A DNA stretch of 64,000 nt. It comes from Actinomycetes bacterium (GTDB lineage Bacteria > Actinomycetota > Acidimicrobiia > Acidimicrobiales > JAMCPL01). Shown one piece after another: positions 1-64,000 of the stretch. The stretch lies in NCBI GenBank assembly GCA_021846515.1, contig JAJZWU010000001.1, forward strand, positions 62,001-126,000, in the 5' to 3' direction. Under the pieces are notes generated by a model, which was given only the letters and a program-made list of their open reading frames with translations, did not search any database and was not told where the DNA came from. How positions within the stretch are numbered: position 1 is the stretch's first letter; the number at the start of each line of letters is the position of its first letter. The position numbers and the translations under genes are program-made.

Positions 1-612
1 AGTTATATCTGCACGACGAGCCTGCACCAACCACGAAGATGGAAGCATCTGGCTTCTCATTCTCCTGCCGGCCAATAAGACCAGAGGCATCGTAATCACG
101 ACCACCAGGCTGAGCGTCGGGCTCATGGTCATCATTACGACCAAAGCAAACACGAACAGAACCAACTGGCTCAATATATTTGGCCCAAAAGCAAGTAACA
201 TCTGTATTACCCTTACGTCTGAGTTGGCTCTCGCTACAAGCTGCCCTGATGATGTCCGATCGTAAAACGATTTAGACAGACTAGTAAGGTGACGATATAT
301 CATCGTTCTCAAGTCGTACTCTATATCGTAAGCATTTTTCAAAAGCATAAAGCGATACATATACCCGACCCCAAAGCGTGCCACGGCAAGAAGGAGGAGA
401 ATAACCCCGTATGTCAATAGGGACCCCCTATGAGCTACCAGAGTATTGTCAATGGCCATAGCCAGTACATACGGTCCGGCTACCTGAATAGCATTTGCCA
501 GCATAGAGCCGATCAACGCTATAATCATTACCCGCTTCCTGTTACTTACCACCGGCCAGAAGCGCTTCACCCATCCCTTAGAGATATCGCCGTCTACCTG
601 AAGAGCGGTCAT
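1..612 (-). CDS. ABC exporter, transmembrane domain (partial, runs off left edge)
   Basis: Reading leftwards from an ATG at 612 gives 204 codons without a stop up to the window edge. The N-terminal half is hydrophobic, with a first membrane segment around residues 28-50, and continues as a type I ABC exporter membrane domain; the stretch SGQLVARANSDV matches the conserved coupling region of that fold. The nucleotide-binding domain would lie outside the window, so Walker motifs cannot be checked. It starts 24 nt after the aroQ stop and is probably the last visible gene of the aro operon. Substrate unknown; multidrug or lipid exporters share this fold. The family call is fairly sure, the start less so. 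Confidence 0.8.
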   Translation of the reverse strand, partial: MTALQVDGDISKGWVKRFWPVVSNRKRVMIIALIGSMLANAIQVAGPYVLAMAIDNTLVAHRGSLLTYGVILLLLAVARFGVGYMYRFMLLKNAYDIEYDLRTMIYRHLTSLSKSFYDRTSSGQLVARANSDVRVIQMLLAFGPNILSQLVLFVFALVVMMTMSPTLSLVVVITMPLVLLAGRRMRSQMLPSSWLVQARRADIT

Positions 613-636
613 ATCAATCCAATAGCGACCCGGGCG

Positions 637-1122
637 TCACAACAACGCGTGTATGGCCTTGACAGCAAGGATGTAACCAAGACCGCCAAAACCAGCTATA
701 GACCCCTCAGCTATCTCCGCCAAAACAGATACGTGCCTAAACTCCTCTCGTGCAACAGGGTTGGAGAGATGTACCTCCACTACGATCCCGTCATATGCCG
801 CCAGGGCATCACGTATTGACCATGAATAATGAGTAAGTGCCCCAAGGTTGGCTATTATAGCTACCGCCCTTCCTGTGGCGGAGTGGATTGAACCAACGAT
901 CTCTCCCTCATGGTTGGACTGAAAGTGCTCTATGGTAAACCCAAGTTGCTTGGCCTCCTCGGCAGCTGCCTGTATGTGCATATCCAAGGTTGCTCTGCCG
1001 TATATTGCAGGCTCTCTTGTTCCCAGGAGGTCCAGGTTTGGACCTGACACGACAAGGATGATTCCCCTATTGCCGCTGTTTCCTGAGTTCACTTCCAAGT
1101 TGCCAATACTACCGGGGTTCAT
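637..1122 (-). CDS. aroQ: 3-dehydroquinate dehydratase, type II
   Basis: Third enzyme of the shikimate pathway: dehydrates 3-dehydroquinate to 3-dehydroshikimate in the cytosol as a dodecamer. The 161-residue protein has the type II signatures in order: GPNLDLLGTREP with the catalytic Arg, the flexible-loop Tyr in AIYGR, QSNHEGE, NLGALTHYS and the catalytic His in VEVHLSN. About 20 extra residues precede the conserved GPNLDLLG, so a later start is possible. The ATG overlaps the aroB stop as ATGA (1119-1122), which indicates translational coupling. Confidence 0.95.
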   Translation of the reverse strand: MNPGSIGNLEVNSGNSGNRGIILVVSGPNLDLLGTREPAIYGRATLDMHIQAAAEEAKQLGFTIEHFQSNHEGEIVGSIHSATGRAVAIIANLGALTHYSWSIRDALAAYDGIVVEVHLSNPVAREEFRHVSVLAEIAEGSIAGFGGLGYILAVKAIHALL

Positions 1123-2231
1123 CCCTGAGCCGCCATGTCTATAAGCACCTCCCGAACCAGTGGCTCATCTATCCCCTCTACTCGCTCCAGCCCATCTTGC
1201 CCATCAAGAACAAATACCATACCTTTGGATACCTTCTTATCTCTCTTCATAAAAGCCATGAGATCATCAACTCGTACGCTGGAGGGGAACTCATATGATA
1301 GCCCCAATCCAGCGACTACCCTCCTGTGCTCATCTACTCTCTCCCTGTCTATTCTACCAAGCCTAAAGGCTAATTCTGCGGCAAACACCAGTCCAATGGC
1401 CACCGCCTCTCCATGGCGTAGATCGATATCGTTAGATTCATCAAAACCTGCAGCCTCCAGTGCATGTGCAAGTGTATGACCGTAATTTAATAGAACTCTC
1501 TTCCCCCCCTGCTCCTCCCTCTCGTCTTCTGATACAAGAGCCGCCTTCAATTCCACACACGTTTTTACCTGCATAGACAGAGGCATGTTCAAAAAATCTG
1601 TCTTTGCGTACTTCCCATTCTGCCGTGACGACTGCACCGGCAGCTCCACGGAAGACATTATAAAGGCATACTTGGCCATCTCGCCCTTACCGCATAGCCA
1701 TTCTCTCTCCGGTAGGGTAGACAGTAGCGAAATGTCACAGATAACCGCAGATGGCTGCCAAAATGCACCTACCAGGTTCTTTCCCTCCGGAATATCAATA
1801 GCAGTCTTTCCCCCTATCGCAGCATCCACCTGAGCCAATAGGGAGGTGGGGATGTTTATATATTTGACACCTCGGTAGTAGATAGCAGACACAAAACCGG
1901 CCAGATCTGTTACCACACCACCACCCAGTGCAATTACTACATCGTAACGATTTATACCTACTTGAGACATCCTCCTGCATAGATCTTCAGCTATTTGCAT
2001 TGATTTAGCCTGCTCGCCATCGGGTACTTTAAATACATAATGCTCTATACCGGGATCGGCTCTTACCGGAATGGCATCCTGGGTAATAATGGCAGTTGTA
2101 GTGGCTCCGGGTGCAACTTTGGAAACAATGCCAGCCAACAGGGGGGTAAGGTCATTCCCTATTATCACATCGTAAGACCTATCTCCCAACCGAACAGGAA
2201 CGGTATATTCGACGTTTTTATCCACTTTCAT
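1119..2231 (-). CDS. aroB: 3-dehydroquinate synthase
   Basis: Converts DAHP to 3-dehydroquinate using NAD and a divalent metal. The 370-residue sequence shows the glycine-rich GGGVVTDLAGF nucleotide-binding segment, PTSLLAQVDAAIGGKT, and metal ligands in GEMAKYAF (Glu), LLNYGHTLAHALE (His) and LRHGEAVAIG (His). Start choice is open: GGAGGG lies directly against the ATG at 2231, but is well spaced (6 nt) from an in-frame GTG at 2225, which would remove two residues. It follows the GH1 gene by 21 nt and overlaps aroQ by 4 nt. Confidence 0.95.
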   Translation of the reverse strand: MKVDKNVEYTVPVRLGDRSYDVIIGNDLTPLLAGIVSKVAPGATTTAIITQDAIPVRADPGIEHYVFKVPDGEQAKSMQIAEDLCRRMSQVGINRYDVVIALGGGVVTDLAGFVSAIYYRGVKYINIPTSLLAQVDAAIGGKTAIDIPEGKNLVGAFWQPSAVICDISLLSTLPEREWLCGKGEMAKYAFIMSSVELPVQSSRQNGKYAKTDFLNMPLSMQVKTCVELKAALVSEDEREEQGGKRVLLNYGHTLAHALEAAGFDESNDIDLRHGEAVAIGLVFAAELAFRLGRIDRERVDEHRRVVAGLGLSYEFPSSVRVDDLMAFMKRDKKVSKGMVFVLDGQDGLERVEGIDEPLVREVLIDMAAQG

Positions 2232-2252
2232 CCCTCCACGCCGACTACAATC

Positions 2253-3746
2253 TCACGCAAGAACAGACCTATCGCCCTTTAGCAATCCCTCATACATCTT
2301 CTTGAACGCGGCGGCAGAATCCATCCCCATGGAATCAGTTGGCAGTAATTTTATGCCGCGCTCTCTATCGACACCGTATATACCAAAGCGAGGTTGGTAG
2401 CTACCCCATTCGTAGTTGTCTACAAGTGACCAGTGAAAGTATCCACCCACCAAAAGCCCACTATCTACCGCTTCTACCAATGCCTTGAGTATCTCTCTCA
2501 GGTATCCCGGCCTGTTCCATCCATCAATACGATTATAAGCATGTCCTCGTACGATACGGTTGCACAGCCCATTCTCTACTATCCATACCGGAATACCGGC
2601 AGTCTGATTAGCTCTTATATAATCGACCAACCCGTGTGGATCTACGGGATCATCCCACATCATCCTGGTAGGCAACCAGCCGCGACCACCTGTCTCCCTG
2701 TGGCCAGGTAAAACCAGCCTGTCCGAAAGTAATGGAGTGTAATAGTCTATCCCCACCATGTCAAGGGTGATCTCATACGGGCTGGAATATACGGCATCCA
2801 GCACCCTGTTCGTCCCTTCTCCGTTGCCGGATACAGCTATCCTGGTCAACCTACCGGCACGCCCCATAGGCTTACCGGCTGGGGATTGCGCAGCAGACAA
2901 ACTGCGCAGCAATCGCTCTTGTATCCTACCTTTTGGAGGAAAGCCTATCGTGGAGTACCATTCATCCCGCCTCTGGGCGATCCAGGAATCTACATCTTCC
3001 CTGGAAACCCCAGCTCTTCTCGCGCTGAGTAGATCTATAAATAGGCGGTCCAGCTCGTATATACTGGTACTCCAGTTATTGGTGGTAACCATGGCGCCGG
3101 GCTGAGTAGCATGAATTGCCTCATAGGCTCTGATATGTGCCTCAAGCATATGCCCTGAAGCAACAGCCGCCCTTGGCGGAGAATGCAATCCGGGGGGGAA
3201 TGCACCAAATAGATAAGAGAGCATTGTCAATGCATTCATCTCGTTAATAGTGACCCAGTGAGAGGAGTAATCCTGTAAAGCTGGAACAATCTTGGAAACG
3301 TAGCTTGAAAATATCTCTGGAGATTCATCTGAAAGCCACAACTTCTCGCCACACCAGTATGGATGGGTCCAGTGGGATAGCGTGATAAGAGGTTGTATTC
3401 CCCTGTTGCGACATTGCTTCAACATCTCGGCATAATGGTCAATTGCTTCTTTGTCAAATTGCCCTCTTTGGGGCTCCACCCTGGCCCATTCAATACCAAA
3501 ACGAAGTGCATTACACCCTGCCTGCTTGGCCAGATCAAAGTACTCCTCGTAGCGATTCCAAAAGTCTACGCCGATGCCTGATGGCTCCTTTCGCCATACC
3601 CTACCGGTAGCCTCCCAGTCTTTCCAGTTGTTTGCCGGCTCACCGGGACCGTTCAAACCTCCCTCTACCTGAAAACTGGCTACAGCAGCACCCAAAAGAA
3701 AGCCCTCAGGTAGGATATTACCAGGTAACACAGATTCTACAGACAT
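2253..3746 (-). CDS. Glycoside hydrolase family 1 (beta-glucosidase-like)
   Basis: A 497-residue (beta/alpha)8 retaining glycosidase of family GH1, without a signal peptide and so probably cytosolic. The N-terminal FLLGAAVASFQVEG is the family signature. The acid/base Glu is E169 in TINEM, where most members have T-x-NEP, and the nucleophile is E391 in IVENGL. Both carboxylates are present, so an active enzyme is expected; beta-glucosidase, galactosidase or fucosidase activity cannot be told apart. It sits between aroK and aroB with no obvious metabolic link to the shikimate pathway. A weak TAACCT hexamer lies 7 nt before the ATG and could start a separate transcript. Confidence 0.88.
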   Translation of the reverse strand: MSVESVLPGNILPEGFLLGAAVASFQVEGGLNGPGEPANNWKDWEATGRVWRKEPSGIGVDFWNRYEEYFDLAKQAGCNALRFGIEWARVEPQRGQFDKEAIDHYAEMLKQCRNRGIQPLITLSHWTHPYWCGEKLWLSDESPEIFSSYVSKIVPALQDYSSHWVTINEMNALTMLSYLFGAFPPGLHSPPRAAVASGHMLEAHIRAYEAIHATQPGAMVTTNNWSTSIYELDRLFIDLLSARRAGVSREDVDSWIAQRRDEWYSTIGFPPKGRIQERLLRSLSAAQSPAGKPMGRAGRLTRIAVSGNGEGTNRVLDAVYSSPYEITLDMVGIDYYTPLLSDRLVLPGHRETGGRGWLPTRMMWDDPVDPHGLVDYIRANQTAGIPVWIVENGLCNRIVRGHAYNRIDGWNRPGYLREILKALVEAVDSGLLVGGYFHWSLVDNYEWGSYQPRFGIYGVDRERGIKLLPTDSMGMDSAAAFKKMYEGLLKGDRSVLA

Positions 3747-3850
3747 ACTGGATAGGTTATCATATTGAACTTAAATGTAAAAGCTCCAACAAGACGATTA
3801 CATGCCACTCACCTTTGTAATAGCTCGGTACTTTCGCTTGGGGAGATTGA
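3747..3850. other. Gap between GH1 and aroK
   Basis: About 100 AT-rich bases separate the two genes, much more than elsewhere in the operon, consistent with an extra promoter for the GH1 gene. On the minus strand TAACCT (3754-3759) lies 7 nt before the GH1 ATG. No terminator is visible. Confidence 0.35.
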
Positions 3851-4396
3851 TCACCTATGCCTTAATGCATGTATAACGTTATCCGCAACCTCTTCTATGC
3901 TGGCCGTATCGGTATCTATGGTTACATCGGTAATGCTTTTGTAAAGAGGCACGCGCCTGTCCATAAGCACTTTTATAGCCTGCCTGGGATCAGATCTCAG
4001 CAAGGGGCGGTTGGCACTGTTTGCCGTTCTATCCAAAAGCGCCTCTAGGTCAGCCGAGAGCCATACGACGAACACCTCCGGAGCTGCTAAAAGTTTTCTG
4101 GTAACTTCATTCTCCACCGCTCCTCCACCTGTCGCACAAACAAGTAATTCCGGCGAACGTATCAACGCAGCTATTGCTTCATGCTCCAGTGCACGAAACT
4201 TCAGCTCGCCGTAGTCGTGAGATTCGAAGATGTCTGCAATGCTCATGCCCGCTTCTTTCTCTATATCGCCATCTACATCTACAAAATCCCATTGGAGCTT
4301 TTCGGCTACGAGCAAACCCACTGAGGACTTTCCTGCTCCCGGCATGCCCACCAGTGCCACTTTTTTAACGCCAGAGACATGCGATGCTGCACACAT
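3851..4396 (-). CDS. aroK: Shikimate kinase
   Basis: Phosphorylates shikimate with ATP. The 181-residue protein is of usual length and has the P-loop GMPGAGKSS near the N-terminus, the DVDGDIE substrate-binding segment, the FRALEHEAI region, the second glycine-rich motif CATGGGAV, and the lid with NRPLL. It lies 75 nt downstream of aroC and belongs to the same minus-strand operon. Confidence 0.95.
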   Translation of the reverse strand: MCAASHVSGVKKVALVGMPGAGKSSVGLLVAEKLQWDFVDVDGDIEKEAGMSIADIFESHDYGELKFRALEHEAIAALIRSPELLVCATGGGAVENEVTRKLLAAPEVFVVWLSADLEALLDRTANSANRPLLRSDPRQAIKVLMDRRVPLYKSITDVTIDTDTASIEEVADNVIHALRHR

Positions 4397-4471
4397 AGCT
4401 GCTTACCGGCACACCTGACTCGTATATGCAACGGTATTGAGATCGTGCATCGGGCAACGCTGCACAGTCAC

Positions 4472-5716
4472 CTACGCAAGGACGTCTTTGGGATGCATCA
4501 TCCTACGCAGAGCATCAATACTATTTTTATAGTTGGTCTTGAATTCGGCCAATGAGTCACCACCATACTTCCTCAATGCCTCGGAGGCGACCACAAGGGC
4601 GACCATTGCCTCCGCCACTACACCCATAGCTGGTACGGCCGTAACGTCTGTGCGTTCCTTGAACGATAGCGCTCGCTCGCCCGTAGCAACATCTACGGTC
4701 TCTATCACCGGCCTGTTCAATGTGGCCAACGGCTTCATATAGGCACGCACAATGATATCTCCCCCAATAGAAATTCCACCTTCTATTCCACCAGCTCGGG
4801 AGGTTCTCCTTTTGTAGCCGCCAGATACTACGGCTCCGGCTCCAGAGGTACCATCCCCAGGGTCGTCCGCCGCAGCACTACCCCCATCATCAAAATAAAT
4901 TGCATCGTGTGCTTGCGATCCCCTGAGGGCCGCATTGCTAAATCCGTCTCCTATTTCGACTGCCTTGACGGCATGTATAGAGCATATAGCCTGAGCCAAC
5001 AGGCCATCCAGCTTGCGGTCCCAGTGCACATGACTGCCCAACCCGACCGGTACTCCATACGCTATAATTTCCGACACCCCACCAAGAGAGTCCCCCTCTT
5101 TTGCGGCAGCTTTTATGGCACTAATCATCCTCTTTTCAGCCTCTTCGTCAAAACACCTAACCTGAGAGGCATCTACCTTGTCGGCATCCTGGGGCATAGG
5201 ACGCAACTGTACATTGGAATGCTCATTGCCCATTTGCACGGTATGGCTGATCACATACACACCCATTTCGGAGAGTAGCGCTTTGGCAAGAGAGCCGGCA
5301 ACTACCCTGGCGGCAGTCTCACGAGCAGATGCCCGCTCCAGTACATCTCTTGCATCACTAAGGCCGTACTTCTGCATTCCGGCCAAATCTGCATGTCCCG
5401 GCCTCGGTGTAGTCAGTACCTTTGACGGTCTGCCTGGATCGGGAGACATCTCCTCTTTCCACTTGGTCTCCCATTCGCTGTTTGCTATCTCTATTGCAAT
5501 CGGCGATCCCAAAGTCCTGCCGTGTCTTATTCCTGATAAAATGGTAATTTCATCTGCTTCTATACGCATCCTTGGCCCCCTACCGTAACCAAGGCGCCTT
5601 CTTGCAAGCTGATGGCGTATCTGATCGGAAGCAAACGGCATACCTGCCGGAAGTCCTTCTACTATCGTTACAAGACCCTTACCGTGGGATTCTCCCGCAG
5701 TTAAAAAACGTAGCAT
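4472..5716 (-). CDS. aroC: Chorismate synthase
   Basis: Last step of the shikimate pathway: makes chorismate from EPSP using reduced FMN. The 414-residue protein begins MLRFLTAGESHGKGL, a family signature containing an active-site His, and carries the GRPSKVLTTPRPGHADL segment and SRAGGIEGGIS. It is slightly long for the family, with an Ala/Gly/Asp-rich loop around residues 275-290. A TAGATT hexamer ends 6 nt before the ATG, so transcription may begin at the start codon. Confidence 0.95.
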   Translation of the reverse strand: MLRFLTAGESHGKGLVTIVEGLPAGMPFASDQIRHQLARRRLGYGRGPRMRIEADEITILSGIRHGRTLGSPIAIEIANSEWETKWKEEMSPDPGRPSKVLTTPRPGHADLAGMQKYGLSDARDVLERASARETAARVVAGSLAKALLSEMGVYVISHTVQMGNEHSNVQLRPMPQDADKVDASQVRCFDEEAEKRMISAIKAAAKEGDSLGGVSEIIAYGVPVGLGSHVHWDRKLDGLLAQAICSIHAVKAVEIGDGFSNAALRGSQAHDAIYFDDGGSAAADDPGDGTSGAGAVVSGGYKRRTSRAGGIEGGISIGGDIIVRAYMKPLATLNRPVIETVDVATGERALSFKERTDVTAVPAMGVVAEAMVALVVASEALRKYGGDSLAEFKTNYKNSIDALRRMMHPKDVLA

Positions 5717-5728
5717 GTATATAATCTA
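5717..5728 (-). promoter_or_regulatory. -10-like hexamer of aroC, leaderless type
   Basis: TAGATT on the minus strand is followed by six bases and the aroC ATG. No ribosome-binding site fits in between, so a leaderless transcript is inferred. Confidence 0.5.
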
Positions 5729-5817
5729 GCAGATCTGCTGAGTGCAGCATTTGCCCACAAGCCATTAAAGCCCAGCTGCAACAGAACGACCTTCCCGGTA
5801 CAGATGACCGCAAATAG

Positions 5818-6603
5818 TCAATAATGAGAGTGCAGCCATACTCTGGCAATGGGCAACCCCCACATAAGCGCAAGAAACGTTCCGGCAACCAGAAATGGGG
5901 CAAAGGGAAGTCGTGACTTGGAACCATAATTTTTCAACAGCATAAGCAATATGCCTATGAATGCGCCCAGCCCAAAGGCCAGAACAAACCCAACCAACAC
6001 TACCTGAGCGCTTATCCAGCCGGTTGCAAGACCAAGCAGCCCGGCCAACCTTACATCGCCAAAACCCATTCCCTGAGGCACTATTATATGAATAACCAGG
6101 AAGATCAAGAAACATACTACCCCTGCAGCCATTGCCACCCAAAGGTGGGATAATCGGCCCTCCAGCAAAGAGGAGATAGCCAACAGGATAGCGAAACTCA
6201 ATAGAGTGGGATAGAACGCCACTACCGGCAATATCATACGTTCCAGATCAATCACACTCAGTACTATCAGCCCAACAGCCAGTACGTCATAGGCTATCAG
6301 GTCCGCATGTGCGCCGAACCTTACAGCGCTACCTGCAAATACAACCGCACTAACCACTGCTATGACAAGAGGCCTAAACGGATAAGCATGCGGCGCACTA
6401 CAGTGTTTGCACTTACTCAGGTGATAGACAATGCCGATCGGAGTAAGTGTCCATGAGTTGTTGCTGCCGGTACTACATTGTGCACAGACAAGCCATGGGG
6501 CAGAAAGGCTCTCCCTTCCGGGTACTCTCTCTACCAATATCTCCATGGGATATGCCAGCATTACTGCGGCCACCACGCCAATCACAATTAGCCATACTTC
6601 CAC
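5818..6603 (-). CDS. Prepilin peptidase, A24 family
   Basis: Integral membrane aspartic protease that cleaves class III signal peptides of type IV pilins or similar pseudopilins. The 261-residue protein starts with GTG. It has an N-terminal membrane helix, a cytosolic zinc-binding segment with CAQC and CKHC, and several membrane helices. The catalytic Asp residues are visible in the VIDLERMILP segment and in GMGFGDVRLAG, which carries the GxGD signature. No pilin or pilus ATPase gene lies in the window. It probably heads the aro operon and has TAAAGT 7 nt before the GTG. Confidence 0.9.
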   Translation of the reverse strand: MEVWLIVIGVVAAVMLAYPMEILVERVPGRESLSAPWLVCAQCSTGSNNSWTLTPIGIVYHLSKCKHCSAPHAYPFRPLVIAVVSAVVFAGSAVRFGAHADLIAYDVLAVGLIVLSVIDLERMILPVVAFYPTLLSFAILLAISSLLEGRLSHLWVAMAAGVVCFLIFLVIHIIVPQGMGFGDVRLAGLLGLATGWISAQVVLVGFVLAFGLGAFIGILLMLLKNYGSKSRLPFAPFLVAGTFLALMWGLPIARVWLHSHY

Positions 6604-6616
6604 CTATAAGACTTTA
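6604..6616 (-). promoter_or_regulatory. -10-like hexamer of prepilin peptidase gene, leaderless type
   Basis: TAAAGT on the minus strand lies 7 nt before the GTG at 6603. It would be the main promoter of the seven-gene minus-strand run. Confidence 0.45.
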
Positions 6617-6674
6617 GGCCGTTTTAGCCACTAATGCGAACATTTCACTGCATTTTGGTATATAGCCAGTTCTA

Positions 6675-6738
6675 GGAGTGCGCCCCAGAACCTCCAAGTC
6701 GTGCTTCGCCATCTCGTCCACGGACGTTTGCGCCCCAC
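6675..6738 (-). repeat. Repeat family A, truncated copy
   Basis: From GGAGTGCGCCCCAGAAC the segment follows the left end of the complete element at 27233-27394 almost base for base, through GTCGTGCTTCGCCATCTCGT and CGTTTGCGCCCCAC. It lacks 11 bases of the hairpin cassette, and similarity ends after CCCCAC, so the other terminal repeat is missing. Decayed remnant. Confidence 0.7.
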
Positions 6739-6957
6739 GGCCAAGCCTGTTGGCGGTCCGGTCGGACAAATACAATCGTCCTTCTATGCAACAATCATTC
6801 CATACAACAATGAGTTCACGAAATTATTACTTAATAGCAATATATAAACAATTTTCTTCAATATCCCATTACTTATGTCGAAATATCATGTTAGCGTGGC
6901 CATTATCCTACTCTATGCTACATTGTAATTTGACTTTTTGGACATACTAGGGAAAAA

Positions 6958-6969
6958 TATACCCCTAAG
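6958..6969 (+). promoter_or_regulatory. -10-like hexamer of yceI-like gene, leaderless type
   Basis: TATACC (6958-6963) precedes the ATG at 6970 by six bases. TTGACT at 6930-6935 is too far upstream for a standard -35 spacing. Confidence 0.4.
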
Positions 6970-7620
6970 ATGAACGATCAGCATGCCAGTGGGGATGACC
7001 AAATAACTAGTGATTTGTTTGATTTGTCTCAGCTACCTTCAGGTACATGGGTAGTAGATCCTATGCTCAGTTATATCGGCTTCTCGGTCAAGCATCTACT
7101 CATATCAAACGTTAAAGCACGCTTCGATAAATTCTATGGAAAGATTATTTACAGTGGCAATCCGATAGGAACATCAGTGGACGCTTATGTAGATGTAGCC
7201 TCCCTGCAAACGGGTGATAATCCAAGGGACATCTATATAAAATCCAGTGAATTCCTCGATGCAGCCAGATGGCCACAGATGTCCCTTAGGGGGATAGTCA
7301 CCTCTCAAGGTAAATCTGGGTATCTTCTCGACGCTGAACTGACCATCCGGGATACAACAAAAAACGTCGCTTTTGAAGTGACGTACGACACACTGGAGGT
7401 AGGAGACACAATAGATGCTAAAACTTTCACGAAGTCAATCAGAGATGCATCAGAGATCAGTGCTATTGATTCAAAACGTATGATTCTTCATGCGCGAACA
7501 ACCGTAAGCCGAAAGGAGCTGGCGTTGGAGTTTAGCCCGCTACTTGAGTCGGGTGGGGTGATCGTCTCTGATGCAGTACAACTTAAGTTGGATATACTGG
7601 CCGTATTCGACCATCCTTAA
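6970..7620 (+). CDS. YceI-family lipocalin-like protein
   Basis: A 216-residue YceI-domain protein; members bind polyisoprenoid or other amphiphilic ligands in a lipocalin-like barrel. The domain starts at about residue 20 with GTWVVDPMLSYIGFSVKH, matching the family opening (W-x-x-D-x-x-H/Y-S-x-I-x-F), and continues with the ARFDKFYG, VASLQTGD and DAARWPQMSLRG segments. No signal peptide is seen, so a cytosolic location is likely, unlike E. coli YceI. The gene stands alone between a repeat remnant and a convergent neighbour. Physiological role unknown. Confidence 0.85.
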   Translation: MNDQHASGDDQITSDLFDLSQLPSGTWVVDPMLSYIGFSVKHLLISNVKARFDKFYGKIIYSGNPIGTSVDAYVDVASLQTGDNPRDIYIKSSEFLDAARWPQMSLRGIVTSQGKSGYLLDAELTIRDTTKNVAFEVTYDTLEVGDTIDAKTFTKSIRDASEISAIDSKRMILHARTTVSRKELALEFSPLLESGGVIVSDAVQLKLDILAVFDHP

Positions 7621-7681
7621 ATTCGACCATCCACGACCAGACAGTACAACAAGTGTGGAAATGGGGGTTTACAAGTAGCTA

Positions 7682-8320
7682 CTATTTCTTGGATGCCTGA
7701 TAAAACGGATTTGTACCGGCATCATGGTTGGTTACATCCGCTACTCGCCTAATCTCTGGTACTGCATTTTTAATAGCCACCTCTATCCCCTGAGATAGAG
7801 TTACAGAGGCAAGACCGCATCCCTGACAGCCTCCCATCATCCGCACGTAAGCCACTCCATCACCGACTGCCACCAACTCTGCATAGCCCCCATGACTGGC
7901 TATAGCGCGATTGATATCTTCATTTATGACTTCCAGCACCCTCTGGGCGACAGGGGAGGAAAAATCTCCCTCTACTACACCTTCCGGTAAGCCGTTATCA
8001 CTCGCTGGAGTATTTGGGTTGACCATAACAAGGCCACCCTCTCCGTCGTCGGACCACTCCAACCTGGATCCCCTGATAAGCTCAATACTTGGTGTGGGAA
8101 TTACAACAGGAACATCGTCCAAACTGTTACCACTGATCAGCGCATCCGATGAATGGGCATCCTCGACACTCTGAAAATACAAATCGTAATCGTATGCTTT
8201 ACCGCGGCTTCCCACAATCTCTATCCAAAGAGCCAAGCTGTCTGCATCGCTCTCTGCGTTCCTGGCATCCCTAAGCATTTTCATCGCCTCATCGGTTATT
8301 GTTAATAATTGATCTACCAT
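7682..8320 (-). CDS. NfuA/NifU-like iron-sulfur scaffold protein
   Basis: The C-terminal ~75 residues form a NifU C-terminal domain with the cluster-binding CxxC in GGCQGCGLA, preceded by GGYAELVAVGDGVAYVRM. The N-terminal ~95 residues resemble an A-type (HesB-like) domain but lack its cysteines, the NfuA arrangement of degenerate A-type plus NifU domain. It probably delivers [4Fe-4S] clusters to apo-proteins. The start is set at 8320 (MVDQL), because a -10-like TATACT lies 7 nt upstream; a longer reading frame to 8359 would run into the divergent gene. 212 residues. Confidence 0.85.
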   Translation of the reverse strand: MVDQLLTITDEAMKMLRDARNAESDADSLALWIEIVGSRGKAYDYDLYFQSVEDAHSSDALISGNSLDDVPVVIPTPSIELIRGSRLEWSDDGEGGLVMVNPNTPASDNGLPEGVVEGDFSSPVAQRVLEVINEDINRAIASHGGYAELVAVGDGVAYVRMMGGCQGCGLASVTLSQGIEVAIKNAVPEIRRVADVTNHDAGTNPFYQASKK

Positions 8321-8339
8321 ATAAAATAGTATACAGTCA
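8321..8339. promoter_or_regulatory. Overlapping divergent leaderless promoters
   Basis: Only 19 bp separate two divergent start codons. On the minus strand TATACT (8328-8333) lies 7 nt before the ATG at 8320; on the plus strand TAGTAT (8327-8332) lies 7 nt before the ATG at 8340. The two hexamers overlap by five bases, so only one could be occupied at a time. Confidence 0.55.
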
Positions 8340-9761
8340 ATGGCAAGGATATTAATCATCGTCCCATCAAATACCTATAGGGCGACATCATTCATAAACG
8401 CTGCCTCCAGAATGGAGGTGGAGGTAATAGTTGCATGCGACTCTCTACTGCCCATAGAAAAGCTACCCTCTCCAGGCACTTTCTCGGTGGGCGCTCTATC
8501 ATCCAGCGTATTCTCGTCGGGCACATCCTCTCTCGATGCGACATATCCAGATACCTCCCCGGCCAGTACATTCTCATCAAGTACCTTGCAAATATCACTG
8601 GATAACCTGGATGAATCTACTGAGCAGATCCTCAAACTGGACAACATACTACCGCTTGATGCCATCATCGCAATCGACGATAAGGGGGTAGCACTGGCGG
8701 CGGCTGCAACAACAGCGCTCGGCCTAAAGGGTAATAAGCTGGAAGCAGCTACCCGCACTCTACACAAGGATCTCTTGAGAAAGGCGCTGAGCGAGACTGA
8801 AGTACCGCAGCCAGCCTACAGCATCCTCGGCAATAATGCATCACCTCAAGACGTCACCAATGCCATAGACGCTATTGGGCTACCCTGTGTGGTAAAAGCG
8901 ACCAGCCTATCGGCCAGCCAGGGTGTTATACGAGCAAATTCATACCCAGAAGTTGACCTGGCTATAGAACGGATAAGGAAAATCCAGGCGACAGAAGGAC
9001 GCTCCTACGACCCCATATTAATAGAGCGCTACATAGATGGTGACGAAATAGCCGTAGAGGGCCTGTTAACAGACGGAAAACTAACCATATTGGCCATATT
9101 CGACAAACCTATACCACTGGTAGGACCATTTTTCGAAGAAAGCATCTACGTCACTCCTTCTGTCCACGACAGTTCCCTGCTGCAGTCTGCAATAGATGTT
9201 ACCCACCGATCAGTTGCAGCCCTGCAACTAAGAGAAGGCCCTATTCACGCAGAAGTGCGTTTTGAAAATGGTAGGGCATACCTTATAGAAGTCGCGTCAC
9301 GGACTATAGGCGGCCAATGCTCCAATGTACTCCAGTTCGACAATGGAAGATCGCTGGAAGAGGTGGTCTTAGCTTCATCTCTGGGGATGGAGCCCCATGC
9401 CTACGATGCCGGGAAAGAGGATACTCTACCGAATGCAAGTCTTGGCGCAATTCGCACAGTTCGTGCAGTGTGTGCAGGGCAAAAGCATTTACAAATCATT
9501 CCGGGATACTCTGGAGTATGTATGATATCAGCCCAAGAAAAGGGAGTAATAAAAGCCATAGAGGGAGTAGACATGGCGAGACAGGTAGAATCTGTCACCG
9601 GCGTAAATATCACTACATTCCCGGGTGCGGAGGTAGCGCCGGTTCCAGATGGTAGCCGATACATAGGGTTTGTCTTTGCCAGAGACAGCAGTCGCACCAA
9701 ACTTATCGACTCACTGCGTAAGGCTGCTTCTATGATCTATACGGTAATTGAGCAAACCTGA
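8340..9761 (+). CDS. ATP-grasp ligase (carboxylate-amine ligase family)
   Basis: A 473-residue ATP-grasp protein with a Rossmann-like N-terminal region (MARILIIVPS), a Ser/Thr-rich spacer at about residues 45-85, a central ATP-grasp fold (PCVVKATSLSASQGV for ATP, ERYIDGDEIAVEGL, metal-binding HAEVRFENGRAYLIEVASR) and a C-terminal domain as in L-amino-acid ligases and related carboxylate-amine ligases. It should join a carboxylate to an amine via an acyl phosphate, but the substrates cannot be read from sequence. It diverges from the NfuA-like gene and is monocistronic. Confidence 0.85.
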   Translation: MARILIIVPSNTYRATSFINAASRMEVEVIVACDSLLPIEKLPSPGTFSVGALSSSVFSSGTSSLDATYPDTSPASTFSSSTLQISLDNLDESTEQILKLDNILPLDAIIAIDDKGVALAAAATTALGLKGNKLEAATRTLHKDLLRKALSETEVPQPAYSILGNNASPQDVTNAIDAIGLPCVVKATSLSASQGVIRANSYPEVDLAIERIRKIQATEGRSYDPILIERYIDGDEIAVEGLLTDGKLTILAIFDKPIPLVGPFFEESIYVTPSVHDSSLLQSAIDVTHRSVAALQLREGPIHAEVRFENGRAYLIEVASRTIGGQCSNVLQFDNGRSLEEVVLASSLGMEPHAYDAGKEDTLPNASLGAIRTVRAVCAGQKHLQIIPGYSGVCMISAQEKGVIKAIEGVDMARQVESVTGVNITTFPGAEVAPVPDGSRYIGFVFARDSSRTKLIDSLRKAASMIYTVIEQT

Positions 9762-9808
9762 GTAAATTGCCATCCGCGATGAAGGCAATCAGAGCGGTAG
9801 TGAGGCTT

Positions 9809-10246
9809 TTACTTATGGCCAAACGACCTATAAAAACAACTGCGCTCCCCTGTGTGGCAAGCACCTTTCCCTTCCTGGTCGACTAGTACCAGTAGGGCGT
9901 CTCCGTCACAGTCGTAACGCACCTCACGAACCCACTGACGATCCCCAGAGGTCTCCCCCTTTACCCAATACTCTTGCCTACTCCTACTCCAAAAACATGT
10001 TCTCCCACTAGTCAGCGTACGCTTCAATGATTCGCTATTCATATAACCAAGCATGAGAACGGTACCATCACTGACATCCTGTATGACAGCAGGAACCAAC
10101 CCGTTGCTGTCAAACTTCACTACGTCCAGCTCACTATCGTCGAAGTCGATCGGAGTGGCTGCATATACAGGAAATTGAGCTGTCTGTCCTGCGGGGAGTT
10201 TAGAAGTAGCATAGGTTGGGACAGTTGGCTGGTCAGATAGAGTCAT
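9809..10246 (-). CDS. hisI: Phosphoribosyl-AMP cyclohydrolase
   Basis: Third step of histidine biosynthesis, opening the adenine ring of PR-AMP. The 145-residue protein has the family core with metal-binding [20 protein letters not shown] and the preceding LMLGYMN and [19 protein letters not shown] segments. About 35 N-terminal residues precede the core. No other his genes are in the window. The -10-like TATAAT overlaps the stop codon of the upstream GroES-like gene, so it is probably transcribed separately as a leaderless mRNA. Confidence 0.93.
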
Positions 10247-10259
10247 AGATCCAATTATA
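10247..10259 (-). promoter_or_regulatory. -10 hexamer of hisI, leaderless type
   Basis: TATAAT (10254-10259, minus strand) contains the TAA stop of the upstream gene and is 7 nt from the hisI ATG. Confidence 0.55.
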
Positions 10260-10605
10260 GATACAATCCGGTATCGTTATCAGCATGGCTGGATGCAACT
10301 GCGTGGATATCTCTCTCGCGAAGAATGACATACTGCTCTCCCTGCACTTCTACCTCGAAACGGTCTTCGGGATTATACAGCACTTTGTCTCCAGACCTAA
10401 CGGACCTCACATGAGGCCCTACAAGAGAGACATCAGCCCATGCCAACCGCCGTGAAAGTTCCGCTGTCGCAGGTATAAGTATGCCGGTCTTTGACTTACG
10501 CTCTCCTTCAGAGTCCACCGGAATCGCAAGGATTCTGTCGGCCAACATGGTAATCGACTGCTTGTCCCGGCTGATCTCATAATTGCCGGCAACTGCATCC
10601 TTCAT
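10255..10605 (-). CDS. GroES-like co-chaperonin (Cpn10 family), orphan
   Basis: A 116-residue protein whose core matches Cpn10: [25 protein letters not shown] (entry strand and mobile loop, ending in the usual GI-x-P), [14 protein letters not shown], and the C-terminal [14 protein letters not shown]. It has about 20 extra N-terminal residues and a short extra tail. No groEL is nearby; instead it is coupled by an ATGA overlap to a nucleotide-sugar epimerase. It may be a second GroES or a divergent relative with another partner. Confidence 0.8.
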
Positions 10606-11552
10606 GATGATACCTTCCTGAAGTGCTCGATAACCTCATACACTCCGCCTTCCAGCTTGGTCCAAGCACTCCAACCAAGGAGGCTACCAGCCAAGCTGGG
10701 GTCGAGGGAATTGCGCCGTAGCTCACCCACCCTCTCTTTTGCATACACGGGAGAAACGTCTCTACCTGTAGCACGTATCATAATAGAAGCAAGCTCATTT
10801 ACACTCACCTCATGGCCGGTTCCTATGTTCACTATCTCTCCTCCTCCCACCTCCCCCGCTTTGACGAAGGCATCGACTACGTCATCTACAAATACAAAGT
10901 CCCTGGTCTGTTCGCCATCCCCATAGATAATCACCTGCTGATTTTTGAGTAAACGCTCCGCAAAGATAGCTACCACTCCTGCCTCACCGTTGGGATCCTG
11001 GCGGGGACCATAGACATTGGCCAGTGCCAACGCGCAGTAATCCAACCCATACATATTCTTAAATGCTTCCATGTAGTCGACGGCTGCCTTCTTGGAAACG
11101 CCGTAAGGTGACAACGGGTGATGCATGCACGACTCCTTTATCGGGAGTTCGGATGGATCCGGCTCGCCATATAATGTTCCTCCCGATGCTGCAAAGACTA
11201 TCCTCAGCGTACCGGCGCATCTGGCTCCTTCAATAAGCCGCAATGTACCAAGTATATTCACATCGGCATCAAATACGGGACGCTCTACAGAATGACGAAC
11301 ATTTGCTTGAGCCGCCAAATGAAAGATCACTTCGGGCCTCTTCTGGACAATGAAATCTATCAACTCCGGAGAACGTATATCCATCTGGTGAAAGCTCAAT
11401 CTTGAAGCTCCCTCTAATCTCGCACCGGCCAAATTTGTCAGCGTTCCGGAGGATAAGTCATCTATGACATCTACTGTGTGTCCTTCGGATATAAGCCTGT
11501 CGACAAGAGATGACCCTATAAAACCTGCACCACCTGTTACCATTACTTTCAT
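10602..11552 (-). CDS. NAD-dependent nucleotide-sugar epimerase (GalE-like, extended SDR)
   Basis: 316-residue extended short-chain dehydrogenase/reductase with the NAD motif TGGAGFIGSSL at residues ~6-16, an Asp-Asp pair after strand beta2 for ribose binding, and the catalytic YxxxK in SPYGVSKKA. Similar to UDP-glucose 4-epimerases, so interconversion of UDP-hexoses is the likely reaction, although other 4-epimerases or dehydratases share this sequence type. It lies 12 nt behind the nucleotidyltransferase gene and overlaps the GroES-like gene by 4 nt. Confidence 0.87.
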   Translation of the reverse strand: MKVMVTGGAGFIGSSLVDRLISEGHTVDVIDDLSSGTLTNLAGARLEGASRLSFHQMDIRSPELIDFIVQKRPEVIFHLAAQANVRHSVERPVFDADVNILGTLRLIEGARCAGTLRIVFAASGGTLYGEPDPSELPIKESCMHHPLSPYGVSKKAAVDYMEAFKNMYGLDYCALALANVYGPRQDPNGEAGVVAIFAERLLKNQQVIIYGDGEQTRDFVFVDDVVDAFVKAGEVGGGEIVNIGTGHEVSVNELASIMIRATGRDVSPVYAKERVGELRRNSLDPSLAGSLLGWSAWTKLEGGVYEVIEHFRKVSS

Positions 11553-11564
11553 CTGCTACTCCTG

Positions 11565-12758
11565 CTAATCATTGATTGGTACGCGAACATCTGACAGTGT
11601 CAAGCCGGCAGCTACCACATACCCATCTCCCACTACGCTATAGTTTGCAACTCGCGCCCCTTCGCCCACCTCTACCATAGCCGCAAGAACTGAATCTTCC
11701 AAAACCGAACCATGCATCATTCTGCTTCCATTCATCACAACTGACCTGTCTACCCTACAATCACTTCCTATAATACAATGATCACCTATTACGGCATTGG
11801 AGACTATTGCTCCATACTCTATAAGTGCACCATCCATAACAAGCGCCGGAGGCAGCACTGAGCCCTTCAAAATTGGATCTCCTACTACCCATACGCCATC
11901 TGCAACCTGTCTGGCTCCGGCAATAGGCGGAACCGAAGGGCTCATGGACATCTCTAAATAATCCATATTTGCCTGAACATACGACTGAGGAGTACCCATA
12001 TCGAGCCAATACCCCTCCATTCTGGTCGCATAGAGTGACCCACCGTCTACAAGACTGGGGAATACCTCACGTTCAATAGATACCATCTTATTTCCTGGGA
12101 TGAGATCAAGTACCTCAGGCTCCAATACATATACTCCACCATTTATCAGGTCGGACGGGGACTTGCCCGGGTCAGGCTTTTCCACAAATTGCCTTACCCG
12201 GCCGGAACTATCCAGGTCCACCACGCCATAGCGTGATGGATCGTCTACCTCTATCAATCCTATTGTAGCCAGCGCTCCATGCTTACGGTTCCTGAAATGT
12301 ATTTCAATCAAGTCACGTACAGATATGTCAGCAAGTACATCTCCATTTACCGCAACGAAAGTTCCCTCCACCCCCACATGCTCAGCAGCAAACCGGACTG
12401 CCCCTCCTGTGCCAAGCGGCTCAGGTTCAACAGCATAAGACACCTTGATGCCGTCGATCAATCCATCAGGATAATACTGTACAAATCGCTCCGGCCTATA
12501 GCCAAGAGACAGCACGCACTCTTGAAATACAACACCAGCGTTTTGCGCAGCCGACACGATGCTGCTGTTCGATATTGCCTGCTCCCATCTCTCTTCATGG
12601 GAGTTGGCGATCCCACTATCCACCGGATATTCAGCAAACTGCTTCAATGCCCGCTCAATCATAGGAATACCCGCCACGGGTAGAATCTGTTTGGGGAGGT
12701 TGTAAGTGAGTGGCCGCAACCTCGTCCCCTCCCCTCCTGCCAGAAGTATAGCTATCAT
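11565..12758 (-). CDS. Sugar-1-phosphate nucleotidyltransferase with hexapeptide-repeat tail
   Basis: Activates a sugar 1-phosphate to an NDP-sugar. From the ATG at 12758 the protein starts MIAILLAGGEGTRLRPLT, the catalytic signature, with PKQILPVAGIPMI and NGDVL further on. The last ~130 residues are a left-handed beta-helix of imperfect hexapeptides. The combination resembles mannose-1-phosphate guanylyltransferase or glucose-1-phosphate thymidylyl/uridylyltransferase; the sugar is not certain. The frame is open to 13007, but that extension is basic, lacks family similarity and overlaps the next gene, so it was excluded. 397 residues. Confidence 0.87.
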   Translation of the reverse strand: MIAILLAGGEGTRLRPLTYNLPKQILPVAGIPMIERALKQFAEYPVDSGIANSHEERWEQAISNSSIVSAAQNAGVVFQECVLSLGYRPERFVQYYPDGLIDGIKVSYAVEPEPLGTGGAVRFAAEHVGVEGTFVAVNGDVLADISVRDLIEIHFRNRKHGALATIGLIEVDDPSRYGVVDLDSSGRVRQFVEKPDPGKSPSDLINGGVYVLEPEVLDLIPGNKMVSIEREVFPSLVDGGSLYATRMEGYWLDMGTPQSYVQANMDYLEMSMSPSVPPIAGARQVADGVWVVGDPILKGSVLPPALVMDGALIEYGAIVSNAVIGDHCIIGSDCRVDRSVVMNGSRMMHGSVLEDSVLAAMVEVGEGARVANYSVVGDGYVVAAGLTLSDVRVPIND

Positions 12759-12771
12759 TTTTAAAATTAAA
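12759..12771 (-). promoter_or_regulatory. -10-like hexamer of nucleotidyltransferase gene, leaderless type
   Basis: TTTAAT (12766-12771, minus strand) lies 7 nt before the ATG at 12758 in an AT-rich patch. This supports the internal start over the longer frame. Confidence 0.4.
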
Positions 12772-12804
12772 CCTATACAACCATTGACTGACCAGATTGC
12801 CTTT

Positions 12805-13692
12805 TCAAGGCTTGGCTGAACCGCTGCCCGTTTTGGCGCCCGATGTATTAGTGGCAGACGACTTTGCTGTCGAACCTGATGGTGTATTGGAGTGCGATGG
12901 AACAGGCGTACCGGTAGCAGATGGAGCACTCGGTATACCAGCGGTGGGGATACTACCAGTCGGTACGCTGGTCGGCGCCTGAGTTGGAACCCCGCCAGCA
13001 GGGACACTGCTGCTTGGAGTACTGGTAGTAGGCTTCACCCCCGACATATCTGTTAGCATTTGGCTGACCGTGCCGGACGAAGGTCTCGGAACCGAGGAAT
13101 GACTCGGCAAAAATGCCATAGTGACTTCCATGCCGTTGGTAAGCACCACCGAACTTGGATTTCCAGAGACTGGTGTGCCTGTTGCTACCTTGAAACTTGA
13201 CCACGTCTCCACCCTCACCACTCCAGCTTTACCAGCATCCGGTGTTCCCTTGGCGCAACGCTCCCCATTACGGTATGCCGACTGGCCGGGATATCTGATC
13301 ACACTCGATGACAGCTCCATGCCAGGATACGACTTAACGAAATACCCCAAAGTATTCTTACCGCCCTTGGAGGCAGACGGCGGTATATGCAACACTCCAT
13401 GGCCATTGGTCGTCAGTATCGCCTTTGCCGATGCCGGCGCCTTGGGAAGATTGGGCAACTGGGTGCCACATACGTCAAACGAGAAAGCAGCATAGGTGGT
13501 CTTACCTGATGTACTGGTGGCTTTGGTGGCATGAGTCAATTCGTAACGAGAATAAATAATAGAAAGCAGACCGAGTACCACTATGAGCACAAGGCTGGCA
13601 TACCAGTTGATTGATGGCCTCTCCTTGTAAGATTTGCTACTGCCTGTCGATGCCGCGCGTGCAACTTGTCTTGCTATGTCTCGTCTGTCCAT
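12805..13692 (-). CDS. Membrane-anchored protein of unknown function, Ser/Thr/Pro-rich tail
   Basis: No family recognised. 295 residues: a basic cytosolic N-terminus, one membrane helix at about residues 30-47, a globular extracytoplasmic part (about 60-190) with two cysteines that could form a disulfide (FDVCGTQLP and NGERCAKG), then about 100 residues rich in Ser, Thr, Pro and Gly resembling a wall-spanning linker. Its position between glycosyltransferase and nucleotidyltransferase genes suggests a role in the cell surface. The repetitive Ser/Thr/Pro tail could be O-glycosylated. The reading frame is convincing; the function is open. Confidence 0.7.
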   Translation of the reverse strand: MDRRDIARQVARAASTGSSKSYKERPSINWYASLVLIVVLGLLSIIYSRYELTHATKATSTSGKTTYAAFSFDVCGTQLPNLPKAPASAKAILTTNGHGVLHIPPSASKGGKNTLGYFVKSYPGMELSSSVIRYPGQSAYRNGERCAKGTPDAGKAGVVRVETWSSFKVATGTPVSGNPSSVVLTNGMEVTMAFLPSHSSVPRPSSGTVSQMLTDMSGVKPTTSTPSSSVPAGGVPTQAPTSVPTGSIPTAGIPSAPSATGTPVPSHSNTPSGSTAKSSATNTSGAKTGSGSAKP

Positions 13693-13764
13693 ACCGGAGG
13701 TTTATTTTACTACATAACTGCCTGCTGCGTCCAGCAGGCGCCATACAGCTATCTACCTCTTCTA

Positions 13765-14655
13765 CTAAGACTTGCCAATCTTCTTCAGATCATTGATCGC
13801 TTGCTGTACAAACGCAATAGCAGCTCGCACTCCCAGCAGGATTGTCACAGGGACAGCCAACAATACAAACCTGAAGCCGCTATACCTCTTTGAGGTAAAC
13901 CTCATCGTGGAACGATGATGTGCAATCAACATACGATACGGATGCCTCTTCGTAGAATATGCACGCTCATGGGTTACTACTGCTTCTGGAACATACGCTA
14001 CGCCATAGCCTGCCCGATGGATACGCCAGCACAAATCCACATCCTCGCCATACATAAAGTAACCCTCATCAAATCCCCCTATCTCCTCAAGCGCTTCCCT
14101 CCTTGCCATAAAAAAAGCACCTGAAACCCAATCTACCTCCCCGCCCTCCCGTCTCCCCCCATCTTGCATCCTATAATTCTTTGTAAACCTATTATCCGGA
14201 GAAACCAGCCCCAATATGGCATGCATCCCTGCACCTACAAGGGATGGAAATCTCCTTGCAGATGGATACATGGAACCATCCGGCTCCAAAATACAGGGGC
14301 CCACTATTCCAAGCGTAGGATCACCGAAAAGGGCAGTCGACAAAGCATCTATTGCACCTCTGCGTATACGCAAATCAGGGTTACATATAATTACCAGCTT
14401 GCTGGAGGAATCACATGCAGCAACCCCTCTGTTTGCCGCGGCTCCATAACCGACGTTTAGACCTACCTGTAGCACCCTGACTCCTGGTTTCCCATGATCA
14501 TCCAGCGATCCTTCCAGCAACTTGATAGAACTATCGGTAGAAGCATTATCTACGACAATGACCTCACCCACACTATCCGCGATTAGATCGTTTAAGCAGG
14601 ATGCTAGCAGCTCCCCCCCATTGTGATTGACTATTACTGCTGACACGGGTTGCAT
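13765..14655 (-). CDS. Glycosyltransferase family 2 (rhamnosyltransferase-like)
   Basis: A 296-residue GT-A inverting glycosyltransferase with an N-terminal VSAVIVNHNGG nucleotide-sugar motif, VVDNASTDSS, the metal-binding region ICNPDLR (DxD-like), GAFFMARREALEEIGGFDE and the acceptor-side YGEDVDLCWR. A hydrophobic segment near the C-terminus (about 262-283) would tether it to the membrane. The sequence type (WbbL-like) often transfers rhamnose, which fits rfbB/rfbD upstream, but the donor is inferred. Confidence 0.87.
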   Translation of the reverse strand: MQPVSAVIVNHNGGELLASCLNDLIADSVGEVIVVDNASTDSSIKLLEGSLDDHGKPGVRVLQVGLNVGYGAAANRGVAACDSSSKLVIICNPDLRIRRGAIDALSTALFGDPTLGIVGPCILEPDGSMYPSARRFPSLVGAGMHAILGLVSPDNRFTKNYRMQDGGRREGGEVDWVSGAFFMARREALEEIGGFDEGYFMYGEDVDLCWRIHRAGYGVAYVPEAVVTHERAYSTKRHPYRMLIAHHRSTMRFTSKRYSGFRFVLLAVPVTILLGVRAAIAFVQQAINDLKKIGKS

Positions 14656-14674
14656 AAGAAAGATCGCGATAAGA

Positions 14675-15376
14675 TCAAAGAGAACTAAATCTGTACTTTA
14701 TCAACGCGACTACTGCCTTTACTCCATCCTGCCAGCGTATCTTCTTGCCCTCATCCATCTCCCTACCACTATAAGATATGGGTACCTCATATATCCTTAT
14801 ACCCCGCCGGAGCAATTTGGCGGTAATCTCCGGCTCTACATCGAAACCATTCGACTCAATCTTTATGCCATCCAATGCATCCCTGGAGATCAGTTTGTAG
14901 CAGGTTTCCATATCGGAGAGCGTCGAGCTGTACAACAAATTGGTCATAAGAGTTAGAACCCGATTACCCATCCAATGCGACGGAAACATGTTCTTTCGGG
15001 GTCCGGTAAATCTGCTGCCATAGACAACCTTTGCCTTGCCTTTCATAATAGGATCCAGCAAATTGCGCCAGTCGTCTGGATCATATTCGAGATCGGCATC
15101 CTGTACAAGCAACAGATCTCCAGTTGCTACCCCTAAGGCGGTACTTAAAGCCGCACCCTTACCTCTATTGGTATGGTGATAAATCACTTTTATCGTAGAG
15201 TCGGAGAGAGCCTGAAGTATAGAGGCCGTTCCATCGGTAGACCCATCATCCACCACGATCACCTCAAGCTCCAGGGGTATATCTACCGACTTTACCCTGC
15301 GCAATACCTCACCTATCGTAGTACGTTCATTATAAACAGGGACCAAAACAGACAGGCGCTTGTAACTACTCTCCAT
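14675..15376 (-). CDS. Glycosyltransferase family 2 (polyprenyl-phosphate sugar transferase-like)
   Basis: 233 residues with LSVLVPVYNERTTIGEVL, VVDDGSTDGT and VQDADLEYDP (DxD), the pattern of dolichyl/polyprenyl-phosphate mannose or glucose synthases. It has no C-terminal membrane helices, so it is a soluble or peripheral member. It probably loads a sugar onto a lipid carrier for the surface polymer made by this cluster. Its start overlaps the end of the preceding gene by 11 nt. Confidence 0.87.
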   Translation of the reverse strand: MESSYKRLSVLVPVYNERTTIGEVLRRVKSVDIPLELEVIVVDDGSTDGTASILQALSDSTIKVIYHHTNRGKGAALSTALGVATGDLLLVQDADLEYDPDDWRNLLDPIMKGKAKVVYGSRFTGPRKNMFPSHWMGNRVLTLMTNLLYSSTLSDMETCYKLISRDALDGIKIESNGFDVEPEITAKLLRRGIRIYEVPISYSGREMDEGKKIRWQDGVKAVVALIKYRFSSL

Positions 15377-16337
15377 CAGAGATTCCTTTCATCAGTCGAT
15401 CTTTCATCCAATCGATAAATATTTCAAGTCCGGTTCGCAGATCCACAGAAGGCTGCCATCCGAGTTTCTCTCCAGCAAGGCTAATGTCCGGACAGCGCCT
15501 CTTCGGATCGTCCTCCGGCAGCGGAAAAAACTCTATCGATGACTCAGAGCCGGTTACCTCTATTACCATATGAGCCAACTCCAGTACCGTTACCTCCTGC
15601 GGATTACCCAAGTTAACCGGACCGGTTATATTGGATCCACCCAAAGCAAGTAATCCGTCTACCATATCTGAGACATAACATGGACTGCGAGTCTGGCTGC
15701 CGTCACCGTAGACAGTAAGGGACTCTCCAGCCAGAGCCTGGACGACAAAGTTGGAAAGAACCCTTCCATCTCCCGGCCTCATCCTAGGTCCATAGGTATT
15801 GAATAGACGCGCTATACCGACATCCTGCCCCAGCTTGCGATGGCGCGCCATTGTAAGCGCCTCTGAAAAACGTTTTGCCTCATCATAAACCGATCTCGGT
15901 CCTACGGGATTTACGTTACCCCAATAACTTTCCACCTGAGGATGCACCAGGGGATCACCATATACCTCACTCGTTGAGGTATAGACAAAGCGAGCTTCAT
16001 GCTCATAGGCAAACTCAAGAGACAGCAATGTGCCTGCGCTACCCACCGACAGGGTCTCAAGCGGCATTGCCAGGTAATCTGGAGGGGAGGCCGCACTTGC
16101 CAGATGATATATTATATCGTAGTCATATTTATCGGCTACCGATCTCCACTCGGGATTCGACAGATTGGAAATAACCGGGATAAAACGATCTCCCCCAACC
16201 CGCTCCAGGTGGCCGACATTGGCGCTACTACCCGTAGACAGATCATCCACACATACAACCGACCATCCATCCTCCAAGAGCTTGGCGCACAGATGCGACC
16301 CGATAAAACCTGCTCCTCCAGTAACAAGTCCTCTCAT
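15366..16337 (-). CDS. UDP-glucuronate decarboxylase-like extended SDR
   Basis: From ATG 16337 the protein opens MRGLVTGGAGFIGSHL (NAD motif). The catalytic tyrosine is in SVYDEAKR and RLFNTYGPRMRPGDGRV matches UDP-glucuronate decarboxylases (UDP-xylose synthases). The gene directly upstream encodes a UDP-sugar dehydrogenase, so the two would turn UDP-glucose into UDP-glucuronate and then UDP-xylose. The frame is open to 16451, but the 38 extra residues overlap the dehydrogenase gene and precede the conserved N-terminus, so the shorter start was chosen. 323 residues. Confidence 0.87.
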   Translation of the reverse strand: MRGLVTGGAGFIGSHLCAKLLEDGWSVVCVDDLSTGSSANVGHLERVGGDRFIPVISNLSNPEWRSVADKYDYDIIYHLASAASPPDYLAMPLETLSVGSAGTLLSLEFAYEHEARFVYTSTSEVYGDPLVHPQVESYWGNVNPVGPRSVYDEAKRFSEALTMARHRKLGQDVGIARLFNTYGPRMRPGDGRVLSNFVVQALAGESLTVYGDGSQTRSPCYVSDMVDGLLALGGSNITGPVNLGNPQEVTVLELAHMVIEVTGSESSIEFFPLPEDDPKRRCPDISLAGEKLGWQPSVDLRTGLEIFIDWMKDRLMKGISDGE

Positions 16338-16377
16338 TGAACGGGCATATCTCCGGCGGGCAACATGTCGTACAGAT

Positions 16378-17916
16378 TCATTTTCGCCCGATCCCCTGGT
16401 AGGTAAAGCCCATTCTCCTGACAGCAGAGACATCCAGTAGGTTCCTGGCATCCAGTATCTTTGGAGAAGCCATTACTTCCATGACCTTTCCAAACTCTGC
16501 CCAACGAAACTCTTCCCACTCTGTCATGATACAAAGCAACGATGCCCCTTCACATGCAGAATAAAGGTCGGCACAGACTACAGTGCCAGCGGGCAACACA
16601 TCCGTCTCGCTGCGAAGAGTAGGATCGTAGACCCTAATGGATGTCCCGCGTGATACCAATTCTGAAATCAACACAAGTGCAGGAGACTCTCTCATGTCAT
16701 CAGTACCGGCCTTGAAAGCAACCCCCCATACGGCAACTACTGGACCGTTTGGTGGTACCTGCGATCCTGACCCTCTCTCCTGCACGCCGTATAGCGGCGC
16801 TTCATCGTCCTGAAGCAGCGATAGAGCCTTTCGCACAACCCACTGCTCATGGCTGTCATTGGTCTTTATGATTGCCTCGAGTAAAGATACATCGTAATAT
16901 GATAGTTCTTTATCTGGAGTGGTAGATATCTGGCCTGGTAGGCTGGAGGGTAAACGCAGCGCCACGGTAGCACCATAAGTCGAGCTGCCAGACGCTGCAG
17001 CCGCCGCGCTTAAAAGTGCAGCCATGTCCTTTGGAAGGCACGAGCCTCCCCATCCAGGTCCCGGTTTCAAGTACTCAAATCCAATACGATGGTCATAAGC
17101 CACACCAAGGAGAACGTCTTTGATGTCAGCGCCAAATATCTCGCACAACTCAGCAATAGAGTTGGCGAAACTGATCTTCATAGCCAAATATGCATTTGCA
17201 GCATATTTAACCGTTTCGGCGGTAGTGGCATCTGTAATCAGCATGGAAGCTCCCAGTGTTCTGAACAGCGAGCTTACCCTTACTGCCGCCTGCTCATCGT
17301 CAGCGCCGATAACTATACGATCGGGGTGAAAAAAATCATTCACAGCAGTACCTTCTCGCAAAAACTCCGGATTGGACACCACTGATATATCACTACGCCC
17401 TATCATGCGTTCTATCGCGACAGCAGAGCCTACCGGAACAGTCGATTTATTTACCACGACAGAACCATGATTGATAAGCGGTCCTATTTCGGCAGCAACC
17501 GTAGATATGAACGACATATCAGGTGTCCCGTCATCCTGCCTGGGAGTAGGCAGGCAAAGAAAGATAAACTCCGCATCCTTGACTGCATTGGAAGCTCCTG
17601 CTACAAAACGCAATCTTCCTGAGGAAAGCCCATCTCTGACAATCTCATCCAAACCTTCTTCATAAATTGGAATATTGCCTTCATTGAGGCTATTCACTCT
17701 CGACTCATTTATATCGCCACAAGTTACATTATGACCAACATACGATAGGCAGGCTGCGGTAGTGAGACCGACATATCCTGCCCCGATTACAGCAATAGTA
17801 GCCCCCTCTTCTGGGGGCAGCGTTCTGACGGCAACAGATGTAGTCGTAGCAGGATTATCCCCACTACTGTAGCTGCGATGATTTTTCCTGCGAGGATAAT
17901 TGTCCCGGCCAGCCAC
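16378..17916 (-). CDS. UDP-glucose/GDP-mannose dehydrogenase family protein
   Basis: NAD-dependent two-fold oxidation of a nucleotide sugar to its uronate. The 512-residue protein has the NAD-binding TIAVIGAGYVGLTTAACL from about residue 40, NEGNIPIYEEGLDE, NKSTVPVGS, SNPEFLREG and the catalytic Cys293 in GWGGSCLPKD. It is longer than usual: about 38 extra polar N-terminal residues and an insertion around residues 360-385 before the C-terminal domain. UDP-glucose is the likeliest substrate because of the decarboxylase-like gene that follows. Confidence 0.9.
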   Translation of the reverse strand: MAGRDNYPRRKNHRSYSSGDNPATTTSVAVRTLPPEEGATIAVIGAGYVGLTTAACLSYVGHNVTCGDINESRVNSLNEGNIPIYEEGLDEIVRDGLSSGRLRFVAGASNAVKDAEFIFLCLPTPRQDDGTPDMSFISTVAAEIGPLINHGSVVVNKSTVPVGSAVAIERMIGRSDISVVSNPEFLREGTAVNDFFHPDRIVIGADDEQAAVRVSSLFRTLGASMLITDATTAETVKYAANAYLAMKISFANSIAELCEIFGADIKDVLLGVAYDHRIGFEYLKPGPGWGGSCLPKDMAALLSAAAAASGSSTYGATVALRLPSSLPGQISTTPDKELSYYDVSLLEAIIKTNDSHEQWVVRKALSLLQDDEAPLYGVQERGSGSQVPPNGPVVAVWGVAFKAGTDDMRESPALVLISELVSRGTSIRVYDPTLRSETDVLPAGTVVCADLYSACEGASLLCIMTEWEEFRWAEFGKVMEVMASPKILDARNLLDVSAVRRMGFTYQGIGRK

Positions 17917-17943
17917 CTTATCTACATCTCCATTATCTTCATC

Positions 17944-18849
17944 TCAGTCTTGCAGTGCCCTGACCAATCTCGCAATACCATCCTGCCAGTCAGGCATGCC
18001 ATCCATCCCAGCGATCCTGAGCGCCATGTTGTCAAGCACGGAGTTTGCCGGCCTCGGTGCAGCCCTGGGCGGATCGAGATCAGCAGTAGTAATGGGCCGT
18101 ACGGTTCCAGGATCCCCTCCCAACTCCTTAACGACAAATTCAGCAACATCCCACCAGCTTGCAGCACCACGATTTGTAACATGAAATATACCAGGAAGCT
18201 TCTCTGTGGTGATCCATCCAAGCATAGCCGCTAAGTCGCTTGTTACGGTAGGGCATCCTCTCTGGTCGTTTACCACCCTGAGCGGCTTTCCGTCTCTGTA
18301 TGCCCCCATAATAGCCTTTACAAAATTGCCACCCCTTACCCCACAGAGCCATGATGTTCTGACCACTGACCATTCTCTATCGAGTTCCATCTCTCCTCCC
18401 AGTTTTGAGCGTCCATATACTGAAACCGGGCATGGAGTATCCCATTCCACATAAGGACGGTCAGCACTACCATCAAATACATAATCCGTCGACACATAGG
18501 TTACATAAGCACCATAGAGTCTTGCTGCCTCAGCGATGTTCCTGGTTCCTATGGAGTTTATAGCGAATGCCGCATCATGGTTATGCTCACAATCGTCCAC
18601 CTTTGTATATGCAGCCGCATGAACTATGACCTCGGGACGTATAGCAGAAACCGCCTCCATCACCACGGATCGATTGGTAATATCCAGCAGATCGTGTGTA
18701 GCTCGTACTACCTCGTATCCGCTTACCCTGCCTACCTTTGCTGCAGGCAACCCGCCTTTGGCAGAACCGGGGGGCAGGTCTCCAGAAAATATATCGCCTG
18801 CATCAGATCCCAACTGTCCACCTGCTCCGGTAATCAGAACTTTTTTCAT
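17944..18849 (-). CDS. rfbD: dTDP-4-dehydrorhamnose reductase
   Basis: Reduces dTDP-4-keto-L-rhamnose to dTDP-L-rhamnose with NAD(P)H. 301 residues with VLITGAGGQLGSD, VIVHAAAYTKVDDCE, VYGRSKLGGE (YxxxK) and VVRTSWLCG. There is an unusual Gly/Pro-rich insertion at about residues 22-42 between the first strand-helix and the DLLDITN segment. rfbB lies immediately upstream. No rfbC (3,5-epimerase) gene is in the window. Confidence 0.92.
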   Translation of the reverse strand: MKKVLITGAGGQLGSDAGDIFSGDLPPGSAKGGLPAAKVGRVSGYEVVRATHDLLDITNRSVVMEAVSAIRPEVIVHAAAYTKVDDCEHNHDAAFAINSIGTRNIAEAARLYGAYVTYVSTDYVFDGSADRPYVEWDTPCPVSVYGRSKLGGEMELDREWSVVRTSWLCGVRGGNFVKAIMGAYRDGKPLRVVNDQRGCPTVTSDLAAMLGWITTEKLPGIFHVTNRGAASWWDVAEFVVKELGGDPGTVRPITTADLDPPRAAPRPANSVLDNMALRIAGMDGMPDWQDGIARLVRALQD

Positions 18850-18954
18850 CTTAGCTGCTCATCTCGCAAATATAATCGGCTAAACGGTGTATCTAGACGC
18901 CCGTAATAGACAACCTATCCGAATCGGCACCTCAAGCCATCCTCTCCCCTCCAA

Positions 18955-19959
18955 TTAAGAGATCTTCCACGATTCTTCAACTACGGGCGCCCTCTTCTTG
19001 AGCGGCTCCCACCATTCACGATTATCCTTATACCAGCGCACGGTTTCAGCCATACCCTCTTCAAAAGATATGGTAGGCTCCCATCCAAGTTGCTCATGTA
19101 TTTTGGTATAGTCGAGCCTGTAGCGGCGATCGTGACCGGGACGATCGGGAACTATGGTCTTCAGCGATAATGGCTTACCCAACTCCTTCAGCACTAGATC
19201 TGCTATCTGCTCTATATCGGCCTCTACTCCACTCCCCACGTGATAGGTCTCACCGGCGTTTCCCTTCTTCATAACCAATTCTATCGCCCTACAATGATCT
19301 ATGACATGTAGCCACTCACGCCTATTGCGGGTAGATGCATACAATGGTAGTGACTTGTCATCTATCGCGTTTGTAGCAAATAGAGGTACTACCTTCTCGG
19401 GGAATTGGTATGGACCATAATTGTTGGCACAATTGGTGATAGTTACATTAAGCCCGAAAGTCAGCCCATATGCCCTTACTGCATGGTCGGTACCGGCTTT
19501 TGACGCGTTGTAGGGGGTACGCGGCCTGTAGGGGCTATCCTCGGTAAATTGCTCATCCGAATCGAGGTCCAGATCTCCGTATACTTCACATGTAGATACA
19601 TGGTGAAAACGCTCCACTCCCACCTGGCGCGCGGCCTCCAGCAGAGTCTGAGTGCCCAGAACGTTGGTGCGGAAAAACCTACCAGGATCAAGTATCGCCA
19701 AGCTGTTGTGCGACTCAGCGGCAAAATTGACCACCATATCTACATGGTATTGACTTAGCACGTGCTTTGCTAGCTCAAAATTGCCTATGTCGCCCTGCAC
19801 AAAGGTGATACGATCACGCACATCATCCAAACTCTCCAGGCAGCCTGCATAGGTCAATAGATCATAGACAATGACCTGGTCATCTGGGTATTTGTCTATC
19901 CAATAGTGCACAAAATTGGAGCCGATAAAACCTGCTCCTCCAGTAACAAGTATACGCAT
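18955..19959 (-). CDS. rfbB: dTDP-glucose 4,6-dehydratase
   Basis: Converts dTDP-glucose to dTDP-4-keto-6-deoxyglucose. 334 residues with LVTGGAGFIGSNFVHY, NFAAESHNSLAI, STCEVYGDL (where many members have STDEVYG), the YxxxK in TPYNASKAG, NNYGPYQFPEK and NRREWLHV. The Asp of the usual STDEVYG motif is replaced by Cys; that Asp acts as general acid in characterised enzymes, so the substitution deserves attention. Likely first gene of the 10-kb polysaccharide run; TAACAT lies 6 nt before the ATG. Confidence 0.9.
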   Translation of the reverse strand: MRILVTGGAGFIGSNFVHYWIDKYPDDQVIVYDLLTYAGCLESLDDVRDRITFVQGDIGNFELAKHVLSQYHVDMVVNFAAESHNSLAILDPGRFFRTNVLGTQTLLEAARQVGVERFHHVSTCEVYGDLDLDSDEQFTEDSPYRPRTPYNASKAGTDHAVRAYGLTFGLNVTITNCANNYGPYQFPEKVVPLFATNAIDDKSLPLYASTRNRREWLHVIDHCRAIELVMKKGNAGETYHVGSGVEADIEQIADLVLKELGKPLSLKTIVPDRPGHDRRYRLDYTKIHEQLGWEPTISFEEGMAETVRWYKDNREWWEPLKKRAPVVEESWKIS

Positions 19960-19971
19960 AGCACAATGTTA
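19960..19971 (-). promoter_or_regulatory. -10-like hexamer of rfbB, leaderless type
   Basis: TAACAT (19966-19971, minus strand) lies six bases before the ATG at 19959. The upstream gene's stop is only 18 bp from this ATG. Confidence 0.4.
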
Positions 19972-19977
19972 CCCTAT

Positions 19978-20739
19978 CTAATTACTGGATTTGAAATTAG
20001 CACGATATCTACCAAGCGACCTGGTTAAAATCTCCTTTGGATCGACACCCACATACCATGTAATCAAAACCGCGCATATCGCAACTGAGTCGACTATCAC
20101 CACGACTTCAGGAGGTATGCCATTTCCATAAGGCTCTGAGAGAGCACGTATGCCATACGCCATGGCTTGTGCTCCGGAACCCAAATCCCACAAAAAAAGA
20201 CCCACCACCGATGAGAAAAAGTAGTTTCGGTCAGCTGCCCACAGATTTGCGCCTATCCAGGGAAGAGCAAACAACGACCAGAGAAGCCCCTGACGCGTAG
20301 GATGAGGAATGGTAAGAGCAAGTATAAAAAACACAGATAACCCTACTATAAGCAACGCTGGCCATAATTTAAAACCACTGTACTTAAATGGATAAACTGC
20401 AAGCCCAAGTGCAATAAGCCCTGGAACAAGCAGCCAAAGCGATGAGACACCATGAGTAGACGCGGGAAGAAGTAGCACCAGTAGGTGGATTGTTGCCCGG
20501 CGAGACACCTTGTTCAGCGTCGGACTGAAGGGGAGCACTTCTACGCAGGCAAAAAACAGGACCAGGCATATGCCGGCAATGATTTCACTCACTGGGTTAT
20601 GTGTGGTGGCCGAGCTGGGTGTTGCGGCCGGGTAGGGGGCGCCCTTTGAGACGGAGGTAGCAGCCGTGGTAAAAGTACTCGCCGAGTTGGGAGTGTCCTC
20701 TGGGGTAGGGTCAGTACCGGAATTTGTATAATCGTTCAC
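19978..20739 (-). CDS. Polytopic membrane protein of unknown function
   Basis: Not recognised. 253 residues from a GTG at 20739: a Thr/Pro/Ala-rich N-terminus of about 50 residues, then about seven hydrophobic segments and a short basic C-terminus. The GTG is preferred to an upstream in-frame ATG (20775) because TATAGT lies 7 nt before it. It diverges from the split cytochrome b genes and precedes rfbB on the same strand, so it could belong to either group. Conserved charged or metal-binding motifs are not evident. Confidence 0.65.
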   Translation of the reverse strand: MNDYTNSGTDPTPEDTPNSASTFTTAATSVSKGAPYPAATPSSATTHNPVSEIIAGICLVLFFACVEVLPFSPTLNKVSRRATIHLLVLLLPASTHGVSSLWLLVPGLIALGLAVYPFKYSGFKLWPALLIVGLSVFFILALTIPHPTRQGLLWSLFALPWIGANLWAADRNYFFSSVVGLFLWDLGSGAQAMAYGIRALSEPYGNGIPPEVVVIVDSVAICAVLITWYVGVDPKEILTRSLGRYRANFKSSN

Positions 20740-20752
20740 CAATCCAACTATA
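20740..20752 (-). promoter_or_regulatory. -10-like hexamer, leaderless type
   Basis: TATAGT (20747-20752, minus strand), 7 nt before the GTG of the membrane protein gene. Confidence 0.5.
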
Positions 20753-20854
20753 ATAGACCGAAAGGAGCAAAGCACGGACGGTGAAAAGACGTATTGTAAA
20801 AACGACAGAAGTTGCTACTGAGACATTGTTCGCTGAGAGGAACAGTGTTCATCA

Positions 20855-21928
20855 ATGACAGCGGCTATTATCAACTTAACACATCACGATACTTATATTC
20901 ACTGGGGATTCATACTAATTTCACTCTCCAACTTTCTAGTCGTAGTCGCTATGTTGGCGTTATTCGCCCTTGCCGTGTGCGTGCCATTCATACATTCCAG
21001 GAATAAGCGACAACGCGATGCTGCCGCCAAGGAAGTGCATCCCGGCGTGAATGTAGGTGGTGGCGCTGGGGACAGTACGGAGAGAGATGGGAACGGTACG
21101 AGTAAGACCGAAGGTGATACCGAGGGATCCGGTAGAGCGCAAACAGCCTCATCAAATACCCCAGAGGCTGCTCCAGTACATACCGATACTACAGCTGGCG
21201 ACACCTCCGACGATGGACTTTGGACCGCCGCAGCCAGGCGAATATGGCTTAAGTACCTCCCACCGAAGAAGATGCTGCCCGACAGCCAACCATCCTATGT
21301 GTCTTCATGGGTGTATGTGTTCGGTGTACTCACCTTATCTGCACTGGCGGTCGTAATACTCTCCGGCCTCGTTCTGGCTATAAAGGGACCCACTTGGTGG
21401 CATACATCGTCTATAGGTCATTTTGACAATTCCCTGCATCTGTGGAGCGTTGAGATGTTTATGGCATTTATGGCAATTCACCTGTGGGGCAAGTTCTGGA
21501 TGGCGGCGTGGAGGGGAGGCCGAGCGGCAACTTGGATCACCGGGGTACTCGCCTTTGTTGTTTCCATAGTGGAGGCATTCACAGGATATCTCTCCCAGAC
21601 CAACTTTGACTCTCAATGGATCGCATTCGAATCGAAGGATGCATTCAACGCATCGGGTGCGGGCTCTATCCTCAACCCTATGAACTTCGGACAGGCTCTT
21701 ATGTTACATATAGTATTGATCCCGGTGGTGCTGGTCGTACTGGTTGGTATACACATCCTCCTGGTGAGGGTACGTGGTGTAGTACACCCGATAGACGCAC
21801 TCGATGAAGACAGGAATCCCCAAGGAGATAATAGCTCGTTACGCGATGCTATTTCTGGAGGAGATGCCCCTCAGGATGGCAGCCCAGAGGGTACCGGGAA
21901 GGAGGGAGTTAAGGAAAATGTCCACTGA
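20855..21928 (+). CDS. Cytochrome b, N-terminal (b6-like) half with extra N-terminal helix
   Basis: Di-haem quinol-oxidising membrane subunit. Core helices A-D lie at about residues 150-320. Four histidine ligands are visible: first pair in SLHLWSVEMFMAFMAIHLWG (13 residues between) and second in MLHIVLIPVVLVVLVGIH (14 between). The 13/14 spacing is that of b6-type rather than mitochondrial cytochrome b. The core is preceded by an additional membrane helix (about 22-46) and a roughly 90-residue hydrophilic linker, and followed by a 55-residue polar tail. The next gene supplies the C-terminal half. No Rieske or cytochrome c gene is adjacent. 357 residues. Confidence 0.85.
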   Translation: MTAAIINLTHHDTYIHWGFILISLSNFLVVVAMLALFALAVCVPFIHSRNKRQRDAAAKEVHPGVNVGGGAGDSTERDGNGTSKTEGDTEGSGRAQTASSNTPEAAPVHTDTTAGDTSDDGLWTAAARRIWLKYLPPKKMLPDSQPSYVSSWVYVFGVLTLSALAVVILSGLVLAIKGPTWWHTSSIGHFDNSLHLWSVEMFMAFMAIHLWGKFWMAAWRGGRAATWITGVLAFVVSIVEAFTGYLSQTNFDSQWIAFESKDAFNASGAGSILNPMNFGQALMLHIVLIPVVLVVLVGIHILLVRVRGVVHPIDALDEDRNPQGDNSSLRDAISGGDAPQDGSPEGTGKEGVKENVH

Positions 21929-21943
21929 GAAGGAAGAGCGTCC

Positions 21944-23080
21944 ATGAACACACCCGCAGAAAATAGCACTGGCGAGGAAGTCAGCGAGCAGAGGGATGTC
22001 AGCGGAAGCACTGGCGCCGATTCAGGAGAGGGAGTCGGCCACCACCTGGATGCCAACAATCTAGATCCCAGGCAATTACAAAGATATCGACGAAAGCTTG
22101 ATGCACTGCCATGGCGAGGCCCAGAGCGGCGCTACGATATATTAAAGGAAGCTACCATTGCTTTTGCGGTCGTACTGATACTCACGTTTGTGTTGGCGAT
22201 TCTCTTCTCATCTCCAGATGTACCACCAGTCACTATAAAGGCGTGGGCAGATGCCCAACCAAAAGGCTTCACGGAGATAGCCCTCACCGAACTGGAGGGA
22301 ACAAGCAATTCTGCCACATACGGCCCTCCGTACAATCACGGCAACGGCTCAGTACAATATCTGGGACCAGTCTCAATCCAGAAGTTACTGGGTGTACATT
22401 ACCCGATCAACACTGCACAAGATTTTGTGCTGGATCCCCTGGAAACGCTTCCAGGCGAAAGACCGCTCAAAGCAGCCATACTGACCTACGAAAAAGCAAA
22501 CATAGCCCAGCGACATGCCTGGGAAGCTACATACGGTACCGCATTGGCGAATGCAACCGTACATCGAGGAGCCTTGCTGGTACCCCCCGGAAACTACGGC
22601 CCATTGGGCAAGATGTTTACAAACCTACTTACTATGGCTCAATCGGGTGCACTCGACTCTCAGCTTATATCACATAGTAGTTTTTATACGACCGACTACA
22701 CCAAACCAATTCTCTTCATCGGTGACTCATGGAAAGCCCAGCACACGGCCAGTTACTGGGGCCAGCAGGTAGTTGCTCAGCATCTCCGTTCCAGCCAATG
22801 GGGAGTAATGAACGAGACTGGCAGCTGGCCTGGTCAACCATGGCTCTGGTTCTATACGATGTGGTATCAGATACCTCCCATGTCTACTACCCAGGCCGCA
22901 AACGGCGACATACTGGTGGTCGCCATTGTAAGTGTCTTTACACTTGCATTGCTGCTGCTCCCCTTCATCCCATGGCTACGAGACATACCAAGGAAAATAC
23001 CAATACACAAACTTATCTGGAGGGACTATTATCGCGACATAAAAAACCGAACGAGTAAGGCCACCGGCAGGGATCCATGA
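21944..23080 (+). CDS. Cytochrome b C-terminal half-like membrane protein with large extracytoplasmic domain
   Basis: 378 residues: a charged cytosolic N-terminus, a membrane helix at about 69-90, some 210 residues outside, and a second helix at about 326-345. The segment after the last helix, IPWLRDIPRKIPIHKLIW, closely resembles the C-terminal end of actinobacterial-type cytochrome b, and PWLWFYTMWYQIPP just before it may stand for the PEWY region, without the Glu. No CxxCH is present, so no haem c. It follows the b6-like gene by 15 nt with AGAAGGAAG as ribosome-binding site. Subunit-IV assignment is inferred from the tail and gene order. Confidence 0.65.
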   Translation: MNTPAENSTGEEVSEQRDVSGSTGADSGEGVGHHLDANNLDPRQLQRYRRKLDALPWRGPERRYDILKEATIAFAVVLILTFVLAILFSSPDVPPVTIKAWADAQPKGFTEIALTELEGTSNSATYGPPYNHGNGSVQYLGPVSIQKLLGVHYPINTAQDFVLDPLETLPGERPLKAAILTYEKANIAQRHAWEATYGTALANATVHRGALLVPPGNYGPLGKMFTNLLTMAQSGALDSQLISHSSFYTTDYTKPILFIGDSWKAQHTASYWGQQVVAQHLRSSQWGVMNETGSWPGQPWLWFYTMWYQIPPMSTTQAANGDILVVAIVSVFTLALLLLPFIPWLRDIPRKIPIHKLIWRDYYRDIKNRTSKATGRDP

Positions 23081-23166
23081 CCAAGAGAGTTATACCCATC
23101 GAGCTTGCAGCAAAGTCGCACTGGCCCATGAGCTTGATAGCCACACAACCAGTGGCGGCGAATTGA
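23077..23166 (+). CDS. Possible small ORF coupled to cytochrome b gene
   Basis: An ATG overlapping the preceding stop as ATGA opens a 29-codon frame ending just before the MFS coding frame. It has no recognisable family and no membrane segment. The ATGA overlap is its only support, and it may be chance. Confidence 0.2.
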   Translation: MTKRVIPIELAAKSHWPMSLIATQPVAAN

Positions 23167-23236
23167 GTTCAAACTGAAAAAAGTAGTCCTGTCTGCTACA
23201 GGTATACTGGGCGTTGCGGTCCTCGCAACGGCATTT

Positions 23237-24562
23237 ATGGCAAGATCGAGCCAGAACATCTTTCAGGTAACCTACCCTCTACTGGGGAAAGACAGTATTC
23301 ACCTTGGAACCACCACAATTGGTCTGGTTGCAGCTTCAGCAATGCTAACTGCAGCTATCTCTTCACTGTGGCTTTCCCGGCATCACAGTAACAGCCTGCG
23401 TAAGACAAGTAACATAGCGTTGGCCGGTCTTGCTACTATGTCGATAGGGTTCATCGCTATGTCCGGTGCGAAAGATTTACCCGAGTATGTTATTGCAGCT
23501 ATGTTTGCTGGGGCCGGGGGCGGGCTGACCCTGCCCAGCCTTACTTCGCTGGCCGCTCATTCCAATCCTGGTAATCCAGGAAAGGGTATCGCACAATACA
23601 CGGCAGCACTGAGTATGTCTCTCCTTGTAGGTCCTGTGGTAGAAAGTGGTGTACTTGCACTATCTGGCGAATCGCTTAGAACAGCAATGGTCGTGTTTGC
23701 CCCTTGGCCGTTGGTTGGTATGGTAATTATTGTATATGCAAGAAGCCGGAATGGACTCATCCGCCATCCGTTCAATCCCCTCTCTCAGGCTCAGGCTCAG
23801 CTACATCCACAGCCTGGCCGGTCAGGCGAATGCAGCTTTCCTCATGACTTAGGAGATGCGTCCAATAACAACATACCAGAAGGGTCTGACGGAGAGGTAA
23901 CCGAGTTGCCCAATAGAGGCATAATGCCAGAACTGTCTAATGAAGGTATGCCAGAAGACAGTTTACCTGTAAAGAATAATCCTATCATGCGAGATGACAC
24001 CGATCCATCACAAGGCAATCCGCATAAGAGACCATTCAGATTACCCCTCCTCATCCAACTTGCATATCAGGTACCTTTTGTGGCCATAGTATCCTTTGGC
24101 GGCCTCCTTGCTATCCACGTAGACCACACAAGTGCAGGAGAGGTGACACTTCTTTTTGCTGTATTTTATGCCGTATCACTGATTATGCGCCTGAGTCTGG
24201 CATGGAGACCTCCCGGCAAAAGAAGTATGAAAATCGTAAGGATATCTCTGTTGCTGACTGTAGCAGGAATTACCATGCTCACCACCCACAGCCTACCGGT
24301 TTTAGTCGGAGGCTTTATATTGCTCGGATTTGCTCACGGCACTACCTATCCAATTTCGCTCACTCTGCTGGCGGAGGGATCATCGCCGGGGAACCTGATG
24401 AGGAACAACGCTCGCCTGGCGTCTATACAGAGTTTTGTGGGGGTAGTGCTTCCGGCCATTCTGGGTGCAAGTATAGATTTGCTTGGGTTTACTTCAACAT
24501 TCGCTCTCATCCTGATACCGGTAATCGGTTTCGGTATACCCGCTTGGCGCTGGAAACACTAG
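23237..24562 (+). CDS. MFS transporter
   Basis: A major facilitator superfamily protein of 441 residues from ATG 23237. Two bundles of hydrophobic helices are separated by an unusually long (about 85 residues), acidic and Pro/Asn-rich cytosolic loop around 175-265. Codons upstream of the ATG are open back to a CTG at 23174 and encode a hydrophobic stretch that would make a proper first helix (VVLSATGILGVAVLATAF), so the true start may be upstream at a non-ATG codon. Substrate unknown. The stop TAG abuts repeat family A. Confidence 0.8.
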   Translation: MARSSQNIFQVTYPLLGKDSIHLGTTTIGLVAASAMLTAAISSLWLSRHHSNSLRKTSNIALAGLATMSIGFIAMSGAKDLPEYVIAAMFAGAGGGLTLPSLTSLAAHSNPGNPGKGIAQYTAALSMSLLVGPVVESGVLALSGESLRTAMVVFAPWPLVGMVIIVYARSRNGLIRHPFNPLSQAQAQLHPQPGRSGECSFPHDLGDASNNNIPEGSDGEVTELPNRGIMPELSNEGMPEDSLPVKNNPIMRDDTDPSQGNPHKRPFRLPLLIQLAYQVPFVAIVSFGGLLAIHVDHTSAGEVTLLFAVFYAVSLIMRLSLAWRPPGKRSMKIVRISLLLTVAGITMLTTHSLPVLVGGFILLGFAHGTTYPISLTLLAEGSSPGNLMRNNARLASIQSFVGVVLPAILGASIDLLGFTSTFALILIPVIGFGIPAWRWKH

Positions 24563-24683
24563 GAGCGTGTCCAATAACAATATTACGATATAATCTTACT
24601 ACAATATATTGTCAGTGATTGGAGTCGTGACCGCAACACGTGGGATGTGGGATGGCATTTTTGGAGTCCTGAGACACGCTTCC
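24562..24683 (+). repeat. Repeat family A, short copy (MITE-like)
   Basis: About 122 bp bounded by inverted ends GGAGCGTGTCC and GACACGCTTCC, starting inside the TAG stop of the MFS gene. The interior (ATTACGATATAATC, CTACAATATATTGT, GTGATTG, CGTGACC) matches the complete copy at 27233-27394 in opposite orientation, but the hairpin cassette of that copy is missing. No transposase gene inside. Confidence 0.75.
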
Positions 24684-24768
24684 AGCTGTATCCATCCTGG
24701 AATAGTTGTCCGTAGTCGGCCGATAGTAATCGCTCCAATCTTGATCCTTATTGTGGAAGAAAGGCTAT

Positions 24769-25371
24769 TTAGCCGTGTCCAGATAGAGAATCAATGGCCA
24801 TATCCCAAATTGATATAACGGGATTGCCATGCTCGAATCCCAGCACGGACACAGCAGCAGGTTGCAGCGCAAATAAACGCCCTCCAGACACGTCCAAAGC
24901 CAACCAACGTGCAGCAAGCACACGCAGAAAATGACCATGTGAGAAGAGAAGCACGTTACCCTGCTTCCCCCGTATCAGCTGAAGTACCCGATCCGCCCTC
25001 TTGCCTACATCGGCTACCCCCTCTCCTCCCGGTACACCATCTATCCACAGATCCCAGTCCGGCCTGCTCTGATGGATTTGACTCAAAGTCATCCCCTCGT
25101 AATTACCGTAATCCCATTCCATCAGATCATCGACAGGTTCAGGTGCATTGAAGCCAGCCAACTTGCAGGTATCGACGGCCCTTTTAAGTGGGCTCGATGC
25201 CACCCAGGAGAATTCAATACCGGAAAGATATTCCCGGAGACCGGTAGCCTGAGCTTCCCCTATCAAGGTAAGAGGAACGTCGCTCCTGCCGGTATGCCGT
25301 CCTGCCAAGCTCCACTCTGTCTCTCCGTGACGAACCAGATATACACCGGACAGACCATCTAAAGATGCCAT
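24769..25371 (-). CDS. Histidine phosphatase family protein (phosphoglycerate mutase-like)
   Basis: A 200-residue single-domain phosphatase. The catalytic RHG is in VYLVRHGETEWS, followed by the usual GRHTGRSDVPLT, the second Arg in ASSPLKRAVDT, the proton-donor Glu in MEWDYGNYEGM and the second His in LLFSHGHFLRVLAARW. That is the full catalytic set of a broad-specificity phosphatase or a cofactor-dependent phosphoglycerate mutase-like enzyme; length and sequence favour the phosphatase. A GAGGT ribosome-binding site precedes the ATG. Monocistronic. Confidence 0.9.
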   Translation of the reverse strand: MASLDGLSGVYLVRHGETEWSLAGRHTGRSDVPLTLIGEAQATGLREYLSGIEFSWVASSPLKRAVDTCKLAGFNAPEPVDDLMEWDYGNYEGMTLSQIHQSRPDWDLWIDGVPGGEGVADVGKRADRVLQLIRGKQGNVLLFSHGHFLRVLAARWLALDVSGGRLFALQPAAVSVLGFEHGNPVISIWDMAIDSLSGHG

Positions 25372-25502
25372 CGCTTACCTCGGTGCCTCTAGCGCCACTT
25401 TGAGCGCCAAGTATCGTACATATTCGCTACCATCGCAGTTCTAACGCCGCAGGTATTCACACACAGGCCAGATAGACAAGCATATAGGGTATATTGCAAC
25501 AG

Positions 25503-25985
25503 TTATACGTGTTCCAACACGGAATCTGCAGAACTGACCTTTACACCCGGTCCCTGCTCCACAAAGAGAGCCTGCAGTACACCATTCTCTATTACTGCAG
25601 CATATCTCTGCGAGCGCAACCCCATACCAAAACCCCTGCCATCCATATCGAGACCCATGGCCTTGGCGAAGTCTCCATTGCCGTCAGCCAGCATAACCAG
25701 CTTACCGTCCACTCCATTGGCTCTGCTCCAAGCATCCATAACATACACGTCATTGACAGCTATACAGGCAACGGTACTCACTCCTCTCTCTTTCAACTCA
25801 TCTGCCCTGTAGATGAACCCAGGGAGATGGAGATCGGAACAGGTAGGCGTAAAAGCTCCCGGAACGGCAAACAATACTACCTTGCCGTTACCCAGAGCTT
25901 CAATGGTATTTACTTTTTGCGGCCCGCTTACACCCATGGTCATTACCTCAACATCAGGAATCCGTTCACCTGTAGAAATTGTCAC
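25503..25985 (-). CDS. Peroxiredoxin, Prx5 type
   Basis: Thiol peroxidase of 160 residues that reduces peroxides. The peroxidatic cysteine is in PGAFTPTCS with its supporting Pro and Thr. No second cysteine is located where a typical resolving Cys would be, so it probably works with an external thiol such as a glutaredoxin or mycothiol. Start is GTG at 25985, with AAAGGAG 6 nt upstream. It diverges from the SufR-like regulator, which could control it. Confidence 0.9.
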   Translation of the reverse strand: MTISTGERIPDVEVMTMGVSGPQKVNTIEALGNGKVVLFAVPGAFTPTCSDLHLPGFIYRADELKERGVSTVACIAVNDVYVMDAWSRANGVDGKLVMLADGNGDFAKAMGLDMDGRGFGMGLRSQRYAAVIENGVLQALFVEQGPGVKVSSADSVLEHV

Positions 25986-26268
25986 TGCTATCTCCTTTGC
26001 TCCTTTATTTTATATCTTTACTACACATCTCGACTACTTGACTACTTGGCCATCGTCCATAGCCATACCTGCGATACACAGATAAAAAGCTGATGAACAA
26101 CTAAAATTAGTTTAGCAGGACAAGCAGTGAAATCGAGCTATGCCCTGACTACCGCCGTAGTATACAGCTGGCCTTTTGTTCCCAATAGGCCAGACCAACA
26201 ACAGCTTCTTCTCTCCTGCCAAAGCATACAACCAGCAGGAATGAACATGGGAAGGGGAAAATACAGGA

Positions 26269-26282
26269 TATAATAGATAAAT
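26269..26282 (+). promoter_or_regulatory. -10 hexamer of SufR-like gene, leaderless type
   Basis: Consensus TATAAT (26269-26274) lies 8 nt before the GTG start. An inverted repeat CTGGCC...GGCCAG lies about 90 bp upstream in the shared intergenic region. Confidence 0.5.
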
Positions 26283-27104
26283 GTGACATACAATAACAGT
26301 GGAAATGTCAGCAACGACCTGAATAGCGAAAATGACGAGGCTATACGGTTGCAGGCAAAAGCACTCTGTGACCGTACACGTTACAACATTTATAATGCTA
26401 TATGTTCCAGCACCGAGCCCCTAACGGTCGCCGAGCTCACTGCTGAGTTCAGGTTGAATCATAATGCAATACGACAGCACTTGGCTGTACTCGTAAACGC
26501 TGGCTTAATAAAAGAAGAGCTGGAATTAAAACGCGCCAATCCAGGTAGGCCCCGGCTATTTTACAGCGCCACGGAACGAGAGAATCTGGCTTTTCGTCGT
26601 AATGACATAAGCCATAACAGATATAACCACATTGCTCTTTTGCTCGCCAAGGCCATAAATAGCAATATGAAACCGAGAGAACTGGGTAGGATAGCCGCAA
26701 CAGACACATTTTTCGCACCCATCACGACCGAATCCACATACTCAAATAGTTCCGAGTCTTCAGGGGATGCTAAGCCTGGAGTAAGATCAAAAAAGGATCA
26801 AACTGCCAAAAGTACCTCGAAACAAAGTGCCTCAGACTATATAGAGGCAATAGATGGGATAATACGTGCGATGGCAAGAGAGGGTTTTAATGCCAGAATC
26901 GCGAAGCAGGGCAGTCAGGTAGAGCTGGTAATAGACAACTGCCCGTTTAGCGATATAGCTGATGCTGCACCACAAGTAATGTGTGACCTTCACTTGGGTA
27001 TGGCAGAAGGAATTGCAGCAGTAGCCGGTAATATCCGCATAGTCGATCTTAAAAATCGCCGTACACATAATGACGGCTGCCGTTTAGTTCTCCAGGAATC
27101 TTGA
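26283..27104 (+). CDS. SufR-like winged-helix regulator, probably Fe-S binding
   Basis: 273 residues. The N-terminal ~95 residues form an ArsR-like winged helix (AELTAEFRLNHNAIRQHLAVL as recognition region, then GRPRLFYS). After a Ser/Lys-rich linker, the C-terminal domain carries cysteines in DNCPFSD, VMCDLHLG and DGCRLV, the spacing pattern by which SufR-type regulators hold an iron-sulfur cluster. It is thus likely a redox or Fe-S sensor. No suf genes are nearby; the divergent peroxiredoxin is a candidate target. Start GTG at 26283 from the TATAAT spacing. Confidence 0.75.
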   Translation: MTYNNSGNVSNDLNSENDEAIRLQAKALCDRTRYNIYNAICSSTEPLTVAELTAEFRLNHNAIRQHLAVLVNAGLIKEELELKRANPGRPRLFYSATERENLAFRRNDISHNRYNHIALLLAKAINSNMKPRELGRIAATDTFFAPITTESTYSNSSESSGDAKPGVRSKKDQTAKSTSKQSASDYIEAIDGIIRAMAREGFNARIAKQGSQVELVIDNCPFSDIADAAPQVMCDLHLGMAEGIAAVAGNIRIVDLKNRRTHNDGCRLVLQES

Positions 27105-27543
27105 ATATGACCAGCTCAACAACCATAAATTATCTGAGCCTATAATTCCATTCACCCTCTGTGCCACTGCAGCACCCATTAAGCCACCATTTCCAACTCT
27201 CCCATTTTCGAGACTTTTTGAAAAATCTCTGGGAGCGTGTCCCAGAACTCCAAAGTCGTGCTTCGCCATCTCGTCCACGCAACCGTCCACCGAACGTTTG
27301 CGCCCCACACCTCCACATGTTGTGGTCACGTCTTCAATCACCCACAATATATTGTAGCCAGATTATATCGTAATAGGGTTCTAGGACACGCTCCTATAGA
27401 GAGCATTGAGTCACCAGATACGAATGAAGCGCCTGCTTGCAGCACACCATCAAGTATCAAATGGGTATTTGATGGCACTATCAATGCCTGAGATCTATTA
27501 TTTTGTATGCTCTACACAAAGCATATGCGCACTCGTGTGGGAT
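27105..27543. other. Intergenic region with repeat family A
   Basis: No gene supported. It contains the complete family A element (27233-27394); the remaining ~150 bp before the lipoprotein stop show no recognisable structure. Confidence 0.5.
27233..27394 (-). repeat. Repeat family A, complete MITE-like element
   Basis: 162 bp with 17-bp terminal inverted repeats (GGAGCGTGTCCCAGAAC at the left; its inverse with one mismatch at the right). It carries a 25-bp hairpin cassette at 27279-27303, whose 11-base arm CGCAACCGTCC is followed by ACC and GAACGTTTGCG. Small frames inside are not family-like and no transposase is encoded, so it would depend on a transposase in trans. Confidence 0.8.
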
Positions 27544-29541
27544 TCAGCATGCCAGGTCATCGTCCCAATTGTCGCCACCATAGCTTGGCTGCGACGACCA
27601 TTGCCACAACCATACAGGACCACCAGTAAATTGAACTGTGCTTGATCCATATATGCTGTATGCAGCAGAACACGACGTCTGTTTGCCCTGCACAGGATAC
27701 CCTGCAAACCATTCGGGGAGTGGTATAGCAGTAGAATTGCCGGTTAGCGACGACCAATCGCTGGAATTGGAGTATATGCCGACACCTACCCCACGAGATG
27801 CCAAACCATTGGCAAAACCCTGGAGGAGTTCTATGTTGCCGGCAGTGGACGCAGTCATGGGATCACCAGACTCGAAATCAAGCCACCACATTGAGGAATG
27901 AAGACCAGACGCTACCGCCTGATTGTAATCGGCCACTGCAGAGTAAAAGCCGTAGTTGTAATAGCTCATGTTGGATCCCGAGTCCCAAGCTACAAGCGCG
28001 TACAGACCATAGGAAGAGGCTGACGATGCCCATGTACCCTCTGCAGCCATACAGGGATTCTGGCCAGGCGGAATATTTGCCGGGTACTCATTGACACCCA
28101 CTATCGCAATCTCGCCAGATGAAGGTACGGGGGGCAGGCTACCGGCAAGGCTTGAGTTACTGCCGGAACAGTTTGGCCAGGATACATCCCAGCCGGTCGC
28201 ACCGGATGTCCACGGATCGGACGGATGAGCCATAGAAGAAAAGCCCGCGCATTGGGGTATGGGCGACGAGTACGTATTGAAATTGGGTGTGGTAACTTCA
28301 TGGTCAGGTACCCACCAACCGTTGGCCAGTTCGTCCCATACGTCTGAACCGCCTACAAAGTCACCTATTCCCTGGCAAAGAACTTGTACGGTGGTGCCGG
28401 AAGCAAGACTTCCTTCATCGGTGGTGTAGTTGCTTGGCCCGGAATGTTGATCATAAGCAGCTGCCATACTGTATGTATAGTCTGTACCCAAAGACAAGAT
28501 AGCAAGTTGTACTGACGGTGACGTCTTCCCGCTGGAGTTGGTAACAGCTATAGTAGCTGTAGTCCCGGGAGCTACCTGCCACTCAGTGCTCTCTCCGTCC
28601 TGTCCACTGGGAGTCGGTACGTCGAATACCACCTGCGTATCTGACCAAGATACAATTGTAAAAGTAGCGGCATCGCCAGGAGCGCCCCAGCTTGTACCAT
28701 TATCCACAAAGTCTACATATCCCGATCCCTGGGTGGCGCCAAAATCTGAGCCCGATATAGTGACAGCCTCGGTCTCGTAAGCACTGGAAGGCGACACCGA
28801 GACAGCCGGTGGAGAGCTGGTAGTAAACGACTGAGGTCCGGCGGCGGATCCCTCGCCAACTGCGTTTACTGCTGCAACATATATGCTGTAAGCAGTCGAG
28901 GAACTTAGACTACCCAGGTTATAGCTGGTCGCAAATGCCACGGTAGAGCTAAAAGAGGGCGTCTGAGGCGCAGTCGAGCAATCTCCAAGACATATCCTCT
29001 GCACATCTGTAGTCGTGGACGTATCGACACCTATTACATAGCCTGTAATACCAGACCCACCGTTGGAGGATGGAGCAGACCAGCTGACGGTGGCGGTGGT
29101 AGAGCCGGTTGCACTGGCCGATAGATTGGTAGGAGTACCCGGTACGGTAGTGGAAGGAGCTACCCAGGTAACGGTAACTGCCTGTGAGACCAGCTGTACC
29201 TGCTGACCGCTACTCGTTCCTACTACAGCCTCAAAACTCTCTGCCCCAGGTGACGATAGGCTTGTAGTAGTGGAGCATGTAAGTACTCCGTTGCATGCTT
29301 TCAAAATATCTTTGGCCGCTGGATTAACGATCAGTAAATCATAGGTAGCCGGAATTGCTTTATTCAGCGTAGCAACCAGGGTAACGGACTGGCCGACCGG
29401 CAGTGAAGCAGAGGATGAGGTTAGGGTAGCCGTAATCCCCGGTAGGCAAGCACTTAGTATGCCGCCCGCTATAATAGACGCAGATCCTGCAACCAGCAGG
29501 AGCCTGCCCTTCTGTACGAACCTCCCAACCTGATTGGACAT
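27544..29541 (-). CDS. Secreted lipoprotein with FnIII, IPT and glycoside-hydrolase-like domains
   Basis: From the ATG at 29541 a basic n-region and hydrophobic core end in the lipobox LSAC (Cys32), so it should be a membrane-anchored lipoprotein. Order: a Ser/Thr-rich beta domain; a fibronectin type III domain (about 133-245, starting PGTPTNLSASATG); an IPT/TIG-like domain (about 250-345, SGSDFGATQGSGYVDF); and a C-terminal GH25/DUF1906-like TIM-barrel region (about 455-665; WDVSWPNCSG, MWWLDFESGD, GVGIYSNSSDW). The last suggests a wall-active hydrolase. The frame is open to a TTG at 29679, but the signal peptide favours 29541. Confidence 0.75.
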   Translation of the reverse strand: MSNQVGRFVQKGRLLLVAGSASIIAGGILSACLPGITATLTSSSASLPVGQSVTLVATLNKAIPATYDLLIVNPAAKDILKACNGVLTCSTTTSLSSPGAESFEAVVGTSSGQQVQLVSQAVTVTWVAPSTTVPGTPTNLSASATGSTTATVSWSAPSSNGGSGITGYVIGVDTSTTTDVQRICLGDCSTAPQTPSFSSTVAFATSYNLGSLSSSTAYSIYVAAVNAVGEGSAAGPQSFTTSSPPAVSVSPSSAYETEAVTISGSDFGATQGSGYVDFVDNGTSWGAPGDAATFTIVSWSDTQVVFDVPTPSGQDGESTEWQVAPGTTATIAVTNSSGKTSPSVQLAILSLGTDYTYSMAAAYDQHSGPSNYTTDEGSLASGTTVQVLCQGIGDFVGGSDVWDELANGWWVPDHEVTTPNFNTYSSPIPQCAGFSSMAHPSDPWTSGATGWDVSWPNCSGSNSSLAGSLPPVPSSGEIAIVGVNEYPANIPPGQNPCMAAEGTWASSASSYGLYALVAWDSGSNMSYYNYGFYSAVADYNQAVASGLHSSMWWLDFESGDPMTASTAGNIELLQGFANGLASRGVGVGIYSNSSDWSSLTGNSTAIPLPEWFAGYPVQGKQTSCSAAYSIYGSSTVQFTGGPVWLWQWSSQPSYGGDNWDDDLAC

Positions 29542-29845
29542 GCCAGCATGCATCCCAAGGCCACCCCAAATACCATGCAAACATGTCCTAATATCACTAA
29601 AGTATCTTTTGACTATCTCCACCTGCATCCACCTCCCAATTCCTACTCTGCCGCAAAACGACTCTCTCGGAGTGTTCAATAGTCAACACTACCGACAAAA
29701 ATCCTCTGTTGCTCCATTTATCCTATCGGCGACATCCGTAGCGTTATTATAACACGAGTGGAATAAAATTGTCAATAAGTTTACTCCCCTGGATTTTCTT
29801 TTGACCTCCTCTCACGGCTAAAGCTGACAGAAGGGGAAGAAATGG
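29542..29845. other. Intergenic region with promoter and leader of lipoprotein gene
   Basis: No gene. A consensus promoter at 29746-29775 directs minus-strand transcription. If translation begins at 29541, the leader is about 200 nt; no known riboswitch was recognised in it. Confidence 0.5.
29746..29775 (-). promoter_or_regulatory. Consensus sigma-70-type promoter of lipoprotein gene
   Basis: TTGACA (29770-29775), an 18-bp spacer and TATAAT (29746-29751) on the minus strand. Both hexamers are perfect, unlike most promoters in this window. Confidence 0.75.
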
Positions 29846-32800
29846 CTAAGAGCCAGTGAAGTACTCATACAGATCTACCAGTACGTTTACACTGCCAGAC
29901 GAGCCGTTGTAGATAGTTATATCGCCACTCGAGTTCAGGGTAGCAATTACGAAATTGGGAACGGTAGAAGATGGCGCATCCCAATTCAGATCTGAAGTCT
30001 GTGGAGGAGTAGTTGCCGGATCTACTGATAGATATCCTGTCGTCGCAGTCTCTCCCAACGCGGTCAGATTGAGCGCAACCGCCGTTACACCGGAGGATGG
30101 TACGTTGCCAACTTCTGCAACCTTGACAGATAGCACCTGCCCGGCTGTCAGAGTGTGGCCGTTACACTGAGCCTGGGTGCCTGAAAGATTTGACGGGTTG
30201 CCTGACCTGGTATCACATATGCGTACCGGACTTATTGCTACACTGTCCGAGCCAGTGGTACTTGAAGTCCCAGTACTACCTGCGTAATACCCGGACACAT
30301 CCAGAACAGCATTGGCAACAGAAGAGCTGAAAAGATTTATATACCCGTTGGCGCCCAATCCCACAATTGTCTGATTGGCGCGAGTCTCTCCAGCCACCCA
30401 ATTCAAGCTGGATGCTACAGGCCGAGACTGCCCATCCGGATAAACGGTAAAGTAACCTGATGATCCCGGTGTTGCTACTGTCTGATTCACCACTACCGCT
30501 GATGCGGTATCCGGTATGCTGCCCACACCTCCAATACTCACCGCTTCACTCTCTCCCGCCTGTGGGGTCTTCAGCGATGCATTGGCTAAAGGTAGGCTAT
30601 TGCAATACGACTTATTTGCAGAATAGTACGATGCTTGCGAACACCTCGTATCGAGTACACGAATTGGAGATGTCAGGGCTACATACTGGCCCCCGGTAGA
30701 CGAAGTAGAGGCATCTTCAGTGTAACCCTCTACATCTACAATCACGTTCGTACTGCCAGCATTATTATATATGGTTATGCTTCCTGCATATGTCCCAGAA
30801 GATGGTAAGGGAACTGCAACAAGATTGGAGACCGGCGCCGCGCTGCTCAGATTAAGACTTGAAACCACCGGTCGCGAAGTGCCTGCCGGATAGAGAGTAA
30901 GATAGCTTGGAGCTGTTGCTCCCACGGCTGTAACATTCATGTAGGCAGTAGTTGCACTTGACGGAATACCCGATACGCCTACTACTTTTATCGCAAGAGT
31001 ACCGGCAGGACCTAACGGCTTACCCTCACATTGTGTAAGTGCAGTTCCAGATAGGTTCGATGGATTACCCGATCTGGTGTCGCATATACGAGTAGGGGTT
31101 ATCGGCTGATAGATTCCCGACGTACTCCCTGACGAGGAAAGTGAACAAAGTGCCGGGACAAGGACAGCCCCATTTGGAGTGCCTATACCAGATGCCATGT
31201 CGTAACCTATCGTGGCAGGATACAGCCCATTGTTTGTCCCAGTTGCATCATTGTCGCCGCTGGTGATATCGTAAAAAGCCCCAGAATCATCGGTAGCCAG
31301 CTTGTATAGAGACGGATTGATGAAACCAAGCGGACCACTACCACAGAGTTGATTTGCCATAGTAATTATTGATGCCCAAAGCGGGGTAGCCATAGAGGTA
31401 CCGGCAACCAGCTCCCAGCCAATATTGTTGCAACCACCGGCAGTACAGTACATAGGATACCCCACGCTTGCATTAGCCGATACATCGGGGACTTCCCTGC
31501 AATATCCGGAAGAGGCTCCGCACGGATTACCGGAAGAATACTGATTGACTACACCCGGCGCCGATTGCCAGGAAGGCATTGGCCAAAATGCCGATATGCC
31601 TCCACCGCCGCCTTCTCCATGGTTATTATTCCATACTGTCTCAGTACGAGGAGAACCGAGCGAGCTGAGGTCGGTGCCGCCTACCCCCGTAACATAGGGA
31701 TCGCTTGCAGGGTCCTTAACGGCAAGCGAAGTATCTGGGTGTGATGCACCGGCTACATAGCATCCGGAAGATCCGGTATCCCCCGCCGCAGCAAGAACCG
31801 TCTGGCCCTGAGATGCCGCCTGCTCAAATAGGGTTTCCTCCGCCTGTGCCTGAGATATACCTACCACTTGTTCACAATTACCGTAACTGATGCTTATTAC
31901 CTGGGCTTTATTGTCGTCTACAGACGTTTGAATTGCATCGTAATAGCCTGTACCCGTATCTGGAGCGACATAAGCATCCACCGTAGCATCTGGCACCATG
32001 CCGATAATGTTCTCCACATCACTGGTAGCTTCATTGGTGTTTGCATTTAAGGTTCCTCCACCGTCGACAGGAACGACATTTACCGCAGTAGATACTCCGT
32101 AGCACTTTTCATAGGTTGCAATATCCGACGACGAGAATGCCCCAAGTTCCACCAGTCCTACAGTCTGACCCGCTCCATCTCCTCCGCTGGAATAGACATG
32201 ACCCAGATTGTACCCCTGACTCAGTAGCTGTGGTGTATAGCCTTTTGTAGAGGATGCCCCACTACATGCCTGAGGAGGAGCGGTAGCTGTGGCATCTGAG
32301 ATGGGGACAGGAACGAGCTGCGGCAAAGGTCTGTTAACGGTAGATAGCCCCATTACACCCTGGATTGCGTTGCTCACAGTATACGGAACCTTGGGGTAAC
32401 TTGGCACAAAACGCGCTATACGGCCACTTCTCAGCCTGATAAGATCAAACTTCACATGAAACGCTTTCGATACCTTCGACAAAGCGCCAGACACAGGAAT
32501 AGATAAGTGATTTTTTGAAGGCAGACCTGGGTAAAGCCCCTGGGAGCGTAACCTCTTTAAGATAGTATCTATGACATGGATAGGTTGGCCAAACCTTACA
32601 GCAAACTCATGCACTGTAAGGTAATGCCTGTAGCCAGGCGATCCCGGAGTAGATACCTCTTGCACAAAGCGGCTGAGAGAGCTGGGGTCTTTGGGGGCCA
32701 GGCTCACCACCATATTTATAGTATTTGAGGATGGAGGGGCGCCAACCATACTGGCTCCGTATGGCATCCGTATGGCCCCATGGCCCAACGACACAAGAGT

Positions 32801-32935
32801 GCTTCCAGAGATACTACCGTGCTCTGCTGCTGGATTGGCTGCTGCTCCGTAAGATGTATTTGTCGGCATTGCCATGGCCACCAACGGTGCCACTACGATG
32901 CCTGCCCAGAGTACGATGTTGCGTACTGCAGTCAT
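29846..32935 (-). CDS. Sedolisin (S53, kumamolisin-like) protease with three C-terminal repeat domains
   Basis: Secreted pepstatin-insensitive serine-carboxyl protease. From ATG 32935 (1029 residues): signal peptide (residues ~1-30), inhibitory prodomain (~45-190), catalytic subtilisin-fold domain (~215-600). Glu and Asp lie four residues apart in NEATSDVENI (~300) and the Ser is in GTSMATP (~512). YDMASGIGTPNG near the catalytic end fits the calcium site. Three ~130-residue beta-rich repeats follow, each opening like PTRICDTRSGNPSNLSG; the first and third are closest. The family acts at acid pH, which hints at an acidic habitat. An upstream in-frame start exists at 33079. Confidence 0.88.
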   Translation of the reverse strand: MTAVRNIVLWAGIVVAPLVAMAMPTNTSYGAAANPAAEHGSISGSTLVSLGHGAIRMPYGASMVGAPPSSNTINMVVSLAPKDPSSLSRFVQEVSTPGSPGYRHYLTVHEFAVRFGQPIHVIDTILKRLRSQGLYPGLPSKNHLSIPVSGALSKVSKAFHVKFDLIRLRSGRIARFVPSYPKVPYTVSNAIQGVMGLSTVNRPLPQLVPVPISDATATAPPQACSGASSTKGYTPQLLSQGYNLGHVYSSGGDGAGQTVGLVELGAFSSSDIATYEKCYGVSTAVNVVPVDGGGTLNANTNEATSDVENIIGMVPDATVDAYVAPDTGTGYYDAIQTSVDDNKAQVISISYGNCEQVVGISQAQAEETLFEQAASQGQTVLAAAGDTGSSGCYVAGASHPDTSLAVKDPASDPYVTGVGGTDLSSLGSPRTETVWNNNHGEGGGGGISAFWPMPSWQSAPGVVNQYSSGNPCGASSGYCREVPDVSANASVGYPMYCTAGGCNNIGWELVAGTSMATPLWASIITMANQLCGSGPLGFINPSLYKLATDDSGAFYDITSGDNDATGTNNGLYPATIGYDMASGIGTPNGAVLVPALCSLSSSGSTSGIYQPITPTRICDTRSGNPSNLSGTALTQCEGKPLGPAGTLAIKVVGVSGIPSSATTAYMNVTAVGATAPSYLTLYPAGTSRPVVSSLNLSSAAPVSNLVAVPLPSSGTYAGSITIYNNAGSTNVIVDVEGYTEDASTSSTGGQYVALTSPIRVLDTRCSQASYYSANKSYCNSLPLANASLKTPQAGESEAVSIGGVGSIPDTASAVVVNQTVATPGSSGYFTVYPDGQSRPVASSLNWVAGETRANQTIVGLGANGYINLFSSSVANAVLDVSGYYAGSTGTSSTTGSDSVAISPVRICDTRSGNPSNLSGTQAQCNGHTLTAGQVLSVKVAEVGNVPSSGVTAVALNLTALGETATTGYLSVDPATTPPQTSDLNWDAPSSTVPNFVIATLNSSGDITIYNGSSGSVNVLVDLYEYFTGS

Positions 32936-33335
32936 TATCCTTCTTCGGTTTCCTCGGCTCGTAAAATGAACCTCCTCCCCACGGATAAAGCCAGAGGTCT
33001 GCGCTCGCCTCTCAATCATGATGCCCACCGGTATGATACTAAGCTTCGCTCGCTCGTCTCTCTGTAATACGCCATCCATACATATTATTCGGTTGTTCGA
33101 CCGGCCGGAAGCACCACCAACGCCAATGAGCGATAAGTATGGTACACCATCTGCCCATATTAGTGAATTATCCGGCAGTACGCCATTACAGTACTATGCT
33201 TATATAAATATTCTATCAATTTTTCCATATATCCCTACCCCCCTGGGATGGCATCTGATAAAATAGCTATAATAACGTTTGTTCAGTGCTCAAGTTACCG
33301 AGAGCTGGAGACATACCTAAAAGAAAGGAGTAATT
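32936..33335. other. Divergent region between sedolisin and copper genes
   Basis: About 400 bp. The left part could extend the sedolisin frame upstream (to 33079), but without family similarity. The right part is AT-rich and ends in the copper operon promoter and operator. No RNA gene recognised. Confidence 0.5.
33231..33273 (+). promoter_or_regulatory. copZ: Copper operon promoter with possible CsoR-type operator
   Basis: TATAAT (33268-33273) has no good -35. The expected -35 position falls in an inverted repeat at 33231-33249 with arms ATCCC and GGGAT around a C-run. G/C-run palindromes of this kind are bound by the copper repressor CsoR in actinobacteria. Assignment is tentative; no csoR gene is in the window. 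Confidence 0.35.
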
Positions 33336-33560
33336 ATGCCACTTGTGAATATTTCGGTACCGGGAATTAGCTGCGCACACTGCAAATCCTCAATTGAAGG
33401 TGCACTGCGGCCATTGGCAGGGGTAGAAAAAGCAGATGTAAATATCGAAGCAAAGACGGTAGAGGTAGCCTACGGTGCACCAACCACTCTTGAAGCCATC
33501 ACTGAGGCCATTGAGGATCAGGGGTACAATGTTGCGTCTCACAATGTAACAGCAAACTAA
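33336..33560 (+). CDS. copZ: Copper chaperone (heavy-metal-associated domain)
   Basis: A 74-residue HMA domain with the Cu(I)-binding CxxC in [10 protein letters not shown] at residues ~11-20. It hands Cu(I) to the ATPase encoded next. A strong ribosome-binding site (AAAGGAG, 6 nt before the ATG) contrasts with the leaderless genes around. The stop overlaps the ATPase start as TAATG. Confidence 0.93.
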
Positions 33561-35953
33561 TGACCGCTCCCCCGTCTGCTACGGACGCTGCGGACACCTC
33601 CCCCGCACTCTCGTCCGCTGCAACAGAGCAATCGAGTAGCGAGAACGCTGGAGATCATAACTCATCTGCCACTCCGAAGTGGGCCAACGATATAACTGAG
33701 TCACTGCAGACTATAGAATTGAGCATTGAGGGCATGACGTGTGCATCCTGTGTGGCCAGGGTGGAAAAGACCCTGAAGCGCTTGCCTGGAATCACCAATG
33801 CAACTGTTAATCTGGCCACCGAGCGAGCTTTGGTAAGCTATTCTCCTGGTGGCGTAGGGGTAGATGATATGACAAGCGCCATAGCTGTAATCGGCTACCA
33901 GGCGCACTTACTGGCTACCGACTCCGGTACTACCGATACCATCCACGAAGACGCTTTGGGGAAGATGAGGCGCGATGTCATACTCGCATTTGTACTGGCC
34001 GTACCGGTGTTGGTTTTTTCTGAAGGATCGGCTTTCTTTCCGGCATTCAGTAGAGCACTCTCATCAGCCAGCCCATGGAGCAATTTCTACGACTGGGTCC
34101 AGTTCGCTTTCACGACTGCCATACTTGCCATACCGGGAAGGAGGTTCTTCAAGCCTGGGTTCCTTGCTTACCGGCATCTCTCCCCTGATATGAACTCGCT
34201 GGTATCCACAGGTGTAGGGGCGGCATGGCTATATAGCATTATTGTACTGGTGGCGCCGGGCATATTTCCATCGACAGCGCGTCAGGTGTACTTTGATTCC
34301 GCAGCGGTCATAGTCGCCCTGATACTTCTGGGAAAGTACTTTGAAGAATTGGGGAAGGGACGCGCATCTCAAGCTATCAAAAAACTGGCTGGGTTGCAAT
34401 CAAAGGAAGCTCGGCTCTTGAATGCGGACGGCACCGAGGAAGATATACCAGTTGGTTCCGTCCATGTCGGAGATCGTGTGCTTGTACGACCGGGCGAACG
34501 CATACCGGTAGACGGCATCGTAACAGATGGTTCCTCACATATAGATGAGGCTATGTTGACCGGTGAACCACTGACAGTCTCCAAATCGCCAAATGACCAG
34601 GTGGTCGGAGGTACAATAAACCGGGAAGGTAGGCTGATTGTCGAAGCTACCTCAGTCGGTACAGATACCGTTCTTTCTCAAATCATCCGCCTCGTAGAAA
34701 ATGCCCAGACAGGCAAGCTCCCGATCCAGAGACTGGCAGACAGGGTAGTTGCAGTATTTACCCCAATAGTAATAGGCATAGCGCTCATTACATTTGGAGT
34801 CTGGTGGGTGTTCGGGCCTGTCCCGTCAATTACCACAGCGGTTGTATCGGCTGTAGCAGTACTGGTTGTAGCCTGCCCCTGTGCCATGGGACTTGCCACA
34901 CCTGCAGCAATCATGGTCGGTACCGGACGATCAGCGGAAATGGGCATACTCTTCCGCAACGGTGAGACACTGGAGACACTCTCAAAGATAGATACGGTGC
35001 TCTTCGACAAGACAGGCACGCTGACAGAGGGCAAGCCCAGTGTTGCAAAGATGATCGCGGACAACCCTGATGAGCTGCTGCAACTCGCCGCGTCAGTAGA
35101 AGCAGGATCAGAGCATCCCCTGGCACAGGCCATACTTGATGAAGCTACTTCACGTGGTATCGTCCTGTCCTCGCCTCAAGAGTTCGAGGCGCTATCCGGC
35201 AGAGGTGCAACTGCAGTGATAAATGGTAGCCGCGTATGGGTGGGTTCACTTCGCTACCTCACGAGTGAGGGGATAGATGCCGGCCAATTCGAAGATCAAG
35301 CCAATCAGCTGGCTGCAGAAGGTAAGACGCCTGTCTTTGTGGGGGTAGAGGGCAGCCTGGCCGGAGTCATCGCAATATCGGATGCCGTTAGGCCAGAGTC
35401 TGCAAGGGTAGTACATAATTTGACAAAGCGAGGAATAAGGGTAGCTATGGTCACCGGAGACACACAGCGTACGGCCAATTCTGTAGCACGGGAATTGGGT
35501 ATATCTGACATACACGCGGAGGTGCTCCCTCAGGATAAGTCCGCTGTAGTAACCCAGCTACAAAATGCCGGGCACAGGGTAGCATTTGCCGGTGACGGTA
35601 TCAACGATGCTCCTGCACTTGCTCAGGCTGATGTCGGTATTGCTATTGCATCTGGCGCCGATATAGCTATCGAGGCTGCCGATGTAGCTCTGGCGCGAGG
35701 CAGCATATCGGGAACGGTGACTGCCATAGACAATGCCAAGCGGACATTAAAGATAATAAAGCTCAATCTGTTCTGGGCATTTGTCTACAACATAGTGTTG
35801 ATTCCAGTAGCGGCGGGAGCTTTGGCTCCAAGCTTCGGTATCCATCTGAACCCTATGCTGGCAGCGGCTGCTATGGGGTTGTCATCCATCTTCGTGCTAA
35901 CCAATAGCCTTAGACTAAAACGACTACGGGCTGCATCCTCTGACAACCAATAA
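33560..35953 (+). CDS. copA: P1B-type copper-exporting ATPase
   Basis: Pumps Cu(I) out of the cytosol using ATP. 797 residues: a low-complexity Ser/Thr/Asp-rich N-terminus (~45 residues), one HMA domain with CASC at 61-64, membrane helices, the intramembrane CPC (residue ~438, in [12 protein letters not shown]), phosphorylation site [11 protein letters not shown], the SEHPLAQAI signature His-Pro, and [18 protein letters not shown]. Translationally coupled to copZ. Confidence 0.95.
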
Positions 35954-36072
35954 ATATGTTGCCAACCTACTGATATGACTATACGGCAAAAATGAGTTAT
36001 GCTATCAACGCAATGCATTTTCACACACCCAAGTCAAAGTCACTTCGACTCCAAGAATAGGAAACGGTTAAA

Positions 36073-38475
36073 TTGAGAAAGTTTTTCTCCGCTCTCGGCA
36101 GGTTTTCAGTGCGCTGGAGATACGCGATACTGGCAGCCTGGATAATAGCAACTATCGCCATCACAGCATTCCTACCTGGAATAAGTACTGTAGTCCAGCA
36201 AAATGATCAAAAGTTCCTACCGGCAAACTCTCCGAGCGTCGTTGCAGAAAACCTTGCTGAGCCTTTGCAGCCTGCCAATGTGACCAGGATTGTTATTGTT
36301 GCATACAGAAATAATGCCCCTCTTAATGCTGCCGACATGAATGCAATCTCAGGCATTGAACAGGCGGCACGTTCAGTAAAAGGCACCCTGCTGGTAAGAC
36401 AGACATCCATCTCGCGCAATGGCCGGGCGGATGAAATCATGGTAGCGTCCAGCATCCAGAAATTGAATGAGAAGCCGCTGCGATCATATGTAGGGGAGTT
36501 GTCTTCTGCCATACACTCAGTGACGGTACCATCGGGTCTGAACATCCATCTGGCAGGCCCAGTCGCAAGCCAAGTAGCCAATCTAAACCGCAATAAGGGC
36601 ACCTCAGGGCGTATGCAGGACTTTGCTGCGCTATTCATTATTGTGCTGTTGGTACTAATCTTCCGAGCTCCTCTAGCACCTCTCCTGGCACTAATACCAG
36701 CTTTTCTGGTGGTACAGATATCAGGCCCGCTCATAGCAGAAGTAGCAAAGACGGGAGTACCAGTCTCGGTAATAACGCAATTCATGCTCATCGTCATCAT
36801 ACTTGGCGCTGGAACAGACTACGGCCTTTTCCTGGTATTCAGGGTACGTGAAAACATGAAAAATGGCGAAGACCCGAAACAGGCTGTAGCACTGGCAGTA
36901 AGCCGGGTAGGCGAGTCAATTACATTCTCTGCAGCCACGGTAATAGTAGCACTTGCCAGCCTCAGTCTGGCAGCATTCGGCATGTACCAGAGCATGGGAA
37001 TACCTATCGCAATAGGCGTATTTGTCATGCTTTTGGCCGGTCTGACACTCCAGCCTGCGTTACTTGCGATATTTGGACGCGCAGCTTTCTGGCCAGGTAA
37101 AATCAAGCCTGTTGCTGCCGATAAAACCGGCTCATTGGAAGCTGTAGAACCCGGTCAAGGTAGCACGCAAAGAATTATTCACAAACCGGGAGTGTGGGGA
37201 AGGGTGGCCGCCCGACTGGTACAGCATCCTGTAGAAACTTTGACTACCGGAGTAGTCATTTTCGCCATACTGGCTGCTTTCTCTATGGGGAATAAGCCTG
37301 CAGGGTTTATCAGTGGAACATCGGCGCCATCTGGCACTGGAGCGGCAATGGGTAACGCCGCCCTGGCAGACAACTTCCCCAAGGCAGCAGCCAACCCAAC
37401 AGATATAATTGCACGCCTTGCTACACCCGTCTGGAACAATGCCACTTCTCTTGCTAGATTTGAAACGATATTATCACATTCACATCTTTTCACCTCTGTA
37501 ATAGGACCTCTTGATCCAAACGGAACTCGGTTATCAGCAAGCGAGTTGGTCAAATTGCATACAGCACTGGGAAGTCCCCAGAGTCTCTTCTTGTCGCATA
37601 CAGCTATACCTCCCGGATTCGCGCGTACAGAGGTGCAGGCATACATGGCCACTGCATCACTTATCAGCACGGGAGGTCATACCATAGCACTGGAATCGAG
37701 CCTGGCAGCCGGTAATCCTTCCAGCACTGCCGCCATGCAAGCCACTCCCGCAATACGTTCAGAGGTCGCTGCTGCAGCACGATCTGCTGGGATACAAAAA
37801 TACGGAGTTGCCGGTGAAGCAGCCGCTGCATACGATGTAAGCTCCACTGCGGGAAATGACCTGATACATATACTACCTCTGGTCGTGCTTGTAATTGGTC
37901 TATTACTTATAATATTACTGCGAAGTTTGATTGCCCCTATCTACCTCATTGTCAGCGTCGTTCTATCTTACCTGTCCGCATTGGGAATATCAGTCATTAT
38001 ATTCATGCTCATCCAGGGAGATCAGGGCTTGGTATTCTTCCTTCCGTTCATGCTGTTCCTGTTTATCCTGGCCCTGGGAGAAGATTACAACATCTTGGTC
38101 ATGACCCGTATACGAGAAGAAGCAGCTCACCTGCCCCTACGTCAGGCGGTAACCCGGGCAATTGAACGGACGGGTACCACTGTAACCTCTGCGGGGCTTG
38201 TCCTGGCAGGCACTTTCGTAGTCTTTGCAATAATAGGTGGCAGTTCTTCTGACGGGGGCCAGATAGTCGAGATGGGATTGGGATTGGCCATAGGCATACT
38301 GATGGACACATTTCTTGTCCGCACGCTTCTGGTTCCATCTACCGTAGTGTTGTTGGGTAAATGGAACTGGTGGCCGTCCAAGCACGGGCAAGAGCATTGG
38401 GACTACGATGATGATAAGCAACTGGATGAGCAGCTACCACAAGAAATAGAGAAAGAGGAGATTACTGCCCGCTAG
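36073..38475 (+). CDS. MMPL/RND-family transporter
   Basis: An 800-residue MmpL-type exporter with two similar halves. Each half has a membrane helix, an extracytoplasmic domain and then five helices. The proton-relay Asp-Tyr pairs are visible in GTDYGLFLVFR (first half) and EDYNILVMTR (second). Such proteins export lipids, siderophores or drugs. Start is TTG at 36073, preceded by AATAGGAAACGG. Downstream of the copper operon by 119 bp; a functional link to copper is not shown. The C-terminus is highly charged. Confidence 0.88.
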   Translation: MRKFFSALGRFSVRWRYAILAAWIIATIAITAFLPGISTVVQQNDQKFLPANSPSVVAENLAEPLQPANVTRIVIVAYRNNAPLNAADMNAISGIEQAARSVKGTLLVRQTSISRNGRADEIMVASSIQKLNEKPLRSYVGELSSAIHSVTVPSGLNIHLAGPVASQVANLNRNKGTSGRMQDFAALFIIVLLVLIFRAPLAPLLALIPAFLVVQISGPLIAEVAKTGVPVSVITQFMLIVIILGAGTDYGLFLVFRVRENMKNGEDPKQAVALAVSRVGESITFSAATVIVALASLSLAAFGMYQSMGIPIAIGVFVMLLAGLTLQPALLAIFGRAAFWPGKIKPVAADKTGSLEAVEPGQGSTQRIIHKPGVWGRVAARLVQHPVETLTTGVVIFAILAAFSMGNKPAGFISGTSAPSGTGAAMGNAALADNFPKAAANPTDIIARLATPVWNNATSLARFETILSHSHLFTSVIGPLDPNGTRLSASELVKLHTALGSPQSLFLSHTAIPPGFARTEVQAYMATASLISTGGHTIALESSLAAGNPSSTAAMQATPAIRSEVAAAARSAGIQKYGVAGEAAAAYDVSSTAGNDLIHILPLVVLVIGLLLIILLRSLIAPIYLIVSVVLSYLSALGISVIIFMLIQGDQGLVFFLPFMLFLFILALGEDYNILVMTRIREEAAHLPLRQAVTRAIERTGTTVTSAGLVLAGTFVVFAIIGGSSSDGGQIVEMGLGLAIGILMDTFLVRTLLVPSTVVLLGKWNWWPSKHGQEHWDYDDDKQLDEQLPQEIEKEEITAR

Positions 38476-38565
38476 ATGACTCCCGCTAGATGACTATATT
38501 GTAAACCTCGAAAGCCCCCGGTTCACATTATCGCGGTAGGCAAAAAAGCTGTCATGGATTGCAGG

Positions 38566-39705
38566 TTAATCCCCACTGGATAAAGCGCCGACAACATATC
38601 CTATACTGGAACACAGGGCTGCTATCTCTTCCGGATCCACACTTGGGAACATGCCTATACGCAACTGGTTACGGCCCAGCTTTCTGTACGGTTCGGTATC
38701 CACAATACCGTTGGCTCGTAGCACTTTGGCAATCTCAGCTGCATCTACGGCATCTACAAAATCAATGGTAGCGACGACATGGCTACGATATGATGGGTTT
38801 TCCACATACGGCCTTGCATAAGCGGAGTTTTCCGCCCATGAATATATGATTTCAGCAGAGCGATCGCATCGCGATATAGACCACTCCAAACCTCCACCGG
38901 CAAGCATCCAGTCAATCTGATTTGCCAGCATGTGGAGGGTTGCCAATGCCGGTGTGTTGTAGGTCTGATCCAGCCTGGAGTTGTCCAGTGCGATTTTAAG
39001 GTCAAGAAAGGCAGGAACCCACCTACCGGATTCTGCAATGCGCTCAATACGGTCAATGGCCGCAGGACTCATAAGCGCTATCCACAGCCCCCCATCTGAA
39101 GCAAAGCACTTCTGTGGTGCAAAGTAATAGACATCAAACTCTGAAGCATTGACCATGAGGCCACCGGCTGCTGACGTTGCATCTACCAACACAATTGCTT
39201 CATTACTGTCCTTTGGCCTGACTATGTTCATAGCGACACCGGTAGATGTTTCATTATGCGTAAGACAATACGTGTCTATATCCGGATTAGACACTGGGTT
39301 GGGATGGCTTCCATATTCAGATTCAATTATCTCAGGATCTCCTATATGGGGAGCTGACTTTGCGGCTTTAGCAAATTTGGAAGAGAACTCGCCAAATACG
39401 AGATGCTGGCTACGCTCTTTTATCAAGCCAAATGTAGCAGCATCCCAGAAACAGGTCGATCCACCATTGCCCAACACCACCTCATATTCATTGGGCAACG
39501 AAAATAGCGCGCCAAGACCCTCACGTATGTGTCCAACAACCGACTTAACTGTAGATTGGCGATGGCTGGTCCCCATATATAGCGGGGCATCTATTGCAAG
39601 CGACTCTATTTGCTCAGGACGTACACGTGAAGGACCACAACCAAATCGTCCATCACGAGGTTTTAATTCATCGGGAATAACTATCATATTTCCAGTGTCG
39701 CACAT
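38566..39705 (-). CDS. serC: Phosphoserine aminotransferase
   Basis: PLP enzyme making 3-phosphoserine from 3-phosphohydroxypyruvate in serine synthesis. The 379-residue sequence is of the actinobacterial SerC kind, with FGCGPSRVRPEQ near the start, GTSHRQSTVK, GNGGSTCFWDAAT, THNETSTGV, VDATSAAGG, and PLP-Lys in FAPQKCFASDGG. Two starts are possible: ATG 39705 or ATG 39687, six codons later. It converges on the MmpL gene. Confidence 0.92.
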   Translation of the reverse strand: MCDTGNMIVIPDELKPRDGRFGCGPSRVRPEQIESLAIDAPLYMGTSHRQSTVKSVVGHIREGLGALFSLPNEYEVVLGNGGSTCFWDAATFGLIKERSQHLVFGEFSSKFAKAAKSAPHIGDPEIIESEYGSHPNPVSNPDIDTYCLTHNETSTGVAMNIVRPKDSNEAIVLVDATSAAGGLMVNASEFDVYYFAPQKCFASDGGLWIALMSPAAIDRIERIAESGRWVPAFLDLKIALDNSRLDQTYNTPALATLHMLANQIDWMLAGGGLEWSISRCDRSAEIIYSWAENSAYARPYVENPSYRSHVVATIDFVDAVDAAEIAKVLRANGIVDTEPYRKLGRNQLRIGMFPSVDPEEIAALCSSIGYVVGALSSGD

Positions 39706-39848
39706 ACGGTGAGATATGTAAAATCTACCTATATATACATCTTGTTACGTTGTACACAGGAAAGTGAGTCGATGCTGGACTTCCAGCGATACCGGCAACA
39801 GAACAGCTGCATAAGAACGCCTTGTCGTCAGTCCCGGTTCAATGCAAG

Positions 39849-39860
39849 TAATATGGTACT
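39849..39860 (+). promoter_or_regulatory. -10-like hexamer of aminotransferase gene, leaderless type
   Basis: TAATAT (39849-39854) followed by six bases and the ATG at 39861. Confidence 0.5.
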
Positions 39861-41063
39861 ATGCAAACTTGGATATCACAAATAGTCGGCGCACTGGAGC
39901 CATCTCCCACTTTGGCCGTAGATGCAAAGGCAAAGGCAATGCGTGCCGCCGGAGAAAACGTTATAGGATTTGGAGCAGGTGAACCTGACTTCCCCACCCC
40001 ACCCCACATAGTAGAAGCTGCCAGGCAGGCAGCCCTGGATCCCGCCACACATAAATATTCACCTTCAGCAGGACTTCCGGAACTACGAAATGCTATAGCA
40101 AAAAAGACAAGTGCCGGCCTGTCTACAACATTTGAAGCATCGCAAGTTGTGGTGACCAATGGGGCGAAACAGGCGGTCTTTAATACATTAGCAAGCATCA
40201 TCAATCCCGGAGATGAGGTAATCTATGCCACCCCCGTATGGAGTACCTATACTGAAGTAATTAAGCTGGTGGGGGGTGTCCCCGTACCGGTAAGAACCAC
40301 TCAAGACAATAATTTTCACCTGCACGCAGAGGATATAGAGAGGGTAATAACCGACCACACCAAGGCGTTACTGGTAGTGTCGCCATCAAACCCGACGGGA
40401 GCAGTATTAGACGAACGGGAGTTGAGCGATATTGCTCAGCTTGCTCTGGACAGACATATCATGGTCGTTACTGATGAGATCTACGAACATCTCGTCTACC
40501 AGGGTCACCGCTTCACATCCATTCTAAAGGCAAACCCAGCCCTTGCCAAACAGGCAATTATAATAAATGGAGTATCCAAGTCATTTGCCATGACGGGATG
40601 GAGGGTGGGATGGATGGTTGGCCCGCAAGAGATCATGAAGGCCGCTGCGGATCTCCAATCACAGACAACCTCAAACGTAGCCAATATCGCTCAACGAGCC
40701 GCGTTGGCGGCATTGGAGGGAGGCACCGGATGCATAGAGGATATGCGGACGGCTTTTGAGAAAAGACGCGAAATCATATATGAGAAACTATCACTCATGC
40801 CCGATGTAACAATTTCCGCCCCTGAAGGGGCATTTTACGCATTCCCGAATGTATCAGAGATAATCAACAAAAAAATAGATGGAGTTACCATTACCGATAC
40901 CACCCGACTGGCAGAGATGGCACTTGATGCGGTCAAGGTTGCCGTAGTTCCGGGAGAAGCTTTTGAGGCACCGGGGTATCTACGCCTATCCTATGCACTG
41001 TCCGACAATATGCTGGCTGAAGGGCTGGGTAGGCTACACGAATTTTTCAGCTCAGCCGTGTAA
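39861..41063 (+). CDS. Class I aminotransferase (aspartate aminotransferase-like)
   Basis: 400-residue PLP-dependent fold type I enzyme of the Ib subgroup. Visible are FGAGEPDFPTP, YSPSAGLPELR, the cofactor-ring ATPVWSTY, SPSNPTGAV, TDEIYEHLVY and the PLP lysine in NGVSKSFAMTGWRVGW, with the C-terminal Arg in YLRLSYA. Aspartate:2-oxoglutarate transfer is the likeliest reaction, prephenate or aromatic transfer possible. It ends 2 bp from the convergent monooxygenase gene. Confidence 0.9.
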   Translation: MQTWISQIVGALEPSPTLAVDAKAKAMRAAGENVIGFGAGEPDFPTPPHIVEAARQAALDPATHKYSPSAGLPELRNAIAKKTSAGLSTTFEASQVVVTNGAKQAVFNTLASIINPGDEVIYATPVWSTYTEVIKLVGGVPVPVRTTQDNNFHLHAEDIERVITDHTKALLVVSPSNPTGAVLDERELSDIAQLALDRHIMVVTDEIYEHLVYQGHRFTSILKANPALAKQAIIINGVSKSFAMTGWRVGWMVGPQEIMKAAADLQSQTTSNVANIAQRAALAALEGGTGCIEDMRTAFEKRREIIYEKLSLMPDVTISAPEGAFYAFPNVSEIINKKIDGVTITDTTRLAEMALDAVKVAVVPGEAFEAPGYLRLSYALSDNMLAEGLGRLHEFFSSAV

Positions 41064-41065
41064 TC

Positions 41066-42580
41066 CTACACCTTTTCGTAATTCGGCAATTTGGGTGCTG
41101 CCATCTCTTCGCGAAAACGATCAAATGTCCATGGCCAGGCAGCCGGTATGCCTCTGTCGTCAAGATACCAGCTACGACAACCGGTTACCCATACCGTCTT
41201 TTTGGCGGCTTCTATTCGCTCCTCATCAAACCTCTCAAGTGCCTCTTTAGTAGCACTGATCTCGCTGCACTTACCGCTCAGCACTTGATCAATCAGTTGC
41301 ATGATGTAGTCAAACTGCAATTCGGCTACCTCTATTAAGGAGAAATTGCCAACCGGACCGTTGGGGCCGTTTAACATAAACAAGTTTGGAAAGCCGGGAA
41401 TAGATATGGAGAGGTAGGCAGATGGCCTATCATGCCATACGTCGGCAAGAGATACTCCATCGCGGCCAAATACGCCCATTGGGCGCATGAAAGCATCTAC
41501 ATGGAAACCGGTAGCATACACAATAATATCCAGTTCATGCAGATCTCCATCGACCGTGCGGATTCCGTTCTTCTCTATACGATCTATTTTTGAGGTAACA
41601 AGATTTACACCTGGACGCTGGATGGCCTCATAAAAATCGGGTGAAATGACCAGCCTCTTGCATGCAGCACGATAATTTGGGCGAAGTTTTTCACGCAGTA
41701 ACGGGTCCTCTATGTTTTCTTCAAGGTTCTGTACGCATAACTTCTCCATAAGCTTGACCATCTCTGAATCTGCATCTACAACAGCATTTGCAAAATTATC
41801 GGAGAACCACCTGGAAAGTGAATCATGAAGACCGCGCAACTCATCAGGATTCTCTCTATAGCGTTTCTTGTCACTCTCATCAAGAGTAGGATTCTCCACC
41901 TTAAGGACCCACTGTGCAGTCCGCTGGAATACATTCAGTTCTTTTACCTTCCCCCCAAGTGCAGACACAATCTGTACCGCCGTCGAACCTGTACCTATTA
42001 TTCCTATACGCTTATCCTCAAGGGATATAGTGTCGTCCCATCTGGCGCTGTGAAATGATGTTCCCTCGAAATCATCCATGCCCTTTATATCTGGATACGA
42101 TGGGTGGTGCAGTACTCCTGTAGCGGCAATGATAAAATCGCCTATATCTTGTTTGCCTCCTTCTGCCTGCAAATGCCAGCGACCCTCTTTGTACTCTAAC
42201 CTGGTGACCTCCGCATTGAATTGAATATACTTCATGACATCAAACCGCGCGGCTACGTCTTTTAGATAAGCCTCTATCTCGTTGCCGGGCGAAAAGAAAT
42301 GAGACCACTCGGGATTCGGGGCAAACGAATAGCTGTAAAGCTGCGAAGGAACGTCACATGCCACTCCTGGATAGGTATTCTCTCTCCAAGTACCTCCCAG
42401 CTCGCTGGCTTTTTCATATACGCACATATTGGTATAGCCGGCCTCCTGAAGCTTTATAGCAGCCAATATGCCAGCCATACCTGCTCCTATAATCAAGAAG
42501 CGTGGTCCAGTGCCCTGTTTAGCAAACTCAGATGTACTGCTTTGTTTTGTACTTGTATCGTTTATAGATGTATTATTCAT
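41066..42580 (-). CDS. Flavin-containing monooxygenase (Baeyer-Villiger type)
   Basis: 504 residues with two dinucleotide-binding motifs: FAD at the N-terminus (LIIGAGMAGILAAIKL) and NADPH in IGIIGTGSTAVQIV. Between them is FEGTSFHSARWD, which fits the Baeyer-Villiger fingerprint FxGxxxHxxxW. It probably inserts oxygen into a ketone or oxidises a heteroatom; the natural substrate is unknown. It has its own consensus promoter and an AGGTAGGG ribosome-binding region, and occupies the place behind atpB where the next ATP synthase gene would be expected. Confidence 0.9.
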   Translation of the reverse strand: MNNTSINDTSTKQSSTSEFAKQGTGPRFLIIGAGMAGILAAIKLQEAGYTNMCVYEKASELGGTWRENTYPGVACDVPSQLYSYSFAPNPEWSHFFSPGNEIEAYLKDVAARFDVMKYIQFNAEVTRLEYKEGRWHLQAEGGKQDIGDFIIAATGVLHHPSYPDIKGMDDFEGTSFHSARWDDTISLEDKRIGIIGTGSTAVQIVSALGGKVKELNVFQRTAQWVLKVENPTLDESDKKRYRENPDELRGLHDSLSRWFSDNFANAVVDADSEMVKLMEKLCVQNLEENIEDPLLREKLRPNYRAACKRLVISPDFYEAIQRPGVNLVTSKIDRIEKNGIRTVDGDLHELDIIVYATGFHVDAFMRPMGVFGRDGVSLADVWHDRPSAYLSISIPGFPNLFMLNGPNGPVGNFSLIEVAELQFDYIMQLIDQVLSGKCSEISATKEALERFDEERIEAAKKTVWVTGCRSWYLDDRGIPAAWPWTFDRFREEMAAPKLPNYEKV

Positions 42581-42631
42581 GTTCCCTACCTGATCTTCGG
42601 TGAGACCTATCCATCAGGTCTCTATATCCTT

Positions 42632-42660
42632 ATTGTATAGCAAGTCAATAAGAATGTCAA
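42632..42660 (-). promoter_or_regulatory. Consensus promoter of flavin monooxygenase gene
   Basis: TTGACA (42655-42660), a 17-bp spacer and TACAAT (42632-42637) on the minus strand. The mRNA would have a leader of about 45 nt containing AGGTAGGG. Confidence 0.75.
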
Positions 42661-42715
42661 GTCGTATGATGAAATATTTTTGGTATCAGAGGTGGGTTCA
42701 GCAGCAGTGCTGCAC

Positions 42716-43435
42716 TCAGTGTGCGTTACCCATGCCCATCTCAAAATACAAGATGGTAAGCAGAGCAAAAATGAACGCCTGTATGGCGCCTATACCCATA
42801 TCGAATAGTTTCCATACAGTGGCTAATGGAGTAGAGACATAAAGCCACGGCAGGGCTGCAATCAACGCCAACATAAGACCACCTGCAAACATATTGCCAA
42901 ACAACCTGAGAGCAAGAGTAAATGGTTTGGCAACCTCTTCAATGACGTTTACAGGGAACAAAAACACGTATGGCTTGAAGTAGTGACCTATGTACCCACC
43001 TATGCCCTTCTCTCTAATCGATGCAATATGCACAAGAATTATTACTAAAAAGGCATAACCCATCGTAGTATTCACGTCTGCGGTAGGAGCCGGAAAGAGC
43101 GCTGGGTGAGTTATATTGGGCAGCAATTCTACCCAGTTGGAAATCAGGATAATGAAAAATAGGCAGATTGCCAACGGAACTATCCGTGCTCCCCTCGGGC
43201 CTATCGTAGATTCCACCTGCCTGGAAACAGCGTCTATAATGAGTTCCCACATTACCTGCAACCTGCCGGGCACGCCGCTGGTAGCCTTCATCCTTACCGC
43301 TATACCAAGTATAAGCACTATAGCTATCGCTATAGCAGATGCCCATAATGTATCCACATTCAAGGTCAGGCCGGCAAATTTTCTTTGCACATATTGACCT
43401 ACATGAATATTGACAGCCAGAATTACCGGATTCAA
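42716..43435 (-). CDS. atpB: ATP synthase F0 subunit a
   Basis: Proton-channel subunit of the F-type ATP synthase, 239 residues with five to six membrane helices. The essential channel arginine is in LALRLFGNMFAGG, and SNWVELLPN is the other conserved helix. Its start overlaps the atpI stop as ATGA. It is the last ATP synthase gene of the cluster: atpE and the F1 genes do not follow. Confidence 0.95.
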   Translation of the reverse strand: MNPVILAVNIHVGQYVQRKFAGLTLNVDTLWASAIAIAIVLILGIAVRMKATSGVPGRLQVMWELIIDAVSRQVESTIGPRGARIVPLAICLFFIILISNWVELLPNITHPALFPAPTADVNTTMGYAFLVIILVHIASIREKGIGGYIGHYFKPYVFLFPVNVIEEVAKPFTLALRLFGNMFAGGLMLALIAALPWLYVSTPLATVWKLFDMGIGAIQAFIFALLTILYFEMGMGNAH

Positions 43436-43848
43436 TTCGTACCTCCATTAGACCGTAGTTCAGCGAACAAGACAGAAGCCAAGCTCGCAAGTAACATTAC
43501 CTGGAATACCGCAAGACCTACAAGCATCCCCACACCCAGCTCAGGAACAACAATCAAGAGCCCTATCCCTATTACGCTCAACACACCCATACGAAGCAGA
43601 GTATTAAAGTGCATCGCCTTACGTCCGGGCTCCATCCTCTCTGCAGCTTGACCGGCAGACTTCACTACCATTCTGAAGTTGATCATAGCAGCCATGATAC
43701 CAAGACATCCTCCTACGCCGGCTAAGAACATCCCCATTATACCGAGCACGACTAAAGCCACTACACCCACTATTAAAGCCGTGAGTGCTGTCCTCCTGGC
43801 TATACGTGCTACGTCCGCCAGAGCCAAACTTGATAATACTTCCATCAT
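43432..43848 (-). CDS. atpI: ATP synthase protein I-like membrane protein
   Basis: 138 residues with four hydrophobic segments and a basic loop, in the position of AtpI, the assembly factor for the c-ring. Sequence conservation in this family is low, so the call rests on topology plus position directly before atpB. ATGA overlaps on both sides couple it to its neighbours. Confidence 0.75.
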   Translation of the reverse strand: MMEVLSSLALADVARIARRTALTALIVGVVALVVLGIMGMFLAGVGGCLGIMAAMINFRMVVKSAGQAAERMEPGRKAMHFNTLLRMGVLSVIGIGLLIVVPELGVGMLVGLAVFQVMLLASLASVLFAELRSNGGTN

Positions 43849-44132
43849 AAGTACTTCTTCACCTCGCTGAATATTACCCCACCGGCAAGCACAATGCCCA
43901 ATCCTAGCCCAGAAAATGTAAGGTATGGGTCGGTATGGAAACGGGAGTCCAAGAACATGCCCAGGATCAGCCCACCACCGACAGATATGCCACTGGCTAC
44001 CCCCACCGCTAGAAAGTCACCCAGCCCCGGTGATATTTTGTCACCATTCGTGGCGTTGCCATCGTTACTGGTGTTATCTTCGTCGGCGCCGTGATCGTAC
44101 CTATCGTGCTGCTCGTCACCATTATCTATCAT
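43845..44132 (-). CDS. AtpZ-like small membrane protein
   Basis: 95 residues: a strongly acidic, Asn/Asp-rich N-terminus of about 35 residues, then two membrane helices with the glycine-rich pattern GISVGGGLILGMFLDSRF and GLGLGIVLAGGVIF, as in AtpZ-type proteins encoded ahead of atpI. Coupled to atpI by an ATGA overlap and to the WecA-like gene by a 4-nt overlap. Confidence 0.7.
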   Translation of the reverse strand: MIDNGDEQHDRYDHGADEDNTSNDGNATNGDKISPGLGDFLAVGVASGISVGGGLILGMFLDSRFHTDPYLTFSGLGLGIVLAGGVIFSEVKKYL

Positions 44133-45439
44133 TCGCCCGATGCCCGTGAACTGCCTCCACCTGAAGGTGGGAGTACCCTCGCCAGGGTAGACAGAGTATG
44201 ATCGCCGGTAGGAGCGACAGAGGTGGTGGACTCAGTGGGGACAGAGGCGGTAGAGGTAGAGGGAGTATGGGCAGGTGCGGATGAGGGAGTACCAGAAACG
44301 GCAGTAGAGACCTCAACAACAGCTTCAGGAACACCTTGCCCACCTTCTGTGTCTTTAAGTCTTGGGTGAAAAAGGGTATACAGCAGCAGGCCAAATCCAG
44401 CCGCTACAAGCGGTATAAAGGAACTTCCGGATTTGGTAAATAGCGGGAACAACACAACGGCCGACAGCAACGCAGTCCACAACCATAGTATGATCACACT
44501 GCGACGATGACCGTGACCAAGCCGTAAAAGCCTATGGTGAAGATGATCCTTGTCGGGAGTATGAAAGCTCTGTCCTCGCGCAGTACGACGGACAAACGCA
44601 AAGGCCATGTCAGCTATAGGCACACCCAGGATAAACAGAGGCAGGAACAATGGGGCAAAGAAAAAATAAGTCGTTCCCGACACCTCCGGAGCACGTCCTC
44701 CTATCACAATAGTAGAGGCAGCCATGAGCAGACCCAGGACCAGTGAACCGGAGTCCCCCATAAACATCCTTGCAGGATTAAAGTTGTGCGGAAGAAATCC
44801 TATACATGCCCCAAAGGTAATTACTGCGATCAACGGGCCTATATTCGATGACGGGAGCAGTCCGAGTGATTCAAGTCTAATGCCATAGATGGCAAGAGCC
44901 CCGGAAGCTATGGCGACTATTCCTGCGGCCAAGCCGTCCAGACCGTCGACCAAATTAATAGCATTGGTCATACCGACTACCCACAGGGAAACAAGCAACG
45001 GGATGATAGTAGGGGAAAGAACCACGAATCCAGCAAAAGGTATCTTGAATTGATACATGGTTACACCCAAAAAATACAACGCCGTGGCAGCCAACACCTC
45101 TCCAGCTACTTTTGCCGGCGCGGATACTTCACGAATATCATCCACCAACCCAACTGCAAAGATTACCAGCACGCCAAGAATGACACCGTAAGATTCCGAT
45201 GATCCGCTGAACACGGGATGAATGCCTGAAAGTAGTGATGCCACGCCGATGGCGACTAAAACCGCCAGCGTCATGGATATGCCCCCGCCATAGGGAGTTA
45301 GCTTTTCATGGATACTGCGGCTATCCGGAATTGCTACGAATTTAAGACGCAGGGCAATCCTGCGAACAGGAAATGAAACAAGAAACGTTACAAGTGCAGC
45401 TACACCTGCAACAATGCCATAGTCGCCCAGTGAGGGCAT
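44129..45439 (-). CDS. Undecaprenyl-phosphate sugar-1-phosphate transferase (WecA/TagO-like)
   Basis: MraY-superfamily membrane enzyme moving a HexNAc-1-phosphate from UDP to undecaprenyl phosphate, the first step of wall polymer or arabinogalactan-type linker synthesis. 436 residues, about eleven helices. Motifs: GLVDDIREV (Asp pair), NAINLVDGLDGLAAG, NPARMFMGDSGSLVLG and the DKDHLHHRLLRLGHG histidine motif. The last ~75 residues form a Ser/Thr/Pro/Val-rich tail atypical of the family. Starts 2 nt after the rpiB-glyA stop. Confidence 0.92.
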   Translation of the reverse strand: MPSLGDYGIVAGVAALVTFLVSFPVRRIALRLKFVAIPDSRSIHEKLTPYGGGISMTLAVLVAIGVASLLSGIHPVFSGSSESYGVILGVLVIFAVGLVDDIREVSAPAKVAGEVLAATALYFLGVTMYQFKIPFAGFVVLSPTIIPLLVSLWVVGMTNAINLVDGLDGLAAGIVAIASGALAIYGIRLESLGLLPSSNIGPLIAVITFGACIGFLPHNFNPARMFMGDSGSLVLGLLMAASTIVIGGRAPEVSGTTYFFFAPLFLPLFILGVPIADMAFAFVRRTARGQSFHTPDKDHLHHRLLRLGHGHRRSVIILWLWTALLSAVVLFPLFTKSGSSFIPLVAAGFGLLLYTLFHPRLKDTEGGQGVPEAVVEVSTAVSGTPSSAPAHTPSTSTASVPTESTTSVAPTGDHTLSTLARVLPPSGGGSSRASGE

Positions 45440-45441
45440 GG

Positions 45442-47169
45442 TCAGTCCACCGTTTTGGGAACGAAGGGATATGGTGGAAATAAGTTACATAGCTCTCTGA
45501 CATCATCACGTACTTTGGCTATCTCTTCCCTGTCATGCCTTCCCTTCAGCGCCCTTTTTATAAACTGCGCTATCTGCTGCATCTCATTTACCCCCATGCC
45601 TGCCGTTGTCTCTGCGGGTGTACCAAGGCGTAACCCGGATGTAACGAACGGTGGCCTTGGGTCACCGGGAATCTGGTTGCGATTCAAGGTGATCCCGGCA
45701 CTATCCAATACGTCTTGAGCCTCCTTACCGGTAAGTTCAGAGTCGAATGTCCTTAAATCTACCAACACCTGATGATTGTCCGTGCCTCCTGAGACGAGCC
45801 TGAATCCCTCAGCATCCATGGCGCCAGCCAGTGCCTTGGCGTTGTTGACTACCTTGTGAGCATAGTCACGAAAGGTGGGGAGAGATGCTTCCCTGAACGC
45901 CACTGCCTTTGCGGCAATGGTGTGTTCCAGTGGGCCACCCTGCAATCCGGGGAAGATAGCTTTGTCTATGGCTCCGGCATACTCAGATTTACACAGGATA
46001 GCCCCTCCCCTGGGACCACGCAGGGTCTTATGAGTGGTAAGTGTTACAACGTCAGCGAAAGGAACCGGGCTGGGGTGTGCTCCACCTGCTATAAGACCGG
46101 CAGGGTGAGCAATATCAAACATAAGATAGGCGCCTACACGATCAGCAATCTCCCTAAAGGGTTGAGGCTCTATAAGGCGAGTATAGGCTGTGGTACCAAC
46201 GACGATAAGCCGTGGGCGCTCTTTTTGAGCCAGCTCGTCCAGCGCATCAAGATCAATTATCTCGCCGGGCTTACTCGTGTCATCCGAAGCGGGAGTAAGA
46301 CCATAAGGAACAAACCTCCATACGTGGGAAGTGATGCTGGCTTTTGCGCCGTGGGTTAAGTGGCCACCTTGATCCAGCGACATCGCCATAATGGTATCTC
46401 CATGATCCAATAGAGCTTCGTAGGCAGCAAGATTGGCGCTAGCACCTGAGTGGGGTTGTACGTTGGCGTGTTCGGCGCCGAACAACGCCTTTAGCCTCTC
46501 TCTGGCCAGGTCCTCCACTTCATCTATAAAGTAATTTCCTCCATAATAGCGCTTATGGGGATACCCCTCGGCATACTTGTTGGTCAGAACTGACCCGCTG
46601 GCAGCAAGTACTGCAGGTGAAGTGAAGTTCTCCGAAGCGATCAACTGAATCGTGGATGATTGCCTGTTTGCTTCCTGCCACAATAGGGTCTCCAACTCGG
46701 TATCACTTGGTACCCAACCGGCAACAGGCCACAATTCCTGTAACTTTTCCAGTTCCTCCACCCTCCTGTGATGGCGCTCTCCGAGTGGCCTCGCATTCAA
46801 AAAGACATCCAATGCCTCCAGTGCTACTTCATAACCTATTATCCTGCCACCAAAACAGATCACATTTGATTCATTATGCTGGCGCGCAAGACGAGCCGTA
46901 GTTACATCGTGTGCAACCGCGGCACGCACTCCGGGAATCTTGTTTGCAGCCATAGCTATACCCATGCCGGTACCGCACACGCATAACCCCAAGTCTGCAT
47001 CTCCCCTGGCGACTGCCCTGCCTACCGCTGCACCATATACCGGATAATCCACACTTGCATCGCTATACGTACCGACATCATCTACCTGATACCCGCTATC
47101 CAACAAATGCTTTACAAGTAGGCTCTTTAGTTCAAATCCAGCGTGGTCACATCCTGCAGCAATCTTCAC
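45442..47169 (-). CDS. glyA: Fusion: ribose-5-phosphate isomerase B + serine hydroxymethyltransferase
   Basis: One 575-residue frame. Residues 1-~145 are RpiB (AAGCDHAGFELK; active-site loop VCGTGMGIAMAANK), isomerising ribulose- and ribose-5-phosphate. Residues ~155-575 are SHMT (IQLIASENFTS, YAEGYPHKRYYGG, PLP-Lys381 in THKTLRGPRGG, SGLRLGTPAETT), making glycine and methylene-THF from serine. Lys381 minus ~152 equals the usual SHMT numbering, so the second domain is complete. The seam (~145-160) is a short charged helix. Start GTG 47169 with TAATAT 6 nt upstream. No stop or frameshift lies between the domains. Confidence 0.92.
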   Translation of the reverse strand: MKIAAGCDHAGFELKSLLVKHLLDSGYQVDDVGTYSDASVDYPVYGAAVGRAVARGDADLGLCVCGTGMGIAMAANKIPGVRAAVAHDVTTARLARQHNESNVICFGGRIIGYEVALEALDVFLNARPLGERHHRRVEELEKLQELWPVAGWVPSDTELETLLWQEANRQSSTIQLIASENFTSPAVLAASGSVLTNKYAEGYPHKRYYGGNYFIDEVEDLARERLKALFGAEHANVQPHSGASANLAAYEALLDHGDTIMAMSLDQGGHLTHGAKASITSHVWRFVPYGLTPASDDTSKPGEIIDLDALDELAQKERPRLIVVGTTAYTRLIEPQPFREIADRVGAYLMFDIAHPAGLIAGGAHPSPVPFADVVTLTTHKTLRGPRGGAILCKSEYAGAIDKAIFPGLQGGPLEHTIAAKAVAFREASLPTFRDYAHKVVNNAKALAGAMDAEGFRLVSGGTDNHQVLVDLRTFDSELTGKEAQDVLDSAGITLNRNQIPGDPRPPFVTSGLRLGTPAETTAGMGVNEMQQIAQFIKRALKGRHDREEIAKVRDDVRELCNLFPPYPFVPKTVD

Positions 47170-47181
47170 GTAATCATATTA
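47170..47181 (-). promoter_or_regulatory. -10-like hexamer of rpiB-glyA, leaderless type
   Basis: TAATAT (47176-47181, minus strand), then six bases and GTG. It would drive the rpiB-glyA to atpB run. Confidence 0.5.
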
Positions 47182-47476
47182 CCAGACCTGAGGTGGGGTG
47201 CGCGCCAACCGTGGATAGGAGGAGGGTAGGGTAAGAGGTGTGACGGAGGTGGGGCGCGCGCATCTAACAGTGATGGCGATATGGGGCGGGGTGGCTGGTT
47301 GCGTATTTTTTCTTCTGGGTTTGACTATGCCAGCCATAGATGTATGCGGTCATCACCCGGCTGCACTGGTGGTGGTGGTACTTGGTAGTGCAAGTGGTCG
47401 GGTAGGGTAAGAGATGTCACGAGGGTGGGCGTGCGGAGCAACGATAGAGTGCGCGCCAACCGTAAATAAAGGTAAA
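47182..47476. other. G-rich intergenic region with two pairs of direct repeats
   Basis: No gene. GTGCGCGCCAACCGT occurs at 47198-47212 and 47449-47463. GGGTAGGGTAAGAG with similar flanks occurs near 47224 and 47404. The two pairs are nested, one inside the other. The strand is markedly G-rich with runs of GGTGG. Function unknown. Confidence 0.6.
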
Positions 47477-47513
47477 TTGGAACTGACACAGCAAACAGAC
47501 TAATATTTTTACC
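47477..47513 (+). promoter_or_regulatory. Promoter of thiolase-like gene, leaderless type
   Basis: TTGGAA (47477-47482), an 18-bp spacer and TAATAT (47501-47506), 7 nt before the GTG at 47514. Confidence 0.55.
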
Positions 47514-49037
47514 GTGACAATCCCTCCCAATATACCGGTCCTTGTAGGTTCGGCACAACTGACCAACCAGCGCGACCCCGATATATCCCTAACGGAGCGT
47601 GATGAGCCGGTAGAGATAATGACCAGAGTTTTGGATCTGGCGGCAGATGACTGTGGGAGCAACAAGGCTGGCCGCAGGCTACTGGAACAGGCATCTCTAT
47701 TATGCTCTATTCAGTCACTGGCATGGCAATACTCCAATCCCGCCCTACTGGTAGCTCAAAAACTGTCAATTGAACCCAAAACACTGGCTGCTACAACCAC
47801 CGGAGGAAACAATCCGCAGTTGATTGCAAGCTATGCTGCAAGAGCCATACAGGATGGCCGCCTGGATGTAGTGCTGGTTACGGGCGCCGACTGTGTCTAT
47901 ACTCGCCGGGCAGCACGTAAGGATCCTACCCATCCTGCACTTCCCTGGACAGTACAGCCGGAGGATACGCCGACACCCCTTACGCTCGGAGTAAACAAAG
48001 AACCCACCACAACAATAGAATCGGAGGTAGGACTCGATCGTCCGGCAAAAGTATTTCCGTTATTCGAAAATGCCATACGCTATGCAAACGGATGGACACT
48101 GGATGAACATCGTATCAAGATAGGGACGCTGTGGTCATCATTATCAAAAGTCGCAGAAAATAACCCATACGCCTGGCATCCGCAAGCTAAAACCCCAGAA
48201 GAAATCTACCAGGTAAGTGAAACGAACAGAATGGTGTGCTTCCCCTACACAAAGCTCCTAAACGCCAATATGCAGGTAGACCAGGGAGCTGCATTTATAA
48301 TGTGCTCGTATGACACCGCGCAGAGGGCTGGTATACCCTCAGACAATCTCATGTTCCTGGTATCGGGTGCAGATGCCGACGATCATTGGTTCATGTCACA
48401 TCGATGGGATCTCCATAGCTCTCCGGCAATTAGGATTGCAGGCCAGTCTGCTCTCGAGTTGGCCGGTAAGTCAATCGACGATATAGAGTTCGTGGATCTG
48501 TACTCCTGCTTCCCGTCAGCCGTCCAGATAGCAGCAGATGCACTGGGGCTGCCTATAGACGACCCTCACCGCCCATTATCTGTCACAGGAGGGTTGAGCT
48601 TTGCGGGGGGACCTGGCAACAACTACGTATCGCATTCAATCTCAGCTATACATCATCTGTTGCGGGGCAACACGCATAAATGGGGAATGACCACAGGGCT
48701 TGGCTGGTACGTAACCAAGCATTCGTTGGGGATATGGTCGTCCGATCCACCACAAAATGGCTTCCAATACGCCAACCCTCAGGAAGACATAAATAAATTG
48801 CCTCAAAGACCTCCGGCCTCTCCAGGGCACCATGATATTACCATAGAAACATATACAGTCTGGCATAACCGTGACGGCTCTCCGGAGCTTGGGATTTCCT
48901 CATATCTCAATGGTGAGGGTGGTAGAGGATGGGCAAACATACACGATCAGGGTACCCTTACCGAAATTGAGAACAATGAGGGATGCGGCCGGCGCGCCGA
49001 ACTAAATGACGCGGGCTCCATCGTACTCACAGACTGA
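47514..49037 (+). CDS. Thiolase-like protein (TLP1 type) lacking canonical catalytic residues
   Basis: 507 residues with thiolase-fold landmarks (N-terminal PVLVGSAQLTNQRD, RLDVVLVTGAD, DDIEFVDLYSCFPSAVQ). The nucleophile region reads TGGNNPQL instead of a Cys-Ser-Gly, the His motif reads FAGGPGNN instead of GHP, and the C-terminal Cys motif is absent. The last ~100 residues form an extra domain (TVWHNRDGSPELG, EGGRGWANI), as in mycobacterial thiolase-like protein 1. Ordinary thiolysis is therefore unlikely; acyl-CoA binding or an aldolase-type reaction is possible. Start GTG 47514. Monocistronic. Confidence 0.8.
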   Translation: MTIPPNIPVLVGSAQLTNQRDPDISLTERDEPVEIMTRVLDLAADDCGSNKAGRRLLEQASLLCSIQSLAWQYSNPALLVAQKLSIEPKTLAATTTGGNNPQLIASYAARAIQDGRLDVVLVTGADCVYTRRAARKDPTHPALPWTVQPEDTPTPLTLGVNKEPTTTIESEVGLDRPAKVFPLFENAIRYANGWTLDEHRIKIGTLWSSLSKVAENNPYAWHPQAKTPEEIYQVSETNRMVCFPYTKLLNANMQVDQGAAFIMCSYDTAQRAGIPSDNLMFLVSGADADDHWFMSHRWDLHSSPAIRIAGQSALELAGKSIDDIEFVDLYSCFPSAVQIAADALGLPIDDPHRPLSVTGGLSFAGGPGNNYVSHSISAIHHLLRGNTHKWGMTTGLGWYVTKHSLGIWSSDPPQNGFQYANPQEDINKLPQRPPASPGHHDITIETYTVWHNRDGSPELGISSYLNGEGGRGWANIHDQGTLTEIENNEGCGRRAELNDAGSIVLTD

Positions 49038-49141
49038 TAGATGCCTCGGTAGCGTCCTGTTCTCTTGGAAAGCGGAAGTTGTTCTTCTACATCAAGCGCA
49101 AAAACGGTTACATAAGTGATGAGCCGGTTCTCTGTCGCTGA

Positions 49142-49153
49142 TAAACTTTAGAT
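49142..49153 (+). promoter_or_regulatory. -10-like hexamer of APC permease gene, leaderless type
   Basis: TAAACT (49142-49147), then six bases and the ATG at 49154. Confidence 0.45.
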
Positions 49154-50632
49154 ATGAACGAGGAGAGCGCAGGCAACAGTGTTGCGCACCAGAAACATGG
49201 GTTACGGCAGGTATTCAGTTTGGCCGACCTCTTCCCGCTCTCCGTTTCCAGCGTAGGGCCAATCTTCTCTGTTGCCGCTACAGGAGGTGTACTTGCTGCA
49301 GTGGCTGGATGGTGGTCACTTCCCGCCATAATAATACTTGCAATACCGTTCATAATATCGAGCTTTGTCTTCAGGATGCTGAACCGCCACTTTCCGCACT
49401 CCGGGGCTTCTTATCATTGGTCTGCCCGCGTAATAGGGCGTACTGTCTCGCGCTACCAGGCATGGATACTGATCCTCGCTTACTTCACATCCATACCGCC
49501 AATAGCCATTCCGGCTGCACAATACACTCTGTCTCTGGTGGCGCCCGGTTATCATGCCCCTGCCGTACTGACTATGAGTATAGCTATATTTTGGATCTGC
49601 TTCGCTGCCGTTCCCTTATTACTGGGAGCCAGACCGACTGCAATAATAACCAAAATATTCTTCGTAGTAGAAATGATCTCCCTGGTCTCTTTTGGGGTCA
49701 TTGGTCTTATTAAGATTCATAGCGCCGCAGTCCCTGTGCACTTTGGGCCGCTGCCGATCGGGGGGATGATGATAGCTGCCGTAATCGCCGCCACGATCCT
49801 GGATGGATGGGAAATTGATTCTTACGCCTCCGAAGAGTCGCAACGGCCGCGACGAGATCCTGGGAAGAGCGGTATCATAGGTGCCTTTCTGGCGCTGGCA
49901 TTTTACGTAATCCTCTATCCACTGATGTTTGCAGAGACACCCATGCATACACTCGCCGGATCCAGTGATCCACTTGCACTATGGGCAGCAAGGATAATAC
50001 CGGGACAGTCGTGGGTCATCCTGATTCCTATACTGCTGTCGACGGCAGGCGGCCTCTGGCTCACCACGTATATACTTACCCGTGCCCTCTATGCGATGGG
50101 AAGGGAAAACCTCATACCCAAGACGTTTGGTAGGACCAATAGTCACCAAGTTCCATATGCTGCGACATTGATTGTCTTTGCTGCAGTAGTAGCGGTGGTG
50201 GCAATGCAGCTATTCATCTCTTCCCTAAGCGCTTTCTTCACACTGGTACTGTCATCAGCTGGATTCTTCCTGCTGGCGGAGTTCTTCCTAGATTCACTTA
50301 CCGCAGTGGTATTTCTCACCGTAGGGCACCGTCGCCTGCCGGATGTACAGATATTCTCCCATCAACACAAATGGCTGCTGGTAGCGTCAATATCATCCTC
50401 TATCATAATGGGCTTTTTGCTGGTGGCATTTTTCTTCTATGCACCAAAAGCTATAGGATCTCAAATAGATATAGTCGTACTGTCACTATTGGGGATAGGT
50501 GCAGTATTTGCCTGGTTGACGGGAAAGCGCAGGCACAACACCTATACCTTCCATGGCAACGACGCACAAGCCAACTCCGTTGCCAAGATGACGCACCGGG
50601 TTGCATGCAACGTCACCGACCAAACGCGATAA
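49154..50632 (+). CDS. APC-superfamily amino acid permease
   Basis: A 492-residue membrane transporter with about twelve hydrophobic segments. The first carries VSSVGPIFSVAATGGVLAAV, the glycine-rich unwound helix typical of APC proteins, and helix 3 is followed by SGASYHWSARVIG. WEIDSYASEESQRPRRDPGKS is the conserved loop after helix 6. Likely imports an amino acid or amine by proton symport; substrate not determinable. It ends 5 bp from the convergent reductase gene. Confidence 0.88.
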   Translation: MNEESAGNSVAHQKHGLRQVFSLADLFPLSVSSVGPIFSVAATGGVLAAVAGWWSLPAIIILAIPFIISSFVFRMLNRHFPHSGASYHWSARVIGRTVSRYQAWILILAYFTSIPPIAIPAAQYTLSLVAPGYHAPAVLTMSIAIFWICFAAVPLLLGARPTAIITKIFFVVEMISLVSFGVIGLIKIHSAAVPVHFGPLPIGGMMIAAVIAATILDGWEIDSYASEESQRPRRDPGKSGIIGAFLALAFYVILYPLMFAETPMHTLAGSSDPLALWAARIIPGQSWVILIPILLSTAGGLWLTTYILTRALYAMGRENLIPKTFGRTNSHQVPYAATLIVFAAVVAVVAMQLFISSLSAFFTLVLSSAGFFLLAEFFLDSLTAVVFLTVGHRRLPDVQIFSHQHKWLLVASISSSIIMGFLLVAFFFYAPKAIGSQIDIVVLSLLGIGAVFAWLTGKRRHNTYTFHGNDAQANSVAKMTHRVACNVTDQTR

Positions 50633-50637
50633 CGCCT

Positions 50638-52509
50638 TTATACTCCCACACACTCTCCTATGCCCACCTCTCCGCTGAATGGGCCGGTCTCATCGTAGTC
50701 GATGTAATACTCGGGAGCCTCTTCCGGGTCGGGGAACTCGTCAAGGTACTTGAGTGACTCCGCGACAGCCTTGGCGCCACCAGCCTGCTCAAGCCAACCC
50801 GCAAAAGACTGCCCGGCACTACGTTCCTCAGCGTACCTGCCGACAATATTCACCACTGCATCGGCAGCCCGCTTTGCCGGTAGTCTCAGGGCTTTTGCTG
50901 CAAATTCAATCTGCATGTCCCCAAGATGACCGCCCAGAAGCATCTGGTAGCCGGGAGCTGACTTACCATGAGCACGGCGCTCTGCTCCAAAAAACCCAAT
51001 ATCTGCAATATGGTGCTGACCGCAGGAATGAGTGCATCCGGATATATTTATGCGCACACCGTCCACATCACCCAGACCGGCTGATTCCAGCGCCTCTCCT
51101 ATCGCGCCTGCCAACCCCCTACTCTGCGTCACCGCAAGGTTGCACGTATCCGCCCCAGGGCATGACACCACATCACGGGCGAGCTCTGCCCCAGGCTCAG
51201 CCATATCTATAGCAGCAAGTCGCTCGAACACCATACGCAACTGCCCTTCTTCAAGCCCACGAAATACGAGGTTCTGCCTATTGGTCACCCGCACATCGGC
51301 CCCAAGTTCCCTCTGCAATGCCGCCAGCTTTCTGAACTGCTCGGAGGTGATATCTCCAAGACGAGCCCAGGCATAAGCTGATACCGTGTTGTTATTCACC
51401 CCGCGAACCACATTTGCCTTCTCCCAGCGCTCAAATGCAGTCCGTCTACCACCAAGTTCCACGCGAGTTCCCCTGCTCAGATCGCCTACAGCTGTAGGGG
51501 TCACACCATCGGCAAGCCCGGCAGGTGCATCTCCGAGTTCCCTCACTACATCCGGCAGACCATCCACGTAAGTAACTGAGGCCACGAGCAGCTTCCTCTC
51601 CTTTAGGATTCGCTCCCTCAGCTCGTCTATACCCATGGTGTCAACCAGCCACTTGAGCCTGGCTCTCAGTTTATTGTCCCGGTTTCCATAATGATCGAAC
51701 GTCCTTAAAATCGCTTCCATCGTAGGTATGAGCAATTCGCGAGGGGTAAACTCCTCCAGAGCCTGTGCGGGATGAGGGTTGGCTGAAAGGCCGCCGCCAA
51801 TAAGCACTTTGAATCCCGGCTCGACCATCCCGTCCGCCATCGGGCGAGATACTGCAATCACTCCTATGTCGTTAAACGCCGCCTGTCCGCAGTCGGTAGC
51901 ACATCCGGAGAAATTGATCTTGAACTTTCTGGGCAGCCGTTGCGCATAGGGGTGCCTCAGAAAATGGCGGAATGCAGCCTCTGCCCATGGGCTTATATCG
52001 AGAACCTCGTAAGGGCATGCCCCCGCAAGATGGCATCCCGTAATGTTTCTTACCGTATCCCCACATGCCTCCCTGGTGGTGAGCCCTGCATTGGCAAGTT
52101 TCCGCAACAATTCTGGGGTACGCTTCAGCGGAACAAAGTGAAACTGGATATTCTGCCTGGTGGTGATGTGGCCCCAACCTCTGGAGTACTCTTCGGCAAC
52201 ATCACCAAGCAATTCAAGCTGTCCGGGCAGGACAGAACCGTGAGGCAACTTGACGCGCACCATCATCTTGTCCTCTCCCTGTCGCTGACCGTAGATACCG
52301 TTGTTCAGCCGCATTATCTTAAAACAGTCTTCGTCTGCCTCCCCGGCTTCCCTGGCATCCAGCAATACCTCGTAACGATCTATATCACGAAAGAGTTCGG
52401 CGGGTAGCTTTCTGGCATATAGAGATTCATCGTACCCTACAGAGGCGCCAGATACTTTCGCGACTTCCGCTGTATCGATTATATCGGTTGTGTCTTTTAC
52501 GATGGTCAT
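50638..52509 (-). CDS. Siroheme sulfite/nitrite reductase
   Basis: Assimilatory reductase of 623 residues with duplicated ferredoxin-like and siroheme domains. The [4Fe-4S]-siroheme cysteines are in SCPGADTCNLA and NISGCTHSCGQHH, the C-x5-C...C-x3-C pattern. RGWGHITTRQNIQFH and RVTNRQNLVFRGL are the paired substrate-side Arg motifs. A pseudo-symmetric GCATDCGQAA and NITGCHLAGAC lie in the first half. Ferredoxin:sulfite reductase is favoured, but nitrite reductase cannot be excluded. No cys or nir genes adjoin. TATTAT lies 6 nt before the ATG. Confidence 0.9.
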   Translation of the reverse strand: MTIVKDTTDIIDTAEVAKVSGASVGYDESLYARKLPAELFRDIDRYEVLLDAREAGEADEDCFKIMRLNNGIYGQRQGEDKMMVRVKLPHGSVLPGQLELLGDVAEEYSRGWGHITTRQNIQFHFVPLKRTPELLRKLANAGLTTREACGDTVRNITGCHLAGACPYEVLDISPWAEAAFRHFLRHPYAQRLPRKFKINFSGCATDCGQAAFNDIGVIAVSRPMADGMVEPGFKVLIGGGLSANPHPAQALEEFTPRELLIPTMEAILRTFDHYGNRDNKLRARLKWLVDTMGIDELRERILKERKLLVASVTYVDGLPDVVRELGDAPAGLADGVTPTAVGDLSRGTRVELGGRRTAFERWEKANVVRGVNNNTVSAYAWARLGDITSEQFRKLAALQRELGADVRVTNRQNLVFRGLEEGQLRMVFERLAAIDMAEPGAELARDVVSCPGADTCNLAVTQSRGLAGAIGEALESAGLGDVDGVRINISGCTHSCGQHHIADIGFFGAERRAHGKSAPGYQMLLGGHLGDMQIEFAAKALRLPAKRAADAVVNIVGRYAEERSAGQSFAGWLEQAGGAKAVAESLKYLDEFPDPEEAPEYYIDYDETGPFSGEVGIGECVGV

Positions 52510-52521
52510 GTAACCATAATA
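52510..52521 (-). promoter_or_regulatory. -10-like hexamer of sulfite/nitrite reductase gene, leaderless type
   Basis: TATTAT (52516-52521, minus strand), six bases from the ATG. Confidence 0.5.
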
Positions 52522-52616
52522 GCATAAAACCAGACTAAGTCAATCAGATTTTACAACTTTTATAAATTACCTGTTTAACTGCCCTATCCGTGTTTCTGCC
52601 ATGAGCAGTGCAATGA

Positions 52617-52628
52617 TACAATAGCCCG
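52617..52628 (+). promoter_or_regulatory. -10-like hexamer of ABC ATPase gene, leaderless type
   Basis: TACAAT (52617-52622), then six bases and the ATG at 52629. Confidence 0.5.
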
Positions 52629-53549
52629 ATGGATGCTATAGAGATAAAAGATCTAGTGAAATCCTACGGAGATCTAAAAGCAGTAAACGGAATCGACCTG
52701 ACAGTAAAAGCTGGTGAGGTATTCTGCTTTTTGGGGCCTAACGGTGCCGGAAAGACAACAACCGTAGAGATTCTTGAAGGCTACCGTAAGCGTGACTCGG
52801 GAACCGTATCGGTACTTGGGTACGATCCGGAAAATGGTGGGCGTGCATTTCGAGAACATATCGGAATAATGTTGCAGGAGAGCGGGATCCAGCTCCAGTT
52901 CAGCGTAAGAGAAGCACTTGACCTCTACCGCAGCTATTACAGCAACCCACGTTCAACAATTGAATTGATAGAGATGGTTGAGCTCTCCGGCTCTGCAGAT
53001 ATACGAGTAGAGGCGCTCTCCGGCGGGCAGCGTAGACGGCTGGATCTGGCATTGGCATTGGCCGGGGACCCTGAACTAGTGTTCTTGGATGAACCTACTA
53101 CCGGCTTTGATCCTGCCGCACGGAGAAATGCCTGGCATACCATAGAGGGATTACGGTCACTCGGCAAGACTATATTCCTGACCACGCATTACATGGATGA
53201 AGCCCAGGCACTGGCAGACCGAGTAGCAGTAATAGCCGCTGGACAGATAGTGGCTCTGGATACGCCTGACAGGATTGGCGGACGCGATACCACGACCAGT
53301 ACGATACGTTTTCTTCTGCCTCCAAACATATTGCTTCATGAGCTGCCGCCACTTTCCGGAATAGAGCATCTTGATGCCGATATTGCAATCGAAGGAGAAT
53401 CCGTTACCATCCATACCTCCAGACCCGACCTTGCCCTGCATGTGCTAACCAGTTGGTCGGTAAGTAGGGGTATTGAGCTCGGTGGGCTGACCGTCAGCCG
53501 GGCCACCTTGGAAGATGTCTATCTTGAGCTAACCGAGGAAAGCAAATGA
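52629..53549 (+). CDS. ABC-2 type transporter, ATP-binding protein
   Basis: 306 residues: Walker A GPNGAGKTTT, Q-loop MLQESGIQ, signature LSGGQRRRLDLALAL, Walker B LVFLDEPTTGFDP and the switch His in LTTHYMDEAQ. A C-terminal ~85-residue extension after the ATPase core is typical of drug or lipid exporter ATPases of the DrrA kind. Overlaps the permease start by ATGA, so the two should assemble as one exporter. Confidence 0.93.
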   Translation: MDAIEIKDLVKSYGDLKAVNGIDLTVKAGEVFCFLGPNGAGKTTTVEILEGYRKRDSGTVSVLGYDPENGGRAFREHIGIMLQESGIQLQFSVREALDLYRSYYSNPRSTIELIEMVELSGSADIRVEALSGGQRRRLDLALALAGDPELVFLDEPTTGFDPAARRNAWHTIEGLRSLGKTIFLTTHYMDEAQALADRVAVIAAGQIVALDTPDRIGGRDTTTSTIRFLLPPNILLHELPPLSGIEHLDADIAIEGESVTIHTSRPDLALHVLTSWSVSRGIELGGLTVSRATLEDVYLELTEESK

Positions 53550-54316
53550 ACAATGACATGAAGTTGCTTGCCATACAGACCGCAAGCGAGCAAAAGATCC
53601 TTTGGCGTAATCGGAGGGCTATTCTGTTTACCTTCATACTGCCGGTAGCCTTCCTGGTATTCCTCGGCGCTAGCAACAGAGGAGTACATCTAAAGATACT
53701 GGGCAATATGAACTTTGACACCTTCTTTGTTCCAGGCATCCTCGCTTTCTCTCTTGTGTCTACCACATATTCAAATCTTGCTCTAAGCATTGCCGTTCAG
53801 CGCGACCAGGGGATACTAAAACGCATTAAGGGCACACCGCTTCCGCCATGGATGTTCTTTGCCGGGAAAGTTGGCGCCACCTTGCTGAACTCGCTACTCA
53901 TGGTAGTAGTTGTGCTTGCAGTCGGCCGGTTTGCCTACAGTGTCCAGATACGGATGTCCACCCTGCCGGCACTGGTTGTCGATCTACTGGTAGGTTCAGC
54001 CTGCTGGAGTATCCTCGGCATTGCAATGTCAGCTGTGGTCAATCGCGCTGAAGGCGGCTCACCTATCGTCACGTTACCCTATATCGTATTGAGCTTTATA
54101 TCGGGAGTATTCTACCCCTCCCAGGCAGAACCGGGCTGGCTCCAGGATCTGGCTCGCGCCTTTCCGCTGGAGCCATTCGCCCGTTCGCTTGAAGCTGCTT
54201 TCGACCCTTCGGTGGCGGCACCGGCATTTAGAACTGGCGACCTTTTGATAATGCTTGGCTGGATAGCCGTGGGAACCATACTGAGCCTGCGGTTTTTCAG
54301 GTGGGAGCGCAAATAA
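53546..54316 (+). CDS. ABC-2 type transporter, permease
   Basis: 256 residues with six hydrophobic segments, the ABC-2 membrane fold (RRAILFTFILPVAFLVFLG near the N-terminus; LPYIVLSFISGVFYP and ARAFPLEPFARSL near the end). Partner of the preceding ATPase. Substrate unknown; drug, antibiotic or polysaccharide export are all possible. It ends 4 bp from the convergent MFS gene. Confidence 0.9.
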   Translation: MNNDMKLLAIQTASEQKILWRNRRAILFTFILPVAFLVFLGASNRGVHLKILGNMNFDTFFVPGILAFSLVSTTYSNLALSIAVQRDQGILKRIKGTPLPPWMFFAGKVGATLLNSLLMVVVVLAVGRFAYSVQIRMSTLPALVVDLLVGSACWSILGIAMSAVVNRAEGGSPIVTLPYIVLSFISGVFYPSQAEPGWLQDLARAFPLEPFARSLEAAFDPSVAAPAFRTGDLLIMLGWIAVGTILSLRFFRWERK

Positions 54317-54320
54317 AAGA

Positions 54321-55856
54321 TTAAGGCTGGACAACTTCCATTTCATCGCTGGAATCTCCATCATCATGGACACCCATAGAAGAAGCCTTGATATGATGAT
54401 GGGAGAATATCCTGGAAGCAGATAGAAGGGCTGCAAAGACCATAAGTACGGCGGAAGCATAAAACGCAGAATGTATGCCGTTATTGAACGGTCCTTTTGC
54501 CGACCTGGCCAGGTGGGTAGTACCCACGAAAATAGCGAACGCAAGCTTCCTCGGAATAGTTCTTGCCGCTACCAGAATAGCCATTGCAAAAGAAAACACC
54601 ATTCCTACGTTGGAGAAAGTCCTCAGCATCCCTGAAGATATGCCGAACACCTCCGGCGTAGAGGCTTTCATCACTGCCGAGTTGTTGCCGGGGAAGAACG
54701 TTGAACCACCTATGCCGTTTATCATGCTGGATAGTACCACCATCCACAGACCCACATCCGTGCCCAAATGGGCATAGAGGATAAGGGCCACCACCTGTAT
54801 TGCCAACCCTGCAGTAGCCGGAAAGACCGGACTGGTCTTATCGGCCAACTTACCGGCAAAGGGTCCGATAAGCCCCCCAAGGACATAGCCCGGAACAAGC
54901 AAGAGCGAGGCATCCAAGGGACTCAGTCCCCTAACACCCTGCAAGTACATGATAAGCAGGAATAATACGGCATAATTGCCGGCAGCTTGAATAAGGGCAG
55001 CAAAGAGAGAAGGGGTCATGGTCGGTATTTTGAAAATAGTCAACTTAACTACGGGATCATTTACGTGAGCCTGCGACACCATAAATACAACAAGCAATGC
55101 CAGACCCACCACAAAAAATATACCGATAGCCAGATTAAAAGATTCGCTAGTCAGCTTGGTCATTCCCCAAAGTAGGCTGAATAGTCCTCCCGCAAGTAGG
55201 ATCATTCCCACCCAATCGATCCTTCTGCTGGTTCTCTCCGTCTTTTCTATCAATACACGCCCCGCTGCAGCCAGCGCCAATATACCTATAGGAACGTTTA
55301 TCCAGAAAATCCAGCGCCATGAGATATATGTAATAATAAGACCACCCAATACGATACCGAGTACTGCCCCTACGCTCCACCCCACGGCTATGTAGCCATA
55401 AGCGCGCCCCCTCTTCTCGGGAGAAAAAGTATCTGCTACCACTGCCCCACTGTTTGCCTGTATAAATGCACCTCCTATGCCCTGGAGCACCCGAAAACCG
55501 ATAATAGAAGCTTCGTTGAATGACAACGCACATAGAAATGATCCTATTACGAATATGAGAAACCCGATCTCATACATCTTTACACGGCCAAACATATCCC
55601 CAAGTCTTCCGACCTGCATAGCCAGTATTGTGATCACCAGTAAGTAGCCTATAATCACCCAGATGACATCAGAGAGACTAATATGCAAGGCTCTTTCAAT
55701 TTCAGGTAGAGCCAGCACAACGATGGTTGTATCTACAGCCGTAATTAGGACACCGGTCATCACCACCATGAGAGCCAACTCAGGATGATCGCCACGACTG
55801 CCACTCTTAGGGCTGGCCGTTGATCCGCGTAAAATGTTGGTGAGGGAGGACATCAT
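54321..55856 (-). CDS. MFS exporter, DHA2 (EmrB/QacA-like), first of two
   Basis: About fourteen hydrophobic segments. Helix 1 holds VLITAVDTTIVVLALPEIERAL, the DHA2 opening motif with an Asp, and the loop after helix 2 carries GRLGDMFGRVKMYEIG. Likely proton-driven drug efflux. Start is placed at 55856 (Met-Met-Ser), because TAGACT lies 7 nt upstream; an ATG at 55898 would add 14 residues. 511 residues. The neighbouring gene at 56128 is a divergent paralogue. Confidence 0.88.
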   Translation of the reverse strand: MMSSLTNILRGSTASPKSGSRGDHPELALMVVMTGVLITAVDTTIVVLALPEIERALHISLSDVIWVIIGYLLVITILAMQVGRLGDMFGRVKMYEIGFLIFVIGSFLCALSFNEASIIGFRVLQGIGGAFIQANSGAVVADTFSPEKRGRAYGYIAVGWSVGAVLGIVLGGLIITYISWRWIFWINVPIGILALAAAGRVLIEKTERTSRRIDWVGMILLAGGLFSLLWGMTKLTSESFNLAIGIFFVVGLALLVVFMVSQAHVNDPVVKLTIFKIPTMTPSLFAALIQAAGNYAVLFLLIMYLQGVRGLSPLDASLLLVPGYVLGGLIGPFAGKLADKTSPVFPATAGLAIQVVALILYAHLGTDVGLWMVVLSSMINGIGGSTFFPGNNSAVMKASTPEVFGISSGMLRTFSNVGMVFSFAMAILVAARTIPRKLAFAIFVGTTHLARSAKGPFNNGIHSAFYASAVLMVFAALLSASRIFSHHHIKASSMGVHDDGDSSDEMEVVQP

Positions 55857-55869
55857 GGAGGATAGTCTA
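55857..55869 (-). promoter_or_regulatory. -10-like hexamer of first DHA2 exporter gene, leaderless type
   Basis: TAGACT (55864-55869, minus strand), 7 nt before the ATG at 55856. Repeat B copy 1 begins about 65 bp further upstream. Confidence 0.45.
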
Positions 55870-55932
55870 ACCGATCGGGCATCCAAATATAGTTTCATTC
55901 TGCGTTACAGGAAATGTCATCTAGGGTAGTCT

Positions 55933-56114
55933 AGTGCAGTGTCTCGTAAATAGTGTGATGGTATTCACCTGGTCAGGGGCATCAGCCGGCAAGGCGAAGG
56001 ACATAGGCGTAGCAGGGACTACGTTGAGGACGACAACGCAGCCGGATGTATACGCAACCGTCCACCGGACGTTTGCGCAGTGAGAGCGCATAATTATTTG
56101 CGAGACACTGCACT
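55933..56114 (+). repeat. Repeat family B, copy 1 (MITE-like, with hairpin cassette)
   Basis: 182 bp with terminal inverted repeats AGTGCAGTGTCTCG (14 bp, perfect; extended by YAAATA). A ~100-bp core (TGATGGTATTCACCTGGTCA to GACGACAACGCAGCCGGA) is almost identical to copy 2 in the same orientation. A 25-bp hairpin cassette at 56053-56077 is identical bar one base to that in repeat A. Flanks CTAG and CTGG hint at a YTAR-like target. No transposase. Confidence 0.8.
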
Positions 56115-56127
56115 GGCAGCTCAACGG

Positions 56128-57936
56128 TCACTTGGAAGCGGCCCCGGTGGTCCGGGAACCGGCCAATGAATGATCAGCCATATATTCCGGAGTATCCGAC
56201 AACACATCTGCGTCGATAGGCGTGTCATCCTCAACAGTGTCTACATGGTAATACTTCTTGCCTCGCATCCATGACGCCACTGCAGCAACCAAGCAGGCAA
56301 CGACAGAAAAATCAAACGCCTCGCCAAGCCCCTTCATAAATGGATGTGATATCAGCTTCGGGAAGAAACTCCTTCCGGTCAGATAGGCCACTTTGGCAGC
56401 CGGAAGATGTGACAGCACCTGGGCGCCAAGAAGCGTCTTTACGGGGTCATATCCCAAAAAAGCTCCAAAGAGCGCTCCGGTGGGTGGCAAGTGCGCTACT
56501 TTGGATGCAGCCGCACTCGGAACCCCCTGCGATACAAGCCCATGATAGAGAGCATGAGGCAAACTGGAAGTGAGCCCAAAAATGATCAAAGTGAAGAAGA
56601 TCCCTATAGAGAGCACCATGGCCGAGTTCTGAAAGGTTGCAGTCATGCCGGAGCCGGCCCCACGTTGGTGAGCAGGAAGGCTGTTCATGATCCCTGCCCT
56701 GTTTGGAGAGGCGAAAAGACCCATAGCCAATCCATTCAAAAGAAGCAACAGCGCAAACCATATATAGCCAAAGTTTGCAGGCAACAGCTCCAAAAGAGCA
56801 AAGCTCAGTGCAGCTGCAAGCATTCCAGCGGTAGCAAATGGCCTTGCCCCGAAATGGTCACTCAGAAATCCCGATATTGGGCCTGCAACGAGGAAACCTA
56901 CCGTAAGAGGAACCATATAAATGCCTGCCCATAACGGAGTGACCGAGAAATTATACCCGTGTTGAGGAAGCCAGATACCCTGCAACCAGATAATCAGAAT
57001 GAACATCATCCCTCCTCTTCCAAGGGCTGCCAACAGTCCGGCCAGGTTTCCTGCAGTAAATGCACGTATCCGGAAGAGTGGTAGCCTGAACATGGGATTC
57101 TCAACCTTGGTTTCCACATAGGCAAACAGAATCAGTATTACTATCCCGCCTGCTATTTCACCTATAACGGATGGATTTGTCCATCCCATCACATGGCCAC
57201 CGTAGGGTTCGATACCATAAGTTATGCCAACCAACAAAGATATAAGGCCAATAGCGAAGGTGATGTTGCCCCACCAGTCTATCCTGGATGCCTGGCGCAC
57301 CCCATGCTCATGAAGGTTGAAGTACGACCATATAGTACCGAATATCCCTATAGGAGCCGATACGACAAACACCAGATGCCATTCGACAGGCCCCAGCAGC
57401 CCGCCTATAATCAACCCCAAAAACGATCCACCAATGGCAGCCACTTGATTGACACCGAGAGCCAGTCCCCTCTGATGCTGGGGGAAAGCATCTGTCAATA
57501 TGGCAGCCGAGTTTGCAAATATCAATGCACCACCGACACCCTGTAGGATACGCATAGAGATCAACCACATGGCACCTGCCGGACCCTGCATCCAGCTAAT
57601 AGAAAGCATGATGGAGAATATGGTGAATATGACGAACCCAAGGTTATACATCTTTACACGACCATACATATCACCAAGTCTGCCAAAGCTCACCACCAGA
57701 ACGGCAGTAGCGACCATATAGCCCATCAAGAGCCAGAGAAAGTAATCAGTGTTACTCGGAAGGAGTGGATTAAGATGGATCCCCCTAAATATATCAGGCA
57801 ACGATATAAGTATTATGGTGGAATTGATAACCACCATGAGCATACCAAGTGTAGTGTTTGACAGCGCCAGCCACTTTCCCTTATATCGGTCGTCCTGGTT
57901 GTCTCGGTGGCCTGCCTCTTGTGTGTTGTCTACCAT
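56128..57936 (-). CDS. MFS exporter, DHA2 (EmrB/QacA-like), second of two
   Basis: 602 residues, about fourteen helices, with VVINSTIILISLPDIFRGI in helix 1, GRLGDMYGRVKMYNLG after helix 2 and LQGVGGALIFANSAAI in helix 4. It is longer than the first copy because of an extended loop before the last helix (about 480-540) and a charged C-terminus. A GGAG ribosome-binding site lies 9 nt upstream and a 16-bp palindrome (58068-58083) further upstream could be its operator. Drug or metabolite export is likely. Confidence 0.88.
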   Translation of the reverse strand: MVDNTQEAGHRDNQDDRYKGKWLALSNTTLGMLMVVINSTIILISLPDIFRGIHLNPLLPSNTDYFLWLLMGYMVATAVLVVSFGRLGDMYGRVKMYNLGFVIFTIFSIMLSISWMQGPAGAMWLISMRILQGVGGALIFANSAAILTDAFPQHQRGLALGVNQVAAIGGSFLGLIIGGLLGPVEWHLVFVVSAPIGIFGTIWSYFNLHEHGVRQASRIDWWGNITFAIGLISLLVGITYGIEPYGGHVMGWTNPSVIGEIAGGIVILILFAYVETKVENPMFRLPLFRIRAFTAGNLAGLLAALGRGGMMFILIIWLQGIWLPQHGYNFSVTPLWAGIYMVPLTVGFLVAGPISGFLSDHFGARPFATAGMLAAALSFALLELLPANFGYIWFALLLLLNGLAMGLFASPNRAGIMNSLPAHQRGAGSGMTATFQNSAMVLSIGIFFTLIIFGLTSSLPHALYHGLVSQGVPSAAASKVAHLPPTGALFGAFLGYDPVKTLLGAQVLSHLPAAKVAYLTGRSFFPKLISHPFMKGLGEAFDFSVVACLVAAVASWMRGKKYYHVDTVEDDTPIDADVLSDTPEYMADHSLAGSRTTGAASK

Positions 57937-58067
57937 CTACTCGTCTCCATAATGCAACTTCATCACTCATCTCCGCAATTTAGCCAACTGTACAGTGAGA
58001 ATAACTTCGGATCACTCCAAATCACGCTCACTAAACACTATCCTAATATCTTAGTATATATGGAATC

Positions 58068-58083
58068 CTAACGTTAACGTTAG
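58068..58083. promoter_or_regulatory. 16-bp perfect palindrome, candidate operator
   Basis: CTAACGTTAACGTTAG is its own reverse complement. It lies just upstream of a -10-like TATACT on the minus strand, at or next to the -35 region, as for a TetR-type repressor site of the efflux gene at 56128-57936. No repressor gene is adjacent. Confidence 0.5.
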
Positions 58084-58122
58084 ATATTGGTTTATAAGTA
58101 GGACGGACGGGTATCCGGCACC

Positions 58123-58230
58123 GCGGGAGCGGGTGGCAGATGAGGGGCGGTGGCGGGAGCGGGAGGCAGTGCAGGACAACAGTTGTGCTCGTAGTGGGGT
58201 CGGCGGGAGCGGGTGGCAGATGAGGGGCGG
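58123..58230 (+). repeat. G-rich direct repeat, 28 bp, twice plus a partial unit
   Basis: A 28-bp unit beginning GCGGGAGCGGGTGGCAGATG lies identically at 58123-58150 and 58203-58230, with a partial third at 58153-58169. Too few and unevenly spaced for a CRISPR array. Confidence 0.7.
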
Positions 58231-58341
58231 CGGTGCGGTGCGGCAAAGCTGGATGGCAGCCGGGTGATGGCCGCTATGTCTGTGGCCAGTGCGGTCAAAC
58301 CAAAAGTAGGAAGGTGGCGGCAAGCGGCAGAACAGCTATGT

Positions 58342-58354
58342 TAACCTCTATGGC
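58342..58354 (+). promoter_or_regulatory. -10-like hexamer of aldolase gene, leaderless type
   Basis: TAACCT (58342-58347), 7 nt before the ATG at 58355. Weak match to the -10 consensus. Confidence 0.35.
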
Positions 58355-59050
58355 ATGGAGATAACCCAGCCGGAGGACAATAACCAGCCAACACACATTG
58401 ATAGTGATACCGTTCGGCGGCAGGTGCTGGTTTCAGCAAAGAGAATGTATGCCAAGGGACTAGTGGAGGGCACTCAGGGAAATGTTTCCGCTCGCCTAGA
58501 CGATGGCAATATATGCATTACTCCCTCTTCCGTTCCATACGAAGATATGACCATTGAAGATCTTGTCATAATGGACATGAATGGGGGTGTACTCGACGGC
58601 ACGCAATCCCCCTCATCTGAAAAGCTGCTCCACCTGGATTGTTACGGGCAATTCCCCGACGTTAAGGCAGTCATTCATTCCCACCCCATACATGCAAGCA
58701 TGTTTGCCCTGGCCGGCAAGCCCATACCTGCGTGGATGGACGAAGCAATAATCTATCTTGGAGGAGACATACAGGTATCCGCATACGCAATGAGCGGCAC
58801 ACCGGAGATGGCGGCCAACGCAGTAGCCGCCCTGGAGGGCAGAACTGCCGCCCTGCTTGCCAATCACGGCATGGTAGCAGTGGGTAAGTCTCCGGATCAT
58901 GCCATGGAAGTGACTATTCTGGTCGAGAAGATAGCACAAATAATGCTCGGGGCAAGCCAGCTTGGATCTATACAACCTCTGCCGACGACAACTACCACAT
59001 CGCTTACAGATGTTTACCTGCTGATGCGCTCAATGTGGCAAAATCCATAG
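58355..59050 (+). CDS. Class II aldolase/adducin family protein
   Basis: 231 residues with the zinc site of L-fuculose-phosphate-type aldolases: IHSHPIHASM and LANHGMVAVG supply histidines, and PSSEKLLH carries the catalytic Glu. GTQGNVSARLDDGNICITPS near the N-terminus binds the phosphate. It should cleave a phosphorylated sugar to DHAP (or a pyruvate-type donor) and an aldehyde; the exact sugar is open. Monocistronic, followed by repeat B copy 2. Confidence 0.88.
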   Translation: MEITQPEDNNQPTHIDSDTVRRQVLVSAKRMYAKGLVEGTQGNVSARLDDGNICITPSSVPYEDMTIEDLVIMDMNGGVLDGTQSPSSEKLLHLDCYGQFPDVKAVIHSHPIHASMFALAGKPIPAWMDEAIIYLGGDIQVSAYAMSGTPEMAANAVAALEGRTAALLANHGMVAVGKSPDHAMEVTILVEKIAQIMLGASQLGSIQPLPTTTTTSLTDVYLLMRSMWQNP

Positions 59051-59056
59051 ACCTGC

Positions 59057-59078
59057 GACGCTACACTAGTGTAGCGTC
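59057..59078. repeat. 22-bp perfect palindrome at the left end of repeat B copy 2
   Basis: GACGCTACACT is followed directly by its exact reverse complement. The right half is the element's own terminal repeat; the left half is an extra, oppositely oriented copy of that terminus outside the element. Confidence 0.75.
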
Positions 59079-59232
59079 TCGTAAATAGTGTGATGGTATT
59101 CACCTGGTCAGGGGCGTCATCCGGCAAGGCGAAGGACATAGGCGTAGCAGGGACTACGTTGAGGACGACAACGCAGCCGGAGGCGTCATCTGGCCGATGA
59201 GAGCGCATGATTATTTGCGAGACGCTACACTA
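59067..59232 (+). repeat. Repeat family B, copy 2 (MITE-like)
   Basis: 166 bp with terminal inverted repeats TAGTGTAGCGTCTCG (15 bp, perfect; extended by YAAATA). The core matches copy 1, but the hairpin cassette is replaced by GGCGTCATCTGGC. Its right end supplies the TAG stop codon of the M16 peptidase gene. Confidence 0.8.
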
Positions 59233-60546
59233 AGACAACGCTCCATATAAATCACCACCAGACCAGCCGGAGAGGGCATCCTCATCAAATGGCCCAACTA
59301 CTGAAAGAGTCATGGGAGATGACGACAGCACGGAAGCCACTCTCGCAACATCATCCGCGCTTACCGCATCTACATTGGATAGTATCTCATCAATCTCTAT
59401 AACTCTTCCATAGTGCAATAGCGAAGATCCTATAGCAGCCATGCGTGAAACTGAATGCTCCTGGGATAGCAGTAATCCCGACCTTAGGTGCTTTTTGGCC
59501 AAGTTTATCTCTTCATCGGTTACTCCATTGGTGGCGACATCCGCTAATATGGCACCGGAAAGGTTCAACACCTCCATAAGGTTACTGGGTGCACATCCGG
59601 CGCTTATGGAAAATGAACCGGTATCATCATATCTGTTTGCATCACTCCATACAGAATAGGCGAGACCTCTCTGCTCCCTTATCTCCTGAAATAACCGTGA
59701 CGACATCGACCCTCCGACAATCTGGTCCAGTACCTCGGCGCTCCAACGATCTTTATCGTGACGAGAAAATCCTCTGAAAGTTATCTCCATGCTGGCCTGT
59801 TCGGTATCTCTCCTAGTTACTACCAGAGGGATCTGATCTTTGGAGGGAGGCGTACGCTGAGGACTCTTACCTCCCTCACGATGACCAAACCACCTCTCCA
59901 CGAGTGGCGCTAGCTGTTCATGATCCAGTGCTCCGGCTGCTGCTATGATGATGTTTGAGCACCTGTAATATGAATCAAACCAATCCCTTAGCATCTCTGC
60001 ATCTATAGCTTCGACACTACCTGCCGTACCGGATACCTCATTGCCAAGAGGATGACCCGGAAAGAGGGCCTCTTGACAACGCTGGGCGCAGACGTCATGT
60101 GGGCTGTCCATATTCATAGCGATCTCGTCCAGCACCACCTGGCGTTCTGAATCCAGGTCGCTCTGCCGCAAGATCGGCATACTCAACATCCCAAATAGAA
60201 TGCCGGCAGCCTCCGCCAGATCTTCCGGCAATACCCGTACATAAAAATAAGTAGACTCCCTGGAGGTAAAGCCATTGGACTCCCCGCCCATTAAATCCAT
60301 GGATATAGCTATCTGCCTGGCTGTCATCTCGGCAGTACCCTTGAATACAAGATGCTCCAGCAGGTGAGACGCACCGGACAACCTACCGTCCTCATCACGG
60401 GAACCGACACCTACAAACACTCCAAGCGCAACCGAACGGGCTTCCGGCATGTCATATGTAACCAAGCGCAAATCATCAATAACCTTGCTTACCTGGATCT
60501 TGCCATTATGAACAGGGCCGAAGTCTTGTGCTGCTGTTTGGATCAT
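59230..60546 (-). CDS. M16-family zinc peptidase (pitrilysin-like)
   Basis: 438 residues, two M16 halves. The inverted zinc motif HxxEH is HLLEHLVF at about residue 63, with the third ligand Glu some 75 residues on (VVLDEIAMN region). RGLAYSVWSDANRY is the conserved substrate-side loop of the C-terminal half. Homologues next to pnp are processing-peptidase-like proteins of unclear substrate. It begins 20 nt after the pnp stop. Its last codons and stop lie at the boundary of repeat B copy 2, so the original C-terminus may have been altered. Confidence 0.9.
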   Translation of the reverse strand: MIQTAAQDFGPVHNGKIQVSKVIDDLRLVTYDMPEARSVALGVFVGVGSRDEDGRLSGASHLLEHLVFKGTAEMTARQIAISMDLMGGESNGFTSRESTYFYVRVLPEDLAEAAGILFGMLSMPILRQSDLDSERQVVLDEIAMNMDSPHDVCAQRCQEALFPGHPLGNEVSGTAGSVEAIDAEMLRDWFDSYYRCSNIIIAAAGALDHEQLAPLVERWFGHREGGKSPQRTPPSKDQIPLVVTRRDTEQASMEITFRGFSRHDKDRWSAEVLDQIVGGSMSSRLFQEIREQRGLAYSVWSDANRYDDTGSFSISAGCAPSNLMEVLNLSGAILADVATNGVTDEEINLAKKHLRSGLLLSQEHSVSRMAAIGSSLLHYGRVIEIDEILSNVDAVSADDVARVASVLSSSPMTLSVVGPFDEDALSGWSGGDLYGALS

Positions 60547-60566
60547 TTGTGAATATCTGCCGTAAC

Positions 60567-62984
60567 TCAGTGTCTCTTGTGGCGCCTGTCTGTGCGCGGG
60601 CGAGAGCCTGAGCGCTGACGATCTCCAAAGGTATTGCTCGGCTCTTCCATCTGCTCCGGCCCGAGATCGCCAACTTCTCTCTCCAGCTCCCTGTCGAACT
60701 CGTCTTCAAAAGAGACTACCTCTGAATCGTTATCGTTGCTGCTACGACTACCGTTGCCGACAGCAGTACCCGAACTGGCGCTACCAGCGCCATGAGCGCT
60801 GCCGGTGTCAACGTAGGAGAGGGAGACCTTGCCGTCGTCATCTATGGCATCTACCACTACATCTACGACATCTCCCACGTTCAAAACCTCTTCCACCCGG
60901 TCTATGCGCTTTCCCTTACCTATCTTGGAGATATGCAGCAATCCGTCCCTAGCCGGTAAAATATTTATAAACGCTCCGAACTTGGTTACTCCTACCACGG
61001 TTCCTGGGTAAGTCATACCCAATTCCGGCTTAGGTGGATCCAGTATAAGCATAATACGTCTCTTGGCTTCCTCTACTGCGCTGGATTCCTTTGCGCCAAT
61101 GGTCACTGTGGCAATTCCTTCTACCTCATCCAGTGTAATGTCGGCGCCGGTATCGGATTGGAGGGTGTTGATTGTTTTTCCCTTAGGTCCTATAACCTCC
61201 CCGATCTTATCCAGAGGTATCTCAAAAGAGACTATCTTCGGCGCATTCATACTGACCTGATCCCTGGGCTTGGCAATAATCTCCTCCATGGCATCCAGTA
61301 TAAACAGCCTGGCCTCTCTGGCCTGCGTCAACGCCTGGCCCAGTACGTCTGCCGGAATTCCATTGATCTTGGTGTCCAGCTGGAGGGCGGTCACTGCCCT
61401 TCTGGTTCCTGTAACCTTGAAATCCATATCACCAAGGGCATCCTCCATACCAAGAATGTCGGTCAAGGTGACATAACGATCACCTTCGTGGATGAGCCCC
61501 ATGGCCACACCTCCAACCGCTGCACGTATGGGCACACCGGCATCCATCAAAGACAGGGTAGAACTACAGACAGATGCCATAGAGGTGGATCCATTGGAGG
61601 ATATAGCCTCCGATACGAGTCTCAGAGTGTAGGGAAAATCTGCCTCGCGTGGGATAACAGGAACAAGAGCCCTTTCAGCCAGCAACCCATGGCCGATCTC
61701 TCTGCGCTTTGGCCCACGCATGAAGCCTGCCTCGCCTGTCGAATAGGGGGGCATATTATAGTGATGCATATATCGCTTTGAGTCATCTATGCCGATAGAG
61801 TCAAGCAACTGACTCATACGTGGCATACCGAGGGTAGTGACATTCAATACCTGCGTCTCACCTCGTTGAAATAGACCGGATCCATGGGCAGTCGGTATGA
61901 GACCAACTTCAATATACAATGGCCTGACTTCGTCTACGCGACGACCGTCTACCCGTACACCCTCTTCAATAATGCGCTTTCTCAGCATCTTCTTCATGAC
62001 CAAACGTACTGCCGATTTTATAGCAGCCTCCTGGCCTTCAAACCTCTCTTGCAGGGCGCTTACGGTATCGTCAGTCAGGTCAGCCAAAGCTGTCTCTCTG
62101 GTAGCTTTGTCCACAACGGTAAGCAGCTGACCCATCCGATCATGGACATGCTGCTCCACCACATCCTTGATCTCTTGCGGGCATTCTTCAAACAGCTCAT
62201 AAGAGTGCCCATGGGTGTCGTTTGAATCGCGAGAGGCCTTTGCCGCAAGCTGGCGCTGTAACCTGATGGATTCCATAATCCATTTCTTGGCTTCTTCCAG
62301 ACCTTGGGTAATTACCTCCTCTGTGACCATTGGCGTACCGTTCTCGTAGTGCTCAAACGATATCTCGGTGCCACCAGCTTCCACCATCATGATGGCGACA
62401 TCGCTGTCATCATTCTCGTTAATCGCCCTACCGGCTACTACCATCTCAAGACATGAGTCATCGCCATCGCTATAGCTCGGATGGGGGATCCACCGCCCTT
62501 CTTTAGACCAGGCAATCCTGACTGCTCCGACCGGACCGTCAAACGGGATGCCGGAGACCATCAAGGCAGCTGAAGCCGCATTGATGGCAAGCACATCATG
62601 AGGGTTTATCAGATCAACTCCGAGTATGGTAGCCACTACATGCACATCATTACGAAAACCGTCAGGAAAACATGGACGCAACGGCCTGTCTATAAGACGA
62701 CCGGTAAGAATAGCCTGCTCAGATGCCCTTCCCTCCCTACGAAAGAAAGATCCCGGGATCTTGCCTGCTGCATACATCCTCTCTTCCACGTCTATAGTAA
62801 GAGGGAAAAAGTCTGCTCCCTCCCTGGGAGATTTCGATGCAGTGGCGGTAGCAAGCACCATGGTATCTCCCAACTTGCCAACTACCGCCCCATCGGCCTG
62901 TAGGGCAAGCTTGCCTGTTTCAAACGACATAACCAGATTGTCCGTACCGGACATAGGAGCGGAAACGCTCACAACTTCATTCAT
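60567..62984 (-). CDS. pnp: Polyribonucleotide nucleotidyltransferase (PNPase)
   Basis: 3'-5' phosphorolytic exoribonuclease of 805 residues. Order: first RNase PH domain (~12-150), helical linker, second RNase PH domain (~345-560; FMRGPKRREIGHGLLAERAL), KH domain (IGEVIGPKGKTINTLQ), S1 domain (GTVVGVTKFGAFINILPARD), and a ~90-residue disordered acidic then Arg-rich tail. AAAGGAAGG precedes the ATG. It lies downstream of rpsO, the widespread bacterial order. Confidence 0.97.
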   Translation of the reverse strand: MNEVVSVSAPMSGTDNLVMSFETGKLALQADGAVVGKLGDTMVLATATASKSPREGADFFPLTIDVEERMYAAGKIPGSFFRREGRASEQAILTGRLIDRPLRPCFPDGFRNDVHVVATILGVDLINPHDVLAINAASAALMVSGIPFDGPVGAVRIAWSKEGRWIPHPSYSDGDDSCLEMVVAGRAINENDDSDVAIMMVEAGGTEISFEHYENGTPMVTEEVITQGLEEAKKWIMESIRLQRQLAAKASRDSNDTHGHSYELFEECPQEIKDVVEQHVHDRMGQLLTVVDKATRETALADLTDDTVSALQERFEGQEAAIKSAVRLVMKKMLRKRIIEEGVRVDGRRVDEVRPLYIEVGLIPTAHGSGLFQRGETQVLNVTTLGMPRMSQLLDSIGIDDSKRYMHHYNMPPYSTGEAGFMRGPKRREIGHGLLAERALVPVIPREADFPYTLRLVSEAISSNGSTSMASVCSSTLSLMDAGVPIRAAVGGVAMGLIHEGDRYVTLTDILGMEDALGDMDFKVTGTRRAVTALQLDTKINGIPADVLGQALTQAREARLFILDAMEEIIAKPRDQVSMNAPKIVSFEIPLDKIGEVIGPKGKTINTLQSDTGADITLDEVEGIATVTIGAKESSAVEEAKRRIMLILDPPKPELGMTYPGTVVGVTKFGAFINILPARDGLLHISKIGKGKRIDRVEEVLNVGDVVDVVVDAIDDDGKVSLSYVDTGSAHGAGSASSGTAVGNGSRSSNDNDSEVVSFEDEFDRELEREVGDLGPEQMEEPSNTFGDRQRSGSRPRTDRRHKRH

Positions 62985-63258
62985 ATTATATACCTTCCTT
63001 TAGTTTATTTGTTATGAAGCCACGAGAGCGACCGGTGAAAATAGTTCCCAGTAGTCGACCACCCCTATAGATGACGATAGGTGACCGGCGACTGGCAGCT
63101 ATACTTCTCCACCTCCCGCTTCGTCGCAACTTTACGATTGTGGCAAAAAATTATTGCCTTGGCCAGCATAGCACAGTATGGACTGACTGGCCATAGCATT
63201 GAGACTGGGTGCGTCCCCGGCTCACCAGATCACGCCACGCTATTTACGGGACGGACCA
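62985..63258. other. rpsO-pnp intergenic region
   Basis: 274 bp. Inverted GGCAA/TTGCC around a T-rich loop lies at 63139-63155, and a TGGCCAG/CTGGCCA pair nearby; neither forms a convincing terminator. A structured pnp leader, as in bacteria with pnp autoregulation, is possible but not shown. Confidence 0.4.
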
Positions 63259-63516
63259 CTAATGGCGAATTCCCAGCTTTCCAATGAGTGACCTGTAACG
63301 CTCCATATCGTTATTGCGTAGGTAGTTTAGTAGGCGTCTCCTCTTGCCGATAAGCATCAACAGACCCCTCCTTGTGTGATGGTCTCCCTTGTGCATCTTC
63401 AGGTGTTCCGTAAGATGCGATATACGAGCTGTCAGTAGGGCAACCTGCACCTCGGGGGAGCCCGTATCTGTAGCATGCACTCTGTGCTCGTCTATAATTG
63501 CTGTTTTATCAATCAT
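63259..63516 (-). CDS. rpsO: 30S ribosomal protein S15
   Basis: 85 residues, four helices, binding 16S rRNA in the central domain. Signature [22 protein letters not shown], then [34 protein letters not shown] precedes the ATG. Slightly shorter than the usual 88-89 residues at the N-terminus, otherwise typical. Confidence 0.97.
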
Positions 63517-63550
63517 CTGATTTCCTTTTTATCCATTACTTAACTATATG

Positions 63551-63580
63551 ATTATATCAGCAAATAGGTTCATGAATCAA
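63551..63580 (-). promoter_or_regulatory. Promoter of rpsO
   Basis: TTGATT (63575-63580), 18-bp spacer and TATAAT (63551-63556) on the minus strand, about 34 nt before the rpsO ATG; a leader of some 28 nt with a ribosome-binding site. Confidence 0.6.
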
Positions 63581-63660
63581 AAATCCGCGCCATACCCACC
63601 ATGCTCTTCTATACTAGGATACAAGGAGCAGGAGCAAGGAATGAGAGTACGAGGATTGGA

Positions 63661-63729
63661 ATGACGATGAGTTACGCCAGGCGGATCAGCCAACCGGCTA
63701 CCACGCTACGAGGATTTGACCAACAATGA
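63661..63729 (+). CDS. Possible 22-codon upstream ORF of PAP2 gene
   Basis: ATG at 63661 opens a short frame whose TGA overlaps the PAP2 ATG as ATGA. GAGGA lies 6-7 nt before it. It might act as a leader peptide for coupling; no family recognised. Confidence 0.25.
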   Translation: MTMSYARRISQPATTLRGFDQQ

Positions 63730-64000
63730 GTGGGCTGAAAAGAGTGAATACGCAGTGGTACCTGGATGTAAATAATTTTGCGAGGCACACTGCCTGGGCT
63801 CATGGGTTCATGGCATTCTATGCCCACTTCGGTGGACTGGCGCTACTTGCAATCCTGCTGCTGGTAGCCTGGTGGGTAAGTCGTTACGCGATAAACCCTG
63901 CCAGATCGGTAGCCAGGGTACTATGGGCAGCAGGAGGAACTGTGGTAGCATGGGTCATCGCTCACTACGGGATGAAGCCACTCTTCGGCGAAGTCCGGCC
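63726..64000 (+). CDS. PAP2-superfamily phosphatase (partial, runs off right edge)
   Basis: An open frame from ATG 63726 to the edge encodes 91 residues: an amphipathic N-terminus, a membrane helix (~35-52), a second hydrophobic stretch (~67-82) and KPLFGEVRP, which is the K-x6-RP first phosphatase motif of lipid-phosphate phosphatases. The PSGH and SRxxxxxHxxxD motifs would be outside. Undecaprenyl-pyrophosphate phosphatase or a phosphatidate-type phosphatase are the candidates. Confidence 0.78.
   Translation, partial: MSGLKRVNTQWYLDVNNFARHTAWAHGFMAFYAHFGGLALLAILLLVAWWVSRYAINPARSVARVLWAAGGTVVAWVIAHYGMKPLFGEVR

Follow-up and report, generated by a model that had tools for sequence, protein, structure and literature searches.

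A probable, largely leaderless bidirectional promoter between divergent NfuA-like and ATP-grasp ligase genes in an actinobacterial genome

Divergent genes for an NfuA-like protein and an ATP-grasp ligase are separated by a 19-bp spacer in the 64,000-nucleotide stretch of DNA analysed here (the window), and this spacer is probably a conserved, largely leaderless bidirectional promoter that joins two arms of one module. A single pseudo-symmetric -10 element, TAGTATA, would be read by the housekeeping sigma factor either way round. Polymerase bound one way would start at or within one base of the ATP-grasp ATG, and polymerase bound the opposite way at or within one base of the NfuA-like ATG, so that both messages would be leaderless and seven base pairs would set the transcription and translation starts of both genes. 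Each initiation event would sterically exclude the other; at ordinary firing rates, both directions would run side by side, such that expression of the iron-sulfur carrier would be coordinated with that of the ligase arm. The sequence geometry, its conservation and the leaderless signature are established.

The genes and the element between them

The NfuA-like gene (7682 to 8320, minus strand) encodes a protein of 212 amino acids with a degenerate A-type N-terminal region and a NifU domain that carries a GGCQGC motif. The NifU domain is recognized by Pfam PF01106 with an E-value of 1.7e-19 and 70.1 bits (cutoff 27). The best NCBIfam match is to NfuA itself, TIGR03341, at 78.4 bits; given that this is below the curated equivalog cutoff of 269.35, the protein is named NfuA-like only. 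A longer, mechanically defined open reading frame begins at 8359, and this start was rejected in favor of 8320 because the relative L005 has a stop codon just 5' of the aligned start. The ATP-grasp gene (8340 to 9761, plus strand) encodes 473 amino acids, which match the Pfam ligase family ATP-grasp_4 (E-value 1.4e-27, 96.7 bits, cutoff 27) and the L-amino-acid-ligase C-terminal domain 2, LAL_C2 (E-value 5.8e-14, 52.6 bits, cutoff 29.4). In the window, hisI is downstream of the ligase.

The spacer, ATAAAATAGTATACAGTCA, occupies 8321 to 8339. By inspection of the sequence, the start codon of the NfuA-like gene is the CAT at 8318 to 8320, read on the minus strand, and the ATP-grasp ATG begins at 8340 on the plus strand. 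Seven nucleotides 5' of the ATP-grasp ATG is the candidate -10 element TAGTAT (8327 to 8332, plus strand), and seven nucleotides 5' of the NfuA-like ATG is the candidate -10 element TATACT (8328 to 8333, minus strand). The two opposed hexamers have the five base pairs from 8328 to 8332 in common and together make up the pseudo-symmetric 7-mer TAGTATA (8327 to 8333), of the form xANNNTA, in which the -11A and -7T of each direction pair reciprocally at 8328 and 8332. An earlier note on this DNA had described the divergent starts 19 bp apart, a -10-like hexamer 7 nt from each start, and a five-base overlap on opposite strands, all of which were borne out. A weak -35-like TTAATA for the NfuA direction (8350 to 8355, minus strand) is 16 bp from TATACT and within the ATP-grasp reading frame; its consensus match of 9/12 is near chance overall. 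No good -35 element was seen by eye for the plus-strand hexamer, and a consensus promoter scan of 4 kb gave no excess, with 8 promoters compared to 6.0 (sd 2.8) in shuffled sequence.

Taken singly, each half of this promoter is unremarkable, since TANNNT at 6 to 7 nt is the ordinary leaderless-gene signature of the host genome, an assembly of 2.27 Mb in 77 contigs. A survey of 262 kb (the window plus ten other stretches) covered 167 genes called with a simple longest-ORF rule. In 26 of the 167, TANNNT is 6 nt from the first start codon, and in 12 it is 7 nt away (38/167 together), compared to one to nine genes, or about four per offset, elsewhere. TA-led, leaderless genes of Actinobacteria carry TANNNT about 12 bp upstream of the start, according to the excerpted text of PMC3160421. 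Both genes here match the signature of this class, for which TANNNT is expected about 10 to 12 bp before the start codon, with the first T 13 nt 5' of each ATG. They resemble the TA-led genes of that excerpt in both directions, but differ in that two such genes use overlapping halves of one element.

It is the sharing that exceeds chance, given its placement between two starts and its conservation. A -10 element at 5 to 8 nt from the start on both sides occurs in one of the 32 divergent pairs in the 262 kb, which is the NfuA-like/ATP-grasp pair. The bare pattern CATN6TANNNTAN6ATG was also counted across the 2.27-Mb genome, and was found at five sites compared to two for the reversed control. 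That count was set aside as uninformative: none of the other four sites, judged by reading the ORFs, separates a head-to-head gene pair, and the bare pattern alone therefore proves little. On the sequence evidence, the sharing of a -10 element between both genes is not due to chance.

Bacterial bidirectional promoters with symmetric -10 elements were reportedly described by Warman, Grainger and colleagues (Nat Microbiol 2021). In the portion of PMC10268837 available, the -7T and -11A of both directions pair reciprocally at a start-site spacing of 18 bp; in that of PMC12825309, 18 bp is the commonest spacing and steric limits bar simultaneous polymerase binding. As far as these partial texts go, the spacer resembles the known promoters in its overlapping, opposed -10 elements, in the reciprocal -11A/-7T pairing and in predicted starts about 18 bp apart. 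The first bases of the start codons, 8320 and 8340, are 20 bp apart on opposite strands, within the 7 to 25 bp that defines the class for transcription starts. By analogy, and from the overlap, polymerase would bind one way at a time here. The earlier note had proposed such one-way use of the site, and it is upheld as a published property of bidirectional promoters in the available part of PMC12825309. Unlike the promoters in those excerpts, the spacer has a start codon at each predicted start site, so that it would be leaderless both ways, and it recurs with a single gene pair in many lineages. Searches on leaderless and bidirectional promoters, on NfuA with ATP-grasp and on leaderless Acidimicrobi found no account of this pair among the matches listed.

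Conservation among relatives

Three congeners have the gene pair (L002, L003 and L004), and each retains the 19-bp spacer; no ATP-grasp match was found in a fourth congener, G003, an assembly that is 67% complete. The NfuA-direction hexamer reads TATACT, TATACT, TATAAT and TATAAT in L001 to L004, and the plus-strand hexamer reads TAGTAT, AAGTAT, CATTAT and CATTAT. The second A and sixth T of the latter are thus kept in the congeners, and the first T changes to A or C, so that the exact TANNNT form is lost. The genus of the window would be leaderless on both sides. L005, from another genus of the same family, has a 17-bp spacer with a gap of 6 on both sides. The 19-bp spacing, whose conservation the earlier note proposed to check, is therefore exact within the genus and does not extend beyond it, where the gap remains near 6 nt toward the ATP-grasp gene and varies toward NfuA.

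For wider comparison, the closest 80 of 573 relatives from a genome scan, which are not a random sample, were combined with earlier loci. The resulting set comprises 91 loci, free of redundancy, in which the ATP-grasp start could be used. Five duplicate loci were left out, and outside the set are L018-L021 and L023-L030 (no usable N-terminal pattern, or repeats) and L097 and L107 (N-terminus unmatched). Divergent loci, defined as those with a divergent NfuA-like gene within 400 bp of the ATP-grasp start by tblastn, number 57, and the others number 34. Most of the relatives are metagenome bins whose labels are unreliable (Bifidobacterium breve is the label of one), and the loci are not independent.

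The 7-mer xANNNTA is found 5 to 8 nt 5' of the ATP-grasp start in 49 of the 57 divergent loci, compared to 2 of the 34 non-divergent loci, with start codons assigned mechanically. L058 and L073 belong to the motif-bearing group because an upstream start codon directly 3' of the motif was adopted; the start of L016 was left unchanged and the locus counted among the misses. Among the 49, the gap to the ATP-grasp start is 6 in 40 and 7 in seven, with one locus each at 5 and 8. Other four-offset windows upstream have the motif in 0 to 6 of the 57, and it is at the same gap in 6 of 173 other genes of the same loci. Thinning to one representative per cluster leaves the motif in 19 of 25 at 60% identity and in 8 of 12 at 50%. 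The site is also generally more symmetric than an ordinary -10 element: the pseudo-palindrome xATNATA occurs in 37 of the 49 motif loci (37/57 divergent) compared to 0 of 173 other genes, and T3, A5 and A7 are combined in only 1 of 57 leaderless-like promoters of the host genome. The TAGTATA of the window is one of the 12 of 49 without the full xATNATA form.

Eight of the 57 divergent loci lack the shared 7-mer as defined (L010, L013, L016, L041, L048, L076, L106 and L112). In the comparison set of L013, L016 and L041, divergent genes have longer spacers with, by eye, apparently two separate -10 elements. These three resemble ordinary separate divergent promoters, in which two genes likewise leave a common spacer; the window differs from that arrangement in that its spacer is only 19 bp and its -10 elements overlap. 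In L037 (around 2246) and L038 (around 2995), no NfuA-like gene was detected beside the ligase, and a divergent gene resembling hisI by eye (phosphoribosyl-AMP cyclohydrolase) is present instead. L037 keeps CATCATA before the ligase, and L038 has CATCATG.

On a ligase tree with 91 rows, the rows with the shared motif are strongly clustered, requiring 7 changes compared to a shuffled mean of 30.4; deep forks in this tree are weakly supported. Five motif rows labelled Chloroflexota (L066, L074, L093, L099 and L110) group among Actinomycetota, apart from other Chloroflexota, and have the most symmetric form, TATGATA or TATCATA, which is good both ways. Such a placement would be expected if the module had been transferred together with its promoter, or if the bins are mislabelled.

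The neighborhood of the ligase also recurs. A CUAEP-type radical-SAM gene is downstream of the ligase in 36 of the 57 divergent loci; one such protein, from a truncated copy, scores 470.8 bits compared to the NF040546 cutoff of 500. Among the 34 non-divergent loci, the NfuA-like and radical-SAM genes are upstream of the ligase on the same strand in eight and downstream of it on the other strand in five, and the co-directional arrangement is found in other phyla. In the host genome, the radical-SAM gene (L127) is on another contig (G000:C4:31789-32895), unlinked to the ligase, unlike in most relatives. The earlier note had written of a ligase of unknown product; its gene is not wholly without context, as it is usually beside a radical-SAM gene.

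Direction of reading and alternative explanations

The two directions may differ in strength. By construction, all 49 motif loci have the three key bases (T, A and T) in the NfuA-direction hexamer. The first base of the plus-strand hexamer is T in 11 and C in 33, and the absence of T from 38 of the 49, congeners included, suggests that the plus direction may be weak. The A2 and T6 of the plus-strand hexamer are no independent proof that it is used, because both follow from a good NfuA-direction hexamer. The main argument for use of the plus direction is instead the fixed gap to the ATP-grasp start. A possible NfuA start, taken as the nearest in-frame start after the hexamer, is at a gap of 5 to 8 in 15 of the 49, and most others are further off, often behind a Shine-Dalgarno-like run. 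These patterns are read as a true promoter both ways, with a better hexamer toward NfuA, that would be leaderless toward the ligase throughout and toward NfuA in some loci.

The same imbalance could mean that the hexamer serves the NfuA-like gene only, with the ATP-grasp gene expressed from an upstream site such as TTGTTA-17-TAAAAT (8299 to 8327). The better NfuA-direction hexamer (TATACT or TATAAT in the genus, TATSAT in most relatives) and the lost first T on the plus strand agree with such one-way use, and TTGTTA-17-TAAAAT scores 9/12 in the consensus scan. However, TAAAAT is lost in L002-L004, and the 7-mer is too close to the ATP-grasp start for a normally spaced Shine-Dalgarno sequence to fit in between. 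One-way use also leaves unexplained why the distance to the ATP-grasp start is 6 in 40 of 49 loci when the distance to NfuA is widely variable, and it is unlikely. Still less credible is that the 7-mer is mainly an operator at which a repressor, or some other regulator, controls the module. Although the site is near-symmetric, strongly conserved and flanked by conserved C and GG (CCATSATAGG in many relatives), G-rich bases directly 3' of a -10 element are also expected of a discriminator. Moreover, the distance to the start codon is that of a leaderless -10 element, the TANNNT match is present, and 7 bp is short for such a site, making an operator very improbable. Further observations count against a shared promoter itself: L037 has CATCATA before its ATP-grasp gene without an NfuA-like neighbor, and eight of 57 divergent loci are without the 7-mer.

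The earlier note had proposed that competition for the -10 element makes a mutually exclusive switch, giving either the NfuA-like protein or the ligase and not both. The five-bp overlap would make simultaneous occupancy impossible, and activating an E. coli bidirectional promoter one way can lead to repression the opposite way, according to the accessible part of PMC12825309. In that same part, however, none of the five E. coli promoters tested had enough basal activity for the two directions to compete, and one arm is repressed only when the opposite arm is strongly activated, so that exclusion at each initiation event falls short of a switch. Neither a binding site nor a gene for a regulator was identified here, and the same genes are co-directional neighbors in eight of 34 non-divergent loci. 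The switch was therefore not borne out, given both the low basal firing in the E. coli excerpt and a gene context that points to coordination, and we consider it quite unlikely.

Rather than exclusion, the context of the shared promoter points to joint use, in that the NfuA-like, ATP-grasp and radical-SAM genes recur as neighbors in either arrangement. Proteins of the NfuA type provide or repair iron-sulfur clusters, among them, in E. coli, the cluster of the radical-SAM enzyme LipA, and joint expression of the two arms is thus more sensible than exclusion. The recurrence of the arrangement in many distant relatives suggests that it may keep the genes running together, not switching. From sequence, then, we infer transcription in both directions, the start positions and the coordination of the two arms.

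Significance of the shared element

The same gene pair retains the shared element even where its proteins have diverged widely, and the element usually exceeds the ordinary promoters of the same loci in symmetry, suggesting selection for bidirectionality itself and not a by-product of -10 symmetry. In its broadest form, which we put forward tentatively as a possibility, the proposal is of an ancient bidirectional promoter that has persisted in much of the Acidimicrobiia and in related lineages of actinobacteria, and that has moved with its module into Chloroflexota-labelled genomes. Its 7-bp near-palindrome would fix the transcription and translation starts of both genes and might keep expression of the ligase/radical-SAM arm in a fixed proportion to that of the iron-sulfur carrier. 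The relatives offer a natural series, with a symmetric element in L066, an asymmetric one in L008 and separate promoters in L013, that permits a direct test of the benefit of bidirectionality.

What the first reader, a model, noticed from the sequence alone, without database searches (positions are those of the whole stretch)
20855..23080. Split b6-like cytochrome b with large extracytoplasmic insertion and no Rieske partner
The first gene has four haem-b histidines with 13/14 spacing (b6-type), plus an added N-terminal helix and linker. The second looks like a C-terminal half (two helices, cytochrome-b-like tail) but has about 210 extra residues outside and no intact PEWY motif. Neither Rieske, cytochrome c nor CxxCH is nearby. 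This may be a quinol-oxidising module with a different electron acceptor, perhaps relevant to iron or sulfur redox chemistry.
Basis: partly seen in the sequence, partly recalled or inferred. Interest (0 to 1): 0.65.

Follow-up and report, generated by a model that had tools for sequence, protein, structure and literature searches.

The report
Rieske-less cytochrome b complex, oxygen-stress linked
Two neighbouring genes encode an undescribed membrane electron-transfer complex, a haem-b protein paired with a partner that matches no known protein family, which recurs in hundreds of acid-soil and mine-drainage Actinobacteria and is, in many relatives, wired to the low-oxygen "dormancy" regulator DosR.

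Summary
Gene 1 (20855-21928) is a b6-type cytochrome b N-half: four haem histidines (13/14 spacing), invariant in 107 relatives, with an added N-terminal helix. Gene 2 (21944-23080) is a two-helix protein with about 230 extracytoplasmic residues. It has no PEWY, no conserved Cys, and no Pfam, NCBIfam or PDB match by sequence or fold; profile comparison does not support calling it a cytochrome b C-half.

The pair is one conserved three-part module: H (single-helix piece), N (cytochrome) and C (partner). Across 114 loci it occurs as separate genes, mostly joined by 4-base overlaps, and in every adjacent fusion, including one chain. At least 522 loci occur in public genomes. No Rieske or cytochrome c gene is adjacent. 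N forms its own clade beside conventional QcrB and b6, and the window's genome also carries a canonical qcrB and Rieske gene.

New here: many relatives carry exact DosR/OsdR-type boxes upstream (12 of 75; 0.36 expected), several are followed directly by a DosR orthologue, and recurrent neighbours are DosR-regulon types. The window's own operon has no box, though its genome has a DosR orthologue.

Best reading: a Rieske-independent menaquinol-linked cytochrome b complex used when oxygen is short. The electron partner is unknown.

The parts
20855..21022 (+). H part: single-helix N-terminal piece (res. 1-56, helix 28-46, N-terminus outside) of gene 1; a separate ~55-aa gene in most relatives
   Evidence: hydropathy and positive-inside; separate H ORFs with 4-base overlaps to N in relatives
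21023..21208 (+). polar cytoplasmic linker fusing H to N (res. 57-118)
   Evidence: sequence; length and sequence vary among relatives
21209..21808 (+). N part: four-helix b6-type cytochrome b N-half (res. 119-318)
   Evidence: Pfam PF13631 39.3 bits; PDB 6kls, 1q90 matches; hhalign 98.5% to QcrB
21437..21439 (+). haem ligand H195 (helix B), 13 residues before H209
   Evidence: 100% of 107 relatives
21479..21481 (+). haem ligand H209 (helix B)
   Evidence: 100% of 107 relatives
21707..21709 (+). haem ligand H285 (helix D), 14 residues before H300
   Evidence: 100% of 107 relatives
21752..21754 (+). haem ligand H300 (helix D)
   Evidence: 100% of 107 relatives
21944..23080 (+). C gene: two-helix partner with large extracytoplasmic domain, no known family
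   Evidence: no Pfam/NCBIfam/PDB match; next to N in all 114 loci classified, fused to it in 27
22211..22906 (+). extracytoplasmic, mostly helical domain (res. 90-321) between the two helices of C
   Evidence: AlphaFold2 model m2a46ad9e0fac, pLDDT 84 overall and 84-98 per block through the domain core; no PDB fold match, best E 0.87
22832..22849 (+). GQPWLW motif in the position that PEWY takes in cytochrome b
   Evidence: GQxW(L/M)W in 102 of 106 relatives
22913..22969 (+). second transmembrane helix of C (res. 324-342)
   Evidence: hydropathy, positive-inside

Best explanation
The two genes make one membrane complex of three parts: H (one helix), N (four-helix cytochrome b with two b haems stacked across the membrane) and C (two helices plus a roughly 230-residue cap on the outer face). 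Inferred mechanism: menaquinol is oxidised (or menaquinone reduced) at a remodelled site next to the haems, and electrons pass between quinone, the two haems and an external partner that docks on, or is gated by, the C cap, without a Rieske protein. In many relatives the operon is probably switched on by the haem-sensing DevS/DosR low-oxygen system, so the complex probably serves redox balance or anaerobic/microaerobic electron disposal. Shown here: three-part composition, fusions, conserved haem ligands, lost PEWY/cd1 signatures, absence of Rieske/cyt c neighbours, DosR-type boxes and DosR genes in relatives. Inferred: quinone chemistry, direction of electron flow, the partner, actual DosR control, and that the window's own copy (which lacks the box) plays the same role.
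For: Fusions in all adjacent combinations: 52 H|N|C, 31 H-N|C, 14 H|N-C, 11 H-N-C of 114 loci, and 4-base overlaps at 42 H/N and 51 N/C junctions show one functional unit. Four invariant haem His and invariant R220/R223/W227/G230. N forms one clade (support 100/98) separate from QcrB and from conventional b6 of the same class. No conserved Cys in N or C, and Rieske motifs in only 2 of 80 neighbourhoods. DosR context: exact GGG[AC]C-N4-G[GT]CCC upstream in 12 of 75 loci against 0.36 expected, 0-2 for altered-spacing or swapped controls; one such site, AGGGACCTTCGGCCCT (L102), is nearly identical to the predicted OsdR site AGGGACCTTCGGCCCC of Streptomyces (PMC5069765). DosR orthologue directly downstream of C in about seven loci (PDB 3c3w, E 3e-71), DevS-type haem-GAF kinase, universal stress protein, pyridoxamine-oxidase-like and Acg-type nitroreductase neighbours. 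In one distant relative (L147) it sits with PPDK, phosphoketolase and USPs. Carriers in the class have actinobacterial QcrB in 29 of 30 genomes against 27 of 266 non-carriers.
Against: No quinone site is demonstrated: both hallmarks of the quinol-oxidising site (PEWY, and the PW of the cd1 loop) are replaced. No cofactor ligand is conserved in C, so how electrons leave is unexplained. The window's own operon has no DosR box (best 3 mismatches) and sits next to sugar-nucleotide genes. More than half of the tested loci lack an obvious box. Co-occurrence with QcrB is partly shared ancestry.
Confidence: 0.45

Rival explanations
1. C is a highly diverged cytochrome b C-half (helices E and F with an enlarged ef loop, PEWY drifted to PWLW), so the module is an ordinary Q-cycle cytochrome bc complex that borrows the Rieske and cytochrome c of the canonical complex encoded elsewhere.
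For: N-C fusions have the order and topology of cytochrome b; helix count and sidedness fit helices E/F; PGQPWLWxYxxWYQIPP followed by a helix resembles PEWYF...LRSIP by eye; Foldseek of the one-chain form finds cytochrome b of bc1 complexes (best E 1e-6). Canonical Rieske/QcrB exist in the genome and co-occur with the module.
Against: Profile comparison of C with QcrB: probability 0.3%, while N scores 98.5% in the same test. C alone has no PDB fold match. The catalytic Glu of PEWY is absent in all relatives and the cd1 PW is replaced by SQxN. The genome's own QcrB is complete, so a shared Rieske would serve two cytochromes.
Confidence: 0.25
2. The module runs inward: it takes electrons from an outside donor (for example Fe(II), superoxide or another reductant) and reduces the menaquinone pool, like the b-haem superoxide oxidase CybB in direction.
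For: A two-haem wire with no conserved second cofactor suits a small external donor; many carriers oxidise iron (Acidithrix L112, Ferrithrix L095; PMC5143472).
Against: The family also occurs in soil and bog Solirubrobacterales and other Actinobacteria not known for iron; low-oxygen regulation fits output better than input. In-situ spectra of two iron-oxidising genera were dominated by a-type, not b-type cytochromes (PMC5143472).
Confidence: 0.15
3. The complex is a redox or haem sensor, or an assembly/regulatory partner of the DosR circuit, rather than a catalytic electron-transfer enzyme.
For: dosR is the next gene in several relatives, and no cofactor-binding residue is conserved in the outer domain.
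Against: Full conservation of four haem ligands and the cytochrome core over very distant relatives; a DevS-type kinase with its own sensor domain is already present nearby in some; the module is not always near dosR.
Confidence: 0.1

Closest known systems
Cytochrome b6 / cytochrome b N-half (PF13631, PF00033; b6f and bc1 complexes)
   Same: Four helices, four haem-b histidines with b6-type 13/14 spacing, conserved glycines, R/R/W of the helix B-C region
   Different: Own clade; no Cys for haem cn; cd1 PW motif replaced by SQxNFDSQW; no Rieske, cytochrome f/c1 or detectable PetD homologue attached; extra H helix
Actinobacterial QcrB (NF050120) of the bcc complex
   Same: Homologous N-half; found in the same genomes (29 of 30 carriers)
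   Different: Only 27 bits against a cut-off of 500; C has no detectable relation to the QcrB C-half
ExtP, selenite/tellurite-operon b-type cytochrome (NF040969)
   Same: Best NCBIfam hit of N, E 7.5e-11, 42 bits
   Different: Far below the 290-bit cut-off; no ext-type operon seen around it
DosR/DevR (OsdR) dormancy regulon
   Same: Boxes, regulator gene and regulon-type neighbours next to many relatives
   Different: No cytochrome is named in the OsdR paper searched (PMC5069765: 0 mentions of 'cytochrome'); the window copy lacks the box

Membership tests
cytochrome b (N-half) superfamily | four haem-ligating histidines in two helices with 13/13-14 spacing | tested here: met
   H195, H209, H285, H300, 100% in 107 relatives
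cytochrome b (N-half) superfamily | profile match above curated cut-off | tested here: met
   PF13631 39.3 bits, cut-off 27
cytochrome bc/b6f complex | cytochrome b C-half or subunit IV with PEWY-type motif | tested here: not met
   C lacks PEWY, no profile match to QcrB C-half
cytochrome bc/b6f complex | Rieske protein in the same locus | tested here: not met
   none in window; motif in 2 of 80 relatives within 9 kb, not adjacent
cytochrome bc/b6f complex | cytochrome c1/f/cc subunit in the same locus | tested here: inconclusive
   no ORF with two or more CxxCH in 80 neighbourhoods; single CxxCH not examined there; window CxxCH only in three spurious-looking frames
cytochrome b6 with covalent haem cn | Cys in helix A at the b6 Cys35 position | tested here: not met
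   no Cys column above 25% in N
quinol oxidoreductase | quinone binding and turnover | not testable with these tools
   needs protein
DosR regulon member | DosR-type palindrome upstream | tested here: inconclusive
   present exactly in 12 of 75 relatives (0.36 expected), absent upstream of the window's operon
DosR regulon member | induction by hypoxia through DosR | not testable with these tools
   needs expression data

The most novel reading that the evidence does not exclude
HNC is a new kind of respiratory complex: a Rieske-free cytochrome b that moves electrons between menaquinone and an external acceptor through a previously unseen helical cap domain, and is a hitherto unlisted low-oxygen (DosR-controlled) branch of electron transport in environmental Actinobacteria.
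Probability: 0.33. Interest if true: 0.82.

Novelty: new variant of a known kind. Interest (0 to 1): 0.62.

Why it matters
Cytochrome b is normally tied to a Rieske protein because quinol oxidation there depends on splitting the two electrons. A widespread cytochrome b module that keeps both haems but carries an unrelated domain on the side where Rieske would dock would test how far that rule holds. If the DosR link is real, it also adds a respiratory component to a dormancy regulon studied mainly in Mycobacterium and Streptomyces, and offers a candidate for the route of anaerobic iron reduction in acidophilic Actinobacteria.

Tried and rejected
Filing gene 2 as a cytochrome b C-half was rejected: hhalign of C against 13 QcrB gave 0.3%, there was no convincing Pfam hit in 22 members, no PDB profile hit, and no fold match. 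A nitrate-reductase-like partner was suspected for two distant relatives (L057/L058) because of large neighbouring ORFs; by their sequence these read as glutamate synthase subunits, so rejected. A neighbourhood conserved across the whole family was not found; only DosR-type genes recur. A borrowed second Rieske in the genome: the C52 hit is a 109-residue soluble ferredoxin-like protein, not a membrane Rieske. A whole-genome CxxCH DNA pattern is too unspecific to count cytochromes c. Papers found did not describe this cytochrome module.

Full report
What is there. Gene 1 (20855-21928, 357 aa) matches Pfam Cytochrom_B_N_2 above its cut-off and PDB cytochromes b and b6 at E 6e-10 to 1e-7. Gene 2 (21944-23080, 378 aa) matches nothing in Pfam, NCBIfam or the PDB sequences, alone or as a 22-member alignment. 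Hydropathy gives one helix in the N-terminal extension of gene 1, the cytochrome helices (three of the four pass the simple cut-off; the haem-bearing helix B is less hydrophobic), and two helices in gene 2 flanking about 235 residues. Positive charges place the N-terminus of gene 1 and the large domain of gene 2 outside.

A conserved three-part module. The best 80 are mostly acid mine drainage, bog and soil Actinobacteria, including Acidithrix ferrooxidans (L112) and Ferrithrix thermotolerans (L095), plus Solirubrobacterales and Streptosporangiaceae MAGs. More distant relatives occur elsewhere in the phylum, and within one well-sequenced genus carriage is patchy, 6 of 11. In 114 loci the extension (H), the cytochrome (N) and the partner (C) occur as H|N|C (52), H-N|C (31, the window's form), H|N-C (14) and H-N-C (11), with six in which H was not found by search. 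Separate genes usually overlap by four bases; in the window N and C are separated by 15 bases.

Residues. In 107 distinct N sequences the four histidines H195, H209, H285 and H300 are invariant, with R220, R223, W227 and several glycines. There is no conserved cysteine in N or C, so no covalent haem cn and no iron-sulfur site. The cd1 segment, PW(D/G)Q in cytochromes b, is SQxNFDSQW; the position of PEWY is GQ(P/A/S)WLW. Both outer-side signatures of the Q-cycle oxidation site are thus rewritten, consistently across the family.

Is C a cytochrome b C-half? Not by the tests available. Profile-profile comparison with 13 QcrB sequences of the same class gives 98.5% for N and 0.3% for C. An AlphaFold2 model of the window's C protein with 80 aligned sequences has mean pLDDT 84, with most of the outer domain core above 84 per block, yet has no PDB match better than E 0.87. 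A model of the natural one-chain form (pLDDT 73.5) finds cytochrome b of bc1 complexes (best E 1e-6), which the N part alone could explain. Topology and the order in fusions remain compatible with a very remote C-half; this is kept as the main rival.

Relation to conventional complexes. The window's genome has a canonical QcrB with adjacent Rieske on contig C55, one haem-copper oxidase and no detected cytochrome bd; the assembly is about 92% complete. A maximum-likelihood tree, rooted at the midpoint for drawing only, places all HNC cytochromes, including the most distant ones, on one side of a branch (support 100/98) apart from QcrB and from the b6-type Rieske complexes of the same class. HNC carriers almost all have the actinobacterial QcrB (29 of 30; non-carriers 27 of 266; Fisher p 1.6e-23). 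Shared ancestry inflates that p-value.

Neighbourhood and regulation. No gene is a constant neighbour. Rieske motifs occur in 2 of 80 neighbourhoods and never adjacent; controls were recovered (the first pattern, missed actinobacterial QcrA and was replaced). What recurs is the DosR circuit: a LuxR-type regulator in 20 loci, directly after C in about seven, best PDB match DevR of M. tuberculosis, E 3e-71; a haem-GAF sensor kinase matching DevS and DosT; universal stress, pyridoxamine-oxidase-like and Acg-type nitroreductase genes (the Acg and nitroreductase naming is by eye). In one distant relative the module sits among PPDK, phosphoketolase and stress-protein genes. Upstream of H, exact GGG[AC]C-N4-G[GT]CCC palindromes occur in 12 of 75 loci against 0.36 expected from the rest of the same loci; altered-spacing and swapped controls give 0-2. 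The sites lie mostly 50-130 bases before the start and match the OsdR consensus and predicted sites published for Streptomyces (PMC5069765). The window's own upstream region has no such site (best 3 mismatches), although its genome has a DosR orthologue at 57% identity. The regulatory argument is therefore about the family, not proven for this copy.

Mechanism. Shown: composition, haem ligands, missing partners, regulation signals in relatives. Inferred: electrons move between menaquinone and an outside partner through the two haems under oxygen shortage. Carriers in culture reduce ferric iron without oxygen (PMC8790237), which makes Fe(III) a possible sink in acid habitats, but nothing here ties the module to iron specifically.

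Noticed in passing
L169-L174: The class uses two different conventional cytochrome b types: actinobacterial QcrB (56 of 296 genomes above cut-off) and, in genomes examined among the others, a split b6-type Rieske complex.
   Followed up: partly
G000:C4:21949-22566 (L148, L156): The window's genome has a DosR orthologue (57% identity), but it lies beside an alcohol-dehydrogenase-like gene and tryptophan genes rather than stress-protein genes, with no exact DosR box nearby.
   Followed up: partly
window 23237-24562: MFS transporter gene next to the module; seen there otherwise only in the same genus (G287).
   Followed up: no
window 25503-27104: Peroxiredoxin-like gene (-) close to an ArsR/HTH_20-type regulator (+, 26283-27104).
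   Followed up: no
window 27544-33079: Two large secreted-looking proteins: an FN3-like repeat protein and, by eye, a sedolisin-like (S53) peptidase, plausible for an acidophile.
   Followed up: no
L145:2998-3237: In a very distant relative a 79-aa ORF sits in the H position although it lacks the H-W residues, suggesting H is ancestral.
   Followed up: partly
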